Shown here piece after piece: positions 1 to 64,000 of a stretch of DNA of 64,000 bases; within the stretch, counting starts at the first letter, position 1; every line of letters begins with the position of its first letter. This stretch comes from Chthoniobacterales bacterium (GTDB lineage: Bacteria; Verrucomicrobiota; Verrucomicrobiia; Chthoniobacterales; UBA10450), in the NCBI GenBank assembly GCA_035274845.1, contig DATENU010000011.1, positions 248,001-312,000 of the forward strand, read 5' to 3'. The position numbers were made by a program, and so were the translations under genes. The notes beneath the pieces were generated by a model. It was given only the letters and a program-made list of their open reading frames with translations, did no database searches and was not told the DNA's origin.

Positions 1-186
1 CTTTGGCTTGGTTGGCGTGAGCTGCTCCAGCATTACGTGAACACGCCGGGAATCGATTACTACCTGAGCAAACGCTCCGCGGTTTTTTCCGAGCGATTCT
101 GCAAATTTATTGCCGAGCTTGAGCCGGTCTCCGAACGCATGACCGTGGGCAATCTGCTCGGCAAAGAAGCGCCTCCGCGCTGCTAA
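1..186 (+). CDS. C-terminal end of an unrecognised protein (partial)
   Basis: An open frame runs from the window edge to a TAA that lies 1 base before the ATG of the dehydratase gene, giving the last 61 residues of a protein. The fragment is rich in aromatic and charged residues, with short motifs such as HYVNTPGIDYYL near its start, and ends in a Pro-Arg-Cys tail. I do not recognise the family. The tight spacing suggests it is co-transcribed with the downstream dehydratase. The call rests on frame continuity and neighbour spacing only. Confidence 0.6.
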   Translation, partial: LWLGWRELLQHYVNTPGIDYYLSKRSAVFSERFCKFIAELEPVSERMTVGNLLGKEAPPRC

Positions 187-187
187 T

Positions 188-1138
188 ATGTCTGTCGACC
201 TCGAATCAATTCGGGCCGCGCACGAGCGCATTCGGCCATTCGTCCACCGAACGCCGGTGCTGACCAGCGAGCGCCTCGACGCCGCGGCCGGAGCCTCACT
301 TTTCTTCAAGTGCGAAAACTTCCAGAAGGTGGGCGCGTTCAAGGCGCGCGGGGCGACGAACGCGGTCTTTTCGCTCGAGGAGGAAACGGCCCGGCGCGGC
401 GTCGCTACCCATTCCTCGGGCAATCACGCGGCGGCTTTGGCCCGGGCCGCGAAGCTGCGCGGAATCCCGGCCCATATCGTGATGCCGTCCAACACCTTGA
501 AGGTGAAGGTGCGCGCGGTCGAAGGTTACGGCGCCCGGATTGTTTTTTGCGAACCGAACCAGCGCGCTCGGGAAGAAGCTTGTGCGCGCGTCATCGCGGA
601 AACCGGCGCGAAGTTGATTCATCCTTTCGAAAATGAAGATGTGATGGCGGGGCAGGGCACAGCCGCGATCGAGTTGCTTGAGGAGGTCCCCAACCTCGAT
701 CTCATCCTTTGTCCAGTTGGCGGCGGCGGTCTCCTTTCGGGGACAGCGGTCGCGGCCAAAAGTCTGCGGCCGAGCATCAAAGTGATCGCCACCGAACCCA
801 GCGGCGCCGATGACGCCGCCCAGTCATTCCGGGAGCAACGTCTCGTTCGCCAGGAAGACAAGAATACGATTGCAGATGGATTACGAACCGATCTCGGCGA
901 GCCGAATTTCGACCTGATCAAACGTTACGTGGACGACGTCGTGACGGTCAGCGAGGCAGGCATTGTCACGGCCATGCGGACGATCTGGGAGACGATGAAG
1001 ATCGTAGTCGAACCCTCCGCGGCAGTTTCCTACGCCGTAATCCCTGAGGGCATGGTTGATTGCCGCTCCAAACGGGTCGGGATCATCCTCACGGGCGGCA
1101 ACGTCGATCTGGACGCCCTTCCGTGGCTGAAGTTTTGA
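188..1138 (+). CDS. PLP-dependent threonine/serine dehydratase
   Basis: A 316-residue protein of the fold II PLP family (threonine ammonia-lyase, serine dehydratase, serine racemase). Seen: the cofactor lysine at about K52 in GAFKARGA, the SSGNHAAALA phosphate-side motif, the glycine-rich loop GGGGLLSG near residue 180, and a closing ILTGGNVD motif. There is no C-terminal ACT regulatory domain, so it is the short catabolic or racemase-like form rather than the feedback-regulated biosynthetic IlvA. Expected reaction: L-threonine or L-serine to 2-oxoacid plus ammonia. Substrate preference and racemase activity cannot be told from sequence alone. The start abuts the preceding stop. Confidence 0.88.
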   Translation: MSVDLESIRAAHERIRPFVHRTPVLTSERLDAAAGASLFFKCENFQKVGAFKARGATNAVFSLEEETARRGVATHSSGNHAAALARAAKLRGIPAHIVMPSNTLKVKVRAVEGYGARIVFCEPNQRAREEACARVIAETGAKLIHPFENEDVMAGQGTAAIELLEEVPNLDLILCPVGGGGLLSGTAVAAKSLRPSIKVIATEPSGADDAAQSFREQRLVRQEDKNTIADGLRTDLGEPNFDLIKRYVDDVVTVSEAGIVTAMRTIWETMKIVVEPSAAVSYAVIPEGMVDCRSKRVGIILTGGNVDLDALPWLKF

Positions 1139-1195
1139 GTGGCTTCTCGTGTCGCCGGGTCGCTATTCTCACGCCGTCACAATCCACTCCGTCCC

Positions 1196-1642
1196 ATGTT
1201 GAAATCCATCATCGCGATCATCGTCAGTTACATCGTCATGTTCGCCGTGTTCATGGCGATCTTTACCTGCCTCTACTTTCTCCTTGGGGTGGAGCGCGTT
1301 TTCCAGACGGACAGTTACGAGGTTTCCATGATGTGGATTGTCCTGACCCTGGTCATCGGTTTTATCGTTTCGATGTTCTCCGGTTACCTGTGCGCGGCCA
1401 TCAGCAAAAGCTGGCGGACCTGCCAGATTTTCGCGCTCATCGTGTTTCTCCTGGCGTTGATTCAGTGTTTCTCGGCGCTGAAACGCAATCCTGACGCGCC
1501 GAATGTTCGCGCCGGCGAAGTTGGAATGTTCGATGCAATGAGCCTCGCCGTGACGCCGCTCTGGCTGCATTTCGTTAATCCGATTTTGAGCGGCGCCGCC
1601 GTCCTGCTCGGCGCCCGAATGAAACGACGCGGCGACACCTAG
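1196..1642 (+). CDS. Small multi-pass membrane protein, unknown function
   Basis: I start this gene at the ATG at 1196 rather than an upstream GTG because the first 19 residues of the longer form are not membrane-like. The 148-residue product has four likely membrane segments: residues about 3-30, 45-70, 77-97, and a weaker one near 120-140 before a basic RMKRRGDT tail. No catalytic motif is visible. It lies between the dehydratase and the creB regulator with gaps of about 60-75 bp on either side. Function unknown; the call is structural only. Confidence 0.65.
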   Translation: MLKSIIAIIVSYIVMFAVFMAIFTCLYFLLGVERVFQTDSYEVSMMWIVLTLVIGFIVSMFSGYLCAAISKSWRTCQIFALIVFLLALIQCFSALKRNPDAPNVRAGEVGMFDAMSLAVTPLWLHFVNPILSGAAVLLGARMKRRGDT

Positions 1643-1718
1643 GCCCGGCTCGGAGAGCCTGTTTCTTTCTGCGCACTATCCGCGTATCTCCGAAAAATCC
1701 TTTACCGTGTCGGGCTCC

Positions 1719-2402
1719 ATGAATGTTCTTGTCGTGGAAGATGATCCGCGCATTTCGGATGTATTGGAATATGCGCTCAAGGCCGAGGGCCATGAAGTGC
1801 GGACGGCGCAGCGTGGGCGGGAAGCGATTGAAATAGCGAAGCGCTCGTCTCCGGCCCTCATTGTCCTCGACGTCGGGCTTCCCGATATTGACGGTTTCGA
1901 GGTTTGCCGCACCGTCCGCAAGTATTCCGACGTGCCGATTATCTTTCTTACGTCGCGCAGCGATGAGATCGATCGCGTGGTAGGCCTCGAAATCGGTGGT
2001 GACGATTATGTGGTGAAGCCGTTTAGTCCGCGTGAGCTGCTGGCGCGGATCAAAGCGATCCGGCGACGCCACGAGCGCGCCGCGTCTCCGGCGGCGGAGA
2101 CGAAAAGCGAAAGCGAGTGGCGGTATGGCCCGATCACCATCGACCTGGAAAAATTTCGGGTCCGCTCCGGCGGGCGCGAAATTGTCCTGACGGCGCAGGA
2201 GTTCAAGCTCCTGGAACTGCTCGTCAAACATCCCGGCCGTGTCTTCACGCGCGAACAGGTGCTTAACCGCGCGTGGGGCGATGGAGGATTGGTGGCCGAT
2301 CGCACCATCGACGTTCACGTGAAGAGTCTGCGGAAGAAGTTTGGCAAATTCGAATTCATCGAAACGGTCCGCGGAATCGGCTACCGGGCACGGGAGCTTT
2401 AG
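1719..2402 (+). CDS. creB: OmpR-family response regulator, CreB-like
   Basis: A 227-residue response regulator. The receiver domain (about 1-118) shows the acidic pair EDD at 7-9, the phosphoacceptor aspartate D51 in VLDVGLPDIDG and the lysine of the VVKPFSP loop. The C-terminal half is an OmpR/PhoB winged helix, ending in a typical wing with TVRGIGYRAREL. I chose the ATG at 1719 over an upstream GTG because it places the first beta strand at the N-terminus. It ends directly before the kinase gene, and a CreD-like protein lies downstream; this arrangement matches creBCD of enterobacteria and supports the CreB assignment. Its likely target site is the four-repeat array at 3909-3946. Confidence 0.9.
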   Translation: MNVLVVEDDPRISDVLEYALKAEGHEVRTAQRGREAIEIAKRSSPALIVLDVGLPDIDGFEVCRTVRKYSDVPIIFLTSRSDEIDRVVGLEIGGDDYVVKPFSPRELLARIKAIRRRHERAASPAAETKSESEWRYGPITIDLEKFRVRSGGREIVLTAQEFKLLELLVKHPGRVFTREQVLNRAWGDGGLVADRTIDVHVKSLRKKFGKFEFIETVRGIGYRAREL

Positions 2403-3869
2403 ATGCGCCTGCCCGGTCTGCACAGTATTCACTGGAAGGTGTTCGTCTTTCACCTGGCGGTGTTGATCCTGCCGCTCGGTTACATTTCGTGGAAAGTGCG
2501 GTCGAGTATCGAGACGAGTTACCTCCACTCGACCGAGGAGGGAATGATCGATACCGCCGCGGTGGTCAGCGAATTGTACGCGCGCCTTCACGGGGAGTTC
2601 GGAGCTGATTCCGCGAAAGTAGCGGCGGAGCTGTCCCGGGTTTATTCGAACCTCAACGAGACTTACGAAATCAAGGCGCGGCTGTTCGACTTCACCCGGG
2701 CCGAGGTCGATACGCGACTGCTGGCATACGATTCCACTGGGCGTGTCCTTTTCGACACCAAAGGGGTCGCAACGAACCAGGATTTTTCGAAACTGGAGGA
2801 TGTTCGCCATGCCTTGAGCGGCCACTACGGCTCCCGCTGGGAACTCGATAAGCCGCATCAGCGGGTAAACATTTACAGCACTCTGCCGGTGTTCGTGGAC
2901 GGCAAAATTGTCGGCGCGGTCAGCGTTTCGAAATCGACCAACCGCATCCGGAATTTCATCTCGCGCTCGCTTGCGGGCTTCGTGCTGCCGGGGTTGATCG
3001 CGCTGATTCTGGCGACGGCGATGGCCTATGTCCTTTCGGCTTACATCACCCGGATCATCCGGGACTTGGCTTCGCGGGCGGAACGCGTGGCCGCCGGCGA
3101 AGGCAACGTGCGCCTGGAGACATGGACTCGGAGCGAGCTCGGCACCCTCGCGCGCGCAGTGGAGCGGATGCGGGAAAAGCTGGAAGGCAAAGCCTACGTC
3201 GAAGAAATGGCGACCAATCTTTCCCACGAATTGAAAACACCCCTGGCCGCGATCCGGGGCTCCGCAGAATTGCTGGAGGGGCCGGCGAGCAACGATCCGG
3301 CGGCGAGGGCGAAGTTCCTTACAAATATCCAAAGTGAGGTGGCGCGCCTCGATCGGATCGTAACCGAATTATTGAAGTTGTCGCGGATTGAGGCGCAGCC
3401 GGCGGCAACGGAAGTGGCGCCGATCGACGCCCGCCCGGTTGCCATGGAAATGGTGGAAATGTATCAGAGACGCGCCGCGGATTTTGGGCTGAAGTTCAAT
3501 GCGAAAATTCCTGAGGACGCGATGCCGGTGCGAGTCGCGGAGATGCAATTGAAACAACTGCTCACGAACCTGCTCGATAACGCGCTTCAATTCACCGCGG
3601 CCGGGCATGCCGTTCGATTCCGCGGCCGCCGCCGGGAGGGCGTTGTCGAATTCGAGGTCAGCGACGAAGGAGCGGGAATCGAACCGGAACTCCTGCCGAA
3701 GATTTTCGATCGCTTCTTCACCACGGCGAATCCACGCACTGGGAATCGCGGCACCGGCCTCGGACTGGCGATCGCGAAATCCATTGCGACCGCCAATGGC
3801 GGCCGGATTTCCGTCGAGAGTGAAATGGGTCGCGGCAGCACCTTTGCGGTGACGTTTCCAGCGGCCTAG
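2403..3869 (+). CDS. creC: Sensor histidine kinase, CreC-like
   Basis: A 488-residue membrane histidine kinase starting immediately after the creB stop. Order seen: first membrane segment about 14-33, a periplasmic sensor region to about 185, second membrane segment about 190-212, a HAMP-like linker, the dimerisation helix with phospho-accepting H275 in SHELKTPLAAIRG, and an ATPase domain with N box (LLTNLLDNALQF), DEGAGIEPE, and GTGLGLAIAKS. The N-terminal LIDTA-like stretch (MIDTAAVVSEL) and the H-box context match the CreC family. It should phosphorylate the neighbouring CreB. The inducing signal is unknown; in E. coli CreC responds to growth on glycolytic carbon in minimal medium. Confidence 0.9.
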   Translation: MRLPGLHSIHWKVFVFHLAVLILPLGYISWKVRSSIETSYLHSTEEGMIDTAAVVSELYARLHGEFGADSAKVAAELSRVYSNLNETYEIKARLFDFTRAEVDTRLLAYDSTGRVLFDTKGVATNQDFSKLEDVRHALSGHYGSRWELDKPHQRVNIYSTLPVFVDGKIVGAVSVSKSTNRIRNFISRSLAGFVLPGLIALILATAMAYVLSAYITRIIRDLASRAERVAAGEGNVRLETWTRSELGTLARAVERMREKLEGKAYVEEMATNLSHELKTPLAAIRGSAELLEGPASNDPAARAKFLTNIQSEVARLDRIVTELLKLSRIEAQPAATEVAPIDARPVAMEMVEMYQRRAADFGLKFNAKIPEDAMPVRVAEMQLKQLLTNLLDNALQFTAAGHAVRFRGRRREGVVEFEVSDEGAGIEPELLPKIFDRFFTTANPRTGNRGTGLGLAIAKSIATANGGRISVESEMGRGSTFAVTFPAA

Positions 3870-3908
3870 CGGCGTCGCTCCGGCAAGGGCTGCATTCTGT
3901 CCGGAAAC

Positions 3909-3946
3909 TTCATCGAAGTTTCACGCGAGCTTCATCAAGGCTTCAC
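3909..3946 (+). promoter_or_regulatory. Four-repeat Cre-tag-like operator before the 3969 gene
   Basis: Four pentamers sit in one array with identical 6-base spacers: TTCAT at 3909, TTCAC at 3920, TTCAT at 3931 and TTCAC at 3942. The period is exactly 11 bp, one helical turn, as in OmpR/PhoB-type sites. E. coli CreB is known to bind TTCAC-N6-TTCAC, so this array contains two overlapping tags in register and lies directly downstream of creBC. The last repeat ends 22 bases before the ATG at 3969, a position suited to activation. The period and sequence are seen directly; CreB binding is inferred. Confidence 0.8.
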
Positions 3947-3968
3947 AGTCCCGCGCGAATCTAGGGAC

Positions 3969-5630
3969 ATGGTTACAAAGATTCTTGCGCGGCTGGCCCT
4001 CCTGATGGCTGCAACGTGCGCTCTCGGCGCCCCAACCGCTCCGGTTCCCGATCTAAAAGCAGCCGAAGTCACCCTGCCGTATCCGGAATTGAAGGCGCTT
4101 TGGCAGGCGGCCCAACACGAGACGCCGGAAAGACGCAAACCGCCGGTGGAGTCGGCGCTTCTTTCCGCGCGTTATCAAGTTGCCCTGAAAGGCGAGGTCG
4201 CGGCCGGCGTCGTCGAATACGAGATCGAGAGCTTCACCGACGAATGGATCACGATCCCACTTCTCGGCGCGATAACCCAGGTCGACGAAGTCGAGCCTGT
4301 GGACGTGCAATTGATCGTCCGCGAAAACCATTACGCGCTCGTCACCAATCGGCCCGGGAAACAAAAGCTCCGTCTCAGGTTCGCCGTCAAACTCAATGGC
4401 GCGACCGAAGGCGCCCGCTTCGTCCTCGAAGCGGCGCCGGCTGCCATCAACACGCTCTCCGTCACCGGGCTTCCGGAAAAGCAGACGCTGCGCATTCCAG
4501 ATGCAACCCAGCTCTCCGCGGAGAAGGACCGCATCACCTACCGATTGCCCGCGCGGGAACGAATTGAATTCGAGCTCGTGCCGGAAAAGCCGGTGACGCC
4601 GCCCATCCTCAGCCGCTGGAATCTCGATGCGCAGGCTCTGGTCAGCTTTGCGGAGGGAAAGCTAAACTACGAGGGGCGTCTCGCCGCGAATACGGATAAC
4701 GGCTCCGGGTTAACGATGGAGCTGGAATTGCCGGCTGGGTTCGAGGTTACGAAAGTCACGGGCGCCGATCTTGATCATTGGCGGGTGAGCAAGGCGGAGA
4801 ACCAGGCGCGCCGGCTCCATTTGCGCTGGCAAACGCGCGACGTTCTGCGGCGCCAGGTGGAGATTGCATATGGTGCGCCGCAGTCGCTGACCGGGAAGGA
4901 ATGGAACTTGAAAGCGCCGCGTCTGCTCGATGGTGAAAACAATCCACCTCTCTTTGCGGTTGTAACGGAGCCCGGTCTCGAACTCTCTGGCACGGCCCAG
5001 GGTGCCGGGCCCCGTCAATTGCCCGCCTGGATGCTCAAGAAAGTGGAGGGAAAAACTTCGCTGATCGTCCTCGGCGACGCGCCGCTTGCGGCCAAATGGC
5101 TGCCGCTGGTGGAGACCGCGCAGGCGGTCGTGGAAACGGCGAACGCGAAGACGCGAATCGTTTCCGACGGAGCTTTGTTGACGGAAGTCGATTACAGCAT
5201 TCGTCACGAACGCGCGTTGCGCTGGAGCGTCGACCTTCCGGAAGGAAGCGAACTGCTGGCGGCGAAAATCGATGGTCAGCCGGTAAAACCGATTGATCGC
5301 GGAGAACGCGTCCTCGAGTTCGCCCTGCCCGCAGCAAAGCAGGTGAGTGCCGTGTCCCTCTCCTACACCGCGAAAAAGCCGGCGTTCAAACCCGTTTCCG
5401 GCCAGGTTGCGGTCGAGCTTCCGCAAACCGACCTGTTGGTGCACTGGCTCGATTGGGAGTTGCGAATCCCGGTCGCCTACGAGGTGGCGGCCTTCGAAGG
5501 GAACGTCGAATCCACGCCCTGCGATAAGACCGACGCGACCTCGCGCGCCATCCCGTTGCACAAGGAGCTTTGCAAAAACGAAAGACCGCGCGCCGAATTT
5601 TTCTACCAAAAACCGCACCCTAACAAATAA
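3969..5630 (+). CDS. Large secreted protein inserted between creC and creD
   Basis: A 553-residue protein with an N-terminal signal peptide (hydrophobic stretch about 7-20, then APTAPVPD). The rest is rich in short alternating polar/hydrophobic stretches typical of beta-sandwich domains, with no membrane segment and no recognised catalytic motif. Cysteines are few; two occur near the end (TPCDKTD and LCKNE). It lies 99 bp after creC, directly behind the Cre-tag-like array, and its TAA overlaps the ATG of a small basic peptide, so it heads a coupled three-gene unit ending in creD. I do not recognise the family. Inference: an exported product or sensor of the Cre response. Confidence 0.8.
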   Translation: MVTKILARLALLMAATCALGAPTAPVPDLKAAEVTLPYPELKALWQAAQHETPERRKPPVESALLSARYQVALKGEVAAGVVEYEIESFTDEWITIPLLGAITQVDEVEPVDVQLIVRENHYALVTNRPGKQKLRLRFAVKLNGATEGARFVLEAAPAAINTLSVTGLPEKQTLRIPDATQLSAEKDRITYRLPARERIEFELVPEKPVTPPILSRWNLDAQALVSFAEGKLNYEGRLAANTDNGSGLTMELELPAGFEVTKVTGADLDHWRVSKAENQARRLHLRWQTRDVLRRQVEIAYGAPQSLTGKEWNLKAPRLLDGENNPPLFAVVTEPGLELSGTAQGAGPRQLPAWMLKKVEGKTSLIVLGDAPLAAKWLPLVETAQAVVETANAKTRIVSDGALLTEVDYSIRHERALRWSVDLPEGSELLAAKIDGQPVKPIDRGERVLEFALPAAKQVSAVSLSYTAKKPAFKPVSGQVAVELPQTDLLVHWLDWELRIPVAYEVAAFEGNVESTPCDKTDATSRAIPLHKELCKNERPRAEFFYQKPHPNK

Positions 5631-5767
5631 TGACCATGAGACTGACCCATATCGAAAAACGGCTCGAGCGCCTGCTCGCCGGCCGATCCAAACGCAGCCG
5701 CCTTCGCGCCAGGTTCCGGCGGCCCGGAAAAAATTCACTCCGCAAGAGAAAGGCTAACCGCATATGA
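5630..5767 (+). CDS. 45-residue highly basic peptide coupled to creD
   Basis: A short open frame begins at an ATG that shares its A with the TAA of the preceding gene (TAATG) and ends at a TGA overlapping the creD start (ATGA). Of its 45 residues, 18 are Lys or Arg and only 2 are acidic. It begins MTMRLTHIEKRLERLL, which could form an amphipathic helix, and continues with basic clusters such as RSKRSRLRARFRR. Double overlap with both neighbours is strong evidence for translation and coupling. It might bind nucleic acid, acidic lipid or a partner protein, or serve only to couple translation. Function unknown. Confidence 0.6.
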   Translation: MTMRLTHIEKRLERLLAGRSKRSRLRARFRRPGKNSLRKRKANRI

Positions 5768-6975
5768 CATTCCCAAGACTTCTTGCCATCGGCTGTATCA
5801 TTGTCAGCACCGCGATCGGCTGGTTCATCCTCGGCACCAGCGTTGTCGTGCGCTCGGGTGGTTCGGTGGACAAGTGCAGCCCGGCTGTGACCGGCGGGTG
5901 GGGGCCCATCATGATCCAGCCGCATCCCGTGACGTATTATAACTCGCCGGGAAGCGCGGACGGCCGTCATCTGGTTCAGCCTTCGCAAAGCGATGTCTCG
6001 GTTGATTTGCGCTACGAACCGAAGAAAAAGGGGTTGCTTTGGTACCGCACCTACCTCGTCGATTTTCGCGGCGAATACAGTGTCCAGAATCCCACTCAGA
6101 TCACGCAAACGATCTATGTCCGCTTCGAGTTTCCCGCCGCGGAGGCAAGCTACAGCGACTTCTCTTTCACCATCGATGGCAAACCGGCCGCGGGAAATAA
6201 TAAGACCGCGGAAGGCATTACCGACGCGGTGACGCTGGCGCCCGGGGCAAGCGCGAAGTTCGTGGTCGCCTACAAGTCCCGGGGGACCGAGCGCTGGGGC
6301 TACACCTTTGGCAACAGTTCGCGAATCCAAAATTTCCGCCTCGGCATGACGACGGACTTTGCCGAGTTCGATTTTCCCGCCGGGACCGGATCGGCCACCG
6401 AGCGGACGCGGACCTCCCAAGGCTGGCATTTCGTCTGGTCGTATCCCGACGTGATCAATGCCCAGTCGATCGCGATGGGGATGCCGTCAGTGGCGAACCC
6501 GGGTCCGGTCGCGTCGCGAATGTCATTTTTCGCGCCAGTGTCGCTCCTCTTCTTTTTCGCGGTGCTGGTTCTGATGGGAATGGTCTGGCGGATCAGCCTC
6601 CACCCGATGAACTATTTCTTTCTCGCGGCCGGCTGCTTCGCCTTCCAGTTGCTCTTCGCCTATCTCGTGGACCTGGTTCCGCTGGCCCTGGCTTTCGGAG
6701 TTTCCGCTCTGGTGTCGCTTGTCCTGGTGAACGGCTACCTTTTCGCCGCCGCTGGACGCCGCTACGCGCAGCTTGGCGCGATCGCGCAATTCGCCTACAT
6801 GATCCTGTTCAGCTACAGCTTCTTTTTCGAAGGACTAACCGGCTTGACGATCACCATCGGCGCAATCGTGACCCTGGCGCTCCTGATGGCCGCAACGGCG
6901 AAAGTAAATTGGGCTGGCAAATTCGGTGCAAAGTCGAGCCCAGCGGTGTTCCCGCCGCCTATCCCGACCGCATGA
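5764..6975 (+). CDS. creD: CreD-like inner membrane protein
   Basis: A 403-residue protein with one N-terminal membrane segment (about 5-28), a large extracytoplasmic beta-rich domain to about 250, then five or six C-terminal membrane helices (about 262-390). The helical part contains LHPMNYF and ends near TAKVNW, which resemble the conserved HP(M/I)xY and closing region of the CreD family. In enterobacteria CreD is an inner-membrane protein under CreBC control that affects colicin tolerance and envelope state; its biochemistry is unclear. The first codons overlap the stop of the basic peptide. The position after creBC supports the assignment. Confidence 0.82.
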   Translation: MTFPRLLAIGCIIVSTAIGWFILGTSVVVRSGGSVDKCSPAVTGGWGPIMIQPHPVTYYNSPGSADGRHLVQPSQSDVSVDLRYEPKKKGLLWYRTYLVDFRGEYSVQNPTQITQTIYVRFEFPAAEASYSDFSFTIDGKPAAGNNKTAEGITDAVTLAPGASAKFVVAYKSRGTERWGYTFGNSSRIQNFRLGMTTDFAEFDFPAGTGSATERTRTSQGWHFVWSYPDVINAQSIAMGMPSVANPGPVASRMSFFAPVSLLFFFAVLVLMGMVWRISLHPMNYFFLAAGCFAFQLLFAYLVDLVPLALAFGVSALVSLVLVNGYLFAAAGRRYAQLGAIAQFAYMILFSYSFFFEGLTGLTITIGAIVTLALLMAATAKVNWAGKFGAKSSPAVFPPPIPTA

Positions 6976-7003
6976 CGGCGAGAACGAGGAAAAAAGCGAA
7001 CGG

Positions 7004-7459
7004 CTATTTAGCTTTCGCCGGCACGGGAATGACGTAATTGCCGTCTTTCTCCGCGACAAAATTCTCGGTCGAGCTCGAGGAACTGCCATTGGCGTCTTTG
7101 GTCTCCACCGAGATTTTGAGTTTCTTGGTCGGTTTCAATGGGAGCTGAGTCTTGCTGCCGTTAGGTCCTGTCTGAATTTCTCCTGCTTTTTTTACATCTT
7201 CCGGGGTGAGATCGACGAGCTCGATCTTCGATATCTTGGCCGTGCCAGCGCCCTCTGACTGCATCATTTTGAAAAACTCGAGCGCCATCGGATGTGCGTC
7301 CTTGGTGTAAAGAAAGGACTCAAGCGTAGCCTTGTCGCCCTTTTCGAAAGCGGCCTTGTATTTATCGAGGAAGGCTTTTTCGTCCGCCGGCGAGCCAGCG
7401 TGCAGGAAAAAGGCGGAGAGCGTCAGGAGAAGAGCGGGCAGAAATAATCTTGTTTTCAT
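7004..7459 (-). CDS. Secreted protein of unknown function
   Basis: A 151-residue protein with a clear signal peptide (MKTRLFLPALLLTLSAFFLH, cleavage near HAG-SP). The mature part starts with a helical stretch (EKAFLDKYKAAFEKGDKATL) that recalls the first helices of NTF2-like or DUF4440-type folds. It then has a strand-rich half with a Ser-rich turn (NGSSSSSTENF). There are no catalytic motifs. It is convergent with creD, 28 bp apart, and is read alone. The NTF2-like suggestion is weak; otherwise unknown. Confidence 0.72.
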   Translation of the reverse strand: MKTRLFLPALLLTLSAFFLHAGSPADEKAFLDKYKAAFEKGDKATLESFLYTKDAHPMALEFFKMMQSEGAGTAKISKIELVDLTPEDVKKAGEIQTGPNGSKTQLPLKPTKKLKISVETKDANGSSSSSTENFVAEKDGNYVIPVPAKAK

Positions 7460-7511
7460 GGGTGTATCATTAAGGGTTTAGGTGTTTGGGTATCGACCCC
7501 GTTGCCAGTGG

Positions 7512-8111
7512 TTATTCTTTCTGGAAGATCCGTTGTCCTTCCACGGACATGCCGTGGGTGAGTTTGAGGTGGAGATGATCGCTGAGAAATTCGTCGACTG
7601 AGATCCACCGGCCGTCGATTTCAATCCGCTTTGTCCAGGCGCAAATCTTGAGCAGGCCTTTTCGCAGTTTTACTACCTCGGCCGAGGCCTCGCCGAGCTG
7701 GCGTTCGCTCTCCTTGCGACTGGTGATGTCTTGAATCTGACTGATGAAAAAACGGGGCTTGCCTTTGTCATCCCGCGCCAGCGACACGCTCAAGAGCACC
7801 CAGACAATTGCGCCTCTTTTGTGGAAGTACCGTTTTTCCATCTGGTAGGCGTCGATCTTTCCCGCCAGCATCTTTTTCACATTGGCCAGATCGAGATCGA
7901 GATCGTCCGGGTGAGTGATGTCCTGGAAAGTGCGCTGGAGCAATTCCTCCTCGGAGTATCCCGTGATCTCACAGATGGAACGGTTCACTCGGAGCCATTT
8001 TCCATCCGGCGCTACCAGTGCCATGCCGATGGCCGCGTGCTCGAAGGCGTTCTGGAAAAGGCCATCTTCGGACAGCGAGGGCGCAGCAGAGGCACGCGAC
8101 TTTGAAGACAT
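7512..8111 (-). CDS. Single PAS-domain protein with C-terminal ICAW/THG module
   Basis: A 199-residue soluble protein. Residues about 20-135 form a PAS domain: AFEHAAIGMALVAPDG, then ICEITGYSEEEL, DITHPDDL and the PAC part RYFHKRGAIVWVLLSVSL and FISQIQDIT. A short coiled linker (ESERQLGEASAEVVKLRKG) leads to a small terminal module with KICAWTKRI, WISVDEFL and LTHGMS. That module is often found at the end of PAS sensor proteins without a kinase. There is no histidine kinase, GGDEF or EAL domain, so its output is unknown. It is divergent from the thioredoxin gene. Confidence 0.78.
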   Translation of the reverse strand: MSSKSRASAAPSLSEDGLFQNAFEHAAIGMALVAPDGKWLRVNRSICEITGYSEEELLQRTFQDITHPDDLDLDLANVKKMLAGKIDAYQMEKRYFHKRGAIVWVLLSVSLARDDKGKPRFFISQIQDITSRKESERQLGEASAEVVKLRKGLLKICAWTKRIEIDGRWISVDEFLSDHLHLKLTHGMSVEGQRIFQKE

Positions 8112-8236
8112 GACAGCGGAAAGAAGCTGAAAACGCTAGCGGGAGACCGGCGCGGTGTCCATACCGGATAATGCCGAGGCCTGCGCAATGCGATCAACTC
8201 GCAGGGACGCCGGTTTCGAAAGTGCTTCCGACAAAC

Positions 8237-8265
8237 TTGTGGGCGGCCGCCCGCTCAGGTATGAT
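8237..8265 (+). promoter_or_regulatory. Sigma-70-like promoter of the thioredoxin gene
   Basis: TTGTGG at 8237-8242 and TATGAT at 8260-8265 are separated by 17 bp. The -10 differs from TATAAT at one position. Its end lies 6 bases before the ATG at 8272, so transcription would begin at or next to the start codon and the mRNA would be leaderless. Confidence 0.5.
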
Positions 8266-8271
8266 CGCTCC

Positions 8272-8721
8272 ATGTCGTACCGCAATCTTCTTCTCGTCGC
8301 CCTGGTCTTTTTCGCGACCTCTGTTGTGGCCCCGGCTGCTGACTGGCAGACGGATTTTGCCAAGGCCCTTGAGAAAGCGAAGGCAGAAAACAAACCCGTT
8401 TTGCTGGACTTCACCGGGTCCGACTGGTGCGGCCCCTGTATCGAATTAAACAACCAGGCGTTCTCCCGGCCGGAATTTCTCACTTACGCCGATAAACACC
8501 TTATCTTGGTCGAGGTCGATTTCCCGAAAAGAAAGAAGCAAACCGTCGAAGTGATGAAGCAAAACGAGCGCCTCTACAAGGAATTTGGGATCGAAGAGAA
8601 GGGGTACCCAACCATTGTTCTGCTGGATCCGGCCGGCAAAGTCGTCGCTGAGTCTTCCGGCTATTCGGGCGAAAATGCCGCGGACGTCATTGCCTGGGTC
8701 GAGGCGAAGACAAAAAAATGA
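8272..8721 (+). CDS. Exported thioredoxin-like protein
   Basis: Started at the ATG at 8272, which gives a signal peptide (RNLLLVALVFFATSVVAPAA) and a 149-residue product; the upstream in-frame extension lacks one and overlaps the promoter. The mature part is a thioredoxin fold: LLDFTGSDWCGPC carries the redox pair C53/C56, followed by VEVDFP and the cis-proline motif GYPTIVLLD. It resembles the thiol:disulfide family often called thioredoxin_7 or DsbD-gamma-like. It should act on disulfides outside the cytoplasm; the partner is not evident nearby. Confidence 0.85.
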   Translation: MSYRNLLLVALVFFATSVVAPAADWQTDFAKALEKAKAENKPVLLDFTGSDWCGPCIELNNQAFSRPEFLTYADKHLILVEVDFPKRKKQTVEVMKQNERLYKEFGIEEKGYPTIVLLDPAGKVVAESSGYSGENAADVIAWVEAKTKK

Positions 8722-8800
8722 TGGTGCCGTCGCGGAGTTTGGCACGTCCCGAGGCGCTCGATTCCCGGCCGGGATTGGCGTCTGGCATAAGGCACATTGG

Positions 8801-8907
8801 GTGGATCGCGCGCTACGTCGCGCGATTTTTGACGCGTCGGATTTCTTTCGAACGGCGAATCTCCGCAGCGAACGCTGCAGTCATCGAGCGCGTAGCGCTC
8901 GATCCAC
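8801..8907. repeat. Palindromic hairpin-doublet element, GTGGATCG family
   Basis: The left arm (8801-8826) and right arm (8883-8907) are inverted copies bounded by GTGGATCG and CGATCCAC. Each arm also folds on itself: ATCGCGCG pairs with CGCGCGAT on the left and ATCGAGCG with CGCTCGAT on the right. The arm-specific difference is matched on both sides of each small stem. A second member of the family is at 59720-59799. The element fills most of the gap between the thioredoxin and GFA genes. Confidence 0.72.
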
Positions 8908-8923
8908 CTTGAGACACGGCTTG

Positions 8924-9337
8924 ATGAGCGGGGAAATTCGAGGCAGCTGTCTCTGCGGGGGAGTGCGCTTCGAAGTGGATCAGCCCTTTCTGCGAGCCAG
9001 CCATTGCCATTGCGATCGTTGCCGAAAACATTCCGGGACGGCCGTCTGCACGCAGGCGCGCGTCCTGAAGGAAGGATTCAAGCTGCTCCAGGGTGGAGAG
9101 CTAATCCGGGTTTATGGCAAAGGGGAGGGAGCCGTGAAGGCGTTTTGCGAGACCTGCGGTTCGAGCCTTTTCGGCGGCGACTGGCCGGACGGCGATCAGG
9201 TTTCCATTCGGATGGGCGCGTTTGACGATGACCCGGGCATCCGGCCGCAATTTCATACTTACGTGGATTCACGGGCGCCCTGGGACGAAATCACGGACGA
9301 TCTTCCGCAACATCGCGAAGCATGGAGCGGCGCTTGA
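8924..9337 (+). CDS. GFA/CENP-V family zinc protein
   Basis: A 137-residue protein started at the ATG at 8924, where the family's first beta strand begins. Zinc-binding cysteines are visible in GSCLCGGVRF, CHCDRCRKHSG and FCETCGSSLF, the standard pattern of the glutathione-dependent formaldehyde-activating (GFA) fold. Members are annotated as S-hydroxymethylglutathione synthases, but most have no tested activity. It has no linked glutathione gene here. The upstream in-frame region is occupied by a palindromic repeat and is not counted as coding. Confidence 0.85.
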   Translation: MSGEIRGSCLCGGVRFEVDQPFLRASHCHCDRCRKHSGTAVCTQARVLKEGFKLLQGGELIRVYGKGEGAVKAFCETCGSSLFGGDWPDGDQVSIRMGAFDDDPGIRPQFHTYVDSRAPWDEITDDLPQHREAWSGA

Positions 9338-9381
9338 ACCGCGGTTGACGAAAGCCGCCATTCCGCCGTTGTATTCTGATC

Positions 9382-10299
9382 ATGCCCGCTGCTTCCCTTC
9401 GCGCTTTGCTGGCGCGCTCGATCGATTACGCGGGAATGTTCCCGCCCTGCGCTCTCGCACTCGAGCCGGCCCTGGCAAATCAAGCGCGCTACGTTCGCAT
9501 GGAGGACAATTGGATGCTGAACGCGTTCGTTCTGCCGGTGGCGCAGTTCGAGGCCGCAAAAAATTTGCTTTCCCTGTTCGAACCAGCGCATCCGCTTTCG
9601 GTCTCTGCGCTGGGCCCGACGACGGAGAATGCGACGGCATTTCGCGCTTCGCTTGTCGAGATTCACGCGGCTATTCGCGCTCTCGCAACGCACAACGTCG
9701 ATCTGGTTTCGATCAACCAGCTCGAAATGTTTTTGCCCGACGATGCCGATGCCGGCGTATTGGAAGAGGCCCGGTCGATCGTGGGAGATTTACCGGTGTT
9801 CTGGGAAGCACCGGCGGACAGGGCGGAACGAACTATTGAGTTACTCGCGGAACACAATTCCAACGCCGATTATTCGACCTTCGGCTACAAGATGCGCACG
9901 GGGGGAGTGACCGCTGACGCTTTTCCAACTTCGGCGCAGATTGCTCCCGCCCTGGTTACACCCTCGACCCATCAGGTTCCGGTCAAATTCACGGCCGGGC
10001 TGCATCACCCGCTTCGGCAATATCGGGAGGAGGTGCAAACCAAGATGCACGGCTTTCTGAATGTGCTGGGGGCGGCCGTGCTGGCAGCGGAACACAGATG
10101 GGAGGCCGCCCAGGCTGCGGCCATGCTCGAAGACGAAAACGCCAGCTCGTTCCGGTTCGAGGAAGAATTCTTTGCCTGGCGCGATTGGAAGATCGACACG
10201 GACCGGCTGGAAGACCGCCGGCGATGCGTCACCACATTCGGCAGTTGTAGCTTTGATGAACCGCGCGAAGATTTGCGCGCCCTGAAATTTCTCCAGTGA
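9382..10299 (+). CDS. Unknown protein coupled to fumarylacetoacetase
   Basis: A 305-residue soluble protein with no signal peptide or membrane helix. It begins SLRALLARSIDYAGMFPPC, contains an acidic central region and ends with a segment rich in His and Glu (HHPLRQYREEVQTKMHGF). Its TGA overlaps the ATG of the fumarylacetoacetase gene by one base, so the two are almost surely co-translated. I do not recognise a named family. Linkage suggests a role in the last steps of tyrosine/homogentisate breakdown or in handling a related acid. It could be a TIM-barrel-like protein, but that is a guess. Confidence 0.8.
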   Translation: MPAASLRALLARSIDYAGMFPPCALALEPALANQARYVRMEDNWMLNAFVLPVAQFEAAKNLLSLFEPAHPLSVSALGPTTENATAFRASLVEIHAAIRALATHNVDLVSINQLEMFLPDDADAGVLEEARSIVGDLPVFWEAPADRAERTIELLAEHNSNADYSTFGYKMRTGGVTADAFPTSAQIAPALVTPSTHQVPVKFTAGLHHPLRQYREEVQTKMHGFLNVLGAAVLAAEHRWEAAQAAAMLEDENASSFRFEEEFFAWRDWKIDTDRLEDRRRCVTTFGSCSFDEPREDLRALKFLQ

Positions 10300-11564
10300 T
10301 GGCTGCTCCCTTCAAATCATTCATCGAAGTCGCACCGGATTCGCATTTTCCGATCCAGAATATTCCGTTTGGAGTTTTCAAACCGGGGCAGGAACCGGCG
10401 CGGGTTGGGGTGGCGATCGGCGATTTGGTTCTCGATCTTTCCGTTCTCGAGGAAGCCGGGCATTTCGATTTACCCGAATTTCAGAAACGCCGGGTGTTTT
10501 CCGAGAGCGCGTTGAACGCATTTCTCGCGCTCGGCCAGCCGGCGTGGCGCAAGGCGCGCGAAGTGATCCAGCAATTGCTCGCCGCGGAGACCGCGACTGT
10601 TCGGGATGACGCAGGGTTACGCGCTCGGGCTTTCCACGCGCAAACCGATATCACGATGCTATTGCCGGCCCGGATCGGCGATTACACCGATTTTTATTCG
10701 TCGTATCACCACGCCCATAATGTCGGGACCATGTTGCGCGGTCCGGAGAACGCGCTGATGCCAAACTGGAAATGGCTTCCGGTGGCCTACCACGGCCGGG
10801 CCAGCTCCATCGTCGTGAGTGGCGCGGAGGTGCGTCGGCCTTACGGGCAAACAAAGCCGCCCAACGCCGAGACGCCGGTTTTTGGACCGAGCCGGAGTTT
10901 CGATTACGAACTCGAAACGGCGTTTTTCATTGGCCCCGGCAATCCACTCGGCGCGCCGATCCCGATCGAGCGCGCGACGGAGCATATTTTTGGCCTTGTC
11001 CTGATGAACGATTGGAGCGCGCGTGATGTCCAGGCGTGGGAATACCAGCCGCTGGGACCTTTCCTGGCCAAGAATTTCTGCACCAGCATTTCGCCCTGGG
11101 TTGTTACCCTGGATGCCTTGGAAGCGTTTCGGAAATCGCTGCCTGCCCAGGACCCGGAGCCGCTCCCGTATTTGCGGGCGCCGAATGATTACACCTATGA
11201 CATTCAGCTCGAGGCGCGGATCCAGACCGCGTCGATGGGGGATCCGCATGTCATCACGCGGACGAATTTTCAAAACCTTTACTGGAGCATTGCGCAACAG
11301 CTCGCCCATCACACGGTTAATGGCTGCAATCTTCAGCCGGGCGACTTGCTGGCGAGCGGAACAATCAGTGGGCCGACGGAAGATTCGCGTGGCTGCATGC
11401 TGGAGTTGACCTGGCGGGGAGCAAATCCTCTGGCGTTACCCAATGGCGAAACCAGAAAGTGGCTGGAAGATGGGGACAGGCTGACCATCACAGGCTGGGC
11501 GCAGGGCGACGGGTATCGGATTGGCTTCGGCGAAGTGACGGGACGCGTCCTACCCGCCTCATAA
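10299..11564 (+). CDS. fahA: Fumarylacetoacetase
   Basis: A 421-residue protein, close to the 419 of mammalian FAH. It hydrolyses fumarylacetoacetate to fumarate and acetoacetate, the last step of tyrosine degradation. Seen: an N-terminal SH3-like domain (about 1-115), then IGDYTDFYSSYHHAHNVG with the metal-binding Asp and catalytic His region, the PVAYHGRASSIV motif, ELETAFFIG with metal-binding acids, and MNDWSARDVQAWEYQPLGPF. I use the ATG at 10299, which overlaps the preceding stop as TGATG; a GTG three bases upstream is also possible. Confidence 0.95.
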   Translation: MAAPFKSFIEVAPDSHFPIQNIPFGVFKPGQEPARVGVAIGDLVLDLSVLEEAGHFDLPEFQKRRVFSESALNAFLALGQPAWRKAREVIQQLLAAETATVRDDAGLRARAFHAQTDITMLLPARIGDYTDFYSSYHHAHNVGTMLRGPENALMPNWKWLPVAYHGRASSIVVSGAEVRRPYGQTKPPNAETPVFGPSRSFDYELETAFFIGPGNPLGAPIPIERATEHIFGLVLMNDWSARDVQAWEYQPLGPFLAKNFCTSISPWVVTLDALEAFRKSLPAQDPEPLPYLRAPNDYTYDIQLEARIQTASMGDPHVITRTNFQNLYWSIAQQLAHHTVNGCNLQPGDLLASGTISGPTEDSRGCMLELTWRGANPLALPNGETRKWLEDGDRLTITGWAQGDGYRIGFGEVTGRVLPAS

Positions 11565-11582
11565 CAGGAAGATGATGGCGGC

Positions 11583-12530
11583 TCAGAGCCGCTCAATCGT
11601 CTCCACCATGCGCTGCCTCATCTTTGTGTCAGGTAGGTTTCCGACGCCGCCCTGCATGTTGTCTTCCAAGTGACGGGCGTTGCTCGTGGCGGGAATCGCG
11701 CAGGTCACTGCGGGATGAGCAATGATCCACTTGAGAAGAAACTGGGCCCACGAAGAGCAGTCGAATTCGGCGGCCCACGCCGGCAGCGGTTTCTGGCGGA
11801 CGCGAGCGAAGAGGTTACCACCGGCAAACGGGCGATTCACGATGACCGCAACGCCGCGTTCCTGGGCGAGGGGTAGAATTTCCCTTTCGGCCTCGCGTTC
11901 GAGAAGCGAATAGTTGATCTGCACGAAGTCGACCTTTTCTGCGCGAAGAAGCTTCGCTACCTCCGGGTAGGCGCTGGAAGTGTAGTGAGTGATTCCGAGG
12001 TAACGGGTGTGATCCCGAGCTTTCCAATCACGCAAGGTTGCGAGATGCGTCGCGGCATCGACCAGGTTGTGCACCTGCATCAAATCGATGCGCTTCGTCT
12101 GGAGTTTCGTGAGCGATTTTTCCATCGAGGCGATGCCTTGCTCTTTTCCGGTCGTCCATACTTTCGTCGCCAGGAAGAGCGATTTGTGTAATCCGAGTTT
12201 CGTGGCGATCTCGCCGACGACCTGTTCGGCCCGGCCATACATCGGTGATGAATCCACGATCCGGCCGCCCAGTTTCACGAAAAGGCCCATCACCTCCTCG
12301 AGCGGTCCGCGTTCAGCGGGATTTGGCCCAACGTCAAACGCCTGCCACGTGCCGAGGCCAATTACCGGGACCGATTCCTTCGAAGAGGGAATGATGCGTT
12401 CCAGGATGGAGAGCTTTTCCATGGCGTTCGTTTTCCCGGCGGCGAGGACGGTGTTCGCCAAAATTGCGCCCGCCGCGCTTCGACCGAGCAAACGGGCGGC
12501 TTCGCGGCGCGACATTTTCTCGGCCTTCAT
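11583..12530 (-). CDS. Aldo/keto reductase with Tat-like signal
   Basis: A 315-residue protein. The N-terminus carries a twin-arginine stretch (SRREAARLLGRSAAGAILA), suggesting export of a folded NADPH enzyme. The barrel starts near VPVIGLGTWQAF. The catalytic tetrad is recognisable: Asp and Tyr in GGRIVDSSPMYG, Lys in FLATKVW and His in MQVHNL. Substrate unknown. It is convergent with fahA, about 18 bp apart. Members with Tat signals are common in soil bacteria. Confidence 0.82.
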   Translation of the reverse strand: MKAEKMSRREAARLLGRSAAGAILANTVLAAGKTNAMEKLSILERIIPSSKESVPVIGLGTWQAFDVGPNPAERGPLEEVMGLFVKLGGRIVDSSPMYGRAEQVVGEIATKLGLHKSLFLATKVWTTGKEQGIASMEKSLTKLQTKRIDLMQVHNLVDAATHLATLRDWKARDHTRYLGITHYTSSAYPEVAKLLRAEKVDFVQINYSLLEREAEREILPLAQERGVAVIVNRPFAGGNLFARVRQKPLPAWAAEFDCSSWAQFLLKWIIAHPAVTCAIPATSNARHLEDNMQGGVGNLPDTKMRQRMVETIERL

Positions 12531-12539
12531 CCGCGCAGG

Positions 12540-12920
12540 TCAATATCGAAACTGATAGTTAGCTGACGACAGGTTGCCGACGTGGGTCAGACCGTACGGC
12601 ATGATTACATAACCGCGCAGTTTTCGTTGGTTTCGCTTGGAGACGAAAATGCCGCCCTCGTGAGGCAATCCACCATAAAAGGAGCGCTCCCGAATCTTTT
12701 GCGGCGCCCGGTAGTAGTAGCCATTGCCGTCCTCCGAATCGAGAACGTAGACGCCGCGGGGAAAGTGAAGTGTTGAAGCGGAAGCCTCGGAGCGCAGTTC
12801 AAGGTAGTGCGGCGCGGACCTCGTGGCCGCTTGATCCACGGGATGACGGCGGTCAGTTCCGCCGCAGGCGGTAAGGAAAAGCGTCGCGCCCAAACTGGCG
12901 ATTATTAATAAGGTCCGCAT
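12540..12920 (-). CDS. Small lipoprotein, unknown function
   Basis: A 126-residue product when started at the ATG at 12920. The first 20 residues form a lipoprotein signal (MRTLLIIASLGATLFLTACGG, lipobox LTAC). The mature part has a Tyr-rich stretch (GNGYYYRA) and a basic middle (SKRNQRKLRG), ending near SANYQFRY. Family not recognised. It lies 9 bp before the aldo/keto reductase start and 4 bp after the small membrane protein, so these three minus-strand genes are likely one transcript. Confidence 0.7.
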   Translation of the reverse strand: MRTLLIIASLGATLFLTACGGTDRRHPVDQAATRSAPHYLELRSEASASTLHFPRGVYVLDSEDGNGYYYRAPQKIRERSFYGGLPHEGGIFVSKRNQRKLRGYVIMPYGLTHVGNLSSANYQFRY

Positions 12921-12924
12921 AGCG

Positions 12925-13230
12925 TTACTTCCAACCGTGGAGAATACCGCCGATGATCGCGCCGCCAATCGTCCCAATGATGAGGATCGGCGCGTAGGCT
13001 TTGGTGATAAGCGCGCTGGGGATGCTTAGGAGAAGTCCGAAAACCACTCCGACCAGCCAACCGGGCCAGGGCAGTACGACGCAGCCAATCGCGAGACCTA
13101 TTCCAAATCGGCTCGTAAAGGCTGCGAGCAGCGCGGTGGGTTTGTCTGGAAATTGCATTGGCAACATCGTCGCGACAGCGATCGCGCCGAAGATCAAACC
13201 GCTAATCAGACCGCCAGTGAGGTTTCCCAT
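12925..13230 (-). CDS. Small membrane protein, unknown function
   Basis: A 101-residue protein from the ATG at 13230. It has glycine-rich membrane segments at about 5-25, 42-60, 62-78 and 80-97 (for example LIIGTIGGAIIGGIL). The frame stays open further upstream, but that part overlaps the divergent epimerase gene and looks like antisense, so it is excluded. No motif beyond the membrane helices is seen. Probably the first gene of a three-gene minus-strand transcript. Confidence 0.6.
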   Translation of the reverse strand: MGNLTGGLISGLIFGAIAVATMLPMQFPDKPTALLAAFTSRFGIGLAIGCVVLPWPGWLVGVVFGLLLSIPSALITKAYAPILIIGTIGGAIIGGILHGWK

Positions 13231-13359
13231 GGGGTGATTCAGCGCGCCGGTCGCCTCAGCGTCAACGATAAAGAGCGTTGAATGGTTTGAAGGAACGGCG
13301 CTGAGGCGCGCCGTCTCCAGTTGCGCTCCTCGGAAACGCCCACCATGCTCCTGGTTCGC

Positions 13360-14499
13360 ATGACATCCACCACTCGAAGAAATTTCATCAAGGTCTCGGC
13401 CGCGGCCGGCGGCGCTCTCACTCTCGGATTTCCTGGCCCGGCGCGGGGAGAAGAAAAGCCCAAGCCGATGCGCATTCTTATCCTTGGAGGCACGGGCTTT
13501 ACCGGACCGTTCCAGGTTCGTTATGCCCTTGAGCGCGGACATAAGGTTACCGTTTTCAACCGGGGCAAGACGCATCCGGGTGAGCTGCCCGACGGGGTCG
13601 AACAACTGATCGGCGATCGTAACGGCCAGCTCGATGCCTTGAAAGATCGCAAATGGGATGTCGTAATCGATAACCCGACGTCTGTTCCCGTCTGGGTGCG
13701 TGATGCTGCCCAAGTCCTCAAAGGCAACGTGGAGCGCTACGTCTTTATCTCCACGATTTCCGTGTACGGCGATACCACGAAAGCGGGGATCGAAGAAAAC
13801 GCGCCCCTTGCCAAATACACCGGCGCAGACGCCATGAAGGAATCGCGCGAAAGCATTATCGCGTCGAAATTCGCGTTATATGGACCGCTGAAGGCGCTGT
13901 CGGAGCAGGAGGCGGAGAAATGGTTCCCGAAACAGACCCTGATTGTTCGGCCGGGTCTGATTGTCGGGCCTCGTGATGAGACAGACCGGTTCACTTACTG
14001 GCCCGTGCGGATCGATCGCGGGGGAGAGGTTATGGCGCCGGGCGATCCCAGCGATCCGGTTCAGTTCATCGACGGGCGCGACCTGGCGGAGTGGGTCATT
14101 CGCATGGTGGAAAAACGCGAGACCGGCATCTATAACGCCACCGGCCCGGACAAGACCCTCGGAGTGGGCGCGATGCTCGAAGGAATCAAGAGCGCCAACA
14201 AATCGAGCGCGAATTTCACCTGGGTGAACACCGACTTTCTTGAAGCCGAGAAAGTCGCGCCGTGGTCGGACATGCCTGTCTGGGTGCCGCCCCGCGGCGA
14301 GGAGGCGGGAATGGGGCGAATCAGCATCAAAGCGGCTCTCGGCAAGGGACTAACTTTTCGTCCTCTCGCCGAGACAGCGCGGGATACGCTGGCCTGGTTC
14401 AAGTCGCAGCCGGCCGAGCGCCAGGCAAAGCTAAAGGCCGGGCTTTCGCCCGAGCGCGAAAAGGAAGTTCTCGCTGCCTGGCATAAGCGCCCCTCCTAG
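13360..14499 (+). CDS. Tat-exported NAD-dependent epimerase/dehydratase
   Basis: A 379-residue protein when started at the ATG at 13360 (an ATG at 13345 is also in frame). It opens with a Tat signal (TTRRNFIKVSAAAGG) and then a Rossmann fold with the nucleotide motif ILGGTGFTG. It includes VFNRGKTHPGELP and a substrate region with ISVYGDT in place of the usual SDR Tyr context. Tat-exported members of this extended SDR group are frequent in Planctomycetes and Verrucomicrobia; substrates are unknown. It is followed 29 bp later by a transporter gene. Confidence 0.8.
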   Translation: MTSTTRRNFIKVSAAAGGALTLGFPGPARGEEKPKPMRILILGGTGFTGPFQVRYALERGHKVTVFNRGKTHPGELPDGVEQLIGDRNGQLDALKDRKWDVVIDNPTSVPVWVRDAAQVLKGNVERYVFISTISVYGDTTKAGIEENAPLAKYTGADAMKESRESIIASKFALYGPLKALSEQEAEKWFPKQTLIVRPGLIVGPRDETDRFTYWPVRIDRGGEVMAPGDPSDPVQFIDGRDLAEWVIRMVEKRETGIYNATGPDKTLGVGAMLEGIKSANKSSANFTWVNTDFLEAEKVAPWSDMPVWVPPRGEEAGMGRISIKAALGKGLTFRPLAETARDTLAWFKSQPAERQAKLKAGLSPEREKEVLAAWHKRPS

Positions 14500-14528
14500 C
14501 CTGCCTTGGAGCTAGCTGAGAGACTGCC

Positions 14529-15821
14529 ATGAAAAAATTCGTCGCAGGCACTCTAAAGAAATTCGTCGATGTTCGGCCAGGCGAGGTCCGTGCCCTCTGG
14601 CTTGCCTTTCTTTTCAATTTCGTTGTCCTGGGCGGCTACTATGTCATCCGCCCAATTCGAGATGAAATTGGCGCGAGCAGCGGCATCGAGAATCTACCCT
14701 GGATGTTTACCGCGGTGCTTATCACCATGCTGGTGGCCAACGCTCTTTTCGCCGCCATCGTCGCGCGCATGTCCCGTCGGCGCTTCATCCCGATCGCCTA
14801 TCGTTTCTTCATCGCGAATCTCGTTATTTTCTACCTGCTGATGCGCGCTCTTCCCTCGGCGCAGCAACCACTGCTCGCGCGTTGCTTCTTTGTCTGGGTC
14901 AGTGTGTTCAATCTTTTCGCCACCACTGTTTTCTGGGCTTTCATGACCGATCTCTTCACGGCCGAGCAGGGAAAGCGGCTCTTTGGTTTTATTGCGGTCG
15001 GCGGATCGCTGGGTGGAATTCTCGGCCCCATCATCACCGCATCTCTGGTCCATCGCGTTACCACCGGAGTATTTCTCCTTATTTGTGCGGTCATGCTTGA
15101 GATCGCGGCCCAGGCGGTGCGCTTTTTTCCGTCGAATCCCGCCGGCCAGGAGCAGCCGCAGTCGCAGAGTTCCGAGAAACCGATGGGAGGAACTGTCTGG
15201 GAGGGCCTCGTCCATATCTGCCGGTCGCCTTACCTGATGGGACTGCTTGTCTTCATCCTCCTCTATACCTCCACCTCAACCTGGGCCTATTTTCAGCAGG
15301 CCGATCTGACTAAGTTTCAAATTCAGGACAGCGCCACCCGCACCGCTTTCTTCGCCAAGCTCGATCTCGCGGTCAACACGCTCACCGTTCTGATCCAGAT
15401 TTTTCTCACCGGGCGGTTGCTGAAATGGCTTGGGGTGGGGCCAACCCTTGTCCTGATGCCGGCGCTGAGCCTGATCGGTTTTGCCGCTATTGGTTTCACG
15501 CCTATTCTAGTTGTGCTCGCCGTTTTTCAGATCGTGCGCCGGGCCGCCACTTTTGCCCTGACGCGACCGGCACGGGAAGTCCTTTTCACCGTCCTGCGGC
15601 GCGAGGACAAGTACAAGGCGAAGAGTTTTATCGATACGTTTGCCTACCGGGCCGGAGATCAAATCGGCGCATGGTCGTATCGCGGTCTGCATGATCGCGG
15701 CTTCGACATTAGCGCCACGAGCTTCATCGCGGTCCCTTTCGTTGCCCTTTGGTGCGGGCTCAGCATCTGGCTTGGCCGAAAACAGGCCACCATGGCCCGT
15801 CTTCAGGCATCTGCCAGCTGA
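14529..15821 (+). CDS. MFS / ATP:ADP-carrier-like transporter
   Basis: A 430-residue polytopic membrane protein with 11-12 predicted helices. The N-terminus reads VDVRPGEVRALWLAFLFNFV and GGYYVIRPIRDEIG, a pattern I associate with the free-living bacterial relatives of nucleotide-exchange carriers (TlcC-like) within the MFS superfamily. AVGGSLGGILGP in helix 5 is another family-like motif. Free-living homologues are not shown to exchange nucleotides, so the substrate is open. It follows the epimerase on the same strand. Confidence 0.78.
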   Translation: MKKFVAGTLKKFVDVRPGEVRALWLAFLFNFVVLGGYYVIRPIRDEIGASSGIENLPWMFTAVLITMLVANALFAAIVARMSRRRFIPIAYRFFIANLVIFYLLMRALPSAQQPLLARCFFVWVSVFNLFATTVFWAFMTDLFTAEQGKRLFGFIAVGGSLGGILGPIITASLVHRVTTGVFLLICAVMLEIAAQAVRFFPSNPAGQEQPQSQSSEKPMGGTVWEGLVHICRSPYLMGLLVFILLYTSTSTWAYFQQADLTKFQIQDSATRTAFFAKLDLAVNTLTVLIQIFLTGRLLKWLGVGPTLVLMPALSLIGFAAIGFTPILVVLAVFQIVRRAATFALTRPAREVLFTVLRREDKYKAKSFIDTFAYRAGDQIGAWSYRGLHDRGFDISATSFIAVPFVALWCGLSIWLGRKQATMARLQASAS

Positions 15822-15859
15822 CCAGCTGAGTTACTCTATCGGTAGGGTGTGTGTCGAAA

Positions 15860-15931
15860 TGGGCGGTGAGGGTTTCGAACCCCCGACCTACTGGGTGTAA
15901 ACCAGCCGCTCTACCACTGAGCTAACCGCCC
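15860..15931 (-). tRNA. tRNA-Val (anticodon UAC)
   Basis: The minus strand folds into a full cloverleaf of 72 bases. The acceptor GGGCGGT pairs with ACCGCCC, and the D arm is GCTC/GAGC around AGTGGTA. The anticodon arm GCTGG/CCAGT has loop TTTACAC (anticodon TAC), and the T arm has loop TTCGAAA. The discriminator is A and CCA is not encoded. It lies 38 bp downstream of the transporter gene on the opposite strand. Confidence 0.95.
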
Positions 15932-16050
15932 GTCGAAGTTTTCCAGTATAACTAGGTAATGAAACCGTGCTTGTAATTTCTTTTGGTATTCTTCTTCTAC
16001 GTTGAACAAGTAACTACGTCTAGCTTGGTCAAGTTATTGTAGTATTTCGC

Positions 16051-16078
16051 TTGCAGTTCCTGGATCGATAGCTATCTA
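16051..16078 (+). promoter_or_regulatory. Possible promoter of the KARW-repeat gene
   Basis: TTGCAG at 16051-16056 and TATCTA at 16073-16078 have a 16-bp spacer. The -10 ends 7 bases before the ATG at 16086, which would give a leaderless mRNA. The surrounding 150 bp is unusually AT-rich for this window. The match to consensus is modest. Confidence 0.35.
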
Positions 16079-16085
16079 CTGCACC

Positions 16086-16544
16086 ATGGACTTATCTCTT
16101 CAAAAACTAACGCAAGCACTTTCCATCAGGCAGCAGATTGCCGCGCTCGAAAATCGGTTGTCGAGTCTCTTTGGTGGCTCAACCAGTTCCGGTGGCGCGC
16201 GGCGATCCCGCCGTCGCTCCGGAGGTACTCGGCGCCCGATGTCGGCTGCTACCCGCGCCAAACTGGCCGCCGCCGCCAGGGCGCGCTGGGCGAGACGGAA
16301 AGGAACTACCGCCTCGGCAGCAAAGCCGCCGGCTAAGACAGGTGGCCTCACGGCCGCGGGCAGAAGGAAGCTTTCCGAAGCCATGAAAGCGCGCTGGGCC
16401 GCGAGGAGAAAAGCTGGCGGAGGTAGCCCTGCCAAGTCGTCCGGTAAGAAAGGTGGCGGCCTTACTGCCGCCGGCCGGAGAAGGCTTTCGGAAGCGATGA
16501 AGGCCAGATGGGCGGCCCGACGAAGAGCTGCTGGAAGGAAGTAG
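16086..16544 (+). CDS. Histone-like basic protein with KARWA repeats
   Basis: A 152-residue protein, strongly basic throughout. Residues 1-30 form a leucine-rich helix (LTQALSIRQQIAALENRLSS) likely to self-associate. Three copies of a basic module follow at about 52-73, 88-112 and 126-150: TRAKLAAAARARWARRKG, then two near-identical copies with RRKLSEAMKARWAARR. The copies are joined by Gly/Pro/Lys/Ser linkers. This suggests multivalent DNA or RNA binding, like an H1 tail or an NUMOD3-like helix. Family seen in related phyla, function untested. Solo gene with an AT-rich promoter region and a strong terminator. Confidence 0.75.
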   Translation: MDLSLQKLTQALSIRQQIAALENRLSSLFGGSTSSGGARRSRRRSGGTRRPMSAATRAKLAAAARARWARRKGTTASAAKPPAKTGGLTAAGRRKLSEAMKARWAARRKAGGGSPAKSSGKKGGGLTAAGRRRLSEAMKARWAARRRAAGRK

Positions 16545-16564
16545 CCGAAATTTCGACTTAGTGC

Positions 16565-16607
16565 ATCAACGCGAGCTTCCTTTCGGAGGCTCGCGTTGAT
16601 TGCTTTT
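16565..16607 (+). terminator. Intrinsic terminator of the KARW-repeat gene
   Basis: A near-perfect 16-bp stem (ATCAACGCGAGCTTCC with GGAGGCTCGCGTTGAT, one G-U pair) closes on a TTTC loop and is followed by TGCTTTT. It lies 20 bp after the stop codon. This is the strongest hairpin terminator in the window. Confidence 0.85.
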
Positions 16608-16663
16608 AGGAGACAGCCGTCAATTCCGAATGGGCATCCCGAGTGGTCCGGGTCGCGACTTAT

Positions 16664-17563
16664 TCAGGTCTGGCCGATCCAGGTAGCAGGAGCGATCTCT
16701 TCCCACCGATCTCGGATCGCGGTGAATTCCGCATCGCTTAACAGGCCGGCTTCAACCATTTTTGCGTTTTGCGACCAGCGTTCGGGTTTTGCGGTTCCCA
16801 CAATGGCCGTATGAACACCGGGAACGCTGAGAGTGAACCGCAACGCGTGGGCGATCGATTCCTCGAGATCGCGCTGCCGGATGAATTCATAATGAAGTTT
16901 GCGCAACCTGTCCCAGTAAACGTGATGATAGGAATCGATGGGCTTGTGATTCTCTTTCCAGGCCGCATTGGCGATCGGACGCTTGGCAATAACTCCTAGC
17001 TGCTTTTGCCGCGCGAGGGGCAAGGTCAGCTGGAGCGCTTCCTGGTCCGCGATGTTGATCGACGTTTGCAGGGTATCAAACGCGCCGGATTCTACCGCGT
17101 ATTTCGCCGCGAGACTGTCGCCGCTGTAGCCTAGGTAGCGCGCGAATCCTTTTTCCCGTGCGGTTTGCAGCGCCGTGATCGCGTCCCCTTTTCGCAGGAC
17201 GGCTTCCGAACAACCATGGAGCTGGATAAGATCGAGACGATCGGTCTTCAACCGCCGCAAACTTCGCTCGATGCTTTCGAGCAGGGACGGCGGCGACCAG
17301 TCTTCGCTTCCCACGCCGCGGGGATGGCCGCACTTGGTAAAAAGATAATAGTCCGCCCGGCGATCGCCAACGGTCTTCCCGATGAGCTCTTCACTCCCTT
17401 CATAGCATTCGCCCGTGTCGATCACATTCAGTCCGGCATCAAGCGCGCTGCGCAGAAGGCGTTCGACGGTCTCCGGGGTCGCTCCTTCGAACCCAATCTC
17501 GGCGCCACCAAAACCAAGGACCGAGACCTGCATGTCCGTCTGGCCGAGCTGCCGCTTTTCCAT
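16664..17563 (-). CDS. Aldo/keto reductase family protein
   Basis: A 299-residue cytoplasmic protein. The barrel begins KRQLGQTDMQVSVLGFGGAEI. Catalytic residues are visible: Asp and Tyr in NVIDTGECYEGSEEL, Lys in YLFTKCG and His in LIQLHGC. It belongs to the short AKR subgroup with the ending VPGVHTAIVGTAKPERW, where the NADPH phosphate is bound. Substrate unknown. It lies 53 bp downstream of purM on the same strand and may be read from the purine transcript. Confidence 0.85.
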   Translation of the reverse strand: MEKRQLGQTDMQVSVLGFGGAEIGFEGATPETVERLLRSALDAGLNVIDTGECYEGSEELIGKTVGDRRADYYLFTKCGHPRGVGSEDWSPPSLLESIERSLRRLKTDRLDLIQLHGCSEAVLRKGDAITALQTAREKGFARYLGYSGDSLAAKYAVESGAFDTLQTSINIADQEALQLTLPLARQKQLGVIAKRPIANAAWKENHKPIDSYHHVYWDRLRKLHYEFIRQRDLEESIAHALRFTLSVPGVHTAIVGTAKPERWSQNAKMVEAGLLSDAEFTAIRDRWEEIAPATWIGQT

Positions 17564-17616
17564 CTTTTAATTGTAAGACGTTTCCCGAAAACGCCAATTT
17601 CTCAGGACCGCAGGCT

Positions 17617-18639
17617 TTAAAACACGAGCCGCGTCCTGCCGCGGCCGCGCTCGATCCGGCCGATGCGCTTCGCTTTGAGACGCCGCGCGGTAACTTCCGC
17701 GTTTTTTTCCGCCACCATCGCCACCATGCCGATTCCCATGTTGAAAACCTGGTACATCTCGGCCGGATCGACGTTTCCCTGTCGCTGGAGGTACTCAAAG
17801 ATGGCCGGAACACGCCAGCTTTTGGTCTGGATGACCGCGTCACAATCCTTCGGCAGAACGCGCGGCGGATTATCGATCAACCCGCCGCCGGTGATATGGG
17901 CAAGACCGTGAATGGTTCCGGCGGGCAATTTCGCCAGAAGCGGCTGGTAATTCCGGTGGACCCGCAGAAGCTCCGCGCCTAACGAATGCTTGAGTCCCGG
18001 AATTTTGGAGGCAGGGGTCAGGCGCATTGTTTCGAAAAGAATCCGGCGCGCGAGAGAATAGCCATTGGTGTGCAGACCGTTCGAGGGAAGCCCGAGGACG
18101 ACGTCGCCCGGCTTGATTTTGCTCCCATCGATCATGCGCGATCGCTCAACCACGCCCACGATGCAGCCCGCCAGGTCGTACTCGCCCTTCCGATACATGC
18201 CGGGCAATTGCGCCGTCTCTCCGCCAATCAAGGCGCAACCTGCCTGTTTACACCCTTTCGTGAGTCCGCTCAGCAGCTCCGCAAAAACGCGGGGCTCCAG
18301 CTTGGCCGCGCCGATGTAATCGAGGAAAAAAAGCGGCCGGGCTCCGAGGACTGCGATGTCGTTGACGCAGTGGTTAACCATATCGGCGCCAACGGTGTCA
18401 TGGCGGTCGAGCGCAAAGGCGACCTTCAGTTTCGTCCCGACACTATCGACGCTCGCGACCAGCACCGGTTCGCGCATTCCGGAAAAATTCGGAGCAAACA
18501 AGCCGCCGAAGCCGCCAATTTTTCCCAGCACTTCCGGGCCATGTGTGCTTTTGACGCGCGCTTGGATGCGGCGCTTAACCAGATTGCCCAGGTCAACGTC
18601 TACGCCGGCGCGCGCGTAAGCTTTCTTTTTCTTGATCAT
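17617..18639 (-). CDS. purM: Phosphoribosylformylglycinamidine cyclo-ligase (AIR synthetase)
   Basis: A 340-residue enzyme that closes the imidazole ring of FGAM to AIR with ATP in purine synthesis. Motifs seen: YARAGVDVDLGN at the start, the glycine-rich FGGLFAP, SVDSVGTKLKVAF, the ATP-site HCVNDIAVLGARPLFFLDYIG, CALIGGETAQLPGMY, and HITGGGLIDNPPRVLP. Its length is normal for PurM. It lies downstream of purF with a short palindromic repeat between them, and both are on the minus strand, so a purFM transcript is likely. Confidence 0.95.
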   Translation of the reverse strand: MIKKKKAYARAGVDVDLGNLVKRRIQARVKSTHGPEVLGKIGGFGGLFAPNFSGMREPVLVASVDSVGTKLKVAFALDRHDTVGADMVNHCVNDIAVLGARPLFFLDYIGAAKLEPRVFAELLSGLTKGCKQAGCALIGGETAQLPGMYRKGEYDLAGCIVGVVERSRMIDGSKIKPGDVVLGLPSNGLHTNGYSLARRILFETMRLTPASKIPGLKHSLGAELLRVHRNYQPLLAKLPAGTIHGLAHITGGGLIDNPPRVLPKDCDAVIQTKSWRVPAIFEYLQRQGNVDPAEMYQVFNMGIGMVAMVAEKNAEVTARRLKAKRIGRIERGRGRTRLVF

Positions 18640-18662
18640 GTCGAGCGGATTCGATTCTGTCT

Positions 18663-18720
18663 TTGTAGGGCAACCGCCTCGGTTACCAAGTCCTCGGCAG
18701 GCGGTGCGCCTGCCCTACAA
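18663..18720. repeat. Palindromic hairpin-doublet element, TTGTAGGGCA family
   Basis: The element is bounded by TTGTAGGGCA and TGCCCTACAA and fills the purF-purM gap. The right arm folds alone as GGCAGGCG-GTG-CGCCTGCC; the left arm folds less perfectly around AACCG/CGGTT. The architecture is the same as the elements at 8801 and 29246. It begins exactly after the purF stop, so it may also shape the mRNA between the two genes. Confidence 0.7.
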
Positions 18721-20235
18721 TCATTTCAAGTTCGCGAAGAGGTTTGGGTGTCCTTCTTCCGCAGCCAGCGCTTTCGAGCGGCCCTCGCGTTTTTCCATGA
18801 TGAATTTGTCGAGCTCCGGATCGACGGGCAGCGGGTAGTTACCGGTAAAACAGGCGAGACAAAACTTGTCTACCGGTTTGCCCGTCGCGCGGACCATTCC
18901 TTCCACATCCAGATAACCGAGGCTGTCGACCCCGAGGTATTTGCAGATCTCCTCCATTGGCATTTGGTTCGCGATCAGTTTTTCCGGATCGGGAAAGTCG
19001 ATCCCGTAATGGCAGGCGAAACGGTGCGGCGGGCAACTCACCCGCATATGCACTTCCTTCGCGCCCGCTTCCCGCAGGTTCACGACGCGGGCCCGCGCGG
19101 TCGTGCCCCGGACGATCGAATCGTCCACCACCACGACGCGTTTTCCTTCCACTGCTTCCTTGATCAGGTTCAATTTCACCCGGACATCGAAATCGCGGAT
19201 GAGCTGGCTGGGCTGAAGAAAGGTCCGCCCGATGTAGTGATTGCGGACGAAGGCGTGCTCGTAGGGCAAATTCAATTCCTGGGCGAAACCAAGGGCGGCA
19301 TAATTCCCCGAGTCGGGCACCGGCACGACGATGTCCGCGTCGACGGGGAATCTCCTCGCAAGCTCGCGCCCCATTTCGGTGCGGACCTTGGCGACGTTAA
19401 TGCCACCGATGATGCTGTCCGGCCGCGCGAAGTAAACGTACTCGAACATGCAGAACGCCTCCGTCTGCTGGGGGAACGGCCACTCGGAGCGAATGCCGTC
19501 TTCACTGATGATGACGACTTCGCCCGGTTTCACTTCGCGAATGTATTCAGCGTGGACGAGATCGAAGGCGCAGGTCTCGGAGGCCAGAATGTAGGCGCCG
19601 TCGAGCTTGCCAAGAACCAGCGGGCGGAAGCCGAACGGGTCGCGCACGCCGATGATCTCGCGTTCGCTCATGATGACGAGGCTGAACGCGCCTTCGAGCC
19701 GGCGGAGCACGCTCAGGGGCGTCCCGCCATTCTTCGAGGGCTGGGCGAGGAGGTGCGGGATGATCTCGCTGTCGGCTGTGGTTTGGAAAATGGAACCTTT
19801 TCGCTCCAGCTCGTCACGGAGAAGCGCGGCGTTGATGAGATTGCCGTTATGGGCCACCGCGATTTGGCCGCGGAAACAGTCGACCACGAACGGCTGCGCG
19901 TTTTTCAGGGTGCTGGATCCGGTGGTGGAATACCGTGTATGTCCCACCGCGCGCGTTCCCGCCAGCCGATCCAGCTCCTCGGCTCCGAAAACCTGCGACA
20001 CGAGTCCCATGTCGCGATGCAGTTGAAAGGTCGACCCGGGGCCCTTGCTCGTGACGATGCCGGCGCTTTCCTGGCCGCGATGCTGGAGCGCGAAGAGCCC
20101 GTAATAGGTCAGGACGGCGGCGTTCGGGTGGCCGAAGACCGCGAAGATGCCGCACTCGTGCTGGGGAAACGGATGCGTTTCCGGCGTTTTAATTTCCTTC
20201 GGGAAATCAGGCGACATTGTAGGCGTACATTCCAT
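18721..20235 (-). CDS. purF: Amidophosphoribosyltransferase
   Basis: First committed step of purine synthesis: PRPP plus glutamine to phosphoribosylamine. About 504 residues from the ATG at 20235 (an ATG at 20217 also fits). The catalytic Cys of the N-terminal glutaminase follows a short propeptide, in HECGIFAVFG, followed by LQHRGQESAG. The PRPP-binding motif VVVVDDSIVRGTT is intact. Cysteines in FCMFEYVYFARPDS, SCPPHRFACHYGID and CLACFTGNYP match the [4Fe-4S] ligands of the Bacillus-type enzyme, suggesting oxygen-sensitive stability. Confidence 0.95.
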   Translation of the reverse strand: MECTPTMSPDFPKEIKTPETHPFPQHECGIFAVFGHPNAAVLTYYGLFALQHRGQESAGIVTSKGPGSTFQLHRDMGLVSQVFGAEELDRLAGTRAVGHTRYSTTGSSTLKNAQPFVVDCFRGQIAVAHNGNLINAALLRDELERKGSIFQTTADSEIIPHLLAQPSKNGGTPLSVLRRLEGAFSLVIMSEREIIGVRDPFGFRPLVLGKLDGAYILASETCAFDLVHAEYIREVKPGEVVIISEDGIRSEWPFPQQTEAFCMFEYVYFARPDSIIGGINVAKVRTEMGRELARRFPVDADIVVPVPDSGNYAALGFAQELNLPYEHAFVRNHYIGRTFLQPSQLIRDFDVRVKLNLIKEAVEGKRVVVVDDSIVRGTTARARVVNLREAGAKEVHMRVSCPPHRFACHYGIDFPDPEKLIANQMPMEEICKYLGVDSLGYLDVEGMVRATGKPVDKFCLACFTGNYPLPVDPELDKFIMEKREGRSKALAAEEGHPNLFANLK

Positions 20236-20236
20236 C

Positions 20237-20273
20237 AACCGAGCCTAGGTTCAATCACTCCTTCGGCTCGGTT
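20237..20273 (-). promoter_or_regulatory. Inverted repeat directly before purF
   Basis: AACCGAGCC at 20237-20245 and GGCTCGGTT at 20265-20273 form 9-bp arms with a 19-base loop, immediately upstream of the purF start. No Shine-Dalgarno sequence is visible there. It could be an operator or a leader hairpin masking the start. It does not resemble the Bacillus PurBox or E. coli PurR site. Confidence 0.35.
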
Positions 20274-20322
20274 CCAATAATATTCTGGTGTCGGCGCGAC
20301 ATTCGGCTAAAACGGAGGGGCA

Positions 20323-20811
20323 ATGGGCGATTTCTCCCCGGTTCAGGTCACCGCTCCGATTGTCAGCGCCGGACTGAATTGCTGGCAAATCCGCAACTTC
20401 TATGTGACGGCGCAGCCGACCGAAGCCGGCCTTGCCGTAGCGCGCGAACTGGGGATTCAGTCCGTCATCTCTCTTAGGGACGCCACGGAGATCGCCAAGC
20501 CTCCCTATCCGGCTTTCGACCCAAAAGAAGACACGACGCTCACCCAGTTGGGAATGAGTTTTGCAAACATCCCGTTTCCCCATGGAATGCCCCAGGATCA
20601 ATTCAATATCAGGGCCGGAGCTGTGCTGGCCGTGCTCAATCAACTTCCTAAACCGTTGCTGATGCACTGCTCGAGCGGCGATCGCGCCTCGGCGCTCTGG
20701 GCTGTCCATCTCATCGTCAACTGCGACCTCACTAACGAGGAAGCCGTCGCTTACGCAACGTTGAGTGGCCTGGCTGTCTTCCTGCCCTACGTCCAAAACT
20801 TCCAGGCGTAA
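20323..20811 (+). CDS. Small protein tyrosine phosphatase-like protein
   Basis: A 162-residue protein with a Shine-Dalgarno (GGAGGGG) 2 bases before the ATG at 20323. It carries the PTP/dual-specificity active-site signature HCSSGDRA in LLMHCSSGDRASALWAVHLI and the DUF442-type start SAGLNCWQIRNFYVTAQPTEAG. A plausible general-acid aspartate lies in the RDATEIAKPP region. It is transcribed against purF and purL, between them. Substrate unknown; relatives are called beta-lactamase hydrolase-like phosphatases. The overlapping antisense frame is rejected. Confidence 0.82.
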   Translation: MGDFSPVQVTAPIVSAGLNCWQIRNFYVTAQPTEAGLAVARELGIQSVISLRDATEIAKPPYPAFDPKEDTTLTQLGMSFANIPFPHGMPQDQFNIRAGAVLAVLNQLPKPLLMHCSSGDRASALWAVHLIVNCDLTNEEAVAYATLSGLAVFLPYVQNFQA

Positions 20812-20829
20812 GCGGTATTTTTTGCCGCC

Positions 20830-23088
20830 TCAATCCGCAGCCAGAGTTCGTTCGATGGAATTGTCCCAGTCGTCGTGCAACTCAGCGACGGGCCAGCGCA
20901 CCGATTCCTGGTCGATGGCGATTGAAAGAGATTCACCTCCCGTCACGCCCAAGCGTTGCGCCGGCGTGCCGGATTTCTTGAGCCGTTCCAAGACCTCGGC
21001 GGCTTTGTCCTCCGCGACCGAAATCAGAATCCGGGATTGCGACTCGTTGAAGAGGATTTGTTCGATCCGCAGGGCGTTGCTATCGAGACGGATTTCGGCG
21101 CCGAGGAGTCCCGCCGGATTGAAGCAGCACTCCGCCAACGCGACGGCGAGGCCGCCCTCGGAGCAATCGTGGGCGCTCCTGACCAGCCCGGCTCGAATCA
21201 GTTCGCGGACCGAATTTTGGACGGCAAGTTCACGCTCGACGTCGAGCCGGGGAGGCAACCCTTGCTTGCGGCCGTGGCAAACCTTCAGGAAATGGGTCGC
21301 GCCCATCTCGTGGCCGATTTCGCCCACGAGAATAACGACGTCCCCCGCGGCTTTGAAAAACTGTGTCGTGATATGGGCTTCGTCGTCGATCAATCCGACC
21401 ATTGCGACGGTGGGCGTGGGGTCGACCGCACCAGCGGGGCTTTCATTATATAAGGAAACATTTCCGCCAACGACCGGGGTGCCGAAGGCGCGGCAGGTTT
21501 CGGCAAGACCCTCCACCGCTTCCCGCAACTGCCAGAAGTTTTCGGGCTTGTATGGGTTTCCGAAATTCAGATTGTCGGTCACGGCGAGGGGCGCTGCTCC
21601 CGAACAGGTGAGATTGCGCGCCGCTTCGGCGACGGCGATGCGCCCGCCCTCGCGCGGATCCAGCGCGCAATAGAGCGAATTGCAATCGGTGGTCGCAGCC
21701 AAAATCTTGTTTGCTGCCCGGACCCGGAACACCGCGGCATCCGATCCCGGCCAGACCACGGTGCCGGTTCGGACCATGTGGTCGTATTGGCGATAAACCC
21801 AGTTCTTGGAAGCGATCGTCGGTTCGCGCAGCAGTTGGCGAAGAGATTCAACCGCGGATTTCGCGGATGACTCGGATATTTTCTGCATCCAATCCGCGTC
21901 ATCCGTGTTATCCGCGGTTCCTTTCTTCGCTTCCCGCGAATAGAGCGGCGCTTCATCCGCGAGCGGTTTCGCTGGAATTTCGGCGGCCAGCGATCCGTTG
22001 TTTCGGACGCGCATCATGCCGTCATCCGTGACCCGGCCAATCTCCGCGCACGGCACATCCCACTTATCGAAAATCTCTCGCACGACATTCTCCTTGCCGC
22101 GCTTGGCAATGATCAACATGCGCTCCTGCGATTCGCTGAGCAGGATTTCGTATGGCGTCATCCCCGGCTCGCGCTTGGGAACCTTCGCCAGGTCGATTTC
22201 GACGCCGGTCCCGCCGCGGCTGGCGGTTTCGCAGGTCGAACAGGTCAACCCGGCCGCTCCCATATCCTGGATGCCGGCCACCGCGTCCGTCGCCAGAAGT
22301 TCGAGGCAGGCTTCCAAAAGCAGCTTTTCCTTGAACGGGTCGCCCACCTGGACGGCGGGCCGGTCCTGCTTCGATTCGTCCGTCAACTCTCGCGAAGCGA
22401 ACGCCGCGCCGGCCAGCCCATCGCGACCGGTTTCGGCGCCGACATAAAAGACCGGGTTGCCAACTCCACTCGCCGCGCCGCGAGCCAGTTGCTCGTGGCG
22501 CAGCACGCCCAGGCAAAAAACATTCACCAGCGGGTTTCCTTCGAAGCTCTCGTCGAAATAAATTTCGCCGCCGATCGTCGGAAGGCCGATGCAGTTTCCG
22601 TAATGCGCAATCCCGGCGACGACGCCACTGAACAGGCGGCGGTTTGACTTCACATTCGGCGAGTTGCCGGTGATCGGGCCAAAGCGCAACGAATTCAGGC
22701 AAAACTCCGGGCGCGCGCCCATCGTGAAAATATCGCGAATGATCCCGCCGACGCCGGTGGCCGCGCCCTGGAACGGCTCGATGGCGCTCGGATGATTGTG
22801 GCTTTCGATCTTGAACGCCACCGCCCACCCGTCCCCGATATCGACGACGCCCGCATTTTCCTCGCCGGCCTTCACCAAAATGTTCGGGCCCGAGGTGGGA
22901 AATTTCTTCAATTCGCGCCGTGAATTTTTGTAGGAACAATGCTCGCTCCACATTACGGAAAAAATGCCGAGCTCGGTGAAATTTGGGTCGCGCCCCAGAA
23001 TTTCTTTGATGCGTTCGAATTCCTCGGGCATCAGGCCGTGTTTGGCGACAATTTCAGGGGTGACTACTGGATCAGTTGTAACGGACAT
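20830..23088 (-). CDS. purL: Phosphoribosylformylglycinamidine synthase subunit II
   Basis: A 752-residue small-type PurL, which makes FGAM from FGAR with ATP and ammonia from PurQ (purQ and purS are not in the window). Seen: [47 protein letters not shown] and the second-half motifs DNLNFGNP and [11 protein letters not shown]. Odd: the linker between the two halves, about residues 380-415, has an Asp/Ser-rich insert ([12 protein letters not shown] to [10 protein letters not shown]) encoded by a 70-bp palindromic repeat at 21850-21919. The reading frame stays open and key residues are intact, so the enzyme is probably functional. Confidence 0.95.
21850..21919. repeat. Palindromic repeat inserted in frame in purL
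   Basis: The left arm AACCGCGGAT-4-CGGATGAC-1-CGGAT and the right arm are inverted copies of 28 bp that differ only at the five spacer positions, around a 14-base centre. The sequence type (CCGCGGAT and CGGATGAC units) looks like a dispersed intergenic repeat, but here it lies in the coding region and adds about 23 codons to a PurL linker without breaking the frame. Confidence 0.8.
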
Positions 23089-23111
23089 CTGTTGCGCACG
23101 TTAGCTGATGT

Positions 23112-23212
23112 GCCGGGGCGCTCAACCCGCTAAAAAATTGGAAAGATTGAATAGGAGCGGCCCGGCTCGTGTCTAACCTTGGACCGGCATCGCTCTGCTC
23201 GAGCGCCCCGGC
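23112..23212. repeat. 12-bp inverted repeat flanking a promoter region
   Basis: GCCGGGGCGCTC at 23112-23123 is exactly inverted as GAGCGCCCCGGC at 23201-23212. Between them lies the TTGAAT/TCTAAC promoter-like pair for the 23269 gene. It may be another small mobile palindrome carrying or capturing a promoter between the divergent purL and 23269 genes. Confidence 0.5.
23147..23177 (+). promoter_or_regulatory. Promoter-like TTGAAT-N19-TCTAAC before the 23269 gene
   Basis: TTGAAT at 23147-23152 and TCTAAC at 23172-23177 (continuing CTT) are separated by 19 bp. The same pair with an N18 spacer precedes the genes at 34254 and 37088. The leader to the ATG at 23269 is about 85 bases and ends in a strong Shine-Dalgarno. 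Confidence 0.42.
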
Positions 23213-23268
23213 GGCTGCGTTGGAATGAAACCCGCAGTCAAAACAACAACCCATAGGAGGGAACTAAT

Positions 23269-23634
23269 ATGAAAAAGGGAATCCTAATTCTCGCTTGCGC
23301 CGCGATCGCGCCATTCGCTTTCGCCCAAACGAGCACAACTACCACTGAATCGACGACGACCAAGAACCCCGTCACGTCGGAATCAACCACCACCACCACC
23401 ACGACCTCGACGGATGGGACGGTGACGACCTTCGAACCAGGCAAAACGATTGTGGTCCGTCGGAATGGTCCGGACGGTCCAATCAGCTATGCGCTGAGTA
23501 AGACAGCCCGTTTCCTGAACCGTGCCGGTGCCGAGATCCAGGCCACCACGATCAAGCCGGGCACAAAGGTGCACGTTTATTATGACGGCACTGGCGAGGC
23601 CCGCGTCGTGAATCGCGTCGTGGTCGACGATTAA
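23269..23634 (+). CDS. Threonine-rich small secreted protein
   Basis: A 121-residue protein with a strong Shine-Dalgarno (AGGAGGG) 8 bases before the ATG. The signal peptide is MKKGILILACAAIAPFAFA, cut before QTS. Residues about 20-50 are almost only Thr and Ser with few Glu and Lys, a likely flexible or glycosylated tether. The rest (about 55-121) is a small beta-rich domain with TIVVRRNGPDGPISYALS and GTKVHVYYDGTGEARVVNRV. Relatives occur in soil Verrucomicrobia as small exported proteins; function unknown. A strong terminator follows. Confidence 0.8.
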   Translation: MKKGILILACAAIAPFAFAQTSTTTTESTTTKNPVTSESTTTTTTTSTDGTVTTFEPGKTIVVRRNGPDGPISYALSKTARFLNRAGAEIQATTIKPGTKVHVYYDGTGEARVVNRVVVDD

Positions 23635-23658
23635 TCAACGGCAATAATCAAACTTGAG

Positions 23659-23694
23659 GGCCGCGGATTTCCGTGCGAAGTCCGCGGCCTTTTT
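23659..23694 (+). terminator. Intrinsic terminator after the Thr-rich protein gene
   Basis: GGCCGCGGA at 23659-23667 pairs with TCCGCGGCC at 23681-23689 and is followed by five T. It lies 25 bp after the stop at 23634. Confidence 0.85.
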
Positions 23695-23753
23695 GTCTCT
23701 GGGCCGGGCGGCGCGCGTTGCGTTTCGCCCCTAAATCGGCTAAAACCAACCCC

Positions 23754-25172
23754 ATGGCATTCGATCTGAAGGAAATCGTGGCAGCGCGGCTGGGGGAGAA
23801 TTACCAGCTGCACGAGCGCCACCTCAACCGCACCCTCGTCGCCGCGCAGCGGGTGATCGGCTTCGACAAGGTCTATGCCCGCGCGGAAGGCGCTTATCTC
23901 TATGACATGGATAACGCCGCCTACCTCGATTTCCTGAGCGGCTACAGCGTTTTCAATATTGGGCGGAATCACCCCGTTCTGAAGAAGGCCATTCGCGATG
24001 TCCTCGAGCTCGACCTGCCGAACATGGTCCAGATGGATTGTTCGTTGCTTAGCGGGCTCCTGGCCGAGGCGGTCACCAAACGGACACCGCCGCATCTCGA
24101 CGCGGTTTTCTTTTGTAACTCCGGGACGGAAGCAATGGAGGGGGCCCTAAAATTCGCGCGGGCCGCTACGCAAAGGAAGCGCGTCATTTCACTCGAGAGC
24201 GCCTTCCATGGCCTCAGCCTTGGCTCGCTCTCCCTGATGGGCTGCGAAAGTTTCACGGAAGGGTTTGGGCCGCTCATGGCGGGATTTGAGACGCGCGTTG
24301 CTCTCGACGATATAGAGACTCTGGAGCGCGAGCTGGCGAAACGGGACGTGGCCGCCTTTGTCATCGAGCCGGTCCAGGGAAAGGGGTGCAAATCGCCGAA
24401 GACGGATTTTTTCATCCGGGCGCAGGAGCTTTGCCGCAAACACGGGACGTTATTTCTCTGCGACGAAATCCAGACCGGTCTAGGGCGGACGGGAAAAATG
24501 TTCGGGTTCGAGCATTGGAATCTCGAGCCGGACATCATCACGCTCGCGAAGAGTCTGAGCGGCGGATACGTCCCGTGCGGCGCGATCGTGACCCGGCGCG
24601 AAATTTACCAGAAGACTTTCAGCCGGATGGACCGGTGCGTAGTTCATTCGACCACCTTCGGCCGCAACAATCTGGCCATGGCGTGCGGGCTCGCCTCCCT
24701 GGAGGTGATCGACGACGAGAACCTGGTCGAAAACTCCGCGAAGATGGGCGCGCTGTTGCTGGAGCGTATCGATGCCTTGCGCTCGAAGCACTCTTTCATC
24801 AAGGAAGTCCGGGGCAAAGGGCTCATCATCGCCGTTGAGTTTCATGAGCCCACCGAATTCAAACTGAAGATGGGCTGGAAGCTCCTTCACAAGGTGGACA
24901 AGGTTCTCTTCGCCCAAATGGTCGTGACCCAGATGCTGAGCAAGCATCGCATTCTCACCCAGGTCGCCGGTCACGCGATGGACGTGATCAAGATTCTGCC
25001 GCCGCTCATCATCCGCGAACGGGAAGTCGAGCTGTTCGTCAACGCGCTCGACGATGTCCTCACGGAGTGCCGCAAATTCCCCGGCCCGATGTGGGAAATC
25101 GGCCAGAATTTTGTCCGGCATGCGCTCGGTTCCAAGCGGCCCGCGGCAGATCGTCAGCCAATCTCGGCGTAA
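23754..25172 (+). CDS. Class III PLP aminotransferase
   Basis: A 472-residue enzyme started at the ATG at 23754; the upstream in-frame part overlaps the terminator and is not protein-like. Family marks: NSGTEAMEGALKFARAAT (cofactor phosphate), AFHGLSLGSLS, FVIEPVQGKG, FLCDEIQTGLGRTGKMF (PLP-ring Asp) and the Schiff-base lysine in TLAKSLSGGYVPCGA. It is in the ornithine/acetylornithine/putrescine aminotransferase group. An extended C-terminus (about 360-472, with LLHKVDKVLFAQMVVTQML) is longer than in ArgD. The exact amine donor cannot be told; hopanoid HpnO is a relative to consider. Confidence 0.85.
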   Translation: MAFDLKEIVAARLGENYQLHERHLNRTLVAAQRVIGFDKVYARAEGAYLYDMDNAAYLDFLSGYSVFNIGRNHPVLKKAIRDVLELDLPNMVQMDCSLLSGLLAEAVTKRTPPHLDAVFFCNSGTEAMEGALKFARAATQRKRVISLESAFHGLSLGSLSLMGCESFTEGFGPLMAGFETRVALDDIETLERELAKRDVAAFVIEPVQGKGCKSPKTDFFIRAQELCRKHGTLFLCDEIQTGLGRTGKMFGFEHWNLEPDIITLAKSLSGGYVPCGAIVTRREIYQKTFSRMDRCVVHSTTFGRNNLAMACGLASLEVIDDENLVENSAKMGALLLERIDALRSKHSFIKEVRGKGLIIAVEFHEPTEFKLKMGWKLLHKVDKVLFAQMVVTQMLSKHRILTQVAGHAMDVIKILPPLIIREREVELFVNALDDVLTECRKFPGPMWEIGQNFVRHALGSKRPAADRQPISA

Positions 25173-25321
25173 CCCCGATCGCTAATTGGGAATTGTCTCG
25201 ACCGAGGCTTCCTCCCCCAATAGAACGACCTCGAACAGCCCACGGTGTCAGGGATAACCCAGATCAAAATTCGTGAGGCGACGAGCAACCTACAATTCGA
25301 TTCGAACCCAAGTCCTTCCCT

Positions 25322-28138
25322 TTGAACCCGGCTCAGCGACTCCTTCCAATCTACCGTTTGGTCATCTCCCGTAGCCTCACTCTCGTGTCGCTGCTCACGT
25401 TCGCCGCGACCGGTTTCGGCCAATCGCACTGGGAGCTGAAACCGAGTAACTTGAACACGCCTTTGAACGCGGTTGCGTTCGGGAGCGGGCTCTTCGTCGC
25501 TGTCGGCGATTACGGAGTCATTTTGACTTCCCCCGACGGTGAAGTGTGGACTCGCCGCGGCAGCGGCACGGGGGACCGCTTATTGGCGATTGCTTTCGGC
25601 AACGGCCGTTTTGTCGTTACGAAAGAGAATCAAAACGCGCCCATCCTGACGTCGCCCGATGGAATTACCTGGGTGCCAGGAGTTGTCACGAACACCAGTG
25701 GCACGCCCATACAAAGTTCTGCCTTCGCGACCGTGGCCTTCGGCGAAGGGCGCTTCATGACGGCCGCGCCCACCTCATCCGTGGTTTTGGTTTCGACCGA
25801 TGGAACGTCGTTTAACCCCGTCACGATCGCACATTACCCGGACCCCGGAGCGCCGCTCAGCGGCCTTGTGCATCTCACTTATCTCGACCACCAATTTTTC
25901 GCGGCAACGACCGGCGGCGGTATCCATTCATCGGCGGACGGCATCAAATGGAAATGGCGATCGAATGGCTATGGCACCCTCATTGCGACTGACGGCGTTC
26001 GCCACGTGGCGGGAGCCGGGAACTACGCGAGTTTTTCGGTCGACGCCGGCCACACCTTTCAGGCGTCCGATGGGCCCAAAGATCGATATTTCAATCTTTC
26101 AAGTAACGTCCACGCTATCTGCTGTGGAGCCGGCGTTTTCGTGGCCGTGGACGGGAGCGCCGGCATCTGGACCTCAGAACGAGGTGAGTACTGGACGGGG
26201 CGGGGGCACTACGGCAGTTACGTCGACGACTTCCGCGGGGTGGCCTTCGATGGCGCTGGCCGTTTTGTAGCCGTCGGTTGGGCCCTGAATTTGAACCAGG
26301 CTATGATCGCCGTGTCATCCGCCGACGCGCCTCTTCCTCCTCCCCCCGCCTACACCGTCTACCGTCTGCAGGATTTATCGAATGGGGTTTTTAACGGCGA
26401 ACCACGCTCGATCAGCGATTCTGGCGTCATAGGAGGCACACTCAAGGTGAACAACAAAAACATCGGAGCGATATTGCGTGACGGCACTGTAACGACTTAT
26501 CCCGATCCCGTTTATGGTTCATATCCGACCTCTGTAATTTCAGTGAACAGCAATGGATCGGCCGCTCTGGAAGTCGAACTGGGGTCGGGCTATACCCTCG
26601 GCGTTGCTCTCCCCCAGGGCGCTCGCACTTTCCCAGGAGGTGGAGTTTACAGTACAGCGCGCAGCATCAATTCAAACAGCTCCATCGTCGGGACCTATTA
26701 TGATTACGCGAGCACGTTCCGGAGCATTTATCGTTACGACGGAAACACAGGGGAAACCGTCGATCTCGGAAATTTTGGGCTTTATAAACCACGGGTCACC
26801 TCCATTAACGATGCCGGTGACATCGCGGGCTATTACACCACGTCGGACTATTACGAACATCGCTATCCTTTTCGGGTTCTGGCCGACGGACAATTGACTC
26901 TGATTCCCACTTTGGGCGGCGAGTTCGTCTATGATCTTTTCATCAATTCCTCAGGAGCCGTTGCCGGGGCCTCTTCATTGCCTTCCGGGCCGGTCATCGT
27001 AAGCAACACCCATGCTTTCCTTTTTAAGGATGGGGTCACGTCGGACGTCGATTTGTTCAATTCGGGATTCAGCCAGGTGAGTGGCCTTAACGATTCGGGC
27101 GACGTCGTCGGACAGTTTGACGCGAAGAATATGGAGGTTTGGCAGAGCACTTCAGGTAACGCGTTTCTTTACCACAACGGAGTCATGTACGACCTGGACA
27201 GCCTGCTCGATGCCAGCGGCGATGGATGGGTGTTTTGGCGCGCAACCGGCATTAACAACAACGGCTGGATTGTCGGACAGGGGTGGTTCCACGGGCCCTA
27301 CCATCTCGAACCTTTTCTGGCCGTTCCTACAGCGGGAAGCCCCGCCGGAACCCAAACCCGCTTTGCCAACGTTTCCACACGCTCGCGGACCAGCACGGGC
27401 GATGATGCGCTGATCGCCGGATTTGTTCTCAGGGGCGGACCCAAACGACTGATCCTCAGAGCGATCGGTCCCGGACTGGGAAACGTGGTCCCCGATCGTC
27501 TCGCTAACCCGACCCTGGAACTTTTCAACGACCGCGGCGAACGGCTCGCGTTCAATGATAACTTCACAGACCTGCCGTATTCAGATCAAAGTGAAATTGG
27601 CAGTTATCGTTTGTCACCTCCGTGGGGCGGGACGACCACAGCCGATAGCGTGATTGCCGCCACGCTTCCGGAAGGGGCCTACACTGCCGTCGTTCGCGGA
27701 AAGGACGGCACCAGCGGGAATTGTCTGGTCGAAGTTTACAACGTCGATACCGATTATTCCCCCGGGCTCCTCAATATCTCCACCCGCGGCCCGGTCGGCA
27801 CCGGCGACAATGTCATGATCGCAGGGATCATTATTAAGGGCGAGCGTCAACGGCGGGTCATCGTCCGGGGGATTGGACCGAGCCTGGCGCAGGCCGGCGT
27901 GGCCAATCCTCTCCAGGATCCGACGCTGGAAATACACGATCAGGACGGGCAAATCGCCGCCAATGATGCCTGGCGTTCCGATCAGGAAGGAGAAATTGTC
28001 GCGACCGGTCTTGCACCGGGGGATGATCGCGACGCCGCGGTGATTCTCTCTCTTTGGCCGGGCAATTACACAGCCATTGTGCGCGGAAAAGATAACGGGA
28101 CTGGAAACGCCCTTGTTGAGGTTTACGCCTTGCCCTGA
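25322..28138 (+). CDS. Secreted propeller/HAF-repeat protein with tandem C-terminal domain
   Basis: A 938-residue protein with a signal peptide (about 1-34) from a TTG start; no better start is visible. About 35-335: repeats such as ILTSPDGEVWTRR and ILTSPDGITWVPG, typical of BNR/Ycf48-type propellers. About 345-670: HAF-type repeats (GINNNGWIVGQGWF, SLNDSGDVVGQF-like) often seen in extracellular proteins. Residues 681-810 and 816-938: two copies of a domain with STR..TGDN..IAG..., R(A/G)IGP(S/G)L, (D/N)PTLE and a VEVY ending. The same pair ends the proteins at 29846 and 50780. Probably surface-located or exported; no enzyme motif seen. Confidence 0.82.
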   Translation: MNPAQRLLPIYRLVISRSLTLVSLLTFAATGFGQSHWELKPSNLNTPLNAVAFGSGLFVAVGDYGVILTSPDGEVWTRRGSGTGDRLLAIAFGNGRFVVTKENQNAPILTSPDGITWVPGVVTNTSGTPIQSSAFATVAFGEGRFMTAAPTSSVVLVSTDGTSFNPVTIAHYPDPGAPLSGLVHLTYLDHQFFAATTGGGIHSSADGIKWKWRSNGYGTLIATDGVRHVAGAGNYASFSVDAGHTFQASDGPKDRYFNLSSNVHAICCGAGVFVAVDGSAGIWTSERGEYWTGRGHYGSYVDDFRGVAFDGAGRFVAVGWALNLNQAMIAVSSADAPLPPPPAYTVYRLQDLSNGVFNGEPRSISDSGVIGGTLKVNNKNIGAILRDGTVTTYPDPVYGSYPTSVISVNSNGSAALEVELGSGYTLGVALPQGARTFPGGGVYSTARSINSNSSIVGTYYDYASTFRSIYRYDGNTGETVDLGNFGLYKPRVTSINDAGDIAGYYTTSDYYEHRYPFRVLADGQLTLIPTLGGEFVYDLFINSSGAVAGASSLPSGPVIVSNTHAFLFKDGVTSDVDLFNSGFSQVSGLNDSGDVVGQFDAKNMEVWQSTSGNAFLYHNGVMYDLDSLLDASGDGWVFWRATGINNNGWIVGQGWFHGPYHLEPFLAVPTAGSPAGTQTRFANVSTRSRTSTGDDALIAGFVLRGGPKRLILRAIGPGLGNVVPDRLANPTLELFNDRGERLAFNDNFTDLPYSDQSEIGSYRLSPPWGGTTTADSVIAATLPEGAYTAVVRGKDGTSGNCLVEVYNVDTDYSPGLLNISTRGPVGTGDNVMIAGIIIKGERQRRVIVRGIGPSLAQAGVANPLQDPTLEIHDQDGQIAANDAWRSDQEGEIVATGLAPGDDRDAAVILSLWPGNYTAIVRGKDNGTGNALVEVYALP

Positions 28139-28250
28139 TCCGGTCCGCGATCGGCCGTAGTTTCTCGTTGTCGGCCTTTTTTGCCGGCGTTACGTTATCA
28201 GCGAAGACGCCCGTAAATGCGCTTTCGCTCTCAAGGAGGGAGCCACCGTC

Positions 28251-29243
28251 ATGACGACAGCCACTGCCGAAGAAAAAACTGAAACAAAACTCAGCCAGCT
28301 CGAGCAGCTGAAAAAATTCACCGTGGTCGTCGCGGATACAGGCGACTTCCAGACCATCAAGGAGTTTCAGCCGCGGGATGCAACGACCAACCCGAGCCTC
28401 ATCTATGCCGCGACGCAGAAGGAACAGTATTTCCAACTCCTGAATGATGTGCTGGCGGAGAGAAAGAATTCCGGATTATCGGGAGCGGCGCAGATCGAAG
28501 ACATCATCGATCACCTGCTGATAAAGTTCGGCTGCGAAATCCTGAAAATCGTGCCCGGACGCGTCTCGACCGAGACCGACGCACGGCTCTCGTTCAATAC
28601 CGAAGGCTCGATTAGCAAAGGCCGGCAACTGATCAAGCTTTACGAGGAAAAGGGGATCGAGCGCGAGCGCATCCTGATCAAGATCGCGTCGACCTGGGAA
28701 GGATTGCTGGCCGCCGAGCAACTGCAAAAAGAAGGAATTCGCTGCAACCTGACGCTGATGTTTTCCCTCGTCCAGGCCGTCCGGGCGGCCGAAGCCAAGG
28801 TTCAGCTCATCTCGCCTTTCGTCGGCCGGATTTACGACTGGTTCAAAAAAGAAATGAAGCGCGACTACTCGGGCCCGGAAGATCCCGGCGTTCAGTCAGT
28901 GACGGAGATTTATTCGTATTACAAGAAGTTCGGGATCACGACCGAGGTGATGGGCGCTAGCTTCCGGAACACAGGGCAAATTCGGGAGCTGGCCGGCTGC
29001 GATTGCCTGACCATTAGCCCCGAGCTGATGAAGGAGCTCTCGGATTCCACCGACCCGATCGAGCGCAAACTCGATCCCGAGAAAGCGAAGTCGGGAAAGA
29101 TCGACAAGCTTCAGCTTGACGAGAAAACATTTCGATACGGGCTAAACGACAACGCGATGGCTTACGAAAAGACCGGGGAAGGAATTCGGAAATTCGCGGC
29201 GGATATCGTGAAGCTGGAGAAATTCGTCGCGAGCAAGCTGTGA
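28251..29243 (+). CDS. tal: Transaldolase
   Basis: A 330-residue enzyme of the pentose phosphate pathway, moving a dihydroxyacetone unit from sedoheptulose 7-phosphate to glyceraldehyde 3-phosphate. Motifs: VVADTGDF followed by [10 protein letters not shown] at the start, the Schiff-base lysine in [11 protein letters not shown], and [18 protein letters not shown] with [11 protein letters not shown]. Its length is that of the TalB-type single-domain enzyme. A Shine-Dalgarno (AAGGAGGG) precedes the ATG. No linked transketolase in the window. Confidence 0.95.
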
Positions 29244-29245
29244 TC

Positions 29246-29320
29246 TGTAGCGGCGGTCTCTGACCGCCGATTGCGTGAGCGGCAATGAGCGATCGCGGCG
29301 GTCAAGAGACCGCCGCTACA
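29246..29320. repeat. Palindromic hairpin-doublet element, TGTAGCGGCGG family
   Basis: Inverted arms of about 25 bp run from TGTAGCGGCGGTCTCT on the left to AGAGACCGCCGCTACA on the right, with a one-base bulge. Each arm also makes its own small hairpin: GGCGGTC-TCT-GACCGCC and GGCGGTC-AAGA-GACCGCC. It occupies the whole gap between tal and trmL, ending 9 bases before the trmL ATG. Confidence 0.78.
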
Positions 29321-29329
29321 GCAATTCCA

Positions 29330-29773
29330 ATGTTCAACGTCGTCCTGGTCGAACCGGAGATCCCGCCGAACACGGGCAATATTGGCCGGCTTTGCCTGGC
29401 GACGGGCTCGACCTTGCATCTGGTCAAGCCGCTTGGATTTTCGATCGACGATCGCGAACTGAAACGGGCCGGGCTCGATTACTGGAAGGAAGTCGACCTG
29501 CGGCTCTGGGATTCTTTCGAACAGCTTCGCCAGGATAACGCGAGCAGCCGGTTCTTTTTGCTCACCACGAAAACCGACCGGGCCTATTACGATATTCATT
29601 TTCGGCCTGGCGATTTCCTGGTGTTCGGACGCGAAACCAAAGGCCTGCCTGAACCCCTGCTTCGGGATCATGCCGACGAATTACTCACCATTCCGATGCG
29701 AGGGACCCGCAGCCTGAATCTCGCCACCGCCGTCGGAATTGTCCTGTTCGAGGCAATGCGCCAACGGCGTTGA
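29330..29773 (+). CDS. trmL: tRNA (cytidine/uridine-34 2'-O)-methyltransferase
   Basis: A 147-residue SPOUT methyltransferase that modifies the wobble base of tRNA-Leu in known members. I use the ATG at 29330, which gives the family's exact start FNVVLVEPEIPPNTGNIGRL; the longer frame would run into the repeat. The knot motifs are present: FLVFGRETKGLPE and IPMRGTRSLNLATAVGIVLFEA. Length matches E. coli TrmL. The palindromic element directly upstream takes the place of a normal leader. Confidence 0.9.
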   Translation: MFNVVLVEPEIPPNTGNIGRLCLATGSTLHLVKPLGFSIDDRELKRAGLDYWKEVDLRLWDSFEQLRQDNASSRFFLLTTKTDRAYYDIHFRPGDFLVFGRETKGLPEPLLRDHADELLTIPMRGTRSLNLATAVGIVLFEAMRQRR

Positions 29774-29845
29774 CGGCGAGCCGTCCCCTCTATGACCACC
29801 GGGTTTCAAATGCGTTCCGGCGTTCAGCCGACCGCCGCTACCGTG

Positions 29846-32800
29846 CTACGGCCCGAGGTCATAGACTTCAACGAGACCAACACCAGTGCCGTTATTCAGT
29901 CCCCTAAGCAGCGCGGTGTAAGGGCCGGGCGGTAGCGTCGCGGCTACACCGGACTCCAATTGGTTCGTCGGCGCGAGGCCTGCTGCTGTCAGTTCCGCGG
30001 CCTGGGCCGGGTTATCCTGCCAGTCATCGTTCGCAAGAAGGAGTGCTCCATTGCCATCGCGCAGCTCCAACGTTGGATCAGCCAGCGCCTTTGGGACACC
30101 AAAGGCGGTCAGGCTCGGCCCGATTCCACGGACCACTATTCTGTCCTCGATCACATTGTCGCTCAGCCGGAAGCCTGCGATGACGATGTCGTTACCCGTG
30201 CCGACGAAGGCGCGAGTGCTCAGATTGGCCAGCTTCGACGCAATTCCCTGATTGAGGTCGTAGACTTCAATCAGGATCAACCCCGAAGTGTTATCCTTAC
30301 TTTGGACGATCGCGGTGTACGCTCCGGGGGCAAGCGTAGCGTCGATAGCCGACTCGAAGTCATTCGCAGGCGGCATGCCAGTTCCTTGGATTGTTGCCCC
30401 CAGAGTATCCTTCCAGTTGTCGTTGTTGATTGTGCGAAAAGCGCCTGGACCGTGCAGGCTCAGCACTGGATCGGCTAGAGAATCGGAGATACCTGATTGT
30501 GCCAACGAAGGTCCAATCGCCCGGACAAGCACATGTTTGGCAGCGCTTCCGGCGATGACAAACCCGGCAATGCCAACATTGTCACCTGTCTGAAGGCGCA
30601 GACGAGCGGATAGGTTGATGGTCTGCGTGGTGGGCAGCAAAGTTGGCGTCGCGATTTCCGCGGGTGCCGGGGCAGGTGTCGCCATCGGAGTTATCGTCGG
30701 CCTTGTCGTCGCCGCCGCTGTGGGGTCAGGGGTTGCTGCGACGACTGGAGTTGCAACGGGTGTTCGAATCGGTACTGCCGTCGTCGTTGGAATTGTGGCG
30801 GGTGTCGACGCCGGAATAGGTGTTGGCATCGGGCTAGATGTAGGTGGAGCTGAGGCCAAAGCTGAAGGTGTCGGACAGGCGAGGTCCGTTGTGAGGATCA
30901 AAGTCCATCCGCCAGTAATGAGGCCGACATCCTGGCGCGCAAAATCGCGAACGTACAGTTTCCAATCGCCGTTCGGGTTTGTCCCGCCAAACACGGAAGC
31001 GAAGGTCGCGTAGGTCGGCGCGCCTGCCGGGACAGGCCCTGGATTGCCGTATCCCATCACCTGAGGAAAAATATCGAGTGGGAAGTAGTAGTTGGTGGGG
31101 TTATACGTTCCCTCTGGCCAGGAGCCCAGGTCAGGTAATCGCATGACTCCGATGTCGTTGAGTGTGTAGGTAACCTCATCCATGCCGGTGTTGTCCCCCG
31201 CGCCATCTTGGACGAGCAGAGCTGCGCTGGTCGGCCCCACTAACACGACCCCAACATCATCGGGGGCAGTATGGGTGAACTGATGGATCTTCACCTGAAC
31301 GCTGCCGGTTGGGGTGGAAATCAGGCCAAGGCCTGCGACCGTGACAATCGACGGGTAAGGCGTGGCATTACCGGAGCCGTCGCTCGGAATCAGATCAGGA
31401 TCCGGAATCGTAATGCGGTCTGAGTTCGGGATCACACTGGTCGTGGAGCAGGATATCTCGTCCGCGCCGATGTCGGGCCGGAGGGGGGGAGTTGGTCTGA
31501 GGTCATTGTCAAAGTCTGTCGTGATAGAGCTAGGCGTGGCCATTGCCTGCACCGGCGTCCCTGGCAGGACATGGAGATTGACTGTTTCCGCAGTGCCGAT
31601 TGGGGTTATCAACAATGGGTCAAGGTCGATGCTATTCACGTCCTGACCCGTGAACATCCGCCAGGCGGCGAGAGTCGGGAGGTCTTGTGGAGGATTGATA
31701 ACCAATCCGGTAAGTCCAGCAACGCCGGGGGTGAGGTTAGCGCGAAGGTCGTTGAAATTCGAGGTTAACCGTCCGGTTCCGGCAATGGCAATCGCGTAGT
31801 TCTTGCCTGGACCGGTGTGACTGCGCTCATTCCAGAAAATATTGTTCCGAAGCGAGCTCCCGGGCGTGTTTAGCTTTTCACTGATGAACGCATAGCTGTT
31901 TGCGACGCCGGACCCCTCGCCGCCGACGTAAACAGTATTGAAAATAAAGTCGTTCGTTCCGTTAGTGAGCAGGGAGTCGCGTTCTCTGATTCCTGACACC
32001 GCTACGCCTGGCGAGACTGGCATACCGTTAGCATCTGTTCCAAGGTTCACCATATTATTTGCGTAAATTGCCTTTGAGTTCCCTTGGAAAAAGCTGCCAT
32101 GGATACCCACCAACGATCCGGTAGCGGCTTTTATTGATAGCGAGTGGACAAAATTGCGCGTGACTGCATTACGGTTTTGTTTGAAATTCAGCGACATGCC
32201 AAAGATGGCACTGCCCCCTGTCGCGGACGCAACGGACAGAGAATGAACGGTGTTCTGCGAAATGGTGTTTGAGCCTGCACTGCCCCCGCAGGTAATGCCG
32301 GTCAACAAAAGCCCCGGACCGTTCGAATGGCTGGTCATGTTGCGGATAAGGTTTCCGCTGATTGGGCTGGCATGAGCACGCTGCGATCGAATTCCGGTCA
32401 TCACATAGGTGCCAGTCTGCGTGTTAGTAATAACTCCATTGGGAAGTGTGCCACCGATGATGTTGTTGGTGATTGTCCCGTTAGTGTCGAAATTCGGATT
32501 GACGTAAATTCCGTCGAATCCCAACATCCCGGCGACGGCTGGCGGGCCTTGTATCGTTATTGAACCGATTTTGTTGCCGGAAATGGTGGTGGATTGCTCG
32601 GTGAAATTGGAAAAGCCTCTCACAGTAGCAATAGTCTTACGATCTGATCTGGTTGAGGTTGAATCAATTACGATGCTGGATGGAAGGAATCCGTCCAAAG
32701 TGCCATCCAAACTACCGATGGTATTGTCTATTGCATGGATCAATCCGCCGGGGTCATCGTTAAAAATGAAGTTGCTCATGTTTACCCCTATGAATACTGG

Positions 32801-33898
32801 AGAATTAAGATCATTGTGCTTGGCTGTTTGGCGAATGCCGGAAATGGTGTTGTCTTGAATGGTCGTCACCACAACTTTGCTGACGCTTAATATTTCAATG
32901 CCTCTAAATTGGTTTTCCAGGCCGTGTGGTCCCGTTCCGGTGATGATCGTTGTTCCGGTCCCGTCGGCTTCGCCAAACCCGATCCTGTTGCCCGTAATCG
33001 TAAAGGCGCCCGAAGGGGTGGCGGTATTCACCACAATTCCGGCATAGCGGCCCGCAGCGGTAAAGGTTCGACTGACCCTTTGGTAGATCCGGTTATTGGA
33101 GATCGTCCAATCGTCGTTCCCGTCGCCAACCCCAATGCCTGAGGTGTTAGTTTTGCCGGTGCCGAAAAAGTCGTAGATGTTGTTATTCTCAATCTTCACA
33201 ATGCTATTTCGAATCTCGGCGTTTGTTATGCTACCCGATCCACGGATGGCTTGGGTCGGGGGGTGTAGCGGATCGGCTGGTCCGATATTGCACATGGAAA
33301 TGGTATTGCGGTCATTGCCTGTGGTGGTTCCCGTGCTGAAGATAATGGTCGCGCCGGGATTAGTGTTCGAAGAAGTCGATGATCCTAGAATCGTACACCT
33401 CGTGATAATGTTGTCCGTCGCGTCATTGCGGAACCGAATCGTGTTGGCTCCCAAGGCAGCGCTGACGTTGGAGATCGTGAGGGAGTTCCCGGGCGTGCCT
33501 GGCGGGTTCAAACCGTCTATCGTCACTCTGTCCGCGCCGTCCAGGTCAATCAAAGGCTGGCCCGGAAGATTGCCGCTAATCGTCCATGCACCGCCACTCG
33601 GCTTAATCGAAATTTCGTCGTAAGAAGATGGAGGCGAGCCTGTCCCGCTGGCAAATAAGACTGCGGTGAGCGTTTCGGTCGTGTTGCCGGTAATATCAAT
33701 TCTGATCACGCCGGTGTGCTGACGCTCATTGATCTTCGCGAACGCGTCTTTCAACGTGGTGTAGCTCGCCGTCGATATGGGGCCATCTGAAGTAACATGG
33801 ACTTGTGCAAAACTGGGCGATGCTGAAAGAAACAGCGTAGGAACGAACAAAAGAATTGCGACATTCCGCAAACTCCAGCTACTGATTTGATTTTTCAT
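29846..33898 (-). CDS. Giant secreted beta-helix protein with P-domain and tandem C-terminal domain
   Basis: A 1350-residue protein with a signal peptide (about 1-32, ending SFAQ). About 40-830 is a right-handed parallel beta-helix: many GNxI, ISxN and xNTI turns (for example ISGNKIGSITI, ITNNIIGGTL). About 835-1003 is a proprotein-convertase P-like domain (HTAPDDVGVVLVGPTS, FGGTNPNGDWKLYVRDFA, GGWTLILTT). A Pro/Thr-rich linker follows to about 1092, then two copies of the STR..TGDN..RGIGPSL domain (1093-1222 and 1223-1350). Likely an adhesin-like or polysaccharide-binding surface protein. It has no cleavage residues of a lyase that I can identify. Confidence 0.82.
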   Translation of the reverse strand: MKNQISSWSLRNVAILLFVPTLFLSASPSFAQVHVTSDGPISTASYTTLKDAFAKINERQHTGVIRIDITGNTTETLTAVLFASGTGSPPSSYDEISIKPSGGAWTISGNLPGQPLIDLDGADRVTIDGLNPPGTPGNSLTISNVSAALGANTIRFRNDATDNIITRCTILGSSTSSNTNPGATIIFSTGTTTGNDRNTISMCNIGPADPLHPPTQAIRGSGSITNAEIRNSIVKIENNNIYDFFGTGKTNTSGIGVGDGNDDWTISNNRIYQRVSRTFTAAGRYAGIVVNTATPSGAFTITGNRIGFGEADGTGTTIITGTGPHGLENQFRGIEILSVSKVVVTTIQDNTISGIRQTAKHNDLNSPVFIGVNMSNFIFNDDPGGLIHAIDNTIGSLDGTLDGFLPSSIVIDSTSTRSDRKTIATVRGFSNFTEQSTTISGNKIGSITIQGPPAVAGMLGFDGIYVNPNFDTNGTITNNIIGGTLPNGVITNTQTGTYVMTGIRSQRAHASPISGNLIRNMTSHSNGPGLLLTGITCGGSAGSNTISQNTVHSLSVASATGGSAIFGMSLNFKQNRNAVTRNFVHSLSIKAATGSLVGIHGSFFQGNSKAIYANNMVNLGTDANGMPVSPGVAVSGIRERDSLLTNGTNDFIFNTVYVGGEGSGVANSYAFISEKLNTPGSSLRNNIFWNERSHTGPGKNYAIAIAGTGRLTSNFNDLRANLTPGVAGLTGLVINPPQDLPTLAAWRMFTGQDVNSIDLDPLLITPIGTAETVNLHVLPGTPVQAMATPSSITTDFDNDLRPTPPLRPDIGADEISCSTTSVIPNSDRITIPDPDLIPSDGSGNATPYPSIVTVAGLGLISTPTGSVQVKIHQFTHTAPDDVGVVLVGPTSAALLVQDGAGDNTGMDEVTYTLNDIGVMRLPDLGSWPEGTYNPTNYYFPLDIFPQVMGYGNPGPVPAGAPTYATFASVFGGTNPNGDWKLYVRDFARQDVGLITGGWTLILTTDLACPTPSALASAPPTSSPMPTPIPASTPATIPTTTAVPIRTPVATPVVAATPDPTAAATTRPTITPMATPAPAPAEIATPTLLPTTQTINLSARLRLQTGDNVGIAGFVIAGSAAKHVLVRAIGPSLAQSGISDSLADPVLSLHGPGAFRTINNDNWKDTLGATIQGTGMPPANDFESAIDATLAPGAYTAIVQSKDNTSGLILIEVYDLNQGIASKLANLSTRAFVGTGNDIVIAGFRLSDNVIEDRIVVRGIGPSLTAFGVPKALADPTLELRDGNGALLLANDDWQDNPAQAAELTAAGLAPTNQLESGVAATLPPGPYTALLRGLNNGTGVGLVEVYDLGP

Positions 33899-34253
33899 GG
33901 GGAAGGGGTGGTGTTCAGGGGGACCGGAAACTCAAATGAGAATTCAGAAGGATGAAGGCAGAGGGAAAAAGGGAAGAGGAAAGAGCTCAGGAGAAGCTGA
34001 CTGAGGAGTTCATTTTGGTGGGGGATCGCGTTAAGCGGCCTTCCAGCGAAGGTTCAGCCCCACGGGCTCCACGAGCCCGGCCGAAGATACGTTGAAACGT
34101 CGGGGGACGTAATCTGGGTCGGGTTTACGAAAACGGCTTCGAAGTGTCAAGACATTGATTGTTTTTCCACCGACGAAGCAGCGAGCCCCCTCGCGTTACC
34201 AAAGGAGTTGAATAAACGGTGGCGGCCTCTGTCTAACCTTTGCGAGTACAACT
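33899..34253. other. 355-bp intergenic region between divergent envelope genes
   Basis: The region separates two secreted-protein genes read in opposite directions, so it should hold both promoters. On the right side TTGAAT and TCTAAC at 34208-34237 form a candidate promoter. A hairpin CGGGCT-CCACG-AGCCCG lies at 34063-34079 and a small palindrome ACGTTGAAACGT at 34089-34100. The left 120 bp is purine-rich on the plus strand (GGGAAGAGGAAAGAG type). No open frame of interest is seen. Confidence 0.5.
34208..34237 (+). promoter_or_regulatory. Promoter-like TTGAAT-N18-TCTAAC before the 34254 gene
   Basis: TTGAAT at 34208-34213 and TCTAAC at 34232-34237 (continuing CTTT) have an 18-bp spacer, 16 bases before the ATG. 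The same two boxes occur upstream of 23269 and 37088. Confidence 0.45.
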
Positions 34254-35144
34254 ATGAAAACATTCCTACTTTCAATTCTTTCCTGCGCGATCTCGATGGG
34301 GTCCGTTCTCGGCGCCGCCGAACAGGACCAGGACGCGGTGAAGCAGCCGAAGAGCAAGAATCGCCCGGCGCCACCGGCGCCCCGGCAGGTGAACGCTCAG
34401 CCGCGAACCATTCCGCAGACCCCAAGGGTCCAGCGGAACGTGAACGTGACGCCGCAAATGCAGAACCGCGTTCAGCCGCCCAATCAATACAAGGTTTACA
34501 ATCCCAACGTGCAGGCGCGGACCCGGGTGCCGAATAATCCGCCGGTCAGGGTGCCGAACCAGAATGCGCCGCGGTCGACTGCGCTGGCCCAGACAGACGT
34601 GACGACGCCGAACACCGATTGGCGGACCCGACGTCCGATGGCGCCGCAAAAACCGACGACCACGACGCAATCGAACACCAATGTGCAAAATCGCGATTGG
34701 CAGAACCGAACGGACCGGCACCGGAACTGGCAGAACCATAACAACACCTCGGGGACGTTTACTTTTGAGCAGGCGCGTCGCCACCATGACCGCCGCCACC
34801 ACGACCGCCACTGGTGGAGAAGCCATTACAGCCGGATCGCCCTTTTTGGCGGAGGCTATTACTACTGGAACAACAATTATTGGTACCCGGCGTATGGCTA
34901 CGATCCGTATTACAGCACCTATGCCTACGATGAGCCGATCTATGGATACAACAATTTGGATCCGGGGCAGGTGATCGCGAATGTCCAAAGCGCGCTCCAG
35001 GAGCAGGGCTATTACCGCGACGAAGTCGATGGATTAATCGGTCCCGCCACCCGGGAGGCCCTCGCTAATTATCAACAGGACCACGGTTTGCCAGTCACTT
35101 CCGCCATTGACGGGCCGACCCTGGAGTCGCTCGGGCTTAACTGA
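34254..35144 (+). CDS. Exported Asn/Gln/Arg-rich protein with peptidoglycan-binding domain
   Basis: A 296-residue protein with a signal peptide (MKTFLLSILSCAISMGSVLG). About 30-175 is low-complexity, rich in Pro, Asn, Gln, Arg and Thr, with repeated NRDWQNR/RHRNWQN-like phrases. About 178-200 is a His/Arg-rich patch (RRHHDRRHHDRHWW), followed by a Tyr-rich hydrophobic section (GGGYYYWNNNYWYPAYGYDP). Residues about 238-294 form a PG_binding_1 domain (IANVQSALQEQGYYRDEVDG, IGPATREALANYQQDHGL). It probably sits in the periplasm on peptidoglycan. A terminator follows at 35165. Confidence 0.82.
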   Translation: MKTFLLSILSCAISMGSVLGAAEQDQDAVKQPKSKNRPAPPAPRQVNAQPRTIPQTPRVQRNVNVTPQMQNRVQPPNQYKVYNPNVQARTRVPNNPPVRVPNQNAPRSTALAQTDVTTPNTDWRTRRPMAPQKPTTTTQSNTNVQNRDWQNRTDRHRNWQNHNNTSGTFTFEQARRHHDRRHHDRHWWRSHYSRIALFGGGYYYWNNNYWYPAYGYDPYYSTYAYDEPIYGYNNLDPGQVIANVQSALQEQGYYRDEVDGLIGPATREALANYQQDHGLPVTSAIDGPTLESLGLN

Positions 35145-35164
35145 CGACGGACATAACCAAGGTC

Positions 35165-35201
35165 AGCCGCCCGATGGGGATCCCGTCGGGCGGCTTTTTT
35201 T
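35165..35201 (+). terminator. Intrinsic terminator after the 34254 gene
   Basis: AGCCGCCCGA at 35165-35174 pairs with TCGGGCGGCT at 35186-35195, followed by a run of seven T. The stem extends inward through GGG/TCCC. It lies 20 bp after the stop. Confidence 0.9.
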
Positions 35202-35252
35202 GGTGACAAGGCGGATTGCGCGCGGGGCCGATTCAGCCAATGCTGAGCCGCA

Positions 35253-35918
<666 letters not shown>

Positions 35919-35997
35919 GTTGGTGTCGAAATTTCCGGGCGAGTGCCTCGGTAGCTTTCCCACTTGAATTGCCCGCCGAATCGCCGGAGATTTTTTC

Positions 35998-37002
35998 GTG
36001 CTAACAAAAACTTCGATTGGTGGTGGAGCGGTCATTGACGCACCGGAACAAAAGAAGACGACGGCGAAAGCTCCGGTTAAGCCTGCGGTTGATTCGCAGA
36101 AACAAACGGCGCCTGCCCCCGCGCGCGAACTCACGATCTATCTGGACGGGAAGTTTGTTCCCGAATCCGAGGCCAAAGTTTCCGTGTTTGACCACGGTCT
36201 TCTTTATGGCGACGGGATTTTTGAAGGGATCCGCTTTTACAACGGCCGGGTGTTCCGTTTGGAAGAACATCACAACCGCCTCTGGGATTCGGCCCGCTCG
36301 ATTTGCCTCGAGATCCCGATCTCTCGGGAAGAGATGACCGAGGCCCTGCTCGAGACGATCCGCCGCAACGGGCTGCGCGAAGGTTATATCCGGCAGATCG
36401 TCACGCGCGGGGTTGGCAATTTGGGATTGAATCCGGCGCTATGTAAACGGCCGAGCGTCATCATCATCGCGACGACCATCGCTCTTTACCCGAAGGAAGT
36501 TTGCGAACGAGGCCTGACGGTGGTGACTTGCGCGACGCGGCGGACGAGCGCGGCGGCTCTGAATCCGGCCGTGAAGTCGCTTAACTATTTGAACAACGTC
36601 ATGGCGCGGATCGAAGCGAACCTCGCCGGAGCCGATGAAGCGCTCATGCTGAACGACGCCGGCAACGTGGCCGAATGCACGGCCGACAACGTCTTCATCA
36701 TCAAGCGCGGCCAGATTTTCACTCCGCCCATTGCGGCCGGGGCGCTGCGCGGAATCACCCGCTCGGTGGTATTCGATATCGCCGCGGAACTCGGCCTCAA
36801 AATCACCGAGACCGACATTACCCGCCATGATGTGTTCGTCGCGGACGAGTGCTTTTTGACCGGCACCGCGGCGGAATTAATCCCGGTCATCAAAGCCGAT
36901 GGGCGCATGATTGGAAACGGAAAGCCTGGTTCGATCACGGTGAGAATGATCGGCCGATTCCGGGAAATGACGCGCGAAACCGGCACTCCGATCTTTGCCT
37001 GA
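35998..37002 (+). CDS. ilvE: Branched-chain amino acid aminotransferase with N-terminal extension
   Basis: A 334-residue fold IV aminotransferase. It transfers the last amino group in Val, Leu and Ile synthesis. Seen: IYLDGKFVPESEAKVSVFDH, GDGIFEGIRFYNGRVF, the Schiff-base lysine K193 in AVKSLNYLNNVMA, and ECFLTGTAAELIPV. The start must be the GTG at 35998, because the next Met lies deep in the core. This leaves a 43-residue tail rich in Lys, Ala, Pro and Gln before the fold that other IlvE proteins lack. D-amino-acid aminotransferase is the main alternative. Confidence 0.9.
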   Translation: MLTKTSIGGGAVIDAPEQKKTTAKAPVKPAVDSQKQTAPAPARELTIYLDGKFVPESEAKVSVFDHGLLYGDGIFEGIRFYNGRVFRLEEHHNRLWDSARSICLEIPISREEMTEALLETIRRNGLREGYIRQIVTRGVGNLGLNPALCKRPSVIIIATTIALYPKEVCERGLTVVTCATRRTSAAALNPAVKSLNYLNNVMARIEANLAGADEALMLNDAGNVAECTADNVFIIKRGQIFTPPIAAGALRGITRSVVFDIAAELGLKITETDITRHDVFVADECFLTGTAAELIPVIKADGRMIGNGKPGSITVRMIGRFREMTRETGTPIFA

Positions 37003-37049
37003 TTCCGCGCAAAACGCCGTCGGCGCAGAAGGTGCTCAAGAGTGCCGGG

Positions 37050-37079
37050 TTGAATGTTTCCGGCTTTCCGAGGTCTAAT
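37050..37079 (+). promoter_or_regulatory. Promoter TTGAAT-N18-TCTAAT before mcsA
   Basis: TTGAAT at 37050-37055 and TCTAAT at 37074-37079 (5 of 6 to TATAAT) with an 18-bp spacer. The -10 ends 8 bases before the mcsA ATG, so the mRNA would have almost no leader. No CtsR heptad operator (GGTCAAA direct repeats) is seen. Confidence 0.55.
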
Positions 37080-37087
37080 CTAGCGAG

Positions 37088-37579
37088 ATGTTGTGCGACG
37101 TTTGCAAATGCAATGATGCGACAGTTTTCCTGACCCAAATTCTCGAGGGCAAAATGCAGAAGGTGAACCTCTGCGACGCCTGTTCGAAAGAGAAAGGGGT
37201 GCAGGATCCGACTGGATTTGCCCTGGCGGACCTCCTTCTCGGGATAGGGGCCGCGGAAGAGATCGAGAAAGGGGCGCCCGCGCAGAAGTGCCCGGTGTGC
37301 GGTTTCACCCAGGCGGATTTCAAGAAGACGGGCCGGCTCGGTTGCAGCGCCTGTTACCTCACTTTCGCCGAAGGCCTCGGCAGCTTGCTCAAGGCGATGC
37401 ACAAGGGGACCGAGCATGTCGGCAAATTCCCGCAGCGCGCGCACCGCGAGATCGAGCTGGACGACCGGATGCGGGCGTTGACCGAGGACCTGGAAAAGGC
37501 GGTGGCCGACGAGAATTACGAAAACGCCGCGGCCTTGCGCGACCAGATCAAGCAGCTCGAACACGAGAAGACTTCCTGA
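37088..37579 (+). CDS. mcsA: McsA, activator of the McsB arginine kinase
   Basis: A 163-residue protein with zinc-binding cysteine pairs: CDVCKC and LCDAC near the N-terminus, CPVCGF and GCSAC at about 74-100. A UVR motif is at the C-terminus (about 127-160, ALTEDLEKAVADENYENAAALRD). In Firmicutes McsA binds and activates McsB to mark proteins with phosphoarginine for ClpCP. The next gene is mcsB, 4 bp later, and clpC follows, so the full module is present apart from ctsR. Confidence 0.92.
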   Translation: MLCDVCKCNDATVFLTQILEGKMQKVNLCDACSKEKGVQDPTGFALADLLLGIGAAEEIEKGAPAQKCPVCGFTQADFKKTGRLGCSACYLTFAEGLGSLLKAMHKGTEHVGKFPQRAHREIELDDRMRALTEDLEKAVADENYENAAALRDQIKQLEHEKTS

Positions 37580-37583
37580 CCCA

Positions 37584-38708
37584 ATGAAGTTCGCGAACAT
37601 CATGGCCAGCGGGGGCGAATGGCTCCGGGGAGAAGGGCCGCACCACCAGATCGTGATCAGCAGCCGGGTGCGGCTCGCTCGCAATCTCAAGCAGCGCGCT
37701 TTCCCAGGTTGGGCGAAGAAAGCGGAGCGCACCCAGATTCTCGAATTGATCAAGCCGCGCGTGGAAGAACTGCCGGAGATGCAGGATTCGTTTTCGGAAT
37801 TATTGCAGGACCTTTCCGCGCTCGAAAAGCAGGTGCTGGTCGAGCGCCATCTGATCAGCCGGGAGCACGCCGCGAAAGGCGTGGGCAGCGCCGTGATCAT
37901 GAACCGGCGCCAGACCCTCAGCATCATGGTGAACGAGGAAGATCATCTCCGGATGCAATCGATTCGCTCCGGCCTCCAGTTGAAAAGCGCCTTCAAGCTC
38001 GTCGATAAGGTCGACAGCACGCTCGAGTCAAAACTCGATTTCGCCTACGACGCGCGGCTGGGCTATCTCACCGCCTGCCCAACCAACGTGGGAACCGGGA
38101 TGCGCGCTTCCGCGATGCTGCACCTGCCGGGGCTCGTCCTGAGTGAAATGATCAACCAGGTCATTCAAGCCGTGAACAAGATCGGCCTGGCCGTTCGTGG
38201 TCTTTATGGCGAAGGCACCGAAGCGATGGGGAACCTGTTCCAGATTTCAAATCAGACCACCCTCGGCGAGAAGGAGGAAGAGATCATCAGCCGCCTCAGC
38301 AAAGTCATCGAGACCATCATCGAAAAGGAACACGACGCGCGCCAGATGCTGATCCAGAAAAAATCGAACACGCTTTGGGACCAGATCGGCCGGGCCTATG
38401 GCGTGCTCACTTTTGCCCACGCGATGACTTCGAAGGAGGCGCTCAACCTTTTGTCGATCATTAAGCTCGGGGTCGATCTCGGAGCTTTCCCCGAAGATCG
38501 CCGCCTGCCGATCGACGAACTTTTCATCGATACCCAGCCGGCGCACTTGCAAAAAAGTTCCCAGCAGAAGCTAAACGCCGAGGAGCGAGACCATTTACGG
38601 GCCCAGATTATTCGCGAGCGTTTGCGAGTCTTCCCTAAACCTGATATTACTAAAGTGGCGAAGGAATCGGAAAACGGATCGAGTCCCGAGCCGCAAACCA
38701 ATGAATAA
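37584..38708 (+). CDS. mcsB: McsB protein-arginine kinase
   Basis: A 374-residue protein of the phosphagen-kinase fold that phosphorylates arginine in target proteins. Visible: VISSRVRLARNLKQRAFPGW (ATP-binding arginines), the conserved SIMVNEEDHLRMQ, and the Cys motif CPTNVGTGMRASAMLHLPGL. The C-terminus extends into a Lys/Glu-rich tail ([14 protein letters not shown]). It overlaps clpC by 8 bases. With McsA and ClpC it forms the arm of protein quality control in which phosphoarginine serves as a degradation tag. Confidence 0.94.
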   Translation: MKFANIMASGGEWLRGEGPHHQIVISSRVRLARNLKQRAFPGWAKKAERTQILELIKPRVEELPEMQDSFSELLQDLSALEKQVLVERHLISREHAAKGVGSAVIMNRRQTLSIMVNEEDHLRMQSIRSGLQLKSAFKLVDKVDSTLESKLDFAYDARLGYLTACPTNVGTGMRASAMLHLPGLVLSEMINQVIQAVNKIGLAVRGLYGEGTEAMGNLFQISNQTTLGEKEEEIISRLSKVIETIIEKEHDARQMLIQKKSNTLWDQIGRAYGVLTFAHAMTSKEALNLLSIIKLGVDLGAFPEDRRLPIDELFIDTQPAHLQKSSQQKLNAEERDHLRAQIIRERLRVFPKPDITKVAKESENGSSPEPQTNE

Positions 38709-41178
38709 TTTCACGCCGCGAGCCCAGCAGGTTCTGGCTCTCGCTCGAAAAGAAGCCGACCGCTTCAACCACAACTACGTCGGGACCGAGCATTTGTTGC
38801 TCGGCCTGATCAAGCTTGGCCAGGGCGTTGCCGTCAACGTTCTCCAGAAGATGGGTCTCGATCTCGAAACCGTGCGGATGGAGGTCGAGAAGCAGGTGGG
38901 TTCCGGGCCGGAGACCAAGATGGTCGGGAACATTCCCTACACGCCGCGAGTGAAGAAAGTTCTCGCGCTGGCCGGGAAGGAAGCGAAAGCGCTCAACCAT
39001 TCCTATGTGGGGACCGAACACATTTTGCTCGGTCTCTTGCGGGAAGGCGAAGGCGTTGCCGCGCGGGTCCTCAAGAGCCTCGAAGTCGATATCGAGCGGA
39101 CCCGAAACGAAATTCTCAAGGAACTCGATCCCAACTTTACCCCGGCGGAAGCCGACCAGGAAGGGGGCGAACCCTCTTCCGGGAAGAAGGACGTCAAGAC
39201 GCCGGCCCTCCGCGCGTTCGGTCGCGACCTGACTGAGCTGGCCAAGAAAGGCGAGCTCGATCCGGTGATTGGCCGGCACAACGAAATCGAGCGCGTCATT
39301 CAAGTGCTCTGCCGGCGGACGAAGAACAATCCCGTGCTGCTCGGGGAAGCGGGGGTGGGCAAGACTGCGATAGCGGAGGGCCTCGCTCAGGAAATCGCGA
39401 GCGGCAACGTCCCGGAATTATTGCGGGATAAGAAAGTGGTCACTCTGGACCTCGCGCTGATGGTGGCCGGGACGAAGTACCGCGGCCAGTTCGAAGAGCG
39501 GATCAAAGCGGTGATGGACGAGATTCGCCGGTCCAAGAATGTCATCCTCTTCATCGACGAGCTGCACACGATCGTCGGTGCGGGCTCGGCCGAAGGGGCC
39601 ATGGACGCCTCGAATATTATCAAGCCGGCCCTGAGCCGCGGTGAGCTGCAATGTGTCGGGGCGACCACCCTGAACGAATATCGCAAGTACATCGAAAAAG
39701 ACGCGGCCCTCGAGCGGCGCTTCCAGACCGTGAAAGTGGATGCTCCGACCATCGACGAGACAATTCTCATCCTGAAGGGGTTGCGGCCGAAGTACGAACA
39801 GCATCACAAGGCCAAGCTGACGGATGAGGCCCTGGAGACAGCGGTAAAACTTTCCGAGCGTTACATCACCGGCCGATTTTTGCCGGACAAGGCCATTGAC
39901 GTCATGGACGAAGCTGGCGCGCGCGCCCGGATCAACGCCATGACCAGGCCGCCCGACGTAAAGGAGATCGAAAAGGAGATCGAAGAGATCCGCGTCGAAA
40001 AGGAAGCGGCGATCAAAGCCCAGGATTTCGAAAAGGCGGCCGCGCTGCGGGACAAGGAAAAGCAGGCCAAGGAGAAGCTCGACAGCATTTTGGCGAAGTG
40101 GCGCGAAGAACGGGAAGAGAAGGAAGTGCTCGTGACCGCCGACGACATGATGCACATCATTTCGAAGGTGACCGGCGTTCCGCTCCAGCGAATGGAGCAG
40201 AAGGAAACGCAGAAGCTGCTCGCGATGGAAGCGGAATTGAAGCAGCGCGTCATTGGCCAGGACGAAGCGGTGACCGCGATCAGCAAGGCCCTGCGACGGT
40301 CGCGGGCGGATTTGAAGGACCCGAAGCGCCCGATCGGCTCGTTTGTCTTCCTCGGCCCGACCGGTGTCGGCAAGACGTTCCTGGCGCGCACGCTCGCGGA
40401 ATTCATGTTTGGGGACGCCGACGCGCTCATCCAGATCGACATGTCGGAGTACATGGAAAAGTTCACGGCCTCGCGCCTGATTGGTTCGCCGCCGGGATAT
40501 GTCGGTTATGAGGAAGGTGGCCAGCTTTCCGAAGCGGTCCGCCGCCGGCCCTATTCCGTGGTCCTTTTCGACGAAGTCGAGAAGGCGCACCCGGACGTGA
40601 TGCATCTCCTGCTCCAGATCCTGGAAGATGGCAAAGTGACCGACTCGTTGGGCCGGAAGATCGATTTCCGGAACACGATCATCATCATGACCTCGAATGC
40701 GGGGGCCGATCTGATTCGGCGCCAGACCACCATGGGATTCGGAGCGCCCAAGGATACGCAGGATTACGAAACGATGCGGGAGAAGATTCTCGAGGAGACC
40801 AAGCGGGTCTTTAAGCCGGAGTTTCTGAACCGGCTCGATGAGATCATTGTCTTCCGCACCCTGGGCAAACCGGACCTGCTCAAGATCGTGGACCTCGAGG
40901 TCGACAAGGTAAAACGCCGGCTAAAGCTGAAGGAGATCGAAATCGTTCTCGACGAAGCGGCGCACGAGTTTGTCATCAACAAGGGATACGATCCGACCTA
41001 CGGGGCGCGCCCCATGCGCCGAGCCGTCGAGCGTTACCTGGAAGATCCGCTCGCCGAAGAGCTGCTCAAGGGAGCGGTGAAAGCCGGCGATATCGTGGAA
41101 GTTTCAGTGGCGGGCGACGACAAACTCGGATTTCACGTGGCCGAGCCGCACGGGAGTGCGGCGGCTAGCGCAAGTTGA
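38701..41178 (+). CDS. clpC: ClpC AAA+ unfoldase
   Basis: An 825-residue Hsp100 protein. Order: two Clp_N repeats (about 5-140; [21 protein letters not shown] and [21 protein letters not shown]), AAA-1 with Walker [10 protein letters not shown] and Walker B LFIDELH, a UVR/middle region ([19 protein letters not shown]), and AAA-2 with Walker [10 protein letters not shown]. The UVR-bearing middle domain marks ClpC rather than ClpA or ClpB. Its partner clpP is not in the window. It starts inside the end of mcsB, which supports translational coupling. Confidence 0.95.
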
Positions 41179-41196
41179 GCTTTCGCTAGCGTAAAT

Positions 41197-41253
41197 GGTG
41201 ATCAGTGACTGGTGAATGGTGTCTCCATTCACTGATCACCAGTCACCATTCAC
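41197..41253. repeat. Inverted repeat between clpC and xerC
   Basis: GGTGATCAGTGA at 41197-41208 is inverted as TCACTGATCACC at 41229-41240, and inside it GTGAATGG (41212) pairs with CCATTCAC (41225). The units (TGATCAG, TGACTGG, GTGAATGG) also occur in permuted order in the right part, allowing alternative folds. It could end the clpC transcript and is also of dispersed-repeat type. There is no T-run. Confidence 0.6.
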
Positions 41254-41262
41254 AGGTCGAAA

Positions 41263-42159
41263 TCACGCTCGAGGATGCGCGTCAGAGTACGCTTTCTTCA
41301 ACCGCTCCACGGTGACATGCGTATAAATCTGCGTCGTCGACAAGCTCGCATGGCCGAGTAGCGCCTGCACGCTCCGCAGATCCGCGCCGCTATCGAGCAG
41401 ATGCGTGGCGAAACTGTGCCGCAGTTTGTGCGGGCTTACGGCGACCGGGATCGAGGTGTGCCGCAGATAGCGCTTGAGAATCAGCCAGATGGAGCGCGAC
41501 GAAATCCGGCGGCGCAGTTTGTTGATGAACAGCGGTCCGCTCTGAACGTTGGCCGCAGCCCGGTAGCGCGAAACCGCCTCCAAGGCCGGCGCGCCAACGG
41601 GGCAAACCCGTTCCTTGCGGCCTTTTCCCAGGACACGGACCGATTCCGTGTAAACGTCCAGGTCCGCCACATTTAACGAAGCCAATTCCCCAAGGCGCAA
41701 GCCGCTGCTGTAGAACAATTCCATAATCGCGACGTCACGCAGCGGCATCCATTTTGGGGCGGTCCGGTGTTTCTCGATCCGCAAGGGAGCGGTCAACAAT
41801 TCGTCGATCTGCTTTTGCGTCAGGACCAGTGGCAACTTCTTTTCAGCCTTCGGCAGTTGCAGCTGCCGGACAGGGTCGCTCGCCAGATTTTTTCGTTCGA
41901 CGAGGAAACGGTAGAAGGTGCGAAAGGCGGAGAATTGGAGGCGAATATAAGAACGCGCCTGGCCTTTCTTCATCAGCTCGAACAGATAATCGCGAAAATC
42001 ATCCGCCCGGTAGTTGCGCCACGACCCATTTCGCTGGGCGCGAAACCCCTGGAGCGCCTGGCGATAGGCGATCAGCGTGCGGCTCGAAGCGTTTCGCTCT
42101 ACCTCGAGGTAGCGAAAAAACTCCTCGGCGAGTGGATCCCGGGAGTTGCGCGCCGCCAC
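41263..42159 (-). CDS. xerC: XerC/XerD-type tyrosine recombinase
   Basis: A 298-residue recombinase. An N-terminal SAM-like domain (about 8-95, with ASSRTLIAYRQALQGF) is followed by the catalytic part: Arg in SSGLRLGELASL, Lys in GKGRKERVCPVG, His-x-x-Arg in SPHKLRHSFATHLL, and GHASLSTTQIYTHV with the last His and nucleophile Tyr. Its size and sequence fit the housekeeping chromosome-dimer resolvases. XerC and XerD cannot be separated by eye. No integrated element or att site is next to it, so it is not an island integrase. Confidence 0.9.
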   Translation of the reverse strand: MAARNSRDPLAEEFFRYLEVERNASSRTLIAYRQALQGFRAQRNGSWRNYRADDFRDYLFELMKKGQARSYIRLQFSAFRTFYRFLVERKNLASDPVRQLQLPKAEKKLPLVLTQKQIDELLTAPLRIEKHRTAPKWMPLRDVAIMELFYSSGLRLGELASLNVADLDVYTESVRVLGKGRKERVCPVGAPALEAVSRYRAAANVQSGPLFINKLRRRISSRSIWLILKRYLRHTSIPVAVSPHKLRHSFATHLLDSGADLRSVQALLGHASLSTTQIYTHVTVERLKKAYSDAHPRA

Positions 42160-42164
42160 GATAA

Positions 42165-42668
42165 CTACTCGGGCTTTTCTATCTGCATGCGGCCGATAGA
42201 GGCGCGCGCGCGGTCGCTGTATTGGCTGCGGAAAATCGGGGCCGGATTCGTCGAGATCAGCTCGTATCCTTTCAGGACGAATTCCGGATAAAAGCCGTTG
42301 CTGGCCGGCTCGTAAACCGTCTGGCCGCTGAACGAGCCAAAAAGTTTATATTCGTAGTTATTGTCGCTGCCGAAGCTGAGCTTTTCGCGGTCAGGCGCAA
42401 GTTTCTGTTTCTCGTTAAGCACGACCAGTTGGGCCGTGTTCCAGGGCTGGCCGGGCTTGCGGACGTAGCCCCAAAATTTGAAGACCGATCCTTTGAAGTA
42501 GCGGTGCCCGATAAAATAATCGCCGGGCGGCTCGGCGGCGATGCGCTGGGCCGCCTCGGCCCGTGACTGCTGGATTCCCGCCGAAGAGGTGGTTTCACAT
42601 CCGGCGAGGAAGAAGGCCGCGAGGACGACATTGAGGGCTAGCACGAAACGGAACACGCGATTGATCAT
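42165..42668 (-). CDS. Lipoprotein of unknown function
   Basis: A 167-residue protein started at the ATG at 42668, preceded by AAGGAAA. The signal ends in the lipobox FLAGC (MINRVFRFVLALNVVLAAFFLAGC). The mature part has an aromatic-rich core (GDYFIGHRYFKGSVFKFWGY) that suggests a beta domain, and a C-terminal IEKPE tail. Family not recognised. Only 5 bp separate it from the xerC start, so xerC is probably read from the same transcript. Confidence 0.72.
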   Translation of the reverse strand: MINRVFRFVLALNVVLAAFFLAGCETTSSAGIQQSRAEAAQRIAAEPPGDYFIGHRYFKGSVFKFWGYVRKPGQPWNTAQLVVLNEKQKLAPDREKLSFGSDNNYEYKLFGSFSGQTVYEPASNGFYPEFVLKGYELISTNPAPIFRSQYSDRARASIGRMQIEKPE

Positions 42669-42713
42669 GGACAGTTTCCTTTTATCGCAGACCCGTCTGG
42701 CGCGCAATCGCTT

Positions 42714-42807
42714 TGGAGACGGCTCGCCGCGATTGGAGACGGCCTGCCCTCAGGCCGTGGTGGAAGGACGCAGCATATCTCTCCGGCACGATGGCGTGCC
42801 GGCTCCA
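42714..42807. repeat. Composite palindromic repeat upstream of mlaE
   Basis: TGGAG at 42714 and CTCCA at 42803 bound a region holding two strong hairpins, GGCCTG-CCCT-CAGGCC at 42741-42756 and CCGGCACG-ATGG-CGTGCCGG at 42783-42802, plus a repeat of TTGGAGACGGC. The first hairpin sequence recurs inside the methyltransferase gene near 50100. It lies between a divergent lipoprotein gene and mlaE. Confidence 0.62.
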
Positions 42808-42879
42808 GTGGGCGCGTTCGCCGCGATATGATTCAGATTTTGCATCGCGTGGCGCTCCCTTTTACGATGCCATCTCCAG

Positions 42880-43677
42880 ATGTTCGCTCGCGCTTCCACC
42901 GCCCTCGGCACCTCGATTGTTTCGTTCTTCGTTTACGTGGGCGAGATCGTCGTTTTGGCGGCTGAGACCATTGCCTCGATCTTCGTTCACAAGGTTCGGT
43001 GGCGGCTGTTCATGCACCAAATTGTCGAGATTGGATTGCGCTCGCAGCTGGTGGTCATGATCACCGGCGCTTTCACGGGAGCGGTCTTCGCAGCCCAGAC
43101 CTTTTTTCAATTTAACAAGCTCGGCATGGGCTCCGCGGTTGGCGCTGTGGTTTCCGTTTCGGTTTGCCGTGAACTCGGTCCGGTGCTTTCGGCCCTGATG
43201 GTAACCGGCCGCGTCGGGGCCTCGATGTCGGCCGAAATTGGGACCATGAAGGTTACGGAACAGATCGACGCCTTGCGCGCGCTTGCCGTGCATCCGATCG
43301 ACTACCTGGTCGTGCCGCGAGCTCTGGCCATGATGCTCTCGATGCCGCTCCTGGTCGCGGAATGCATCGGGATCGGAATTGCCGCCGGATATTTCGTGGC
43401 GATCTACCTGTTAGGCGTGAACGGGACCTATTACGTCGCGAACATGGTCCGCTGGACCCAAATGCGCGACATCGTCATGGGTCTGACCAAGGCGTTTTGT
43501 TTCGCGCTCCTCATCGTTTTTATCAGCTGCCACAAAGGCCTGACGAGCCGCGAAGGCGCCGTCGGTGTCGGTCGGGCGACAACGGAAGCAGTCGTGAACG
43601 CCTCTCTCGCGGTCCTGATTTTCAATTTTTTCCTGACCATGGGCCTCAACATCATTTTCCCGGCCGGGTATCAGTAG
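42880..43677 (+). CDS. mlaE: MlaE-type ABC permease
   Basis: A 265-residue membrane protein with five or six helices, the permease of the Mla phospholipid transport system at the inner membrane. Family marks: FTGAVFAAQTFFQF, VSVCRELGPVLSALMVTGRVGASMSAEIG in the coupling region, and MKVTEQIDALRALAVHPIDYLVVPR. The following genes encode its ATPase and MCE substrate-binding protein, so the core of the system is complete in one operon. Confidence 0.93.
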   Translation: MFARASTALGTSIVSFFVYVGEIVVLAAETIASIFVHKVRWRLFMHQIVEIGLRSQLVVMITGAFTGAVFAAQTFFQFNKLGMGSAVGAVVSVSVCRELGPVLSALMVTGRVGASMSAEIGTMKVTEQIDALRALAVHPIDYLVVPRALAMMLSMPLLVAECIGIGIAAGYFVAIYLLGVNGTYYVANMVRWTQMRDIVMGLTKAFCFALLIVFISCHKGLTSREGAVGVGRATTEAVVNASLAVLIFNFFLTMGLNIIFPAGYQ

Positions 43678-43687
43678 GGCGGAGGAA

Positions 43688-43829
43688 AGTTGAGAGTTAC
43701 TAGTTGAGAGTTGAGAGATGACTTTCGAAACGAACGCGACCTCGCCAGAAGCAGCGGCTCTCCCTTCGGCTCCCGCTCAGGGCCTGAGCCTGTCGAACGG
43801 CAACTCTCAACTCCAAACTCTCAACTCTT
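43688..43829. repeat. GAGTTGAGAG inverted repeat before mlaF
   Basis: The left part carries AGTTGAGAGTT units (43688-43717) and the right part the inverted CAACTCTCAACTC units (43801-43829). The element fills the mlaE-mlaF gap. It keeps an open frame with mlaF, which would add 40 unusual residues if translation began at 43718. Confidence 0.6.
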
Positions 43830-43837
43830 CTTCCCCC

Positions 43838-44569
43838 ATGATTGACGTGCGCGGGTTGATGAAGCGCATCGGGCGCCAGGAGATATTGCGCGGCATCGAC
43901 CTGACCGTCGCCAAGGGAGAGACGCTCGTGATCATCGGGCGCAGCGGCGGCGGGAAGAGCGTGCTCTTGAAACACCTGATCGGATTGATGCAGCCCGATG
44001 CCGGCGAGATTTGGATCGAGGGGCAAAATATTATCGGGCTCAGCGAACGAAAGCTGGCCCCGATCCGAACCAAGATCGGCATCCTCTTCCAGGGCGGCGC
44101 GCTCTTCGATTCGATGACGGTGGAAGAGAATATCGCTTTCCCGCTGCGCGAAGCAGGTGAGCGCAATCCGAAGATTATCGGCGAGAAGGTTCGCGAGATT
44201 CTCGAGGTCATCGAGCTGGAGGGTGAACAAAAGAAAATGCCGGTGAACTTGAGCGGCGGAATGAAGAAGCGAGTAGGCCTGGCGCGCTCCATTATTCGCC
44301 GGCCCTCCTGTATCCTTTACGACGAACCAACCGCCGGCCTCGATCCGGTCGTGTCGGACAGCATTAATCATTTGATTCGCCGCCTTCAGAAGCGCTTCCA
44401 GGTCACCAGCATTGTGGTCACGCATGACATGAAGAGCGCGTTTCACATCGCGGATCACATCGCCTATCTGCATGAAGGCCGGATTTATTTTTATGGCACG
44501 CCTCAGGAGCTGGATAATTCCCAGGACCCGCTAATCCAGGATTTCTTGCTCGGCCGCTCCGAGCGATAG
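43838..44569 (+). CDS. mlaF: MlaF-type ABC ATPase
   Basis: A 243-residue ATPase of the Mla transporter from the ATG at 43838, where IDVRGLMKRIGRQEILRGID begins the fold. Walker A IGRSGGGKSVLL, the signature LSGGMKKRVGLARSI, Walker B CILYDEPTAGLDPV and the switch VVTHD are complete. An ATG at 43718 is in frame and would add 40 residues encoded by repeat DNA; I consider this less likely. It pairs with the MlaE permease upstream and MlaD downstream. Confidence 0.9.
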   Translation: MIDVRGLMKRIGRQEILRGIDLTVAKGETLVIIGRSGGGKSVLLKHLIGLMQPDAGEIWIEGQNIIGLSERKLAPIRTKIGILFQGGALFDSMTVEENIAFPLREAGERNPKIIGEKVREILEVIELEGEQKKMPVNLSGGMKKRVGLARSIIRRPSCILYDEPTAGLDPVVSDSINHLIRRLQKRFQVTSIVVTHDMKSAFHIADHIAYLHEGRIYFYGTPQELDNSQDPLIQDFLLGRSER

Positions 44570-44631
44570 TCAAAACTGGCTGACGCGCCAGCAACCCGTG
44601 ATAAGCTGTCTCCGTTAGGCCCCTTGATAAG

Positions 44632-45555
44632 ATGGCAACCGGTCAAAGCGAGAAGACATTGGAACTGAAAGTAGGCGCGTTTGTTCTCGCGGGCCTGGCG
44701 GTGCTGGCGGCGCTCGTCATTCAATTTGGCCGGGTCGGCGAAGGCTTCAAAACCTACTACGGGCTCACGGTGGAATTCCCGGACGCGAGCGGTCTCCTGA
44801 AAAGCTCCGACGTTTTGCTGGCAGGCGCCAAGATCGGGCGCGTTTCGGGCGGCCCTCGGCTCCTCCAATCGGGCCAGGGGGTCGCGGTGCCGTTAAGAAT
44901 TTTCGATTACGTGAAAATCCCGGTCGGCAGCCGGTTTACGGTGGGTAGTTCCGGATTGCTCGGGGACCGGTTTGTTTCGGTAACGATGCCAGCGGGCACG
45001 CCGACCGAGTTCATTGGCAAGGACACGGTGGTCGAAGGCACTCGCGAGACAGGCCTCGACGATCTCACTCGCGAGGGCGGCTTCCTGGTCAACGATCTGC
45101 GGACGGCCGTCCAGAATGTGAATGCCACCATCACCCGCCTGAACGACCAGGCGCTGTCGCCTGAGAACATGGAAAATCTCAAAGTCAGTATCGAGCATTT
45201 GAAAGCCACCACGACGGCGCTCGCCGCGTCCAGCCAGAAGATCGACGGAGTGATCGAGAAGGCGGGCGGAACGATGGAATCCGCGAAGAAAGCGGCGGAC
45301 GATGTCCAGGTGGCCATTGCCGATGCTCGCAAGACAATTCAAGCGGCGACCCAGGTTTTCCAGCAGGCGACAAATGGCAAAGGGATGTTGGCCACGTTGA
45401 TGAACGACCAGGGCCTTGCCAAAGATCTGCGCGCGCTGGTCAGCAACCTGCGAGCGCATGGCGTTCTTTTCTATCGCGACAGCGCCGCGAAAGATGAGGC
45501 GCGCACCGCGGTCGAACGCGAACAGAACCCGCCGCGCAAACCCGCGAAACGCTGA
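44632..45555 (+). CDS. mlaD: MCE-domain protein, MlaD-type
   Basis: A 307-residue protein with one N-terminal membrane helix (about 14-35), an MCE domain (about 38-120, VEFPDASGLLKSSDVLLAGAKIGRV and GSSGLLGDRFVSV), and a long helical C-terminus (about 165-280) with coiled-coil character (MESAKKAADDVQVAIADAR). MCE proteins form hexamers that carry lipid across the periplasm. It ends with a TGATG overlap with the next gene, an unusual partner for this operon. Confidence 0.9.
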   Translation: MATGQSEKTLELKVGAFVLAGLAVLAALVIQFGRVGEGFKTYYGLTVEFPDASGLLKSSDVLLAGAKIGRVSGGPRLLQSGQGVAVPLRIFDYVKIPVGSRFTVGSSGLLGDRFVSVTMPAGTPTEFIGKDTVVEGTRETGLDDLTREGGFLVNDLRTAVQNVNATITRLNDQALSPENMENLKVSIEHLKATTTALAASSQKIDGVIEKAGGTMESAKKAADDVQVAIADARKTIQAATQVFQQATNGKGMLATLMNDQGLAKDLRALVSNLRAHGVLFYRDSAAKDEARTAVEREQNPPRKPAKR

Positions 45556-46592
45556 TGACACCGCTGCTCACCGTTAATCTGTTGCGGGCGCTGTTTGTCA
45601 CCTTCTGCGGCGCGATCGGCGGAATTGTCACCGCGGAAATCCAGGGAAACTCGGTCCCGGGAGTTTTGATCGGAGTGGTTTTTGGGCTCGTCATCGTTTT
45701 GGCCGACCGTCTTCTCAAGGGTCTTTCGCTCCGCGCCTTTTCGTCCGCGACTTTTGGGCTGCTGCTCGGGCTGCTCTTCGCGAATCTCCTCGTCGCTTCC
45801 GACATCCTTCGTTACCAAAGCGACGGAGTGCAATGGGCGGCGCGGCTCGTTGTCTATTGCGCCTTCGGTTATCTCGGCATGATGCTGGCCATGCGCAGCA
45901 ATCGCGACGAATTCTCGCTCATCATTCCTTACGTCCGCTTCGCACGAGAGACGACGCAACACGAGCCGATCGTCGTCGACACCAACATCATCATTGATGG
46001 CCGGATCGCCGAGCTTTGCGCCACCGGCTTCCTCAGCCGCGCCCTTATCGTTCCGCGCTTTGTTCTCAGCGAATTGCAGACCCTGGCTGACTCCCGCGAT
46101 TCTCTGAAACGCGAACGAGGCCGGCGCGGCCTCGAAATCCTGAACAAGCTCCAGCAATCCCGCGAGCTGGAACTGACCATCCATGAAACAACCGGCGACG
46201 CCGACCTTTCCACTGACGCGCGCCTGGTCCGCACCGCCAAGGTTCTCCAGGCGCGCTTGCTCACGAACGACGTGGCGCTTTGCCAGGTCGCGCGCCTCCA
46301 GCAGGTTGGCACGCTGAACCTGGCCGATCTCGCCCGGGCGTTGCGTCCGAATGCGGTAGCGGGGGATGAGCTGGAATTGAGTCTCGTCAAGGAAGGCCGG
46401 GAAGCGCACCAGGCGGTCGGTTATCTCCCGGATGGAACCATGATCGTGGTGAACCATGCGCGCGCCTACCTTGGGAAAGTGGCGACGATTGTCGTTTCCA
46501 GCGCCCTTCAAACTGGCGCGGGCCGGTTGATCTTCGCGGAGCTGAAAGCGGGCGACTCACGTCCGCCGGCCCTCGAAAAAGCCGGGAGCTAG
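45555..46592 (+). CDS. Membrane PIN-TRAM protein, YacL-like
   Basis: A 345-residue protein. Four N-terminal membrane helices (about 5-110) precede a PIN nuclease domain with acidic residues in PIVVDTNIIIDGRI, VLSELQTLAD and ARLVRTAKVL. A C-terminal TRAM domain (about 275-335) has the pattern GYLPDGTMIVVNHARAYLGK. This is the architecture of Bacillus YacL, presumed to act on RNA at the membrane. It starts within the mlaD stop codon (TGATG), so it is translated with the Mla operon, which is not usual for YacL. Confidence 0.9.
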   Translation: MTPLLTVNLLRALFVTFCGAIGGIVTAEIQGNSVPGVLIGVVFGLVIVLADRLLKGLSLRAFSSATFGLLLGLLFANLLVASDILRYQSDGVQWAARLVVYCAFGYLGMMLAMRSNRDEFSLIIPYVRFARETTQHEPIVVDTNIIIDGRIAELCATGFLSRALIVPRFVLSELQTLADSRDSLKRERGRRGLEILNKLQQSRELELTIHETTGDADLSTDARLVRTAKVLQARLLTNDVALCQVARLQQVGTLNLADLARALRPNAVAGDELELSLVKEGREAHQAVGYLPDGTMIVVNHARAYLGKVATIVVSSALQTGAGRLIFAELKAGDSRPPALEKAGS

Positions 46593-46634
46593 TCGCGGCT
46601 TGCCAAAGCTCGGGATTCTGGCAGATCGCACTTT

Positions 46635-47453
46635 GTGAAAGCGCTTCGCAAACTGGTGAAATACGTCTTGCCGTTTGGCGTCGTGGAAATCATGCGCAAC
46701 CGGCGTCGCTTGCACGAGCTGGGGCGCGATTTGTCCATCGCCGATTGGTGGCGGAGCGACTGGCTCCTGCACGAAGCGGAGATTACCGGGCTCACGCTCT
46801 TTCCGCCCGGTCATTGGCCGGGTCTGCGTTACGTCGTCGATATCGGCGCGAACGTGGGCCAATGGAGCAATGCTTTTCTCGACCTGGTTTCGCCCGAGAA
46901 ATTGATCATGGTCGAGCCGGGGCCGGTCGCCTTCGCGAAGTTGCAGGAAAAGTTTGGTCGCCGGCCAAACGTCGAGCTGCACAACGTCGCCATCGGCGCC
47001 GAGAATGGCACCACGACGCTGCGCGTCACTCGCGATTCGACCGGCGCCTCGGTCCTCCCGCCGCGCGAGGAAATGCGGGAGCTGATCGGCGGCAACTGGA
47101 CCGTTGAGTCGGAGGTGGAATGCCCGGTCCGAACGTTGGACAGCCTTCTCTCGGGTTTGCCGGAGATTTCGCTGCTCAAGATTGATGTGCAGGGATACGA
47201 AAGGGAAGCGCTCGCCGGCGCCGCGGAGACTTTGGCGCGAACGAAATTCGTCCTGATCGAACTGAACTACTTGCCCCAATACGTTGGGGGCTCGTGGTTC
47301 GGCGAAATCCACGAACTGCTGACGGGCAAATATGGTTTCATCCTGGTGGACGCGACCAAGCCTCTTTGCCTGAACGGCCGCGCTTCGATGTCGGACGGCC
47401 TTTATGTGAACGAGAAGCTCGTCCCGAATTTCGCCAAACGGGATTTTTTCTGA
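46635..47453 (+). CDS. FkbM-family methyltransferase
   Basis: A 272-residue SAM-dependent O-methyltransferase from the GTG at 46635. The SAM site VVDIGANVGQWSNAF, LIMVEPGPVAF, and the FkbM C-terminal pattern VRTLDSLLSGLPEISLLKIDVQGYEREALAGA and FVLIELNYLPQY are clear. Such enzymes often methylate sugars of surface polysaccharides or lipids; the substrate here is unknown. It lies 42 bp after the PIN-TRAM gene on the same strand and may be part of the same transcript. Confidence 0.88.
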   Translation: MKALRKLVKYVLPFGVVEIMRNRRRLHELGRDLSIADWWRSDWLLHEAEITGLTLFPPGHWPGLRYVVDIGANVGQWSNAFLDLVSPEKLIMVEPGPVAFAKLQEKFGRRPNVELHNVAIGAENGTTTLRVTRDSTGASVLPPREEMRELIGGNWTVESEVECPVRTLDSLLSGLPEISLLKIDVQGYEREALAGAAETLARTKFVLIELNYLPQYVGGSWFGEIHELLTGKYGFILVDATKPLCLNGRASMSDGLYVNEKLVPNFAKRDFF

Positions 47454-47605
47454 TCGTTGACCGGCGACCCCCGGCCACGCAGCCCCTCGGCCGTCACCGT
47501 TGGCTTGAAGAACAGGATTATTTCCACATACACTGCAACGCGAATGCAGCAGGCTCACGCAGCAAGAAGCGCAGCGCCTGGAATCTCTTAGACCCCTTAC
47601 CCTCC

Positions 47606-48361
47606 GTGAAAAAACCGAAGAAAGAACCGGGCGATAAGTCTGAAAGTCCAGTTTGGAAAATCGTCACTGCAATCCTGGTCACGTTGGTCGCCGGCGGTAC
47701 GATTCCCTGGTGGATTCCGAAACGAGAGAAACCGAAGGAACCGGAAAAGCCCGTCCTCGAAAAAAAGGTCTCGCGCGAATGCGATCCCCAAGTCCTGCGA
47801 GAGTCCCTGTTTAGAGCCGGTCCTCAGAGAGCGGCTTTTCTTACCGCCGCCGCCTCAACCATGAAGAACAAGTTCGGCGATCAGGAGTTCGATTGTGTCT
47901 TGGAGCTTGCCAGGGTTCTGGTCGAGCAAGATCCCGACAACGGCCACGGGCTATATTTTCAGGGGGAAGTCTGGCGATTGAAGGCCGCGAACGACGCTTC
48001 GCACTCCCTTTTGTGCAGGGATCGAATGCGCGAGTATTTTCTTAGATATCTCGCGAATGAGCGCCGTTTGCCGACGGGCGAACGGGACGGGGATAGCAGC
48101 GCGTGTTATCAGCGGGAGAGAGGGTATTGCAAGGAGCGCACAGCTTGGATAAACCACCTGATGGCGGTGGAATACCGCCAGTGGGCGGAGGACGTCGGCG
48201 ACAAGACTACAAAGGTGAAGCGCCTTGAACTAGCTGCTGGGTTTTCGAGAGTCGACCTGGATTTCGGGGGTTTTGATGCCGTCACCCCTTCGGCAGTCTT
48301 AAGGGAAAAGATCGAAGAGGATTTTCAGAGAGTCGGCGCGCCCTATCCGCAAACGCCATAG
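47606..48361 (+). CDS. Single-pass membrane protein with helical cytoplasmic or periplasmic domain
   Basis: A 251-residue protein from the GTG at 47606. A basic N-terminus (KKPKKEPGDK) leads into one membrane helix (about 15-35, WKIVTAILVTLVAGGTIPWW), then a Lys/Glu/Pro-rich linker and a helical domain with TPR-like spacing (LELARVLVEQDPDNGHGLYFQGEVWRL). A possible promoter, TTGAAG-N18-TACACT, lies at 47505-47534. No family recognised. It is convergent with trpS. Confidence 0.62.
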   Translation: MKKPKKEPGDKSESPVWKIVTAILVTLVAGGTIPWWIPKREKPKEPEKPVLEKKVSRECDPQVLRESLFRAGPQRAAFLTAAASTMKNKFGDQEFDCVLELARVLVEQDPDNGHGLYFQGEVWRLKAANDASHSLLCRDRMREYFLRYLANERRLPTGERDGDSSACYQRERGYCKERTAWINHLMAVEYRQWAEDVGDKTTKVKRLELAAGFSRVDLDFGGFDAVTPSAVLREKIEEDFQRVGAPYPQTP

Positions 48362-48372
48362 CCAGGCACCCG

Positions 48373-49341
48373 CTAAGCGAGTCCCACGGCGGCGCGCACG
48401 CGCTTCATTACTTTGCCAGCTTCCTCGTTCGCGCGAGCTGCGCCGCGCTTAAGCACCTCGTCGATGTAACCGGGCTCCTTCAGGATTTCTTCCCGGCGTT
48501 TGCGCATCGGTTCGAAATACATCCAAAGCTTTTCGAAAAGCTGCTTCTTGAAATCGCCGTAACCGGTCCCACCCTTCTCAAAGCGGCCGCGCATTTCCTC
48601 GATCTCGGCGGGCGTCGCCAGCAGGGAATAGAGCTGGAAGATCGTGGAGCTGGCCGCGTCTTTCGGCGCTTCCACCGGCTTCGAATCCGTCACCATACTC
48701 ATGATTCGCTTCCGCGTTTCCTTTTCGTTTCCGAAAATATCGATCGTATTCCCGTAGCTTTTGCTCATTTTCTGGCCGTCCACCCCGGGGACTGTTTCCG
48801 TCGTGCTTTGAATGTACGGTTCGGGAAGCTTGAGGCCGCCTCCGAACGTCTCGTTAAACTTGGTCGTCATGTCGCGCGTCATCTCGAGATGCTGCTTCTG
48901 GTCTTTTCCCACCGGAACTAGGTCGCTGTCGTAGATCAGAATGTCGGCCGCCATCAAGAGCGGGTAAGTAAAGAGTCCCGCCGAGGCCGGAAGGCCACGC
49001 GCGACCTTGTCCTTGTAGGAATGAGCGCGCTCGAGAAGACCTTTCGGCGTCACGGTCGACAGAATCCAGGTGAGCTCTGTCACCTCCGGCACGTCGCTTT
49101 GCCGAAAGAGCGCGTTCCGGGTGACGTCGAGGCCGCAGGCGAGGAAGTCCAGTGCTACCTGGCGGCTGTTCGCCCGGAGCGTCTCCGGATTATCGATCGT
49201 GGTCAGAGCGTGGTAATCCGCGATGAAATAAAACGTCTCGTTTCCCTTCGTTTCCTGGAGCTGGATCGCTGGACGCATCATCCCGAAATAATTCCCGATA
49301 TGGAGAATGCCGGTCGGTTGAATGCCAGAGAGGATGCGCAT
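48373..49341 (-). CDS. trpS: Tryptophanyl-tRNA synthetase
   Basis: A 322-residue class I synthetase started at the ATG at 49341, exactly where the fold begins (MRILSGIQPTGILHIGNYFG). The HIGH-like motif is HIGN and the second signature is KMSKS (VDGQKMSKSYGN). The Trp-pocket region with YPLLMAADILIYD and the dimer form length agree with bacterial TrpRS. A longer in-frame start exists upstream but overlaps a different small gene. It is the only tRNA synthetase in the window. Confidence 0.95.
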   Translation of the reverse strand: MRILSGIQPTGILHIGNYFGMMRPAIQLQETKGNETFYFIADYHALTTIDNPETLRANSRQVALDFLACGLDVTRNALFRQSDVPEVTELTWILSTVTPKGLLERAHSYKDKVARGLPASAGLFTYPLLMAADILIYDSDLVPVGKDQKQHLEMTRDMTTKFNETFGGGLKLPEPYIQSTTETVPGVDGQKMSKSYGNTIDIFGNEKETRKRIMSMVTDSKPVEAPKDAASSTIFQLYSLLATPAEIEEMRGRFEKGGTGYGDFKKQLFEKLWMYFEPMRKRREEILKEPGYIDEVLKRGAARANEEAGKVMKRVRAAVGLA

Positions 49342-49462
49342 GACTGAGGTTCGGATTGCCCAGAGATTCCGCGAGCGCGCTGGGGATGACAAATGGAAAT
49401 GGCTCGTCAATTTTTCAACCGGCCAACAGGATCGGGCTGATAACGTGGAGGAACGATTGAGC

Positions 49463-49645
49463 ATGGAAGAAAACTCGAAGGCCGGTTTGCCACCGGCCCA
49501 TGACTCCGCTTTTTCTGGCGCGGAAGAGTCGTCGGCAATTGTTTGTCCCGTCTGTGGGGCAAAGGCGTTTCACGAGAAGTGCAAGGTGATCTGCCGGAGC
49601 GAGATCTGTCGCGGCCGCGTTATCATGAATTGCGCGGAGTTCTAA
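49463..49645 (+). CDS. 60-residue zinc-ribbon protein
   Basis: A short gene started at the ATG at 49463. After a variable N-terminal 26 residues it has six cysteines and a histidine in the last half: C28, C31, H37, C40, C44, C49 and C57 (CPVCGAKAFHEKCKVIC). This fits one or two zinc knots. It lies between trpS (divergent) and a methyltransferase. I do not recognise the family. Regular cysteine spacing, and its own ATG clear of trpS, argue that it is real. Confidence 0.6.
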   Translation: MEENSKAGLPPAHDSAFSGAEESSAIVCPVCGAKAFHEKCKVICRSEICRGRVIMNCAEF

Positions 49646-49667
49646 CCGGGGTGAGCCAGCTGAGATT

Positions 49668-50663
49668 TTGAACCTTTCCCTCTCCCGTTGTTTCGATGTG
49701 CTGCGGTATGCCCCCGGCGGGCGCCGCTTCGCCATTGCTGGAATGATAAGACGCGCTCTCGCAAATAATCCGCGGCCGGCGACCGGCCGGTGCTTCGACA
49801 TCGGTGAATTTGGGAGCTTCGAGCAATTTGAGATTAAGTATCGCCAGCTTGCCGACGAGCTGGGGTGCTCCGGCAAAATTCCGCCGCCCGGCGAGCTCGA
49901 TTTTCTTCACGCCATGGTCGATCGGGAAAATGTCCGGTATCCGGGAGGCATCGGCTCGCGCGATTATTTCTTTCTCACGGCCTTGGTTAGCATCCTCGCT
50001 CCTCACTGTGTCCTGGAGATCGGAACGCTGACCGGTTTTTCCGCCGCAATTCTCGCCGCCGCCATCCATCGCCAGCATGGAGCCCGCTTGGCTGGAGCCG
50101 GCCTGCCCTCAGGTCGCCCGAGGAACATCACCGTCGAAACCATCGACGCCCAGACCCATTGTCTCATCGATGAAACCAAAGAGGTCGGCTTCGAAATTCC
50201 CAACCTGATCCCGGATCTAGCGTCCACGGTGCGCATTCATGCCGGACGCGAATCGGATTTTGTCCGGCAACTTGCCGGGCCCGATGAATTCGGCCTCGCC
50301 TTCATCGACGCCGACCACCGGCATCCCTGGCCGTTGCTCGACGTGCTTCGGCTCGCCCCGTATGTGCGGGGCGGGGGTTGGATTGTGTTGCACGACATCC
50401 AGCTCGGGACCTGTGGGAAGGAAATGCAGGAAGCGGGCGCATCGCTGGAGGCTGGCGCTCCTTACGGCGCTGAATGGTTTTTCGACCGCTGGCCGTTCCG
50501 AAAAATCCGGTCGTTCCACATCGGCGCCATCGAACTCCCCCGACAAAAGGACGCTCTGATTCCTTTTGCATTGAGGCTGATGGACGAACCGTTCGAACTT
50601 ACCGGCAAAGCCGCCAAACGAATTCGCCGCGCCCTTTACGAGAGCTTCGCCGATTTGGTCTGA
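49668..50663 (+). CDS. Class I SAM-dependent methyltransferase
   Basis: A 331-residue product from a TTG at 49668 (an ATG at 49743 gives 306 residues). The Rossmann part carries VLEIGTLTGFSAAILAAAI, the acidic IDADHRHPWPLLDVL typical of Methyltransf_24, and GGGWIVLHDIQLG. At about 142-148 a segment GAGLPSGRP interrupts the fold between a helix and the strand ITVETIDAQ. It is encoded by DNA resembling a dispersed repeat (see 50088). Substrate unknown. The role is assigned at fold level only. Confidence 0.78.
   Translation: MNLSLSRCFDVLRYAPGGRRFAIAGMIRRALANNPRPATGRCFDIGEFGSFEQFEIKYRQLADELGCSGKIPPPGELDFLHAMVDRENVRYPGGIGSRDYFFLTALVSILAPHCVLEIGTLTGFSAAILAAAIHRQHGARLAGAGLPSGRPRNITVETIDAQTHCLIDETKEVGFEIPNLIPDLASTVRIHAGRESDFVRQLAGPDEFGLAFIDADHRHPWPLLDVLRLAPYVRGGGWIVLHDIQLGTCGKEMQEAGASLEAGAPYGAEWFFDRWPFRKIRSFHIGAIELPRQKDALIPFALRLMDEPFELTGKAAKRIRRALYESFADLV
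50088..50118. repeat. Repeat-like segment inside the methyltransferase gene
   Basis: TGGAGCCGGCCTGCCCTCAGG here shares CGGCCTGCCCTCAGG with the intergenic hairpin at 42740-42754, and a TGGAG box lies nearby in both. It encodes AGAGLPSGRP within the methyltransferase fold. A short dispersed element captured in the gene is the simplest reading. Confidence 0.45.
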
Positions 50664-50779
50664 AGCCTTCGATTTGGGGCGGTGTTCCGGGCGGGATCGC
50701 CAGGCGGAAACACATCCGGCGCCGCAACGGTGGCCGATGCATTAGTGTTGGCGAACCCTGAGGCTATTCGCTTTGGTCC

Positions 50780-52225
50780 ATGTCTTCTCGTCCCACTACC
50801 GTCATCGCAGCCATTCTGTTGCTTTTAGGCTGTGGAGAACTCAACTCACTGGCCATTGATCCGGCGGCCGCCGCGGCGCCAGCGCAAAGTTGCCCTTCGA
50901 CAATTACCCATTCCACCAGCCAGGCCATTACTCCGGGCTCAATTGCGTGCACCAACGGAACCAATCATTTTGACACTAGTTACTGGCGGGCCTTCAACAT
51001 GGCCACATTCACGGGCTCGCAGCAATACAACGTTACGGGGGTTTCCTTCGGCATCGAAACCTGTAGTAGCGGAAACGGGTTGGGGCAGCCGGTAACCGTC
51101 CGTCTCTACACAAACAGCGGGGGAGCATTCCCGGGCGGCAGTCGCACCCAGATCGCCACGAAGACTATCACGGTGATGGATCAGTCGCAGAGTGTCCTCA
51201 ACGTGCCGTTGACCGTTACGGTCCCAGCTGGGACGTCCGAACTGGTGATGGAGGTCTTTACCCCAAACGGAATGGCCGCCAACAACGCCTTCTATATCGG
51301 TTCGAATGCTGCGGCCCAAACCGGCCCGAGCTATGCCAGCTCGGCAAACTGTGGGAACCCGACGCCGACTGATACCGCGGCGCTCGGTCGCCCCAACATG
51401 CACATCGTTCTCAACGTCCATGGCAATTGTGGCACGGCAACATCGGCCAAGGCGTTAAATATTTCCACGCGCCTGCGAGTTGAGATAGGAGACAACGCCA
51501 TGATTGGTGGCTTCATTATCACCGGGAGCGATCCGAAGACAGTGGTGCTCCGGGGGATTGGTCCTTCCCTTGGCAGTTTCGGCATCGGCGATGTTCTGGC
51601 TGATCCCGTCCTGGAGCTGCATGGAGTCAACGGCGCGGTGATCTTCCAAAACGATAATTGGCGAGACGCCCAGGCAGCTCAGATCCAGGGCACCCCCTAT
51701 CAGCCGACCGATGACCGGGAATCGGTGATGCTGGTTACTCTCCCGCCCGAAGCGTACACCGCCATTCTCACCGGGAAGAACCAGACTACCGGCGTAGGCT
51801 TGGTCGAGATTTACGACAACAGTCAGGCTGCTAATTCGCAACTGGCCAACCTCAGCACGCGGGGATTTGTTCGGACAGATAACAACGTGATGATCGGTGG
51901 CTTCATCCTTGGAGGCAGCAGCGGCAATTCACGAGTGGCTATCCGTGGCATCGGGCCGTCCCTAAGCCAGGCAGGGCTGAACAATGTCCTGGCCGATCCA
52001 ACTTTGGAGTTGCACGACAGCAATGGGGCCACACTGATTGCGAACGATAATTGGCAGGATGATGCCGCCTCGGCAGCGGAGCTCTCAGCCCGCGGTCTGG
52101 CGCTTCAGGATAATCTGGAAGCAGGAATTTTCACCACGCTGCCTCCGGGCGCGTTCACAGCCATCCTGGCCGGCAAGAATGGGGGCACCGGAATCGGTCT
52201 GGTTGAAGTCTATAATCTTCAATGA
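50780..52225 (+). CDS. Secreted protein with tandem C-terminal domain
   Basis: A 481-residue protein. The N-terminus is a signal sequence with a possible lipobox (ILLLLGCGEL). Residues about 35-215 form a beta-rich domain with Cys pairs (QSCPST, SIACTNG, ETCSSG, ANCGNP) and a galactose-binding or jelly-roll-like pattern. Residues 225-354 and 355-481 are two copies of the STR..GDN..IGGF..RGIGPSL..ADP.LELH..VE(V/I)Y domain also found in the proteins at 25322 and 29846. Its stop overlaps the next gene by four bases (ATGA). Confidence 0.8.
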   Translation: MSSRPTTVIAAILLLLGCGELNSLAIDPAAAAAPAQSCPSTITHSTSQAITPGSIACTNGTNHFDTSYWRAFNMATFTGSQQYNVTGVSFGIETCSSGNGLGQPVTVRLYTNSGGAFPGGSRTQIATKTITVMDQSQSVLNVPLTVTVPAGTSELVMEVFTPNGMAANNAFYIGSNAAAQTGPSYASSANCGNPTPTDTAALGRPNMHIVLNVHGNCGTATSAKALNISTRLRVEIGDNAMIGGFIITGSDPKTVVLRGIGPSLGSFGIGDVLADPVLELHGVNGAVIFQNDNWRDAQAAQIQGTPYQPTDDRESVMLVTLPPEAYTAILTGKNQTTGVGLVEIYDNSQAANSQLANLSTRGFVRTDNNVMIGGFILGGSSGNSRVAIRGIGPSLSQAGLNNVLADPTLELHDSNGATLIANDNWQDDAASAAELSARGLALQDNLEAGIFTTLPPGAFTAILAGKNGGTGIGLVEVYNLQ

Positions 52226-52704
52226 AATCTCGGACCACTGACGAATTGGGGAGTATGCTCCTTCGGCCGTTGGCTCTCGGGTTGCTAATCCTGGTCATCA
52301 ACCTGGCGTCGAGTGGCCCGGCTTCAGCCGCGAAGGCGCCGCCAATAGGATCTCATATCCCGGAGATCGAGCACCCTTTCGCGATTCCTGACGCTCTCTG
52401 GCGATCGCTCTTTGCCGCCACCACGCCCGACGGGAGGCAATTGTCAGCCTCACAGATCGCGCCGCTGGTTCGACGGCAATATTGGCCGGCCGGCACTTAC
52501 ACGAGCACGAATTGGCATCTGAAGATCGGGATTTTCCTGCTGAACGTTCGCAGTGACGGCACCGTTGCCAGCGTTGAGATTCTTCAATCCACCGGGCACA
52601 AGATCCTGGATGGCAATTGCGTCAGGGCCTTTTCCCGGTGGCGATTCCAACCCAATTCTGTGAAAGAAGTCCGGCTCCCGGCCTATTATACCAGCGGCAG
52701 GTAA
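52222..52704 (+). CDS. Exported TonB-C-like domain protein
   Basis: A 160-residue protein with a signal peptide (about 12-36, LLRPLALGLLILVINLASSG). The C-terminal half has the TonB/energy-transducer pattern: FLLNVRSDGTVASVEILQSTGHKILDGNCVRAFSRWRFQP. There is no membrane-anchored Pro-rich spacer, so it is not a normal TonB. It is translationally coupled to the tandem-domain protein upstream (ATGA overlap), suggesting they act together in the envelope. Confidence 0.72.
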   Translation: MKSRTTDELGSMLLRPLALGLLILVINLASSGPASAAKAPPIGSHIPEIEHPFAIPDALWRSLFAATTPDGRQLSASQIAPLVRRQYWPAGTYTSTNWHLKIGIFLLNVRSDGTVASVEILQSTGHKILDGNCVRAFSRWRFQPNSVKEVRLPAYYTSGR

Positions 52705-52711
52705 AACGCCG

Positions 52712-53899
52712 CTACCTCGGCTGCATCGTTCCTTTTTCTTTCCGGAGGGTCTTTTGCTTCATCGAAGTAATCCGCGGCACGCCGTCCGTGATCGCGATTT
52801 GCAAATCCACCAGCACAGCAAGATTGATCCATTCTCCACGGGTCGGATTTTCCACGTAATAGTCTGCCTCGAAGCGGGCCGTGTAATTTCGATCTGGCGC
52901 CTTTTCACCCAGCTGGACGTCTCCGCGAATCGTCGCGCGGCGCGACGGCCAACGCGCGTTGTAGGCTTCCGTGTCTCGCCGGATGGAATCCAGTTGTTTT
53001 ATGCCTTCCTCGAAAAGGTCTACCTTCGGCGCGAAAAACGAGGTGGCGAGATCCACGTCACTCGATTCGCTGCTTCGGACGTAGCAATGGACAAAATCGT
53101 CGATCCACGCCTTCCAGGTTCGATTGTTCCGGGGGGCGGGACCTGCCTTGTCCGGGTGGGTCGGTGCGACGCTGCTGGCCGGGGTAACTGTGGGTGAAGC
53201 AACGGCCAGCGTCGGCTCTGGGGTCGAGGTTGGACTTGGCCTTGGCTCGGGCGTGCGCACCGGCTGAACGGTTGGGGCCGCCGTTGGCTCACTCTTTGGG
53301 ATCGCGGGCGCCGGCTGCCGGCGCAAGACAAAGGCAGCGGCCGCGAGGGCGAGAACGACCAGCACCGAGGCGATCGCCAGCACCTTTCCGCGGCCAGCAG
53401 ATTGGGTTGCATCGGTCTGCCGCTCACTCCCGGCCGCAGATGATCGCGGCGGCGCGCTAGCGACGACAGCCGCCTTTGCGCCGTCGTCTTCGGCCGCTTG
53501 CTCGAGCAATTCCTTCACGGCCAGCTCGAGGCGCGGGATGTGTTTCGATACCGGACGCGTCAGGGCGTCGAGCCAATGAGGCGTGCTGAGGTAATATCTC
53601 AGGTCGTCGGTGAGCGGGACATCCTCGATCCGGAACCGGACGATCGGCAGGTGGGAATCCACCGCCAGCTGCACTTCCCGCAGCACCTGTTCCGAGGCGT
53701 TCGAATGGCTGGAAAAGACCAGCACCATCACTTTGCATTGTTGAATGGCCCGGGTGATTTCGCCCGGGAACGAACGCCCCGGCCGGACATCGCGCGGCGC
53801 CACCCAGCACCGGATCGCCGCATTTTCCAGGGCCGTGCAAATGGCTTCCGCTACTGTTTTATCCTGGGCCGAGTGGGAAATGAAAACGTCACGCGCCAT
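52712..53899 (-). CDS. Membrane-anchored TIR-domain protein
   Basis: A 395-residue protein started at the ATG at 53899 (a TTG four codons upstream is also open). About 1-130 is a bacterial TIR_2 domain: DVFISHSAQDKTVAEAICTAL, IRCWVAPRDVRPGRSF and a candidate NADase glutamate near E75 in SEQVLREVQLAVD. One membrane helix follows (about 173-193, VLAIASVLVVLALAAAAFVL), then a Pro/Thr-rich linker and a terminal domain (about 265-395) with an NTF2-like look. TIR would be cytoplasmic and the terminal domain outside. No partner effector gene is next to it. It is convergent with the TonB-like gene. Confidence 0.8.
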   Translation of the reverse strand: MARDVFISHSAQDKTVAEAICTALENAAIRCWVAPRDVRPGRSFPGEITRAIQQCKVMVLVFSSHSNASEQVLREVQLAVDSHLPIVRFRIEDVPLTDDLRYYLSTPHWLDALTRPVSKHIPRLELAVKELLEQAAEDDGAKAAVVASAPPRSSAAGSERQTDATQSAGRGKVLAIASVLVVLALAAAAFVLRRQPAPAIPKSEPTAAPTVQPVRTPEPRPSPTSTPEPTLAVASPTVTPASSVAPTHPDKAGPAPRNNRTWKAWIDDFVHCYVRSSESSDVDLATSFFAPKVDLFEEGIKQLDSIRRDTEAYNARWPSRRATIRGDVQLGEKAPDRNYTARFEADYYVENPTRGEWINLAVLVDLQIAITDGVPRITSMKQKTLRKEKGTMQPR

Positions 53900-53996
53900 A
53901 GAGGAGGCCAAGCCCGCCCGGTTTTACTTGCCGGGTGCCCAAGAGGCAACGGAATTCAATGAGCGGCAACCGTCTGCGCGTCGCTCGCGCCAGGAA

Positions 53997-54809
53997 TTAT
54001 TGCGACGACTCCCGCCGCAGCGGCGCGTGCGTGTATTGGAATGGCATTGACGCAATGGGCTCTTCCAGCTTTGCGCCAGCCGACCGGCGGCCGATTACGC
54101 GAACGTAGCCCAGGTAATTTCCGGCATCCGCTTCCACCGCCTGAATCTCGGTGGCATTTTCCGGGCAGATCGTCCGCTGCCATTCCCGCCATTCCCGCCA
54201 GCCTTCCGGCATGTCGTCGGCGATTTCCACCGTCACGATACCGGTCTTCTCCCAATGGCGCTTCCACCAGGCCGCCGAGTGGAGGCACCAGATTCCCGGC
54301 TCCCACCAGGCGCGCAGATGCTCGGGCACCTCGCCCTCGATCTCCTGCATCAATCCGCACCCGGCGATGCCGATCGCGCCGCCCGGTTTCACAAAGCGGG
54401 CGAGGTAATTCAGATAACGGTCGTCCGTTCCGTAATAGACGAACGAGTCAATCGAGACCACCGCGTCGAAGAACTCCTTCGCAAAGGGAAGCGACCGCGC
54501 CTCGGCGTGAATTGGGAAGACGCCGCTTTCCGCGCCGGCATCCCGGATCCGCTGAAGATTCTCCGAAACGTCGAACCACAGGTCGGTCGCCCAAACCTGC
54601 ACTCCGAATTCGCGGTTTAGAAAAATGGATGATGCCGCCCGTCCGCAGCCGAGGTCCAGCACGCGCATGCCCGGTCGCAGTTCGAGTTTCTCCGTGAGCC
54701 ATTCCGTGATCCGAAGGGCATTCGCGCCGCTGCTGACGCTGGCGACGACCCACTCCGGACTGTAAGCCGACGAACGCGGGAATCGTTCGGAGAGGAAACG
54801 CTGGTCCAT
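53997..54809 (-). CDS. SAM-dependent methyltransferase, class I
   Basis: A 270-residue cytoplasmic enzyme. The SAM site RVLDLGCGRAASSIFL, followed by WATDLWFDVSENL, AEARSLPFAKEFFDAVVSID and LARFVKPGGAIGIAGCG, is typical of Methyltransf_11/25 enzymes. The C-terminal third is aromatic and charged (AWWEPGIWCLHSAAWWKRHW) and probably binds the substrate. It lies 98 bp upstream of the TIR gene on the same strand. Substrate unknown. Confidence 0.85.
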   Translation of the reverse strand: MDQRFLSERFPRSSAYSPEWVVASVSSGANALRITEWLTEKLELRPGMRVLDLGCGRAASSIFLNREFGVQVWATDLWFDVSENLQRIRDAGAESGVFPIHAEARSLPFAKEFFDAVVSIDSFVYYGTDDRYLNYLARFVKPGGAIGIAGCGLMQEIEGEVPEHLRAWWEPGIWCLHSAAWWKRHWEKTGIVTVEIADDMPEGWREWREWQRTICPENATEIQAVEADAGNYLGYVRVIGRRSAGAKLEEPIASMPFQYTHAPLRRESSQ

Positions 54810-54824
54810 GAGTGGAGGAAAATT

Positions 54825-55004
54825 TTAACGCAGTCGCAGAAGCAGACAGGCAACGATAGCCAGGACCAAGGCGACGACGATTTCCAGCGTCGCCACCAGG
54901 GAACCGACGTGGCTGGGCTCGTAGGCGATGGCGACCAGGCAGATCGCAGCCCAAATTAAGAGCCCGGCAGCCAGCGAAATCAAAAAACTTCTCACGGAGC
55001 GCAT
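54825..55004 (-). CDS. 59-residue membrane protein
   Basis: Started at the ATG at 55004. Two membrane helices are visible at about 5-26 (FLISLAAGLLIWAAICLVAI) and 36-56 (LVATLEIVVALVLAIVACLL), ending in a basic RLR. It ends 15 bp before the methyltransferase start, so the two are likely co-transcribed. Function unknown. Confidence 0.5.
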   Translation of the reverse strand: MRSVRSFLISLAAGLLIWAAICLVAIAYEPSHVGSLVATLEIVVALVLAIVACLLLRLR

Positions 55005-55114
55005 CCTGCCCGAAGCAACCGAATTGGGCAATCGCGATGGTTGATCAAGCCATGGGCAACCCTGTTTCCCCTTTTATCCTCGACATCCTTTGCCCTGCCG
55101 CCACTCTCCCTCAC

Positions 55115-55588
55115 ATGACGAACCTGATCCGTGGCATCCTGCTCTCTTTTGTTCTCCTTGGGGCCGGTATGGCCTATGGCGGGGTCCCTCCCATGGACGT
55201 GACGGTTTCGGACGCCGGCGGCAAAGCCGCCTTCAAAGGCGCGACTAATGCGAACGGGACCTTTGCGACCGCGAATCTCAAGCCCGGCAATTACGTCGTG
55301 CAGTTCAAATCGAGTAGCGGCGGAATGAAGGGCAACCATTACGCGATCGTCGTCTCCGCGGGGACGAAGAAGGTCGCGGCTGCCACTGTTCCGGGAGAGA
55401 ATTTCTTCGGTGGCGGAGTGGCCCTGAAGGTAGTGGTCGGAGCTGGTTTGAACATCACTGGGCAGGTGGCTCCGACGGCGGACAGAAAGACGGCTGAGGA
55501 CTCACGCAACGTCACCAAGGAACAGGTCAATAATCTGCAGCAACACCAGGATAACAATTTGACGAAGGGGATGGACCGGAGTCGTTAG
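55115..55588 (+). CDS. Exported carboxypeptidase-regulatory-like protein
   Basis: A 157-residue protein from the ATG at 55115, giving a signal peptide (MTNLIRGILLSFVLLGAGMAYG). The mature part resembles a prealbumin-like/CarboxypepD_reg fold (VSDAGGKAAFKGATNANGTFATANLKPGNYVVQF). A Gly/Val stretch (FFGGGVALKVVVGAGLNITGQV) and a charged, Asn/Gln-rich tail follow. Upstream in-frame residues are dropped because they lack signal features. Function unknown. Confidence 0.7.
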   Translation: MTNLIRGILLSFVLLGAGMAYGGVPPMDVTVSDAGGKAAFKGATNANGTFATANLKPGNYVVQFKSSSGGMKGNHYAIVVSAGTKKVAAATVPGENFFGGGVALKVVVGAGLNITGQVAPTADRKTAEDSRNVTKEQVNNLQQHQDNNLTKGMDRSR

Positions 55589-55758
55589 ACCGCTGATGAG
55601 GGCGCGGTCTCGCGATCGGCTCCGTCGATTGGTTAGGTGGTTCGTGCGGGCAGGCCAGTTGCAACGAATGGCCAGGCGATAGCCGCGCTTGAGGAGCTTT
55701 TGCGCCGTCGGAACAGACGCGCGAGCGGGAGTCCGAATGAAATCCTGCCTGGTGTCGG

Positions 55759-56271
55759 CTAAACCAGCTCGCGAAACTCCGGGTTGAGCGCCGTGATCCG
55801 AGCCAGCATCGCCGACCCCGGAGAAACCATCTCGAAATCCTGAAAATCGAATCCCGGGCCGACCGTGCATCCCGCCAGGCTAAATTCACCGCGCGGCTTC
55901 GCCGCCTGCCAGCATCCCGCCGGAACCACGCAAACAGGACGGCCCTTTCGCGCCCCGCTGGCGAGCACCTCTTCGTGCACCCCATTCTGCGGATCGATCC
56001 AATAGACCACGAGCGGATCGCCTTCGTAAAAATGCCAGGCCTCGTCCGAAGCGACCCGGTGCCAGCGGCTGTGCTGGCCCTTCAGGAGCAGGAAATAAAT
56101 CGTCGTCAACGCGGACCGCGCTGATCTGTCATCCAACGGCTGGACCTTAAACGCCGATCGGAAAATCTCCCGGAAGTAGCCCCCCTCGGGATGAGGCTCC
56201 AGGCGCAGCTCACTAATCAGCTCTCTGGCCCGGTCATGCATCGGATCACGGTGCATCGGGATGACTGGCAA
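55759..56271 (-). CDS. Cupin superfamily protein, DUF985 type
   Basis: A 170-residue protein (in-frame ATGs at 56271, 56256 and 56241). The DUF985/cupin_5 pattern is clear: ELRLEPHPEGGYFREIFRS, TIYFLLLKGQHSRWHRVASDEAWHFYEGDPL and WQAAKPRGEFSLAGCTVGPGFDFQDFEM. Conserved His and Glu in HRVASDEAWHF would bind metal. Activity is unknown in the family. The longest form overlaps the upstream lipoprotein gene by 26 bases; the start at 56241 avoids this. Confidence 0.88.
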   Translation of the reverse strand: MPVIPMHRDPMHDRARELISELRLEPHPEGGYFREIFRSAFKVQPLDDRSARSALTTIYFLLLKGQHSRWHRVASDEAWHFYEGDPLVVYWIDPQNGVHEEVLASGARKGRPVCVVPAGCWQAAKPRGEFSLAGCTVGPGFDFQDFEMVSPGSAMLARITALNPEFRELV

Positions 56272-56605
56272 GGTATTTCTCGCTTTGCTGCCGACAGACC
56301 GAACACACCGCCCCTTTTACAGCCTTGCGGTACTCACGCGACTTCTTGAGCTCGAGTCTTAGTTCGGCGTTTGGAAATTGCCTCTCAAGTTTGTAAGTCG
56401 TCAGGTTCGGATCCGATGGCACGGAGTCACTGAATTCGTACATCGTAACCCGGCGAAGCGGGACGTGGTGAATTGTGCAAACGCCGGAGTGAAGTGACGC
56501 GCGCCGAATTTCTCCCGCAGCCTCACGCGAACGTGTGCATCCGTAAAGCGCAAGGCTCGGCAGAACCAACAATGTTGCCATGGCCCGCTTCTGACCGGAG
56601 TTCAT
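56246..56605 (-). CDS. Small lipoprotein-like protein, unknown function
   Basis: A 119-residue protein with a lipoprotein-type signal (MATLLVLPSLALYGC, lipobox ALYGC). The mature part has an HSGVCTIHHVPL phrase with Cys and two His, and later a CSVCRQQ pair near the C-terminus, suggesting a metal site of C-HH-CC type. It runs into the cupin gene. Family not recognised with confidence. Confidence 0.62.
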   Translation of the reverse strand: MNSGQKRAMATLLVLPSLALYGCTRSREAAGEIRRASLHSGVCTIHHVPLRRVTMYEFSDSVPSDPNLTTYKLERQFPNAELRLELKKSREYRKAVKGAVCSVCRQQSEKYLASHPDAP

Positions 56606-56639
56606 GCGAGAGACTCTAATGAAACATCGAAATCACGGA

Positions 56640-58838
56640 TTACTTAACCGGGTCGAGGCGAATTTCGCCGAGATCGATCACCGGAGTATCCGCTGTGATC
56701 CGGAAGGGAATATCTTTGCCGGCATAAGGCTGGAGCGGCGCAAAATCGTCGCCCCGTCGCGCCGCTTCTTCGACGCTCGAATTAATGTGGAGAACATAAT
56801 AGCCGATCGGCAGTCCTCGGTAAGGCTTGTCCTCGTCGAGAATCACGCGATAATCAGGAACTTCCTTGCCGCCCTGGAGAAGGATCCATGAAGTCTCGCG
56901 TTCGCCATCGGGGCGGATCGGCTCGAAACGGAGATCTGCGCCCGGGGCGAGGGAAACGTGGATTGCTCCTTCAGGCATTACCGCGTCGAATAGGCTGCGA
57001 TGTCGTGCCGAGCCAGATGCCAGAACCTCCAGGTTATACGTGCCCTTCTGGATAGAGAAAACGACGGGCTCGGCAAGAGGCGCTTGAAATTCGTTCATTG
57101 GCAGGTCCCAATAAGCTTCGCCCTCCTCACTATCCGGTTTGTTATGTTTCTGAATACGTACTCGCGCCTCGGATTGCTCCGGAGACTGCTTGCGGCTTGG
57201 CTCAATCTGCAATCGCATCGCGACCACGTCGACGTTCACGTCTGTCAGTTCATCCAAATTCTGTGGAATCGGAAGCTGCACGGAAAAAGTCAGCGCCTTT
57301 ACGTCCCTGAACTCGCCGTTACGGAGTTCGATGGTGATGGCATCGCGACGATTCACAAAATTCTCGCGAGCCAGGTTGAGAATGCCCGTTGAGTCCACGT
57401 CAGCGAAAGCGGAGAGGAGGCAAGTCCCTGCGAAAAGCCCCCAGTTCACTGAAGTGCCAGACGGAAGCGGTTTGCCGTTGGCAAGAATTCTGAACCGAAC
57501 CGGCCGGCGGGCAGGTGGAGGGACATCTTCGCCCAGTTTTCTGAGCGCCTTTGCGGCGTCTTCGGCGACTCGCTCAGACGGATTATTTAACAAAACACGC
57601 AAGGCGGGTTTCGTCTCCGGGGAGTTGGCGCGGGCCAGAGCAGCCACAATCGCTTCTGCTATGTCCCGGTCCGGATTCGATTCGGCAAAAGTACGCAGAA
57701 GGCTGACAATCCTGGCCTTCGCTTCAGTAGGGATTGTGATCGCGACCGGACGAATAATGTCGCCCGATGACCAAACAAGCTTGTCAGGATCCGGCGGGAG
57801 AAAAGCCATCAAAGCATAAGTGTACTCGCGCCGTTCTCTGGGGTTTGCCCGCAGCGCTAGTTCGGAGATGAACGCCAAGGAGCGTTCGGAACCGTAAGCC
57901 GCAAGTTCGGTAAGCGACGGTGTGTACCAGAGGCCAGGGAATTCAGAATCGTCGACCTTCAATAAGCTTCCGGCGAGAATTGCTTCCCAATCGAGGCCGC
58001 ACTTTTTCAAAAACTGAATTCGGGCACTCGGATTCTTGTCCCCAACCCTAACGGGCCTTTCGGTTGCCATTCGAATCGCGGCTCCCACGGCTTCGTCGAG
58101 ACGGCGCTCCTGCAAGAGCGCCATGAACTCTCCGATCGACTGTGGTTCGCCCAGGGAACCAGCGCCCGTTCCACACCAGCCGCCCCACGTGAATTCAGCC
58201 AGTCGTTCGACTAATTTGTCGCCGCGCTTCAGGAGCACGTCATCGATCAGTCGATGAAACGCTGCTTCATTTGTCTGGAAGCTGATCGTGCGCGCGTCCG
58301 GTTCTCTTTGCAGGAGCTTGTCCGCCTTGCGCGTGGCGTTTTTGTAAAGCTTCCACGCGGAAATCAATTCCGGCGATGCATCCTGAATGCTTGGGTTAGG
58401 CGATATGTCTTCCTGCGGGATGGTTACCTTTAGATCCAGAGGGGCGATCTCGCGCGCAATCCAGGCCGCGGCCAACGTCGGAAAAGGAAATGTCTTGGCA
58501 TTCGCCCCCTGCGGGAGCCGCACGTAAATGTCGATGACCTGGTCCAGCTCTTTCGAGGTCGCTTTCTCGCAGGCTGCCTCGAAGAAGCGGGAGAATACTA
58601 TCCAGGGAGTTGGAAGATCTTTGTCGGAGGCATTTTTTTGTTCGTCGCCCAGCTTCGCTGTCATCCTGATCAAGTCCGCGGTGGAATATTCTTCAAGCGA
58701 GGAATCCGCGTCATCGGCCGCTTTGAACAACGCCGGTCCCTTCAAGGCCAGCAATTCACCAACTGATGGATGGTCTGTGGCCGCCACCGCTTGCGCAGCG
58801 ACCAATCCGGCAACGACGATGGGGAGAACAAGTCTCAC
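56640..58838 (-). CDS. Secreted HEAT-repeat protein, unknown function
   Basis: A 732-residue protein with a signal peptide (MRLVLPIVVAGLVAAQAVAA). About 30-380 is helical with acidic stretches. About 395-440 holds HEAT-like repeats (EAIVAALARANSPETKPALRVLL, SERVAEDAAKALRKLGEDVPP). About 445-732 is beta-rich (VRFRILANGKPLPSGTSVNWG) with at least two sandwich-like units, the last with a DIPFRITADTPVIDLGEIRLD ending. No catalytic motif. Exported scaffold or regulator is a guess. Confidence 0.72.
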   Translation of the reverse strand: MRLVLPIVVAGLVAAQAVAATDHPSVGELLALKGPALFKAADDADSSLEEYSTADLIRMTAKLGDEQKNASDKDLPTPWIVFSRFFEAACEKATSKELDQVIDIYVRLPQGANAKTFPFPTLAAAWIAREIAPLDLKVTIPQEDISPNPSIQDASPELISAWKLYKNATRKADKLLQREPDARTISFQTNEAAFHRLIDDVLLKRGDKLVERLAEFTWGGWCGTGAGSLGEPQSIGEFMALLQERRLDEAVGAAIRMATERPVRVGDKNPSARIQFLKKCGLDWEAILAGSLLKVDDSEFPGLWYTPSLTELAAYGSERSLAFISELALRANPRERREYTYALMAFLPPDPDKLVWSSGDIIRPVAITIPTEAKARIVSLLRTFAESNPDRDIAEAIVAALARANSPETKPALRVLLNNPSERVAEDAAKALRKLGEDVPPPARRPVRFRILANGKPLPSGTSVNWGLFAGTCLLSAFADVDSTGILNLARENFVNRRDAITIELRNGEFRDVKALTFSVQLPIPQNLDELTDVNVDVVAMRLQIEPSRKQSPEQSEARVRIQKHNKPDSEEGEAYWDLPMNEFQAPLAEPVVFSIQKGTYNLEVLASGSARHRSLFDAVMPEGAIHVSLAPGADLRFEPIRPDGERETSWILLQGGKEVPDYRVILDEDKPYRGLPIGYYVLHINSSVEEAARRGDDFAPLQPYAGKDIPFRITADTPVIDLGEIRLDPVK

Positions 58839-59053
58839 GAGGTAATCGTATCGAATTGCCAGCGCCTAGTCTACCCGAAGCAAACCGCCGAGATTTAAAG
58901 ATTCTCAGGAGACGAATTCGCCGTGTCCGCCGGTTGGACGGACTCGCGGTGGCGAGGTGAACCGCCTGCCAGTTCTCCCTTGTTCAATTGATTACCGGGG
59001 GGCTGCTGGCTGGAGCGGTTGGTTGACCGATGTTTGAACAACCACCGTTCCTG

Positions 59054-59569
59054 CTATGAAATCGTGGATCGCACGTCGTTGTGGTTAGTCAGCAATACGA
59101 CGAGCTCGCTCAAGACCCAAGTATGCGTAATCCACCGCAAAGGCGTGGCCCATGCAGGCGCCAATTGAATCATGCGCCTGTTCACTTCCCGAAAGGGCAG
59201 AGACTTATATTCGGCATCGCTGACCTGAAGCCTCGGAAGAATCATAGCGACGGCGGCAAGAACGCCAAGAACGGCGTCCGGAAGGTAGCGCAGGACCGCC
59301 TCGCGATATCCAGTTGTTTCGCCGTCCAACCTGCGGATGCGAATGCCAGCGATAAGCTTTCCTGGGGTGCCGCCGTAACGCTGGACGAGGTAGACATGGT
59401 AAAACAATCCGAACAACGTCCCCGGCGAAATGTAGTAAACCCCGAAGAGGCGGAAGTTTGAACTGGCCCAGGTGGTCAATGCCAAGAGCGGCAAGAAAAA
59501 GACGAAATCCAACAGGTTAGCAAGGAAACGTACGCCAAACCCAGCATACTGGAGGGGATCCTCGCTCAT
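59054..59569 (-). CDS. RDD-family membrane protein
   Basis: A 171-residue protein started at the ATG at 59569. Three hydrophobic segments (about 15-32, 40-60, 92-112) surround the RDD-family motif YGGTPGKLIAGIRIRRLDG. The first segment contains ARG/ASP features of the family (YAGFGVRFLANLLDFVFFLP). RDD proteins are of unclear, probably transport-related function. The tail after 140 is polar and may be cytoplasmic. Confidence 0.82.
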   Translation of the reverse strand: MSEDPLQYAGFGVRFLANLLDFVFFLPLLALTTWASSNFRLFGVYYISPGTLFGLFYHVYLVQRYGGTPGKLIAGIRIRRLDGETTGYREAVLRYLPDAVLGVLAAVAMILPRLQVSDAEYKSLPFREVNRRMIQLAPAWATPLRWITHTWVLSELVVLLTNHNDVRSTIS

Positions 59570-59719
59570 GAATGTTGAGCCTGATGACATTCAGCCTGAC
59601 TCGGCCGGCTGTATAGATAAGCTCGCAGCGGGAACCTGGCCGGAGCATATTCTTACCGTCCCTGGCGACAATTAGAAAGTCGCCTTGCCCGAGTGATGAC
59701 GACGTGAAGACAGGCCCAA

Positions 59720-59799
59720 GTGGATCGAGCGCTCCGCCGCTCGATGATGTGTTTCGGCTGCGGGGCTTCAATTATCGAGCGGCGGAGCGCTCGATCCAC
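59720..59799. repeat. Palindromic hairpin-doublet element, GTGGATCG family (second copy)
   Basis: Perfect 26-bp inverted arms run from GTGGATCGAGCGCTCCGC to its complement, with a 28-base centre. Each arm is itself a hairpin, ATCGAGCG-CTCCGC-CGCTCGAT. The ends are the same as in the element at 8801-8907 but the centre differs, so the two are separate copies of one family. It lies between the RDD gene and the UXS gene. Confidence 0.8.
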
Positions 59800-59847
59800 C
59801 TTGGCAACCGAAAATCGCTCGCCAAGGAATCGGTCTCGAATTAAGAA

Positions 59848-60828
59848 ATGCGGAGCATGTCCGCACAAAAAGTTTCAGTCGTCACCGGTGGGGCGGGGTT
59901 TTTGGGATCGCATTTGACGGACCGGCTCCTGGGGGAGGGGCATCGGGTCATTGCGATCGATAACCTCATCACGGGGAACCCGGCGAACATCGCGCATCTG
60001 GGCGGGAACGAGAATTTCCGGTTCATCAAACACAACGTCTCGAGCTACATCCTGGTCGAGGAGGAAATCGATTACGTGTTCCATTTCGCCTCGCCCGCCA
60101 GCCCGATCGATTACCTGGAACTGCCGATCCCGACGTTGAAAGTCGGCGCGCTTGGGACGCACAACACGCTCGGGCTCGCCAAGGCGAAGAAGGCGACATT
60201 CGTCCTCGCTTCCACCTCGGAATGCTACGGCGATCCGCTCGTTCATCCGCAGACGGAAGATTACTGGGGGAACGTGAACCCGATCGGACCCCGCGGCGTT
60301 TACGATGAAGCGAAGCGGTTCGCCGAGGCGATGACGATGGCATACCACCGCTATCACGGGATCGACACCAAGATCGTCCGGATCTTCAACACTTACGGCC
60401 CGCGGATGCGGTTGCGCGACGGGCGGGTGGTGCCGGCGTTCATCGGCCAGGCGTTGAGCGAGACGCCGCTCACCATCTTTGGCGATGGCTCGCAGACGCG
60501 CTCGTTCTGTTACGTGTCGGATCTAATCGATGGAATTTTCCGGCTGGCGATGAGCGATTTTCATGAGCCGGTGAACATCGGGAACCCGCGGGAAATGACG
60601 ATCAAACAATTCGCGGAAGAGATTATTCGGATCACCGGAACGAAATCGCAGATCGAATACAAGCCGTTGCCGGTGGACGACCCGAAAGTCCGCCAGCCGG
60701 ACATCACGCGCGCGAAGAAAGTGCTCGGTTGGGAACCGAAGGTGAAGTTCGAGGAGGGGATCGTGAAAACGATCGACTATTTCAAGGGCTGCCTGGAGCG
60801 CGGCGAGCTGGGCGAACGAATCGTCTAA
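59848..60828 (+). CDS. UDP-glucuronate decarboxylase (UXS) family SDR
   Basis: A 326-residue extended SDR that converts UDP-glucuronate to UDP-xylose with bound NAD. Seen: NAD motif [36 protein letters not shown], the catalytic YxxxK in [46 protein letters not shown] and a C-terminal [13 protein letters not shown]. Residue pattern and length agree with bacterial UXS. UDP-xylose would feed polysaccharide or glycan synthesis. A decayed piece of a second copy of its 3' end lies at 61797. Confidence 0.9.
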
Positions 60829-61156
60829 CGCCGATTCGAAATCCCAAATCCCAGGTAAGCCTCAAAATCCAAAAAGGGGAAAAAGCAGTTTGCTTCCCCG
60901 ATTTGAAAACCAAGGAGGGGCGCTTTTCAAACCGCCCCAAAAGCAACGGCGGTTTGTAACCGCCGTCGCTTGAATCTCGGCAAAAGTTCCCGCGCAGAGG
61001 GAGTCAACGCCGATCACCTCGCCCTACTGGGTGCTTTGGAATTTTCCTGGGATTTCGGATTTTGTGCTTGGGGTTTCGAGGGACACCAGATAGGGCTGGG
61101 GAGCATTCGATAGCGTTTTTCGGCCGCCACAACCCAGAAAGTAAATCTCTCCTCTT
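60829..61156. other. 328-bp intergenic region with several small palindromes
   Basis: No open frame of note. It holds GGGG-AAAAAGCAGTTTGCTT-CCCC near 60876, GGGGCG...CGCCCC near 60917-60938 and a perfect hairpin ACGGCGGTT-TGT-AACCGCCGT at 60946-60966. Phrases such as AATCCCAAATCCC and GGGATTTCGGATTTTG occur at both ends. This looks like an accumulation of degenerate dispersed repeats. A promoter for the 61157 gene was not clear. Confidence 0.5.
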
Positions 61157-61771
61157 ATGAAAACCTCATCGCCGACAAAATCCGGTCTCCTCACCTTATT
61201 CCTCGGCGTGATCTGCGCCGTTTTCGTCGATAGCGCTTTCGCTGCCCAGACTCGGACTCTGCCGGAGATGCGTGTCATTCCGACGCGGGTATTGCAAAGA
61301 ACGATCAGTCCCAAGTTCTACCAGAGTCTGCTCATTTCCCCGGTCAAAGGATGGATCGTGGTCCGCGCGCAGTTGACCGGGACCCATCTCTCCGGGATCA
61401 GAGTAATTCATTCGGAGCTAAACCATGAGTGGGATTGGCTTGCCGTTAAGCGAGCGCAGGAGGTGCTGATCGCGGGCAATTCTACAGCCGATAGTCCGAA
61501 CCTCGGCGCTTCGGTTCTGCTGCACCTGCTCATTTATCAGATTGCTGATGGCACGATGGCGCTTTCCTTCGCGCATCTCGACGAACCAGGCGGCGACCAG
61601 GCGCAATATTATGGCTGCTCCCGCCTCGCCGTCTTGAAAGCAGACGGGAAATGGACGGATATCAAGGGGCCGGAAGGTCTCGAGGGAAAAGGCTGGGTGG
61701 TTCGGCGCGGAATCAAGGATAACATTGAAGCCGTGTTGAAGATGGAGCCACACCTCCCCGGCCCCCGTTGA
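61157..61771 (+). CDS. Secreted protein of unknown function
   Basis: A 204-residue protein with a signal peptide (about 10-30, LLTLFLGVICAVFVDSAFAA). The mature part has strand-rich sections (GWIVVRAQLTGTHLSGIRVIHSEL, VLLHLLIYQIADGTMALSFAHL) without recognised motifs. It lies between the UXS gene and the fragment of its duplicate, so it may have arrived with, or split, that duplicate. Confidence 0.68.
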   Translation: MKTSSPTKSGLLTLFLGVICAVFVDSAFAAQTRTLPEMRVIPTRVLQRTISPKFYQSLLISPVKGWIVVRAQLTGTHLSGIRVIHSELNHEWDWLAVKRAQEVLIAGNSTADSPNLGASVLLHLLIYQIADGTMALSFAHLDEPGGDQAQYYGCSRLAVLKADGKWTDIKGPEGLEGKGWVVRRGIKDNIEAVLKMEPHLPGPR

Positions 61772-61796
61772 GCGGCTGCTCACCCGGGCTCGCTAG

Positions 61797-61868
61797 GTCC
61801 TCGGCTGGGAGCCGAAGGTTAATTTCGGAGAGGGAATCGTGAAGACGATCGATTATTTCCGCGGCTGC
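61797..61868 (+). pseudogene. Fragment duplicating the 3' end of the UXS gene
   Basis: The 72 bases translate as [20 protein letters not shown] and four more codons. They match UXS residues encoded at 60721-60792 at 21 of 24 positions (59 of 72 bases). A TAG precedes it in frame and no start or body is present. Seven of thirteen base changes are silent third-position changes, so the source copy was once under coding selection. Confidence 0.75.
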
Positions 61869-61940
61869 CGACCCGTCGCTGGGCGCGGGCGACGGGTCCG
61901 AAAGCAAATCTGACGAGCAACGGCCCGAGGCCGCCCGTCA

Positions 61941-62327
61941 TTAGGGCGTCTGGTCGCAAACTACTACGTTTGAGTCATACATGCCCAGTTTCCAGGCAAC
62001 CATCCGGATATGGGTGCTGCCACTGCTTCCAATTGGAACGTGGGTGCCATTGGGAACCGCATGGGTAACGCCGTCGCTACATGGGGTGCTTCCAAAGTGG
62101 CAAGGATCGGTATTGTTCGCCACGTTAAAGGTTATGGTATAAAAGATGGTCGCAGCGACGGGACAATCCGTTTCCAGTTCAACGGTCACGGGGTTGCCGT
62201 AATACAGTTCACAAGTTGGATCATGAGCCGGATTGCAAAGATCTCCCAGGGCGGTTGGGAGCGCGGCCAACACCAGGAGCCCGAGGAGGGCGCCGATTGA
62301 GCGAACAAGCGAGGGTTTCGTTTTCAT
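61941..62327 (-). CDS. Small secreted Cys-containing protein, chitobiase-C-like domain
   Basis: A 128-residue protein with a signal peptide (MKTKPSLVRSIGALLGLLVL). The mature part starts with closely spaced cysteines (DLCNPAHDPTC) and contains a CHB_HEX_C-like pattern: ATIFYTITFNVANN, then PIGSSGSTHIRMVAWKLGMYDSNVV. This immunoglobulin-like domain normally sits at the end of larger enzymes; here it stands nearly alone. Cysteines at several positions suggest disulfides. Probably an extracytoplasmic binding module. Confidence 0.65.
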   Translation of the reverse strand: MKTKPSLVRSIGALLGLLVLAALPTALGDLCNPAHDPTCELYYGNPVTVELETDCPVAATIFYTITFNVANNTDPCHFGSTPCSDGVTHAVPNGTHVPIGSSGSTHIRMVAWKLGMYDSNVVVCDQTP

Positions 62328-62544
62328 TGTGGGGTTTTCCAGGGGTTTCTTTCTGTGGGTTGTTTTTGGGGTGGGGGGCGGAGGAAGGGGTGAGCGGATT
62401 GGGGGCGGGAGGAAATTCGAAGGGGTGACTTGATCGTGGTTGGCTCGAAGCGCGCAGTCAACTGCAAACGTTTCGTCTTTTCGGCTTGCCTTATCTGACG
62501 CGCTACGACCAAATCATGGAACTCAATCCAGTTCCCCCTTCGCC

Positions 62545-64000
62545 ATGTCCCCCCGGACACGCATCATCACGCTCAATCTTGGTTCGCAGAGCATCGAGCT
62601 CGCGGAGTTTCGCGCCCAGCCGCCAGGCGGGTTGATTCTGTGCCGCTATTTATCGCGCGACGTTTTTGTCGAACCAGCCAGCAAAGGGATAACGCCAGCC
62701 CAGGTTACGGCGGCGGTTGGCGACATGCTGAGAGAGCTTCAGATCACGAGCGGCGACGTCAATTACACCATTGCCGAAGAATGCGTCTTCTCGCGGTTCG
62801 TCGAACTGCCCGCTATCGGCCAGGAAAAAACCGAACGGATCATCGCCTTCGAAGCGCAACAAAACGTTCCGTTCCCGCTCGAGGAAGTGGTCTGGGATTA
62901 CCAGCTTGTTGGCGGCGGCGCCGGTCAGCAAATCGAAGTGGTGCTCGTCGCCGTAAAGGCGGAGGTGCTGGACGAGATCAATCGTGCCGTGGAAGCAACG
63001 GGACTGCGGACCCGGGTTGTGGATCTGGCGACGATGGCGGTCTATAACGCCTTTCAATTCAGTTATGGCGAGTTGAACGGATGCTCGCTCCTCGTCGATA
63101 TCGGGGCGCGCACGACGAACCTGCTCTTTGTCGAGCCCGGCAAAATCTTCACGCGCAGTGTTCCCCTGGGCGGAAGCTCAGCGACCGCCGCCATCGTCCG
63201 GGAATTTGGGGAATCATTTGCCGCAGCCGAAATTCGTAAGAAGCGCAATCCGGTAGCCGGCTCCAATGGGGAAGAGCCTTCGACGAATGAGGATGCTGCC
63301 CGGGTGGCAAAAATTACCCAGAACCTCCTGGGGCGGTTGCACGCGGAAGTGACGCGCTCGATTGGGCATTACTGCTCCCAGCAACGCGGTAATCGCCCGG
63401 AACACGTTTTTCTCGCCGGTGGCGTGGCCGGCACGCCGGGCATTCTGGAATTCTTTCAGGAAAAGCTGCAACTGCCGGTCGATTTTTTTGATCCTCTGCG
63501 CAAAGTGGCCATCGCCGGCTCAGCGGCTCTGGATCCCAAGTGCCGCCATCTGCTGGGCGAACCGGTGGGTCTCGCTCTGCGGGCCGCGCACCCTTCCCCG
63601 ATGAAGCTAAATCTGCGGCCGTCCAGCGTCGCGCGGCGGCAGGAACTGGAGCGGCGCCGCCCGTATTTTGTGCTGGCGGCGGCCTGCTTCGTCCTGGGGC
63701 TGCTGAGTTGGGGCGCCTATTTCAGTTGGGCGAGGCAGGCCGCGGACCGCGCCACGGCGCGTCTCCAGGAAAAGGTTGAAGCGCTGCAACGCATCGAAAG
63801 GCAATTGAACGGGGTGCGTAAGGAAACCGGGGCGCTGGATGGCGTTTCCGGGCCGCTCGTGGCCGCGATCAACGATCGCAATTTCTGGCCTCAGATCATT
63901 GAGGACCTCAATGCCCGCCTGCCCAGGGAAGACATCTGGATCACCGAACTTGTGCCGACGTCGAACGGGAAAGAGATCGCCTCTTCAGACCATTACCCGA
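62545..64000 (+). CDS. pilM: PilM-like type IV pilus protein, fused to a PilN-like part (partial)
   Basis: The frame runs open from the ATG at 62545 to the window end (at least 485 residues). About 1-345 is an actin/FtsA-like PilM: RIITLNLGSQSIELAEF, ERIIAFEAQQNVPFPLEEV, LLVDIGARTTNLLFVEPG, TRSIGHYCSQQ and VFLAGGVAGTPGI. About 370-395 is one membrane helix (YFVLAAACFVLGLLSWGAYF), then a coiled coil (ARLQEKVEALQRIERQL) and the start of a PilN-like fold. PilM normally binds the cytoplasmic tail of PilN; here the two seem joined in one chain, as in Akkermansia-type loci. Confidence 0.85.
   Translation, partial: MSPRTRIITLNLGSQSIELAEFRAQPPGGLILCRYLSRDVFVEPASKGITPAQVTAAVGDMLRELQITSGDVNYTIAEECVFSRFVELPAIGQEKTERIIAFEAQQNVPFPLEEVVWDYQLVGGGAGQQIEVVLVAVKAEVLDEINRAVEATGLRTRVVDLATMAVYNAFQFSYGELNGCSLLVDIGARTTNLLFVEPGKIFTRSVPLGGSSATAAIVREFGESFAAAEIRKKRNPVAGSNGEEPSTNEDAARVAKITQNLLGRLHAEVTRSIGHYCSQQRGNRPEHVFLAGGVAGTPGILEFFQEKLQLPVDFFDPLRKVAIAGSAALDPKCRHLLGEPVGLALRAAHPSPMKLNLRPSSVARRQELERRRPYFVLAAACFVLGLLSWGAYFSWARQAADRATARLQEKVEALQRIERQLNGVRKETGALDGVSGPLVAAINDRNFWPQIIEDLNARLPREDIWITELVPTSNGKEIASSDHYP

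What the first reader, a model, noticed from the sequence alone, without database searches (positions are those of the whole stretch)
3909..3946. Four-repeat 11-bp operator that matches the Cre tag, directly behind creBC
TTCAT-N6-TTCAC-N6-TTCAT-N6-TTCAC is seen exactly, with no spacing error. The E. coli CreB site is TTCAC-N6-TTCAC. Finding it doubled, next to a CreBC homologue in a distant phylum, suggests that site and regulator have been conserved together. It also predicts which gene CreB controls here: the unknown secreted protein at 3969.
Basis: partly seen in the sequence, partly recalled or inferred. Interest (0 to 1): 0.72.

Follow-up and report, generated by a model that had tools for sequence, protein, structure and literature searches.

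The report
Four-part Cre operator before an envelope operon
A DNA switch made of four evenly spaced copies of a five-letter word, known in shorter form from E. coli, lies just in front of a cell-envelope gene pair in a distant bacterial phylum; the same switch recurs with its regulator across that phylum, so this gene control is old and keeps a fixed layout.

Summary
TTCAT-N6-TTCAC-N6-TTCAT-N6-TTCAC lies at 3909-3946, 39 bp behind a creC-type kinase gene. It is the only perfect 4-unit array in the 4.5-Mb genome. The only other one within 1 mismatch lies behind the genome's canonical CreC.

All 15 X-creD' operons found in the phylum sample carry an array upstream, and all 15 genomes have CreC (p 9e-14). 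In two sister species the array is conserved while the rest of the gap is not alignable.

(1) The target is an operon: X (3969), a mini-ORF and a CreD-like gene (5764). (2) Cre-linked arrays are phased to a -10 element exactly 10 bp downstream (YANNNT; 32 of 36). Here it is GAATCT at 3957-3962, so the mRNA is probably leaderless. (3) Seven of nine proteobacterial creD promoters read, E. coli's included, show the same layout with degenerate units, and two Burkholderia fit with a fifth unit. The published TTCAC-N6-TTCAC tag looks like half of the element.

Caveats: the window pair is a diverged CreBC paralogue just below curated cut-offs; other OmpR/PhoB-family regulators may use similar arrays; binding is untested.

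The parts
1719..2402 (+). creB-type OmpR/PhoB-family response regulator gene; proposed regulator of the array
   Evidence: Best NCBIfam model CreB (NF008296) 259 bits, cut-off 273; Response_reg + Trans_reg_C; 48% identical to CreB on C20 and 43% to E. coli CreB, with the same DRT(I/V)DxH(V/I)KxLRxK stretch
2403..3869 (+). creC-type sensor kinase gene
   Evidence: Best NCBIfam model CreC (NF008312) 344 bits, cut-off 356; its best hits elsewhere in the phylum are almost all CreC genes
3909..3946 (+). four-unit operator TTCAT/TTCAC/TTCAT/TTCAC, 11-bp register
3957..3962 (+). predicted -10 element GAATCT, 10 bp after the array
   Evidence: A at +12 and T at +16 in 32 of 36 distinct Cre-linked arrays; 0-5 of 36 at other offsets
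3969..3969 (+). predicted transcription start = A of the ATG (leaderless mRNA), inferred
   Evidence: ATG at +23 after the array in 12 of 36; 22 bp also at C20
3969..5630 (+). gene X: 553-aa protein with a putative signal peptide, predicted all-beta multi-domain; no Pfam or NCBIfam family
5630..5767 (+). 45-codon basic mini-ORF, overlapping X (TAATG) and creD' (ATGA)
   Evidence: conserved in both sister species with X
5764..6975 (+). creD': CreD-domain inner-membrane protein gene, 403 aa
   Evidence: PF06123 28.4 bits over cut-off 23; 41-81% identical to creD' behind X elsewhere

Best explanation
The array is the operator-promoter of the X-miniORF-creD' operon. A phosphorylated CreB-type regulator, most likely the product of 1719, binds it as two head-to-tail dimers on four 11-bp half-sites that end 10 bp upstream of the -10 (GAATCT, 3957-3962). 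It recruits RNA polymerase in place of a -35 element, as PhoB does at a pho box. Transcription probably starts at or next to the ATG at 3969. Shown here: the array, its conservation, its co-occurrence with CreC and creD genes, and its fixed distance to a -10-like hexamer. Inferred: binding, activation, dimer number, leaderless start, and that 1719 rather than the second CreB is the main regulator. The operon probably serves an envelope-stress response, by analogy with CreBC/CreD in Proteobacteria.
For: (1) Both near-perfect arrays in the genome lie right behind its two creC-type kinases, out of 43 kinase candidates. (2) A pattern-only scan of 388 phylum genomes hits 41; 29 have CreC, against 57 of 376 overall (odds ratio 26, p 2.5e-18). 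(3) 15 of 15 X-creD' operons have an array score of 16-20 upstream (shuffled mean about 12, maxima 13-15) and all lie in CreC genomes (p 9e-14). (4) In G002 and G005 the array is kept while the rest of the gap is not alignable, and there the window-type pair is the only CreC-type pair found; G006 has only the C20 type, with array and VIT gene. (5) The -10 phasing was not used to find the arrays, yet 32 of 36 show it. (6) Recognition stretch close to E. coli CreB. (7) E. coli, Klebsiella, Aeromonas, Vibrio and Xanthomonas creD promoters show four such units and a -10 ten bp on; Burkholderia fits with a fifth unit.
Against: No binding or expression data. The pair is below the curated CreB/CreC cut-offs. 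The genome's full-length creD on C17 has no array (score 12, background), and only 10 of 29 full-length creD loci scanned have one. Several CreC loci show no array within 500 bp downstream. Similar arrays with a -10 occur in Firmicutes and Planctomycetes without Cre genes. GAATCT is a weak -10.
Confidence: 0.85

Rival explanations
1. The array is used mainly by the canonical CreB on C20, and the adjacent pair has other targets or only cross-talks.
For: The C20 pair is the better CreBC (337 and 599 bits), and in other genomes X-creD' occurs with canonical CreBC.
Confidence: 0.1
2. Another OmpR/PhoB-family regulator (for example a PhoB) binds; the Cre resemblance is a shared family motif.
For: Pho boxes are also 11-bp repeats with a TCAY core (own knowledge); arrays with the same geometry occur without Cre genes in other phyla.
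Against: Both arrays of the genome sit behind the two CreC-type genes; strong co-occurrence with CreC; none of the four units reads TGTCA.
Confidence: 0.06
3. The regulator represses rather than activates from this site.
For: Position alone does not fix the sign of regulation; no tool result speaks for repression.
Against: A 10-bp distance to the -10 and no sigma-70-like -35 fit class II activation; creD is activated by CreBC in Proteobacteria (PMC4689548, PMC2654508).
Confidence: 0.08
4. A chance or neutral tandem repeat.
For: None beyond its being repetitive; simple TTCAY repeats do occur (G218).
Against: Conserved in register before homologous operons across the phylum, with diverse spacers and a fixed -10 distance.
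Confidence: 0.01

Closest known systems
cre/blr tag of E. coli, Aeromonas and Stenotrophomonas (TTCACN6TTCAC upstream of creD; PMC4689548)
   Same: Same half-site, same 6-bp spacer, between creC and the next operon, ahead of a creD-type gene
   Different: Four units instead of the two in the published definition; target operon starts with X; probable leaderless start; other phylum
CreBC-CreD system
   Same: Gene order regulator, kinase, site, CreD-domain gene; best family models are CreB, CreC and CreD
   Different: Regulator and kinase are diverged paralogues under curated cut-offs; CreD' is a short variant matching only the C-terminal membrane part of PF06123; X inserted
PhoB pho box
   Same: 11-bp direct repeats ending about 10 bp before a -10 (own knowledge for the pho box)
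   Different: TTCAY instead of TGTCA core; different regulator subfamily

Membership tests
cre/blr tag | TTCAC-N6-TTCAC or close variant | tested here: met
   TTCAY-N6 x4 at 3909-3946; T for C at position 5 of units 1 and 3 is a variant also common elsewhere
cre/blr tag | upstream of a creD-type gene or operon | tested here: met
   creD' at 5764 is third in the operon behind X, PF06123 over cut-off
cre/blr tag | bound by phosphorylated CreB | not testable with these tools
   needs a footprint or gel shift
CreB (NF008296) | score over the curated cut-off 273 | tested here: not met
   259.2 bits, but best of 105 families
CreC (NF008312) | score over the curated cut-off 356 | tested here: not met
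   344.4 bits, best of 88 families
CreD (PF06123) | score over Pfam gathering cut-off | tested here: met
   28.4 over 23, C-terminal part only, residues 252-383
CreD equivalog (NF008712) | score over cut-off 275 | tested here: not met
   29.6 bits
PhoB (TIGR02154) and pho box | PhoB score over 296 and TGTCA core | tested here: not met
   221 bits; the units read TTCAT/TTCAC

The most novel reading that the evidence does not exclude
The Cre operator is generally a four-unit (sometimes five-unit), two-dimer element rigidly phased 10 bp from the -10 across at least two phyla, so the textbook two-unit cre tag describes only half of it. In Verrucomicrobiota (phylum inferred) it drives leaderless envelope operons (X-creD', VIT-exosortase) not described for the Proteobacterial Cre regulon.
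Probability: 0.55. Interest if true: 0.65.

Novelty: new variant of a known kind. Interest (0 to 1): 0.58.

Why it matters
It gives a sequence-level definition of the Cre regulon outside Proteobacteria, joins an unannotated secreted protein family (X) and VIT-exosortase operons to CreBC/CreD, and suggests that the operator in E. coli and other bacteria with CreBC is longer than the published tag. That can be tested directly by mutating units 3 and 4 of the E. coli creD promoter.

Tried and rejected
Single TTCAY-N6-TTCAY dyads as regulon members: 37 in the genome against 11 reversed controls; requiring an ATG 20-24 bp on left 3 against 2 controls, so no further members are claimed. The global exact-pattern scan is dominated by low-GC and simple-repeat matches; only a few are Cre-linked. 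The C9 array-like site has neither a Cre neighbour nor the -10. Sequence search of X against the PDB found nothing; fold searches matched single beta domains to M1 aminopeptidase N-terminal domains (Z about 14, rmsd about 3, 150-160 residues) and Ost1/ribophorin-type domains (Z about 16 over two domains but rmsd about 22), which gives no function.

Full report
What was claimed and what is there. It is there exactly. Three of the four TTCAY-N6-TTCAY matches in the window belong to it, against 0.27 expected. No other non-overlapping place in the window scores above 15 of 20.

Gene neighbourhood. The order is creB-type regulator (1719-2402), creC-type kinase (2403-3869), the array, X (3969-5630), a 45-codon mini-ORF (5630-5767) and a CreD-domain gene (5764-6975). 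The regulator and kinase match CreB and CreC best of all NCBIfam models but fall about 5% and 3% short of the curated cut-offs. CreD' passes Pfam's cut-off but matches only the C-terminal membrane part of the family. X matches no family.

A second Cre locus in the same genome. Contig C20 carries a pair over the cut-offs (CreB 337, CreC 599 bits). Directly behind it are TTCAC-N6-TTCAC-N6-TTCAA-N6-TTCAC and, 22 bp further, the ATG of a VIT/vWA protein (TIGR03788-like, below cut-off), then an exosortase with XrtQ as best model. These are the only two 4-unit arrays in the genome at up to one mismatch.

Conservation in the genus. X occurs in 3 of 8 genomes. In the two sister species the array region is conserved (two variable positions within the 38 bp) while the rest of the gap is not alignable. 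So array and regulator come and go together, although G005 is only 88% complete.

Conservation in the phylum. A scan by pattern alone hit 41 of 388 genomes, while the reversed pattern hit only a handful. 29 of the 41 have a CreC, against 57 of 376 overall (Fisher p 2.5e-18; the two samples differ slightly). Many arrays lie behind creC or before creD, creD', VIT or X genes. Of 29 full-length creD loci scanned, 10 have an array score of 18-20 and the rest stay at background, 11-14. All 15 X-creD' operons have one; for G369 the array is seen on the longer stretch L076.

Promoter geometry. In 36 distinct Cre-linked arrays, A at +12 and T at +16 after the last unit occur together in 32; other offsets give 0-5. 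This is a -10 hexamer (YANNNT) 10 bp downstream. The arrays were chosen without regard to it. In 12 of 36 the ATG begins at +23, where transcription would start, so leaderless mRNA is likely there, the window included; others have a longer leader and a ribosome site. No sigma-70-like promoter with a -35 was found, as expected for an activator-dependent promoter.

Proteobacteria. The E. coli creC-creD gap reads TTCAC-N6-TTCAC-N5-TTCAA-N6-CCCAC, then 10 bp, then TATCCT (read by eye; the script's top-scoring register for E. coli differed). Klebsiella (TATTGT) and Aeromonas (CACACT) have the same 6-5-6 spacing; three Vibrio use TCCAY; Xanthomonas has TTCAC/TTCAA/CTCAA/CCCAC. All have a -10-like hexamer 10 bp on. 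In the two Burkholderia the scored four-unit register is not followed by a -10, but a fifth TTCAC 11 bp further is, by CATGCT; this was read by eye. A Persicobacter creD without creBC has none. The published tag (PMC4689548) covers the first two units. I could not read the original E. coli papers, so whether the longer form was noted there is unknown.

Mechanism. Most likely two regulator dimers on four half-sites activate from a position that replaces the -35. [quoted passage not shown] X is predicted to be made of beta-sandwich domains (mean pLDDT 81, pTM 0.37) with domain-level likeness to M1 aminopeptidase N-terminal domains; no catalytic part is seen.

Limits. The motif is not exclusive to CreB: Firmicutes and Planctomycetes contigs show arrays with a -10 but no Cre genes. 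Full-length creD on C17 of this genome has no array. Several CreC loci have no array close behind them. Which of the two CreB-type proteins acts on the window's array is inferred. Nothing was measured.

Noticed in passing
L042:3019-8503 (G000:C20): Canonical creBC followed by an array, a VIT/vWA protein ending in a PEP-CTERM-like tail, an exosortase (XrtQ best model, below cut-off) and a further protein; VIT plus exosortase genes recur behind arrays in several genomes.
   Followed up: partly
window 5630-5767: 45-codon basic mini-ORF between X and creD', overlapping both, conserved in two sister species.
   Followed up: partly
G302:C165, G241:C127, G168:C37 and many others: Proteins in open frames of roughly 1,100-2,600 aa carry copies of X-like domains, often two or three per protein.
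   Followed up: no
L352, L353, L357: Vibrio creD promoters use TCCAY instead of TTCAY in all four units, suggesting a shifted CreB specificity there.
   Followed up: partly
L158, L160, L162, L185, L193: Firmicutes, Planctomycetes and other contigs with four-unit TTCAY arrays and a -10 about 10 bp on, in L162 and L185 right behind another regulator-kinase pair.
   Followed up: no
L280 (G298:C18): An array lies about 1 kb upstream of creC, suggesting autoregulation of creBC in that genome.
   Followed up: no
L085, L086, L097, L101: Arrays with the -10 in front of other predicted genes: further candidate members of the regulon.
   Followed up: no
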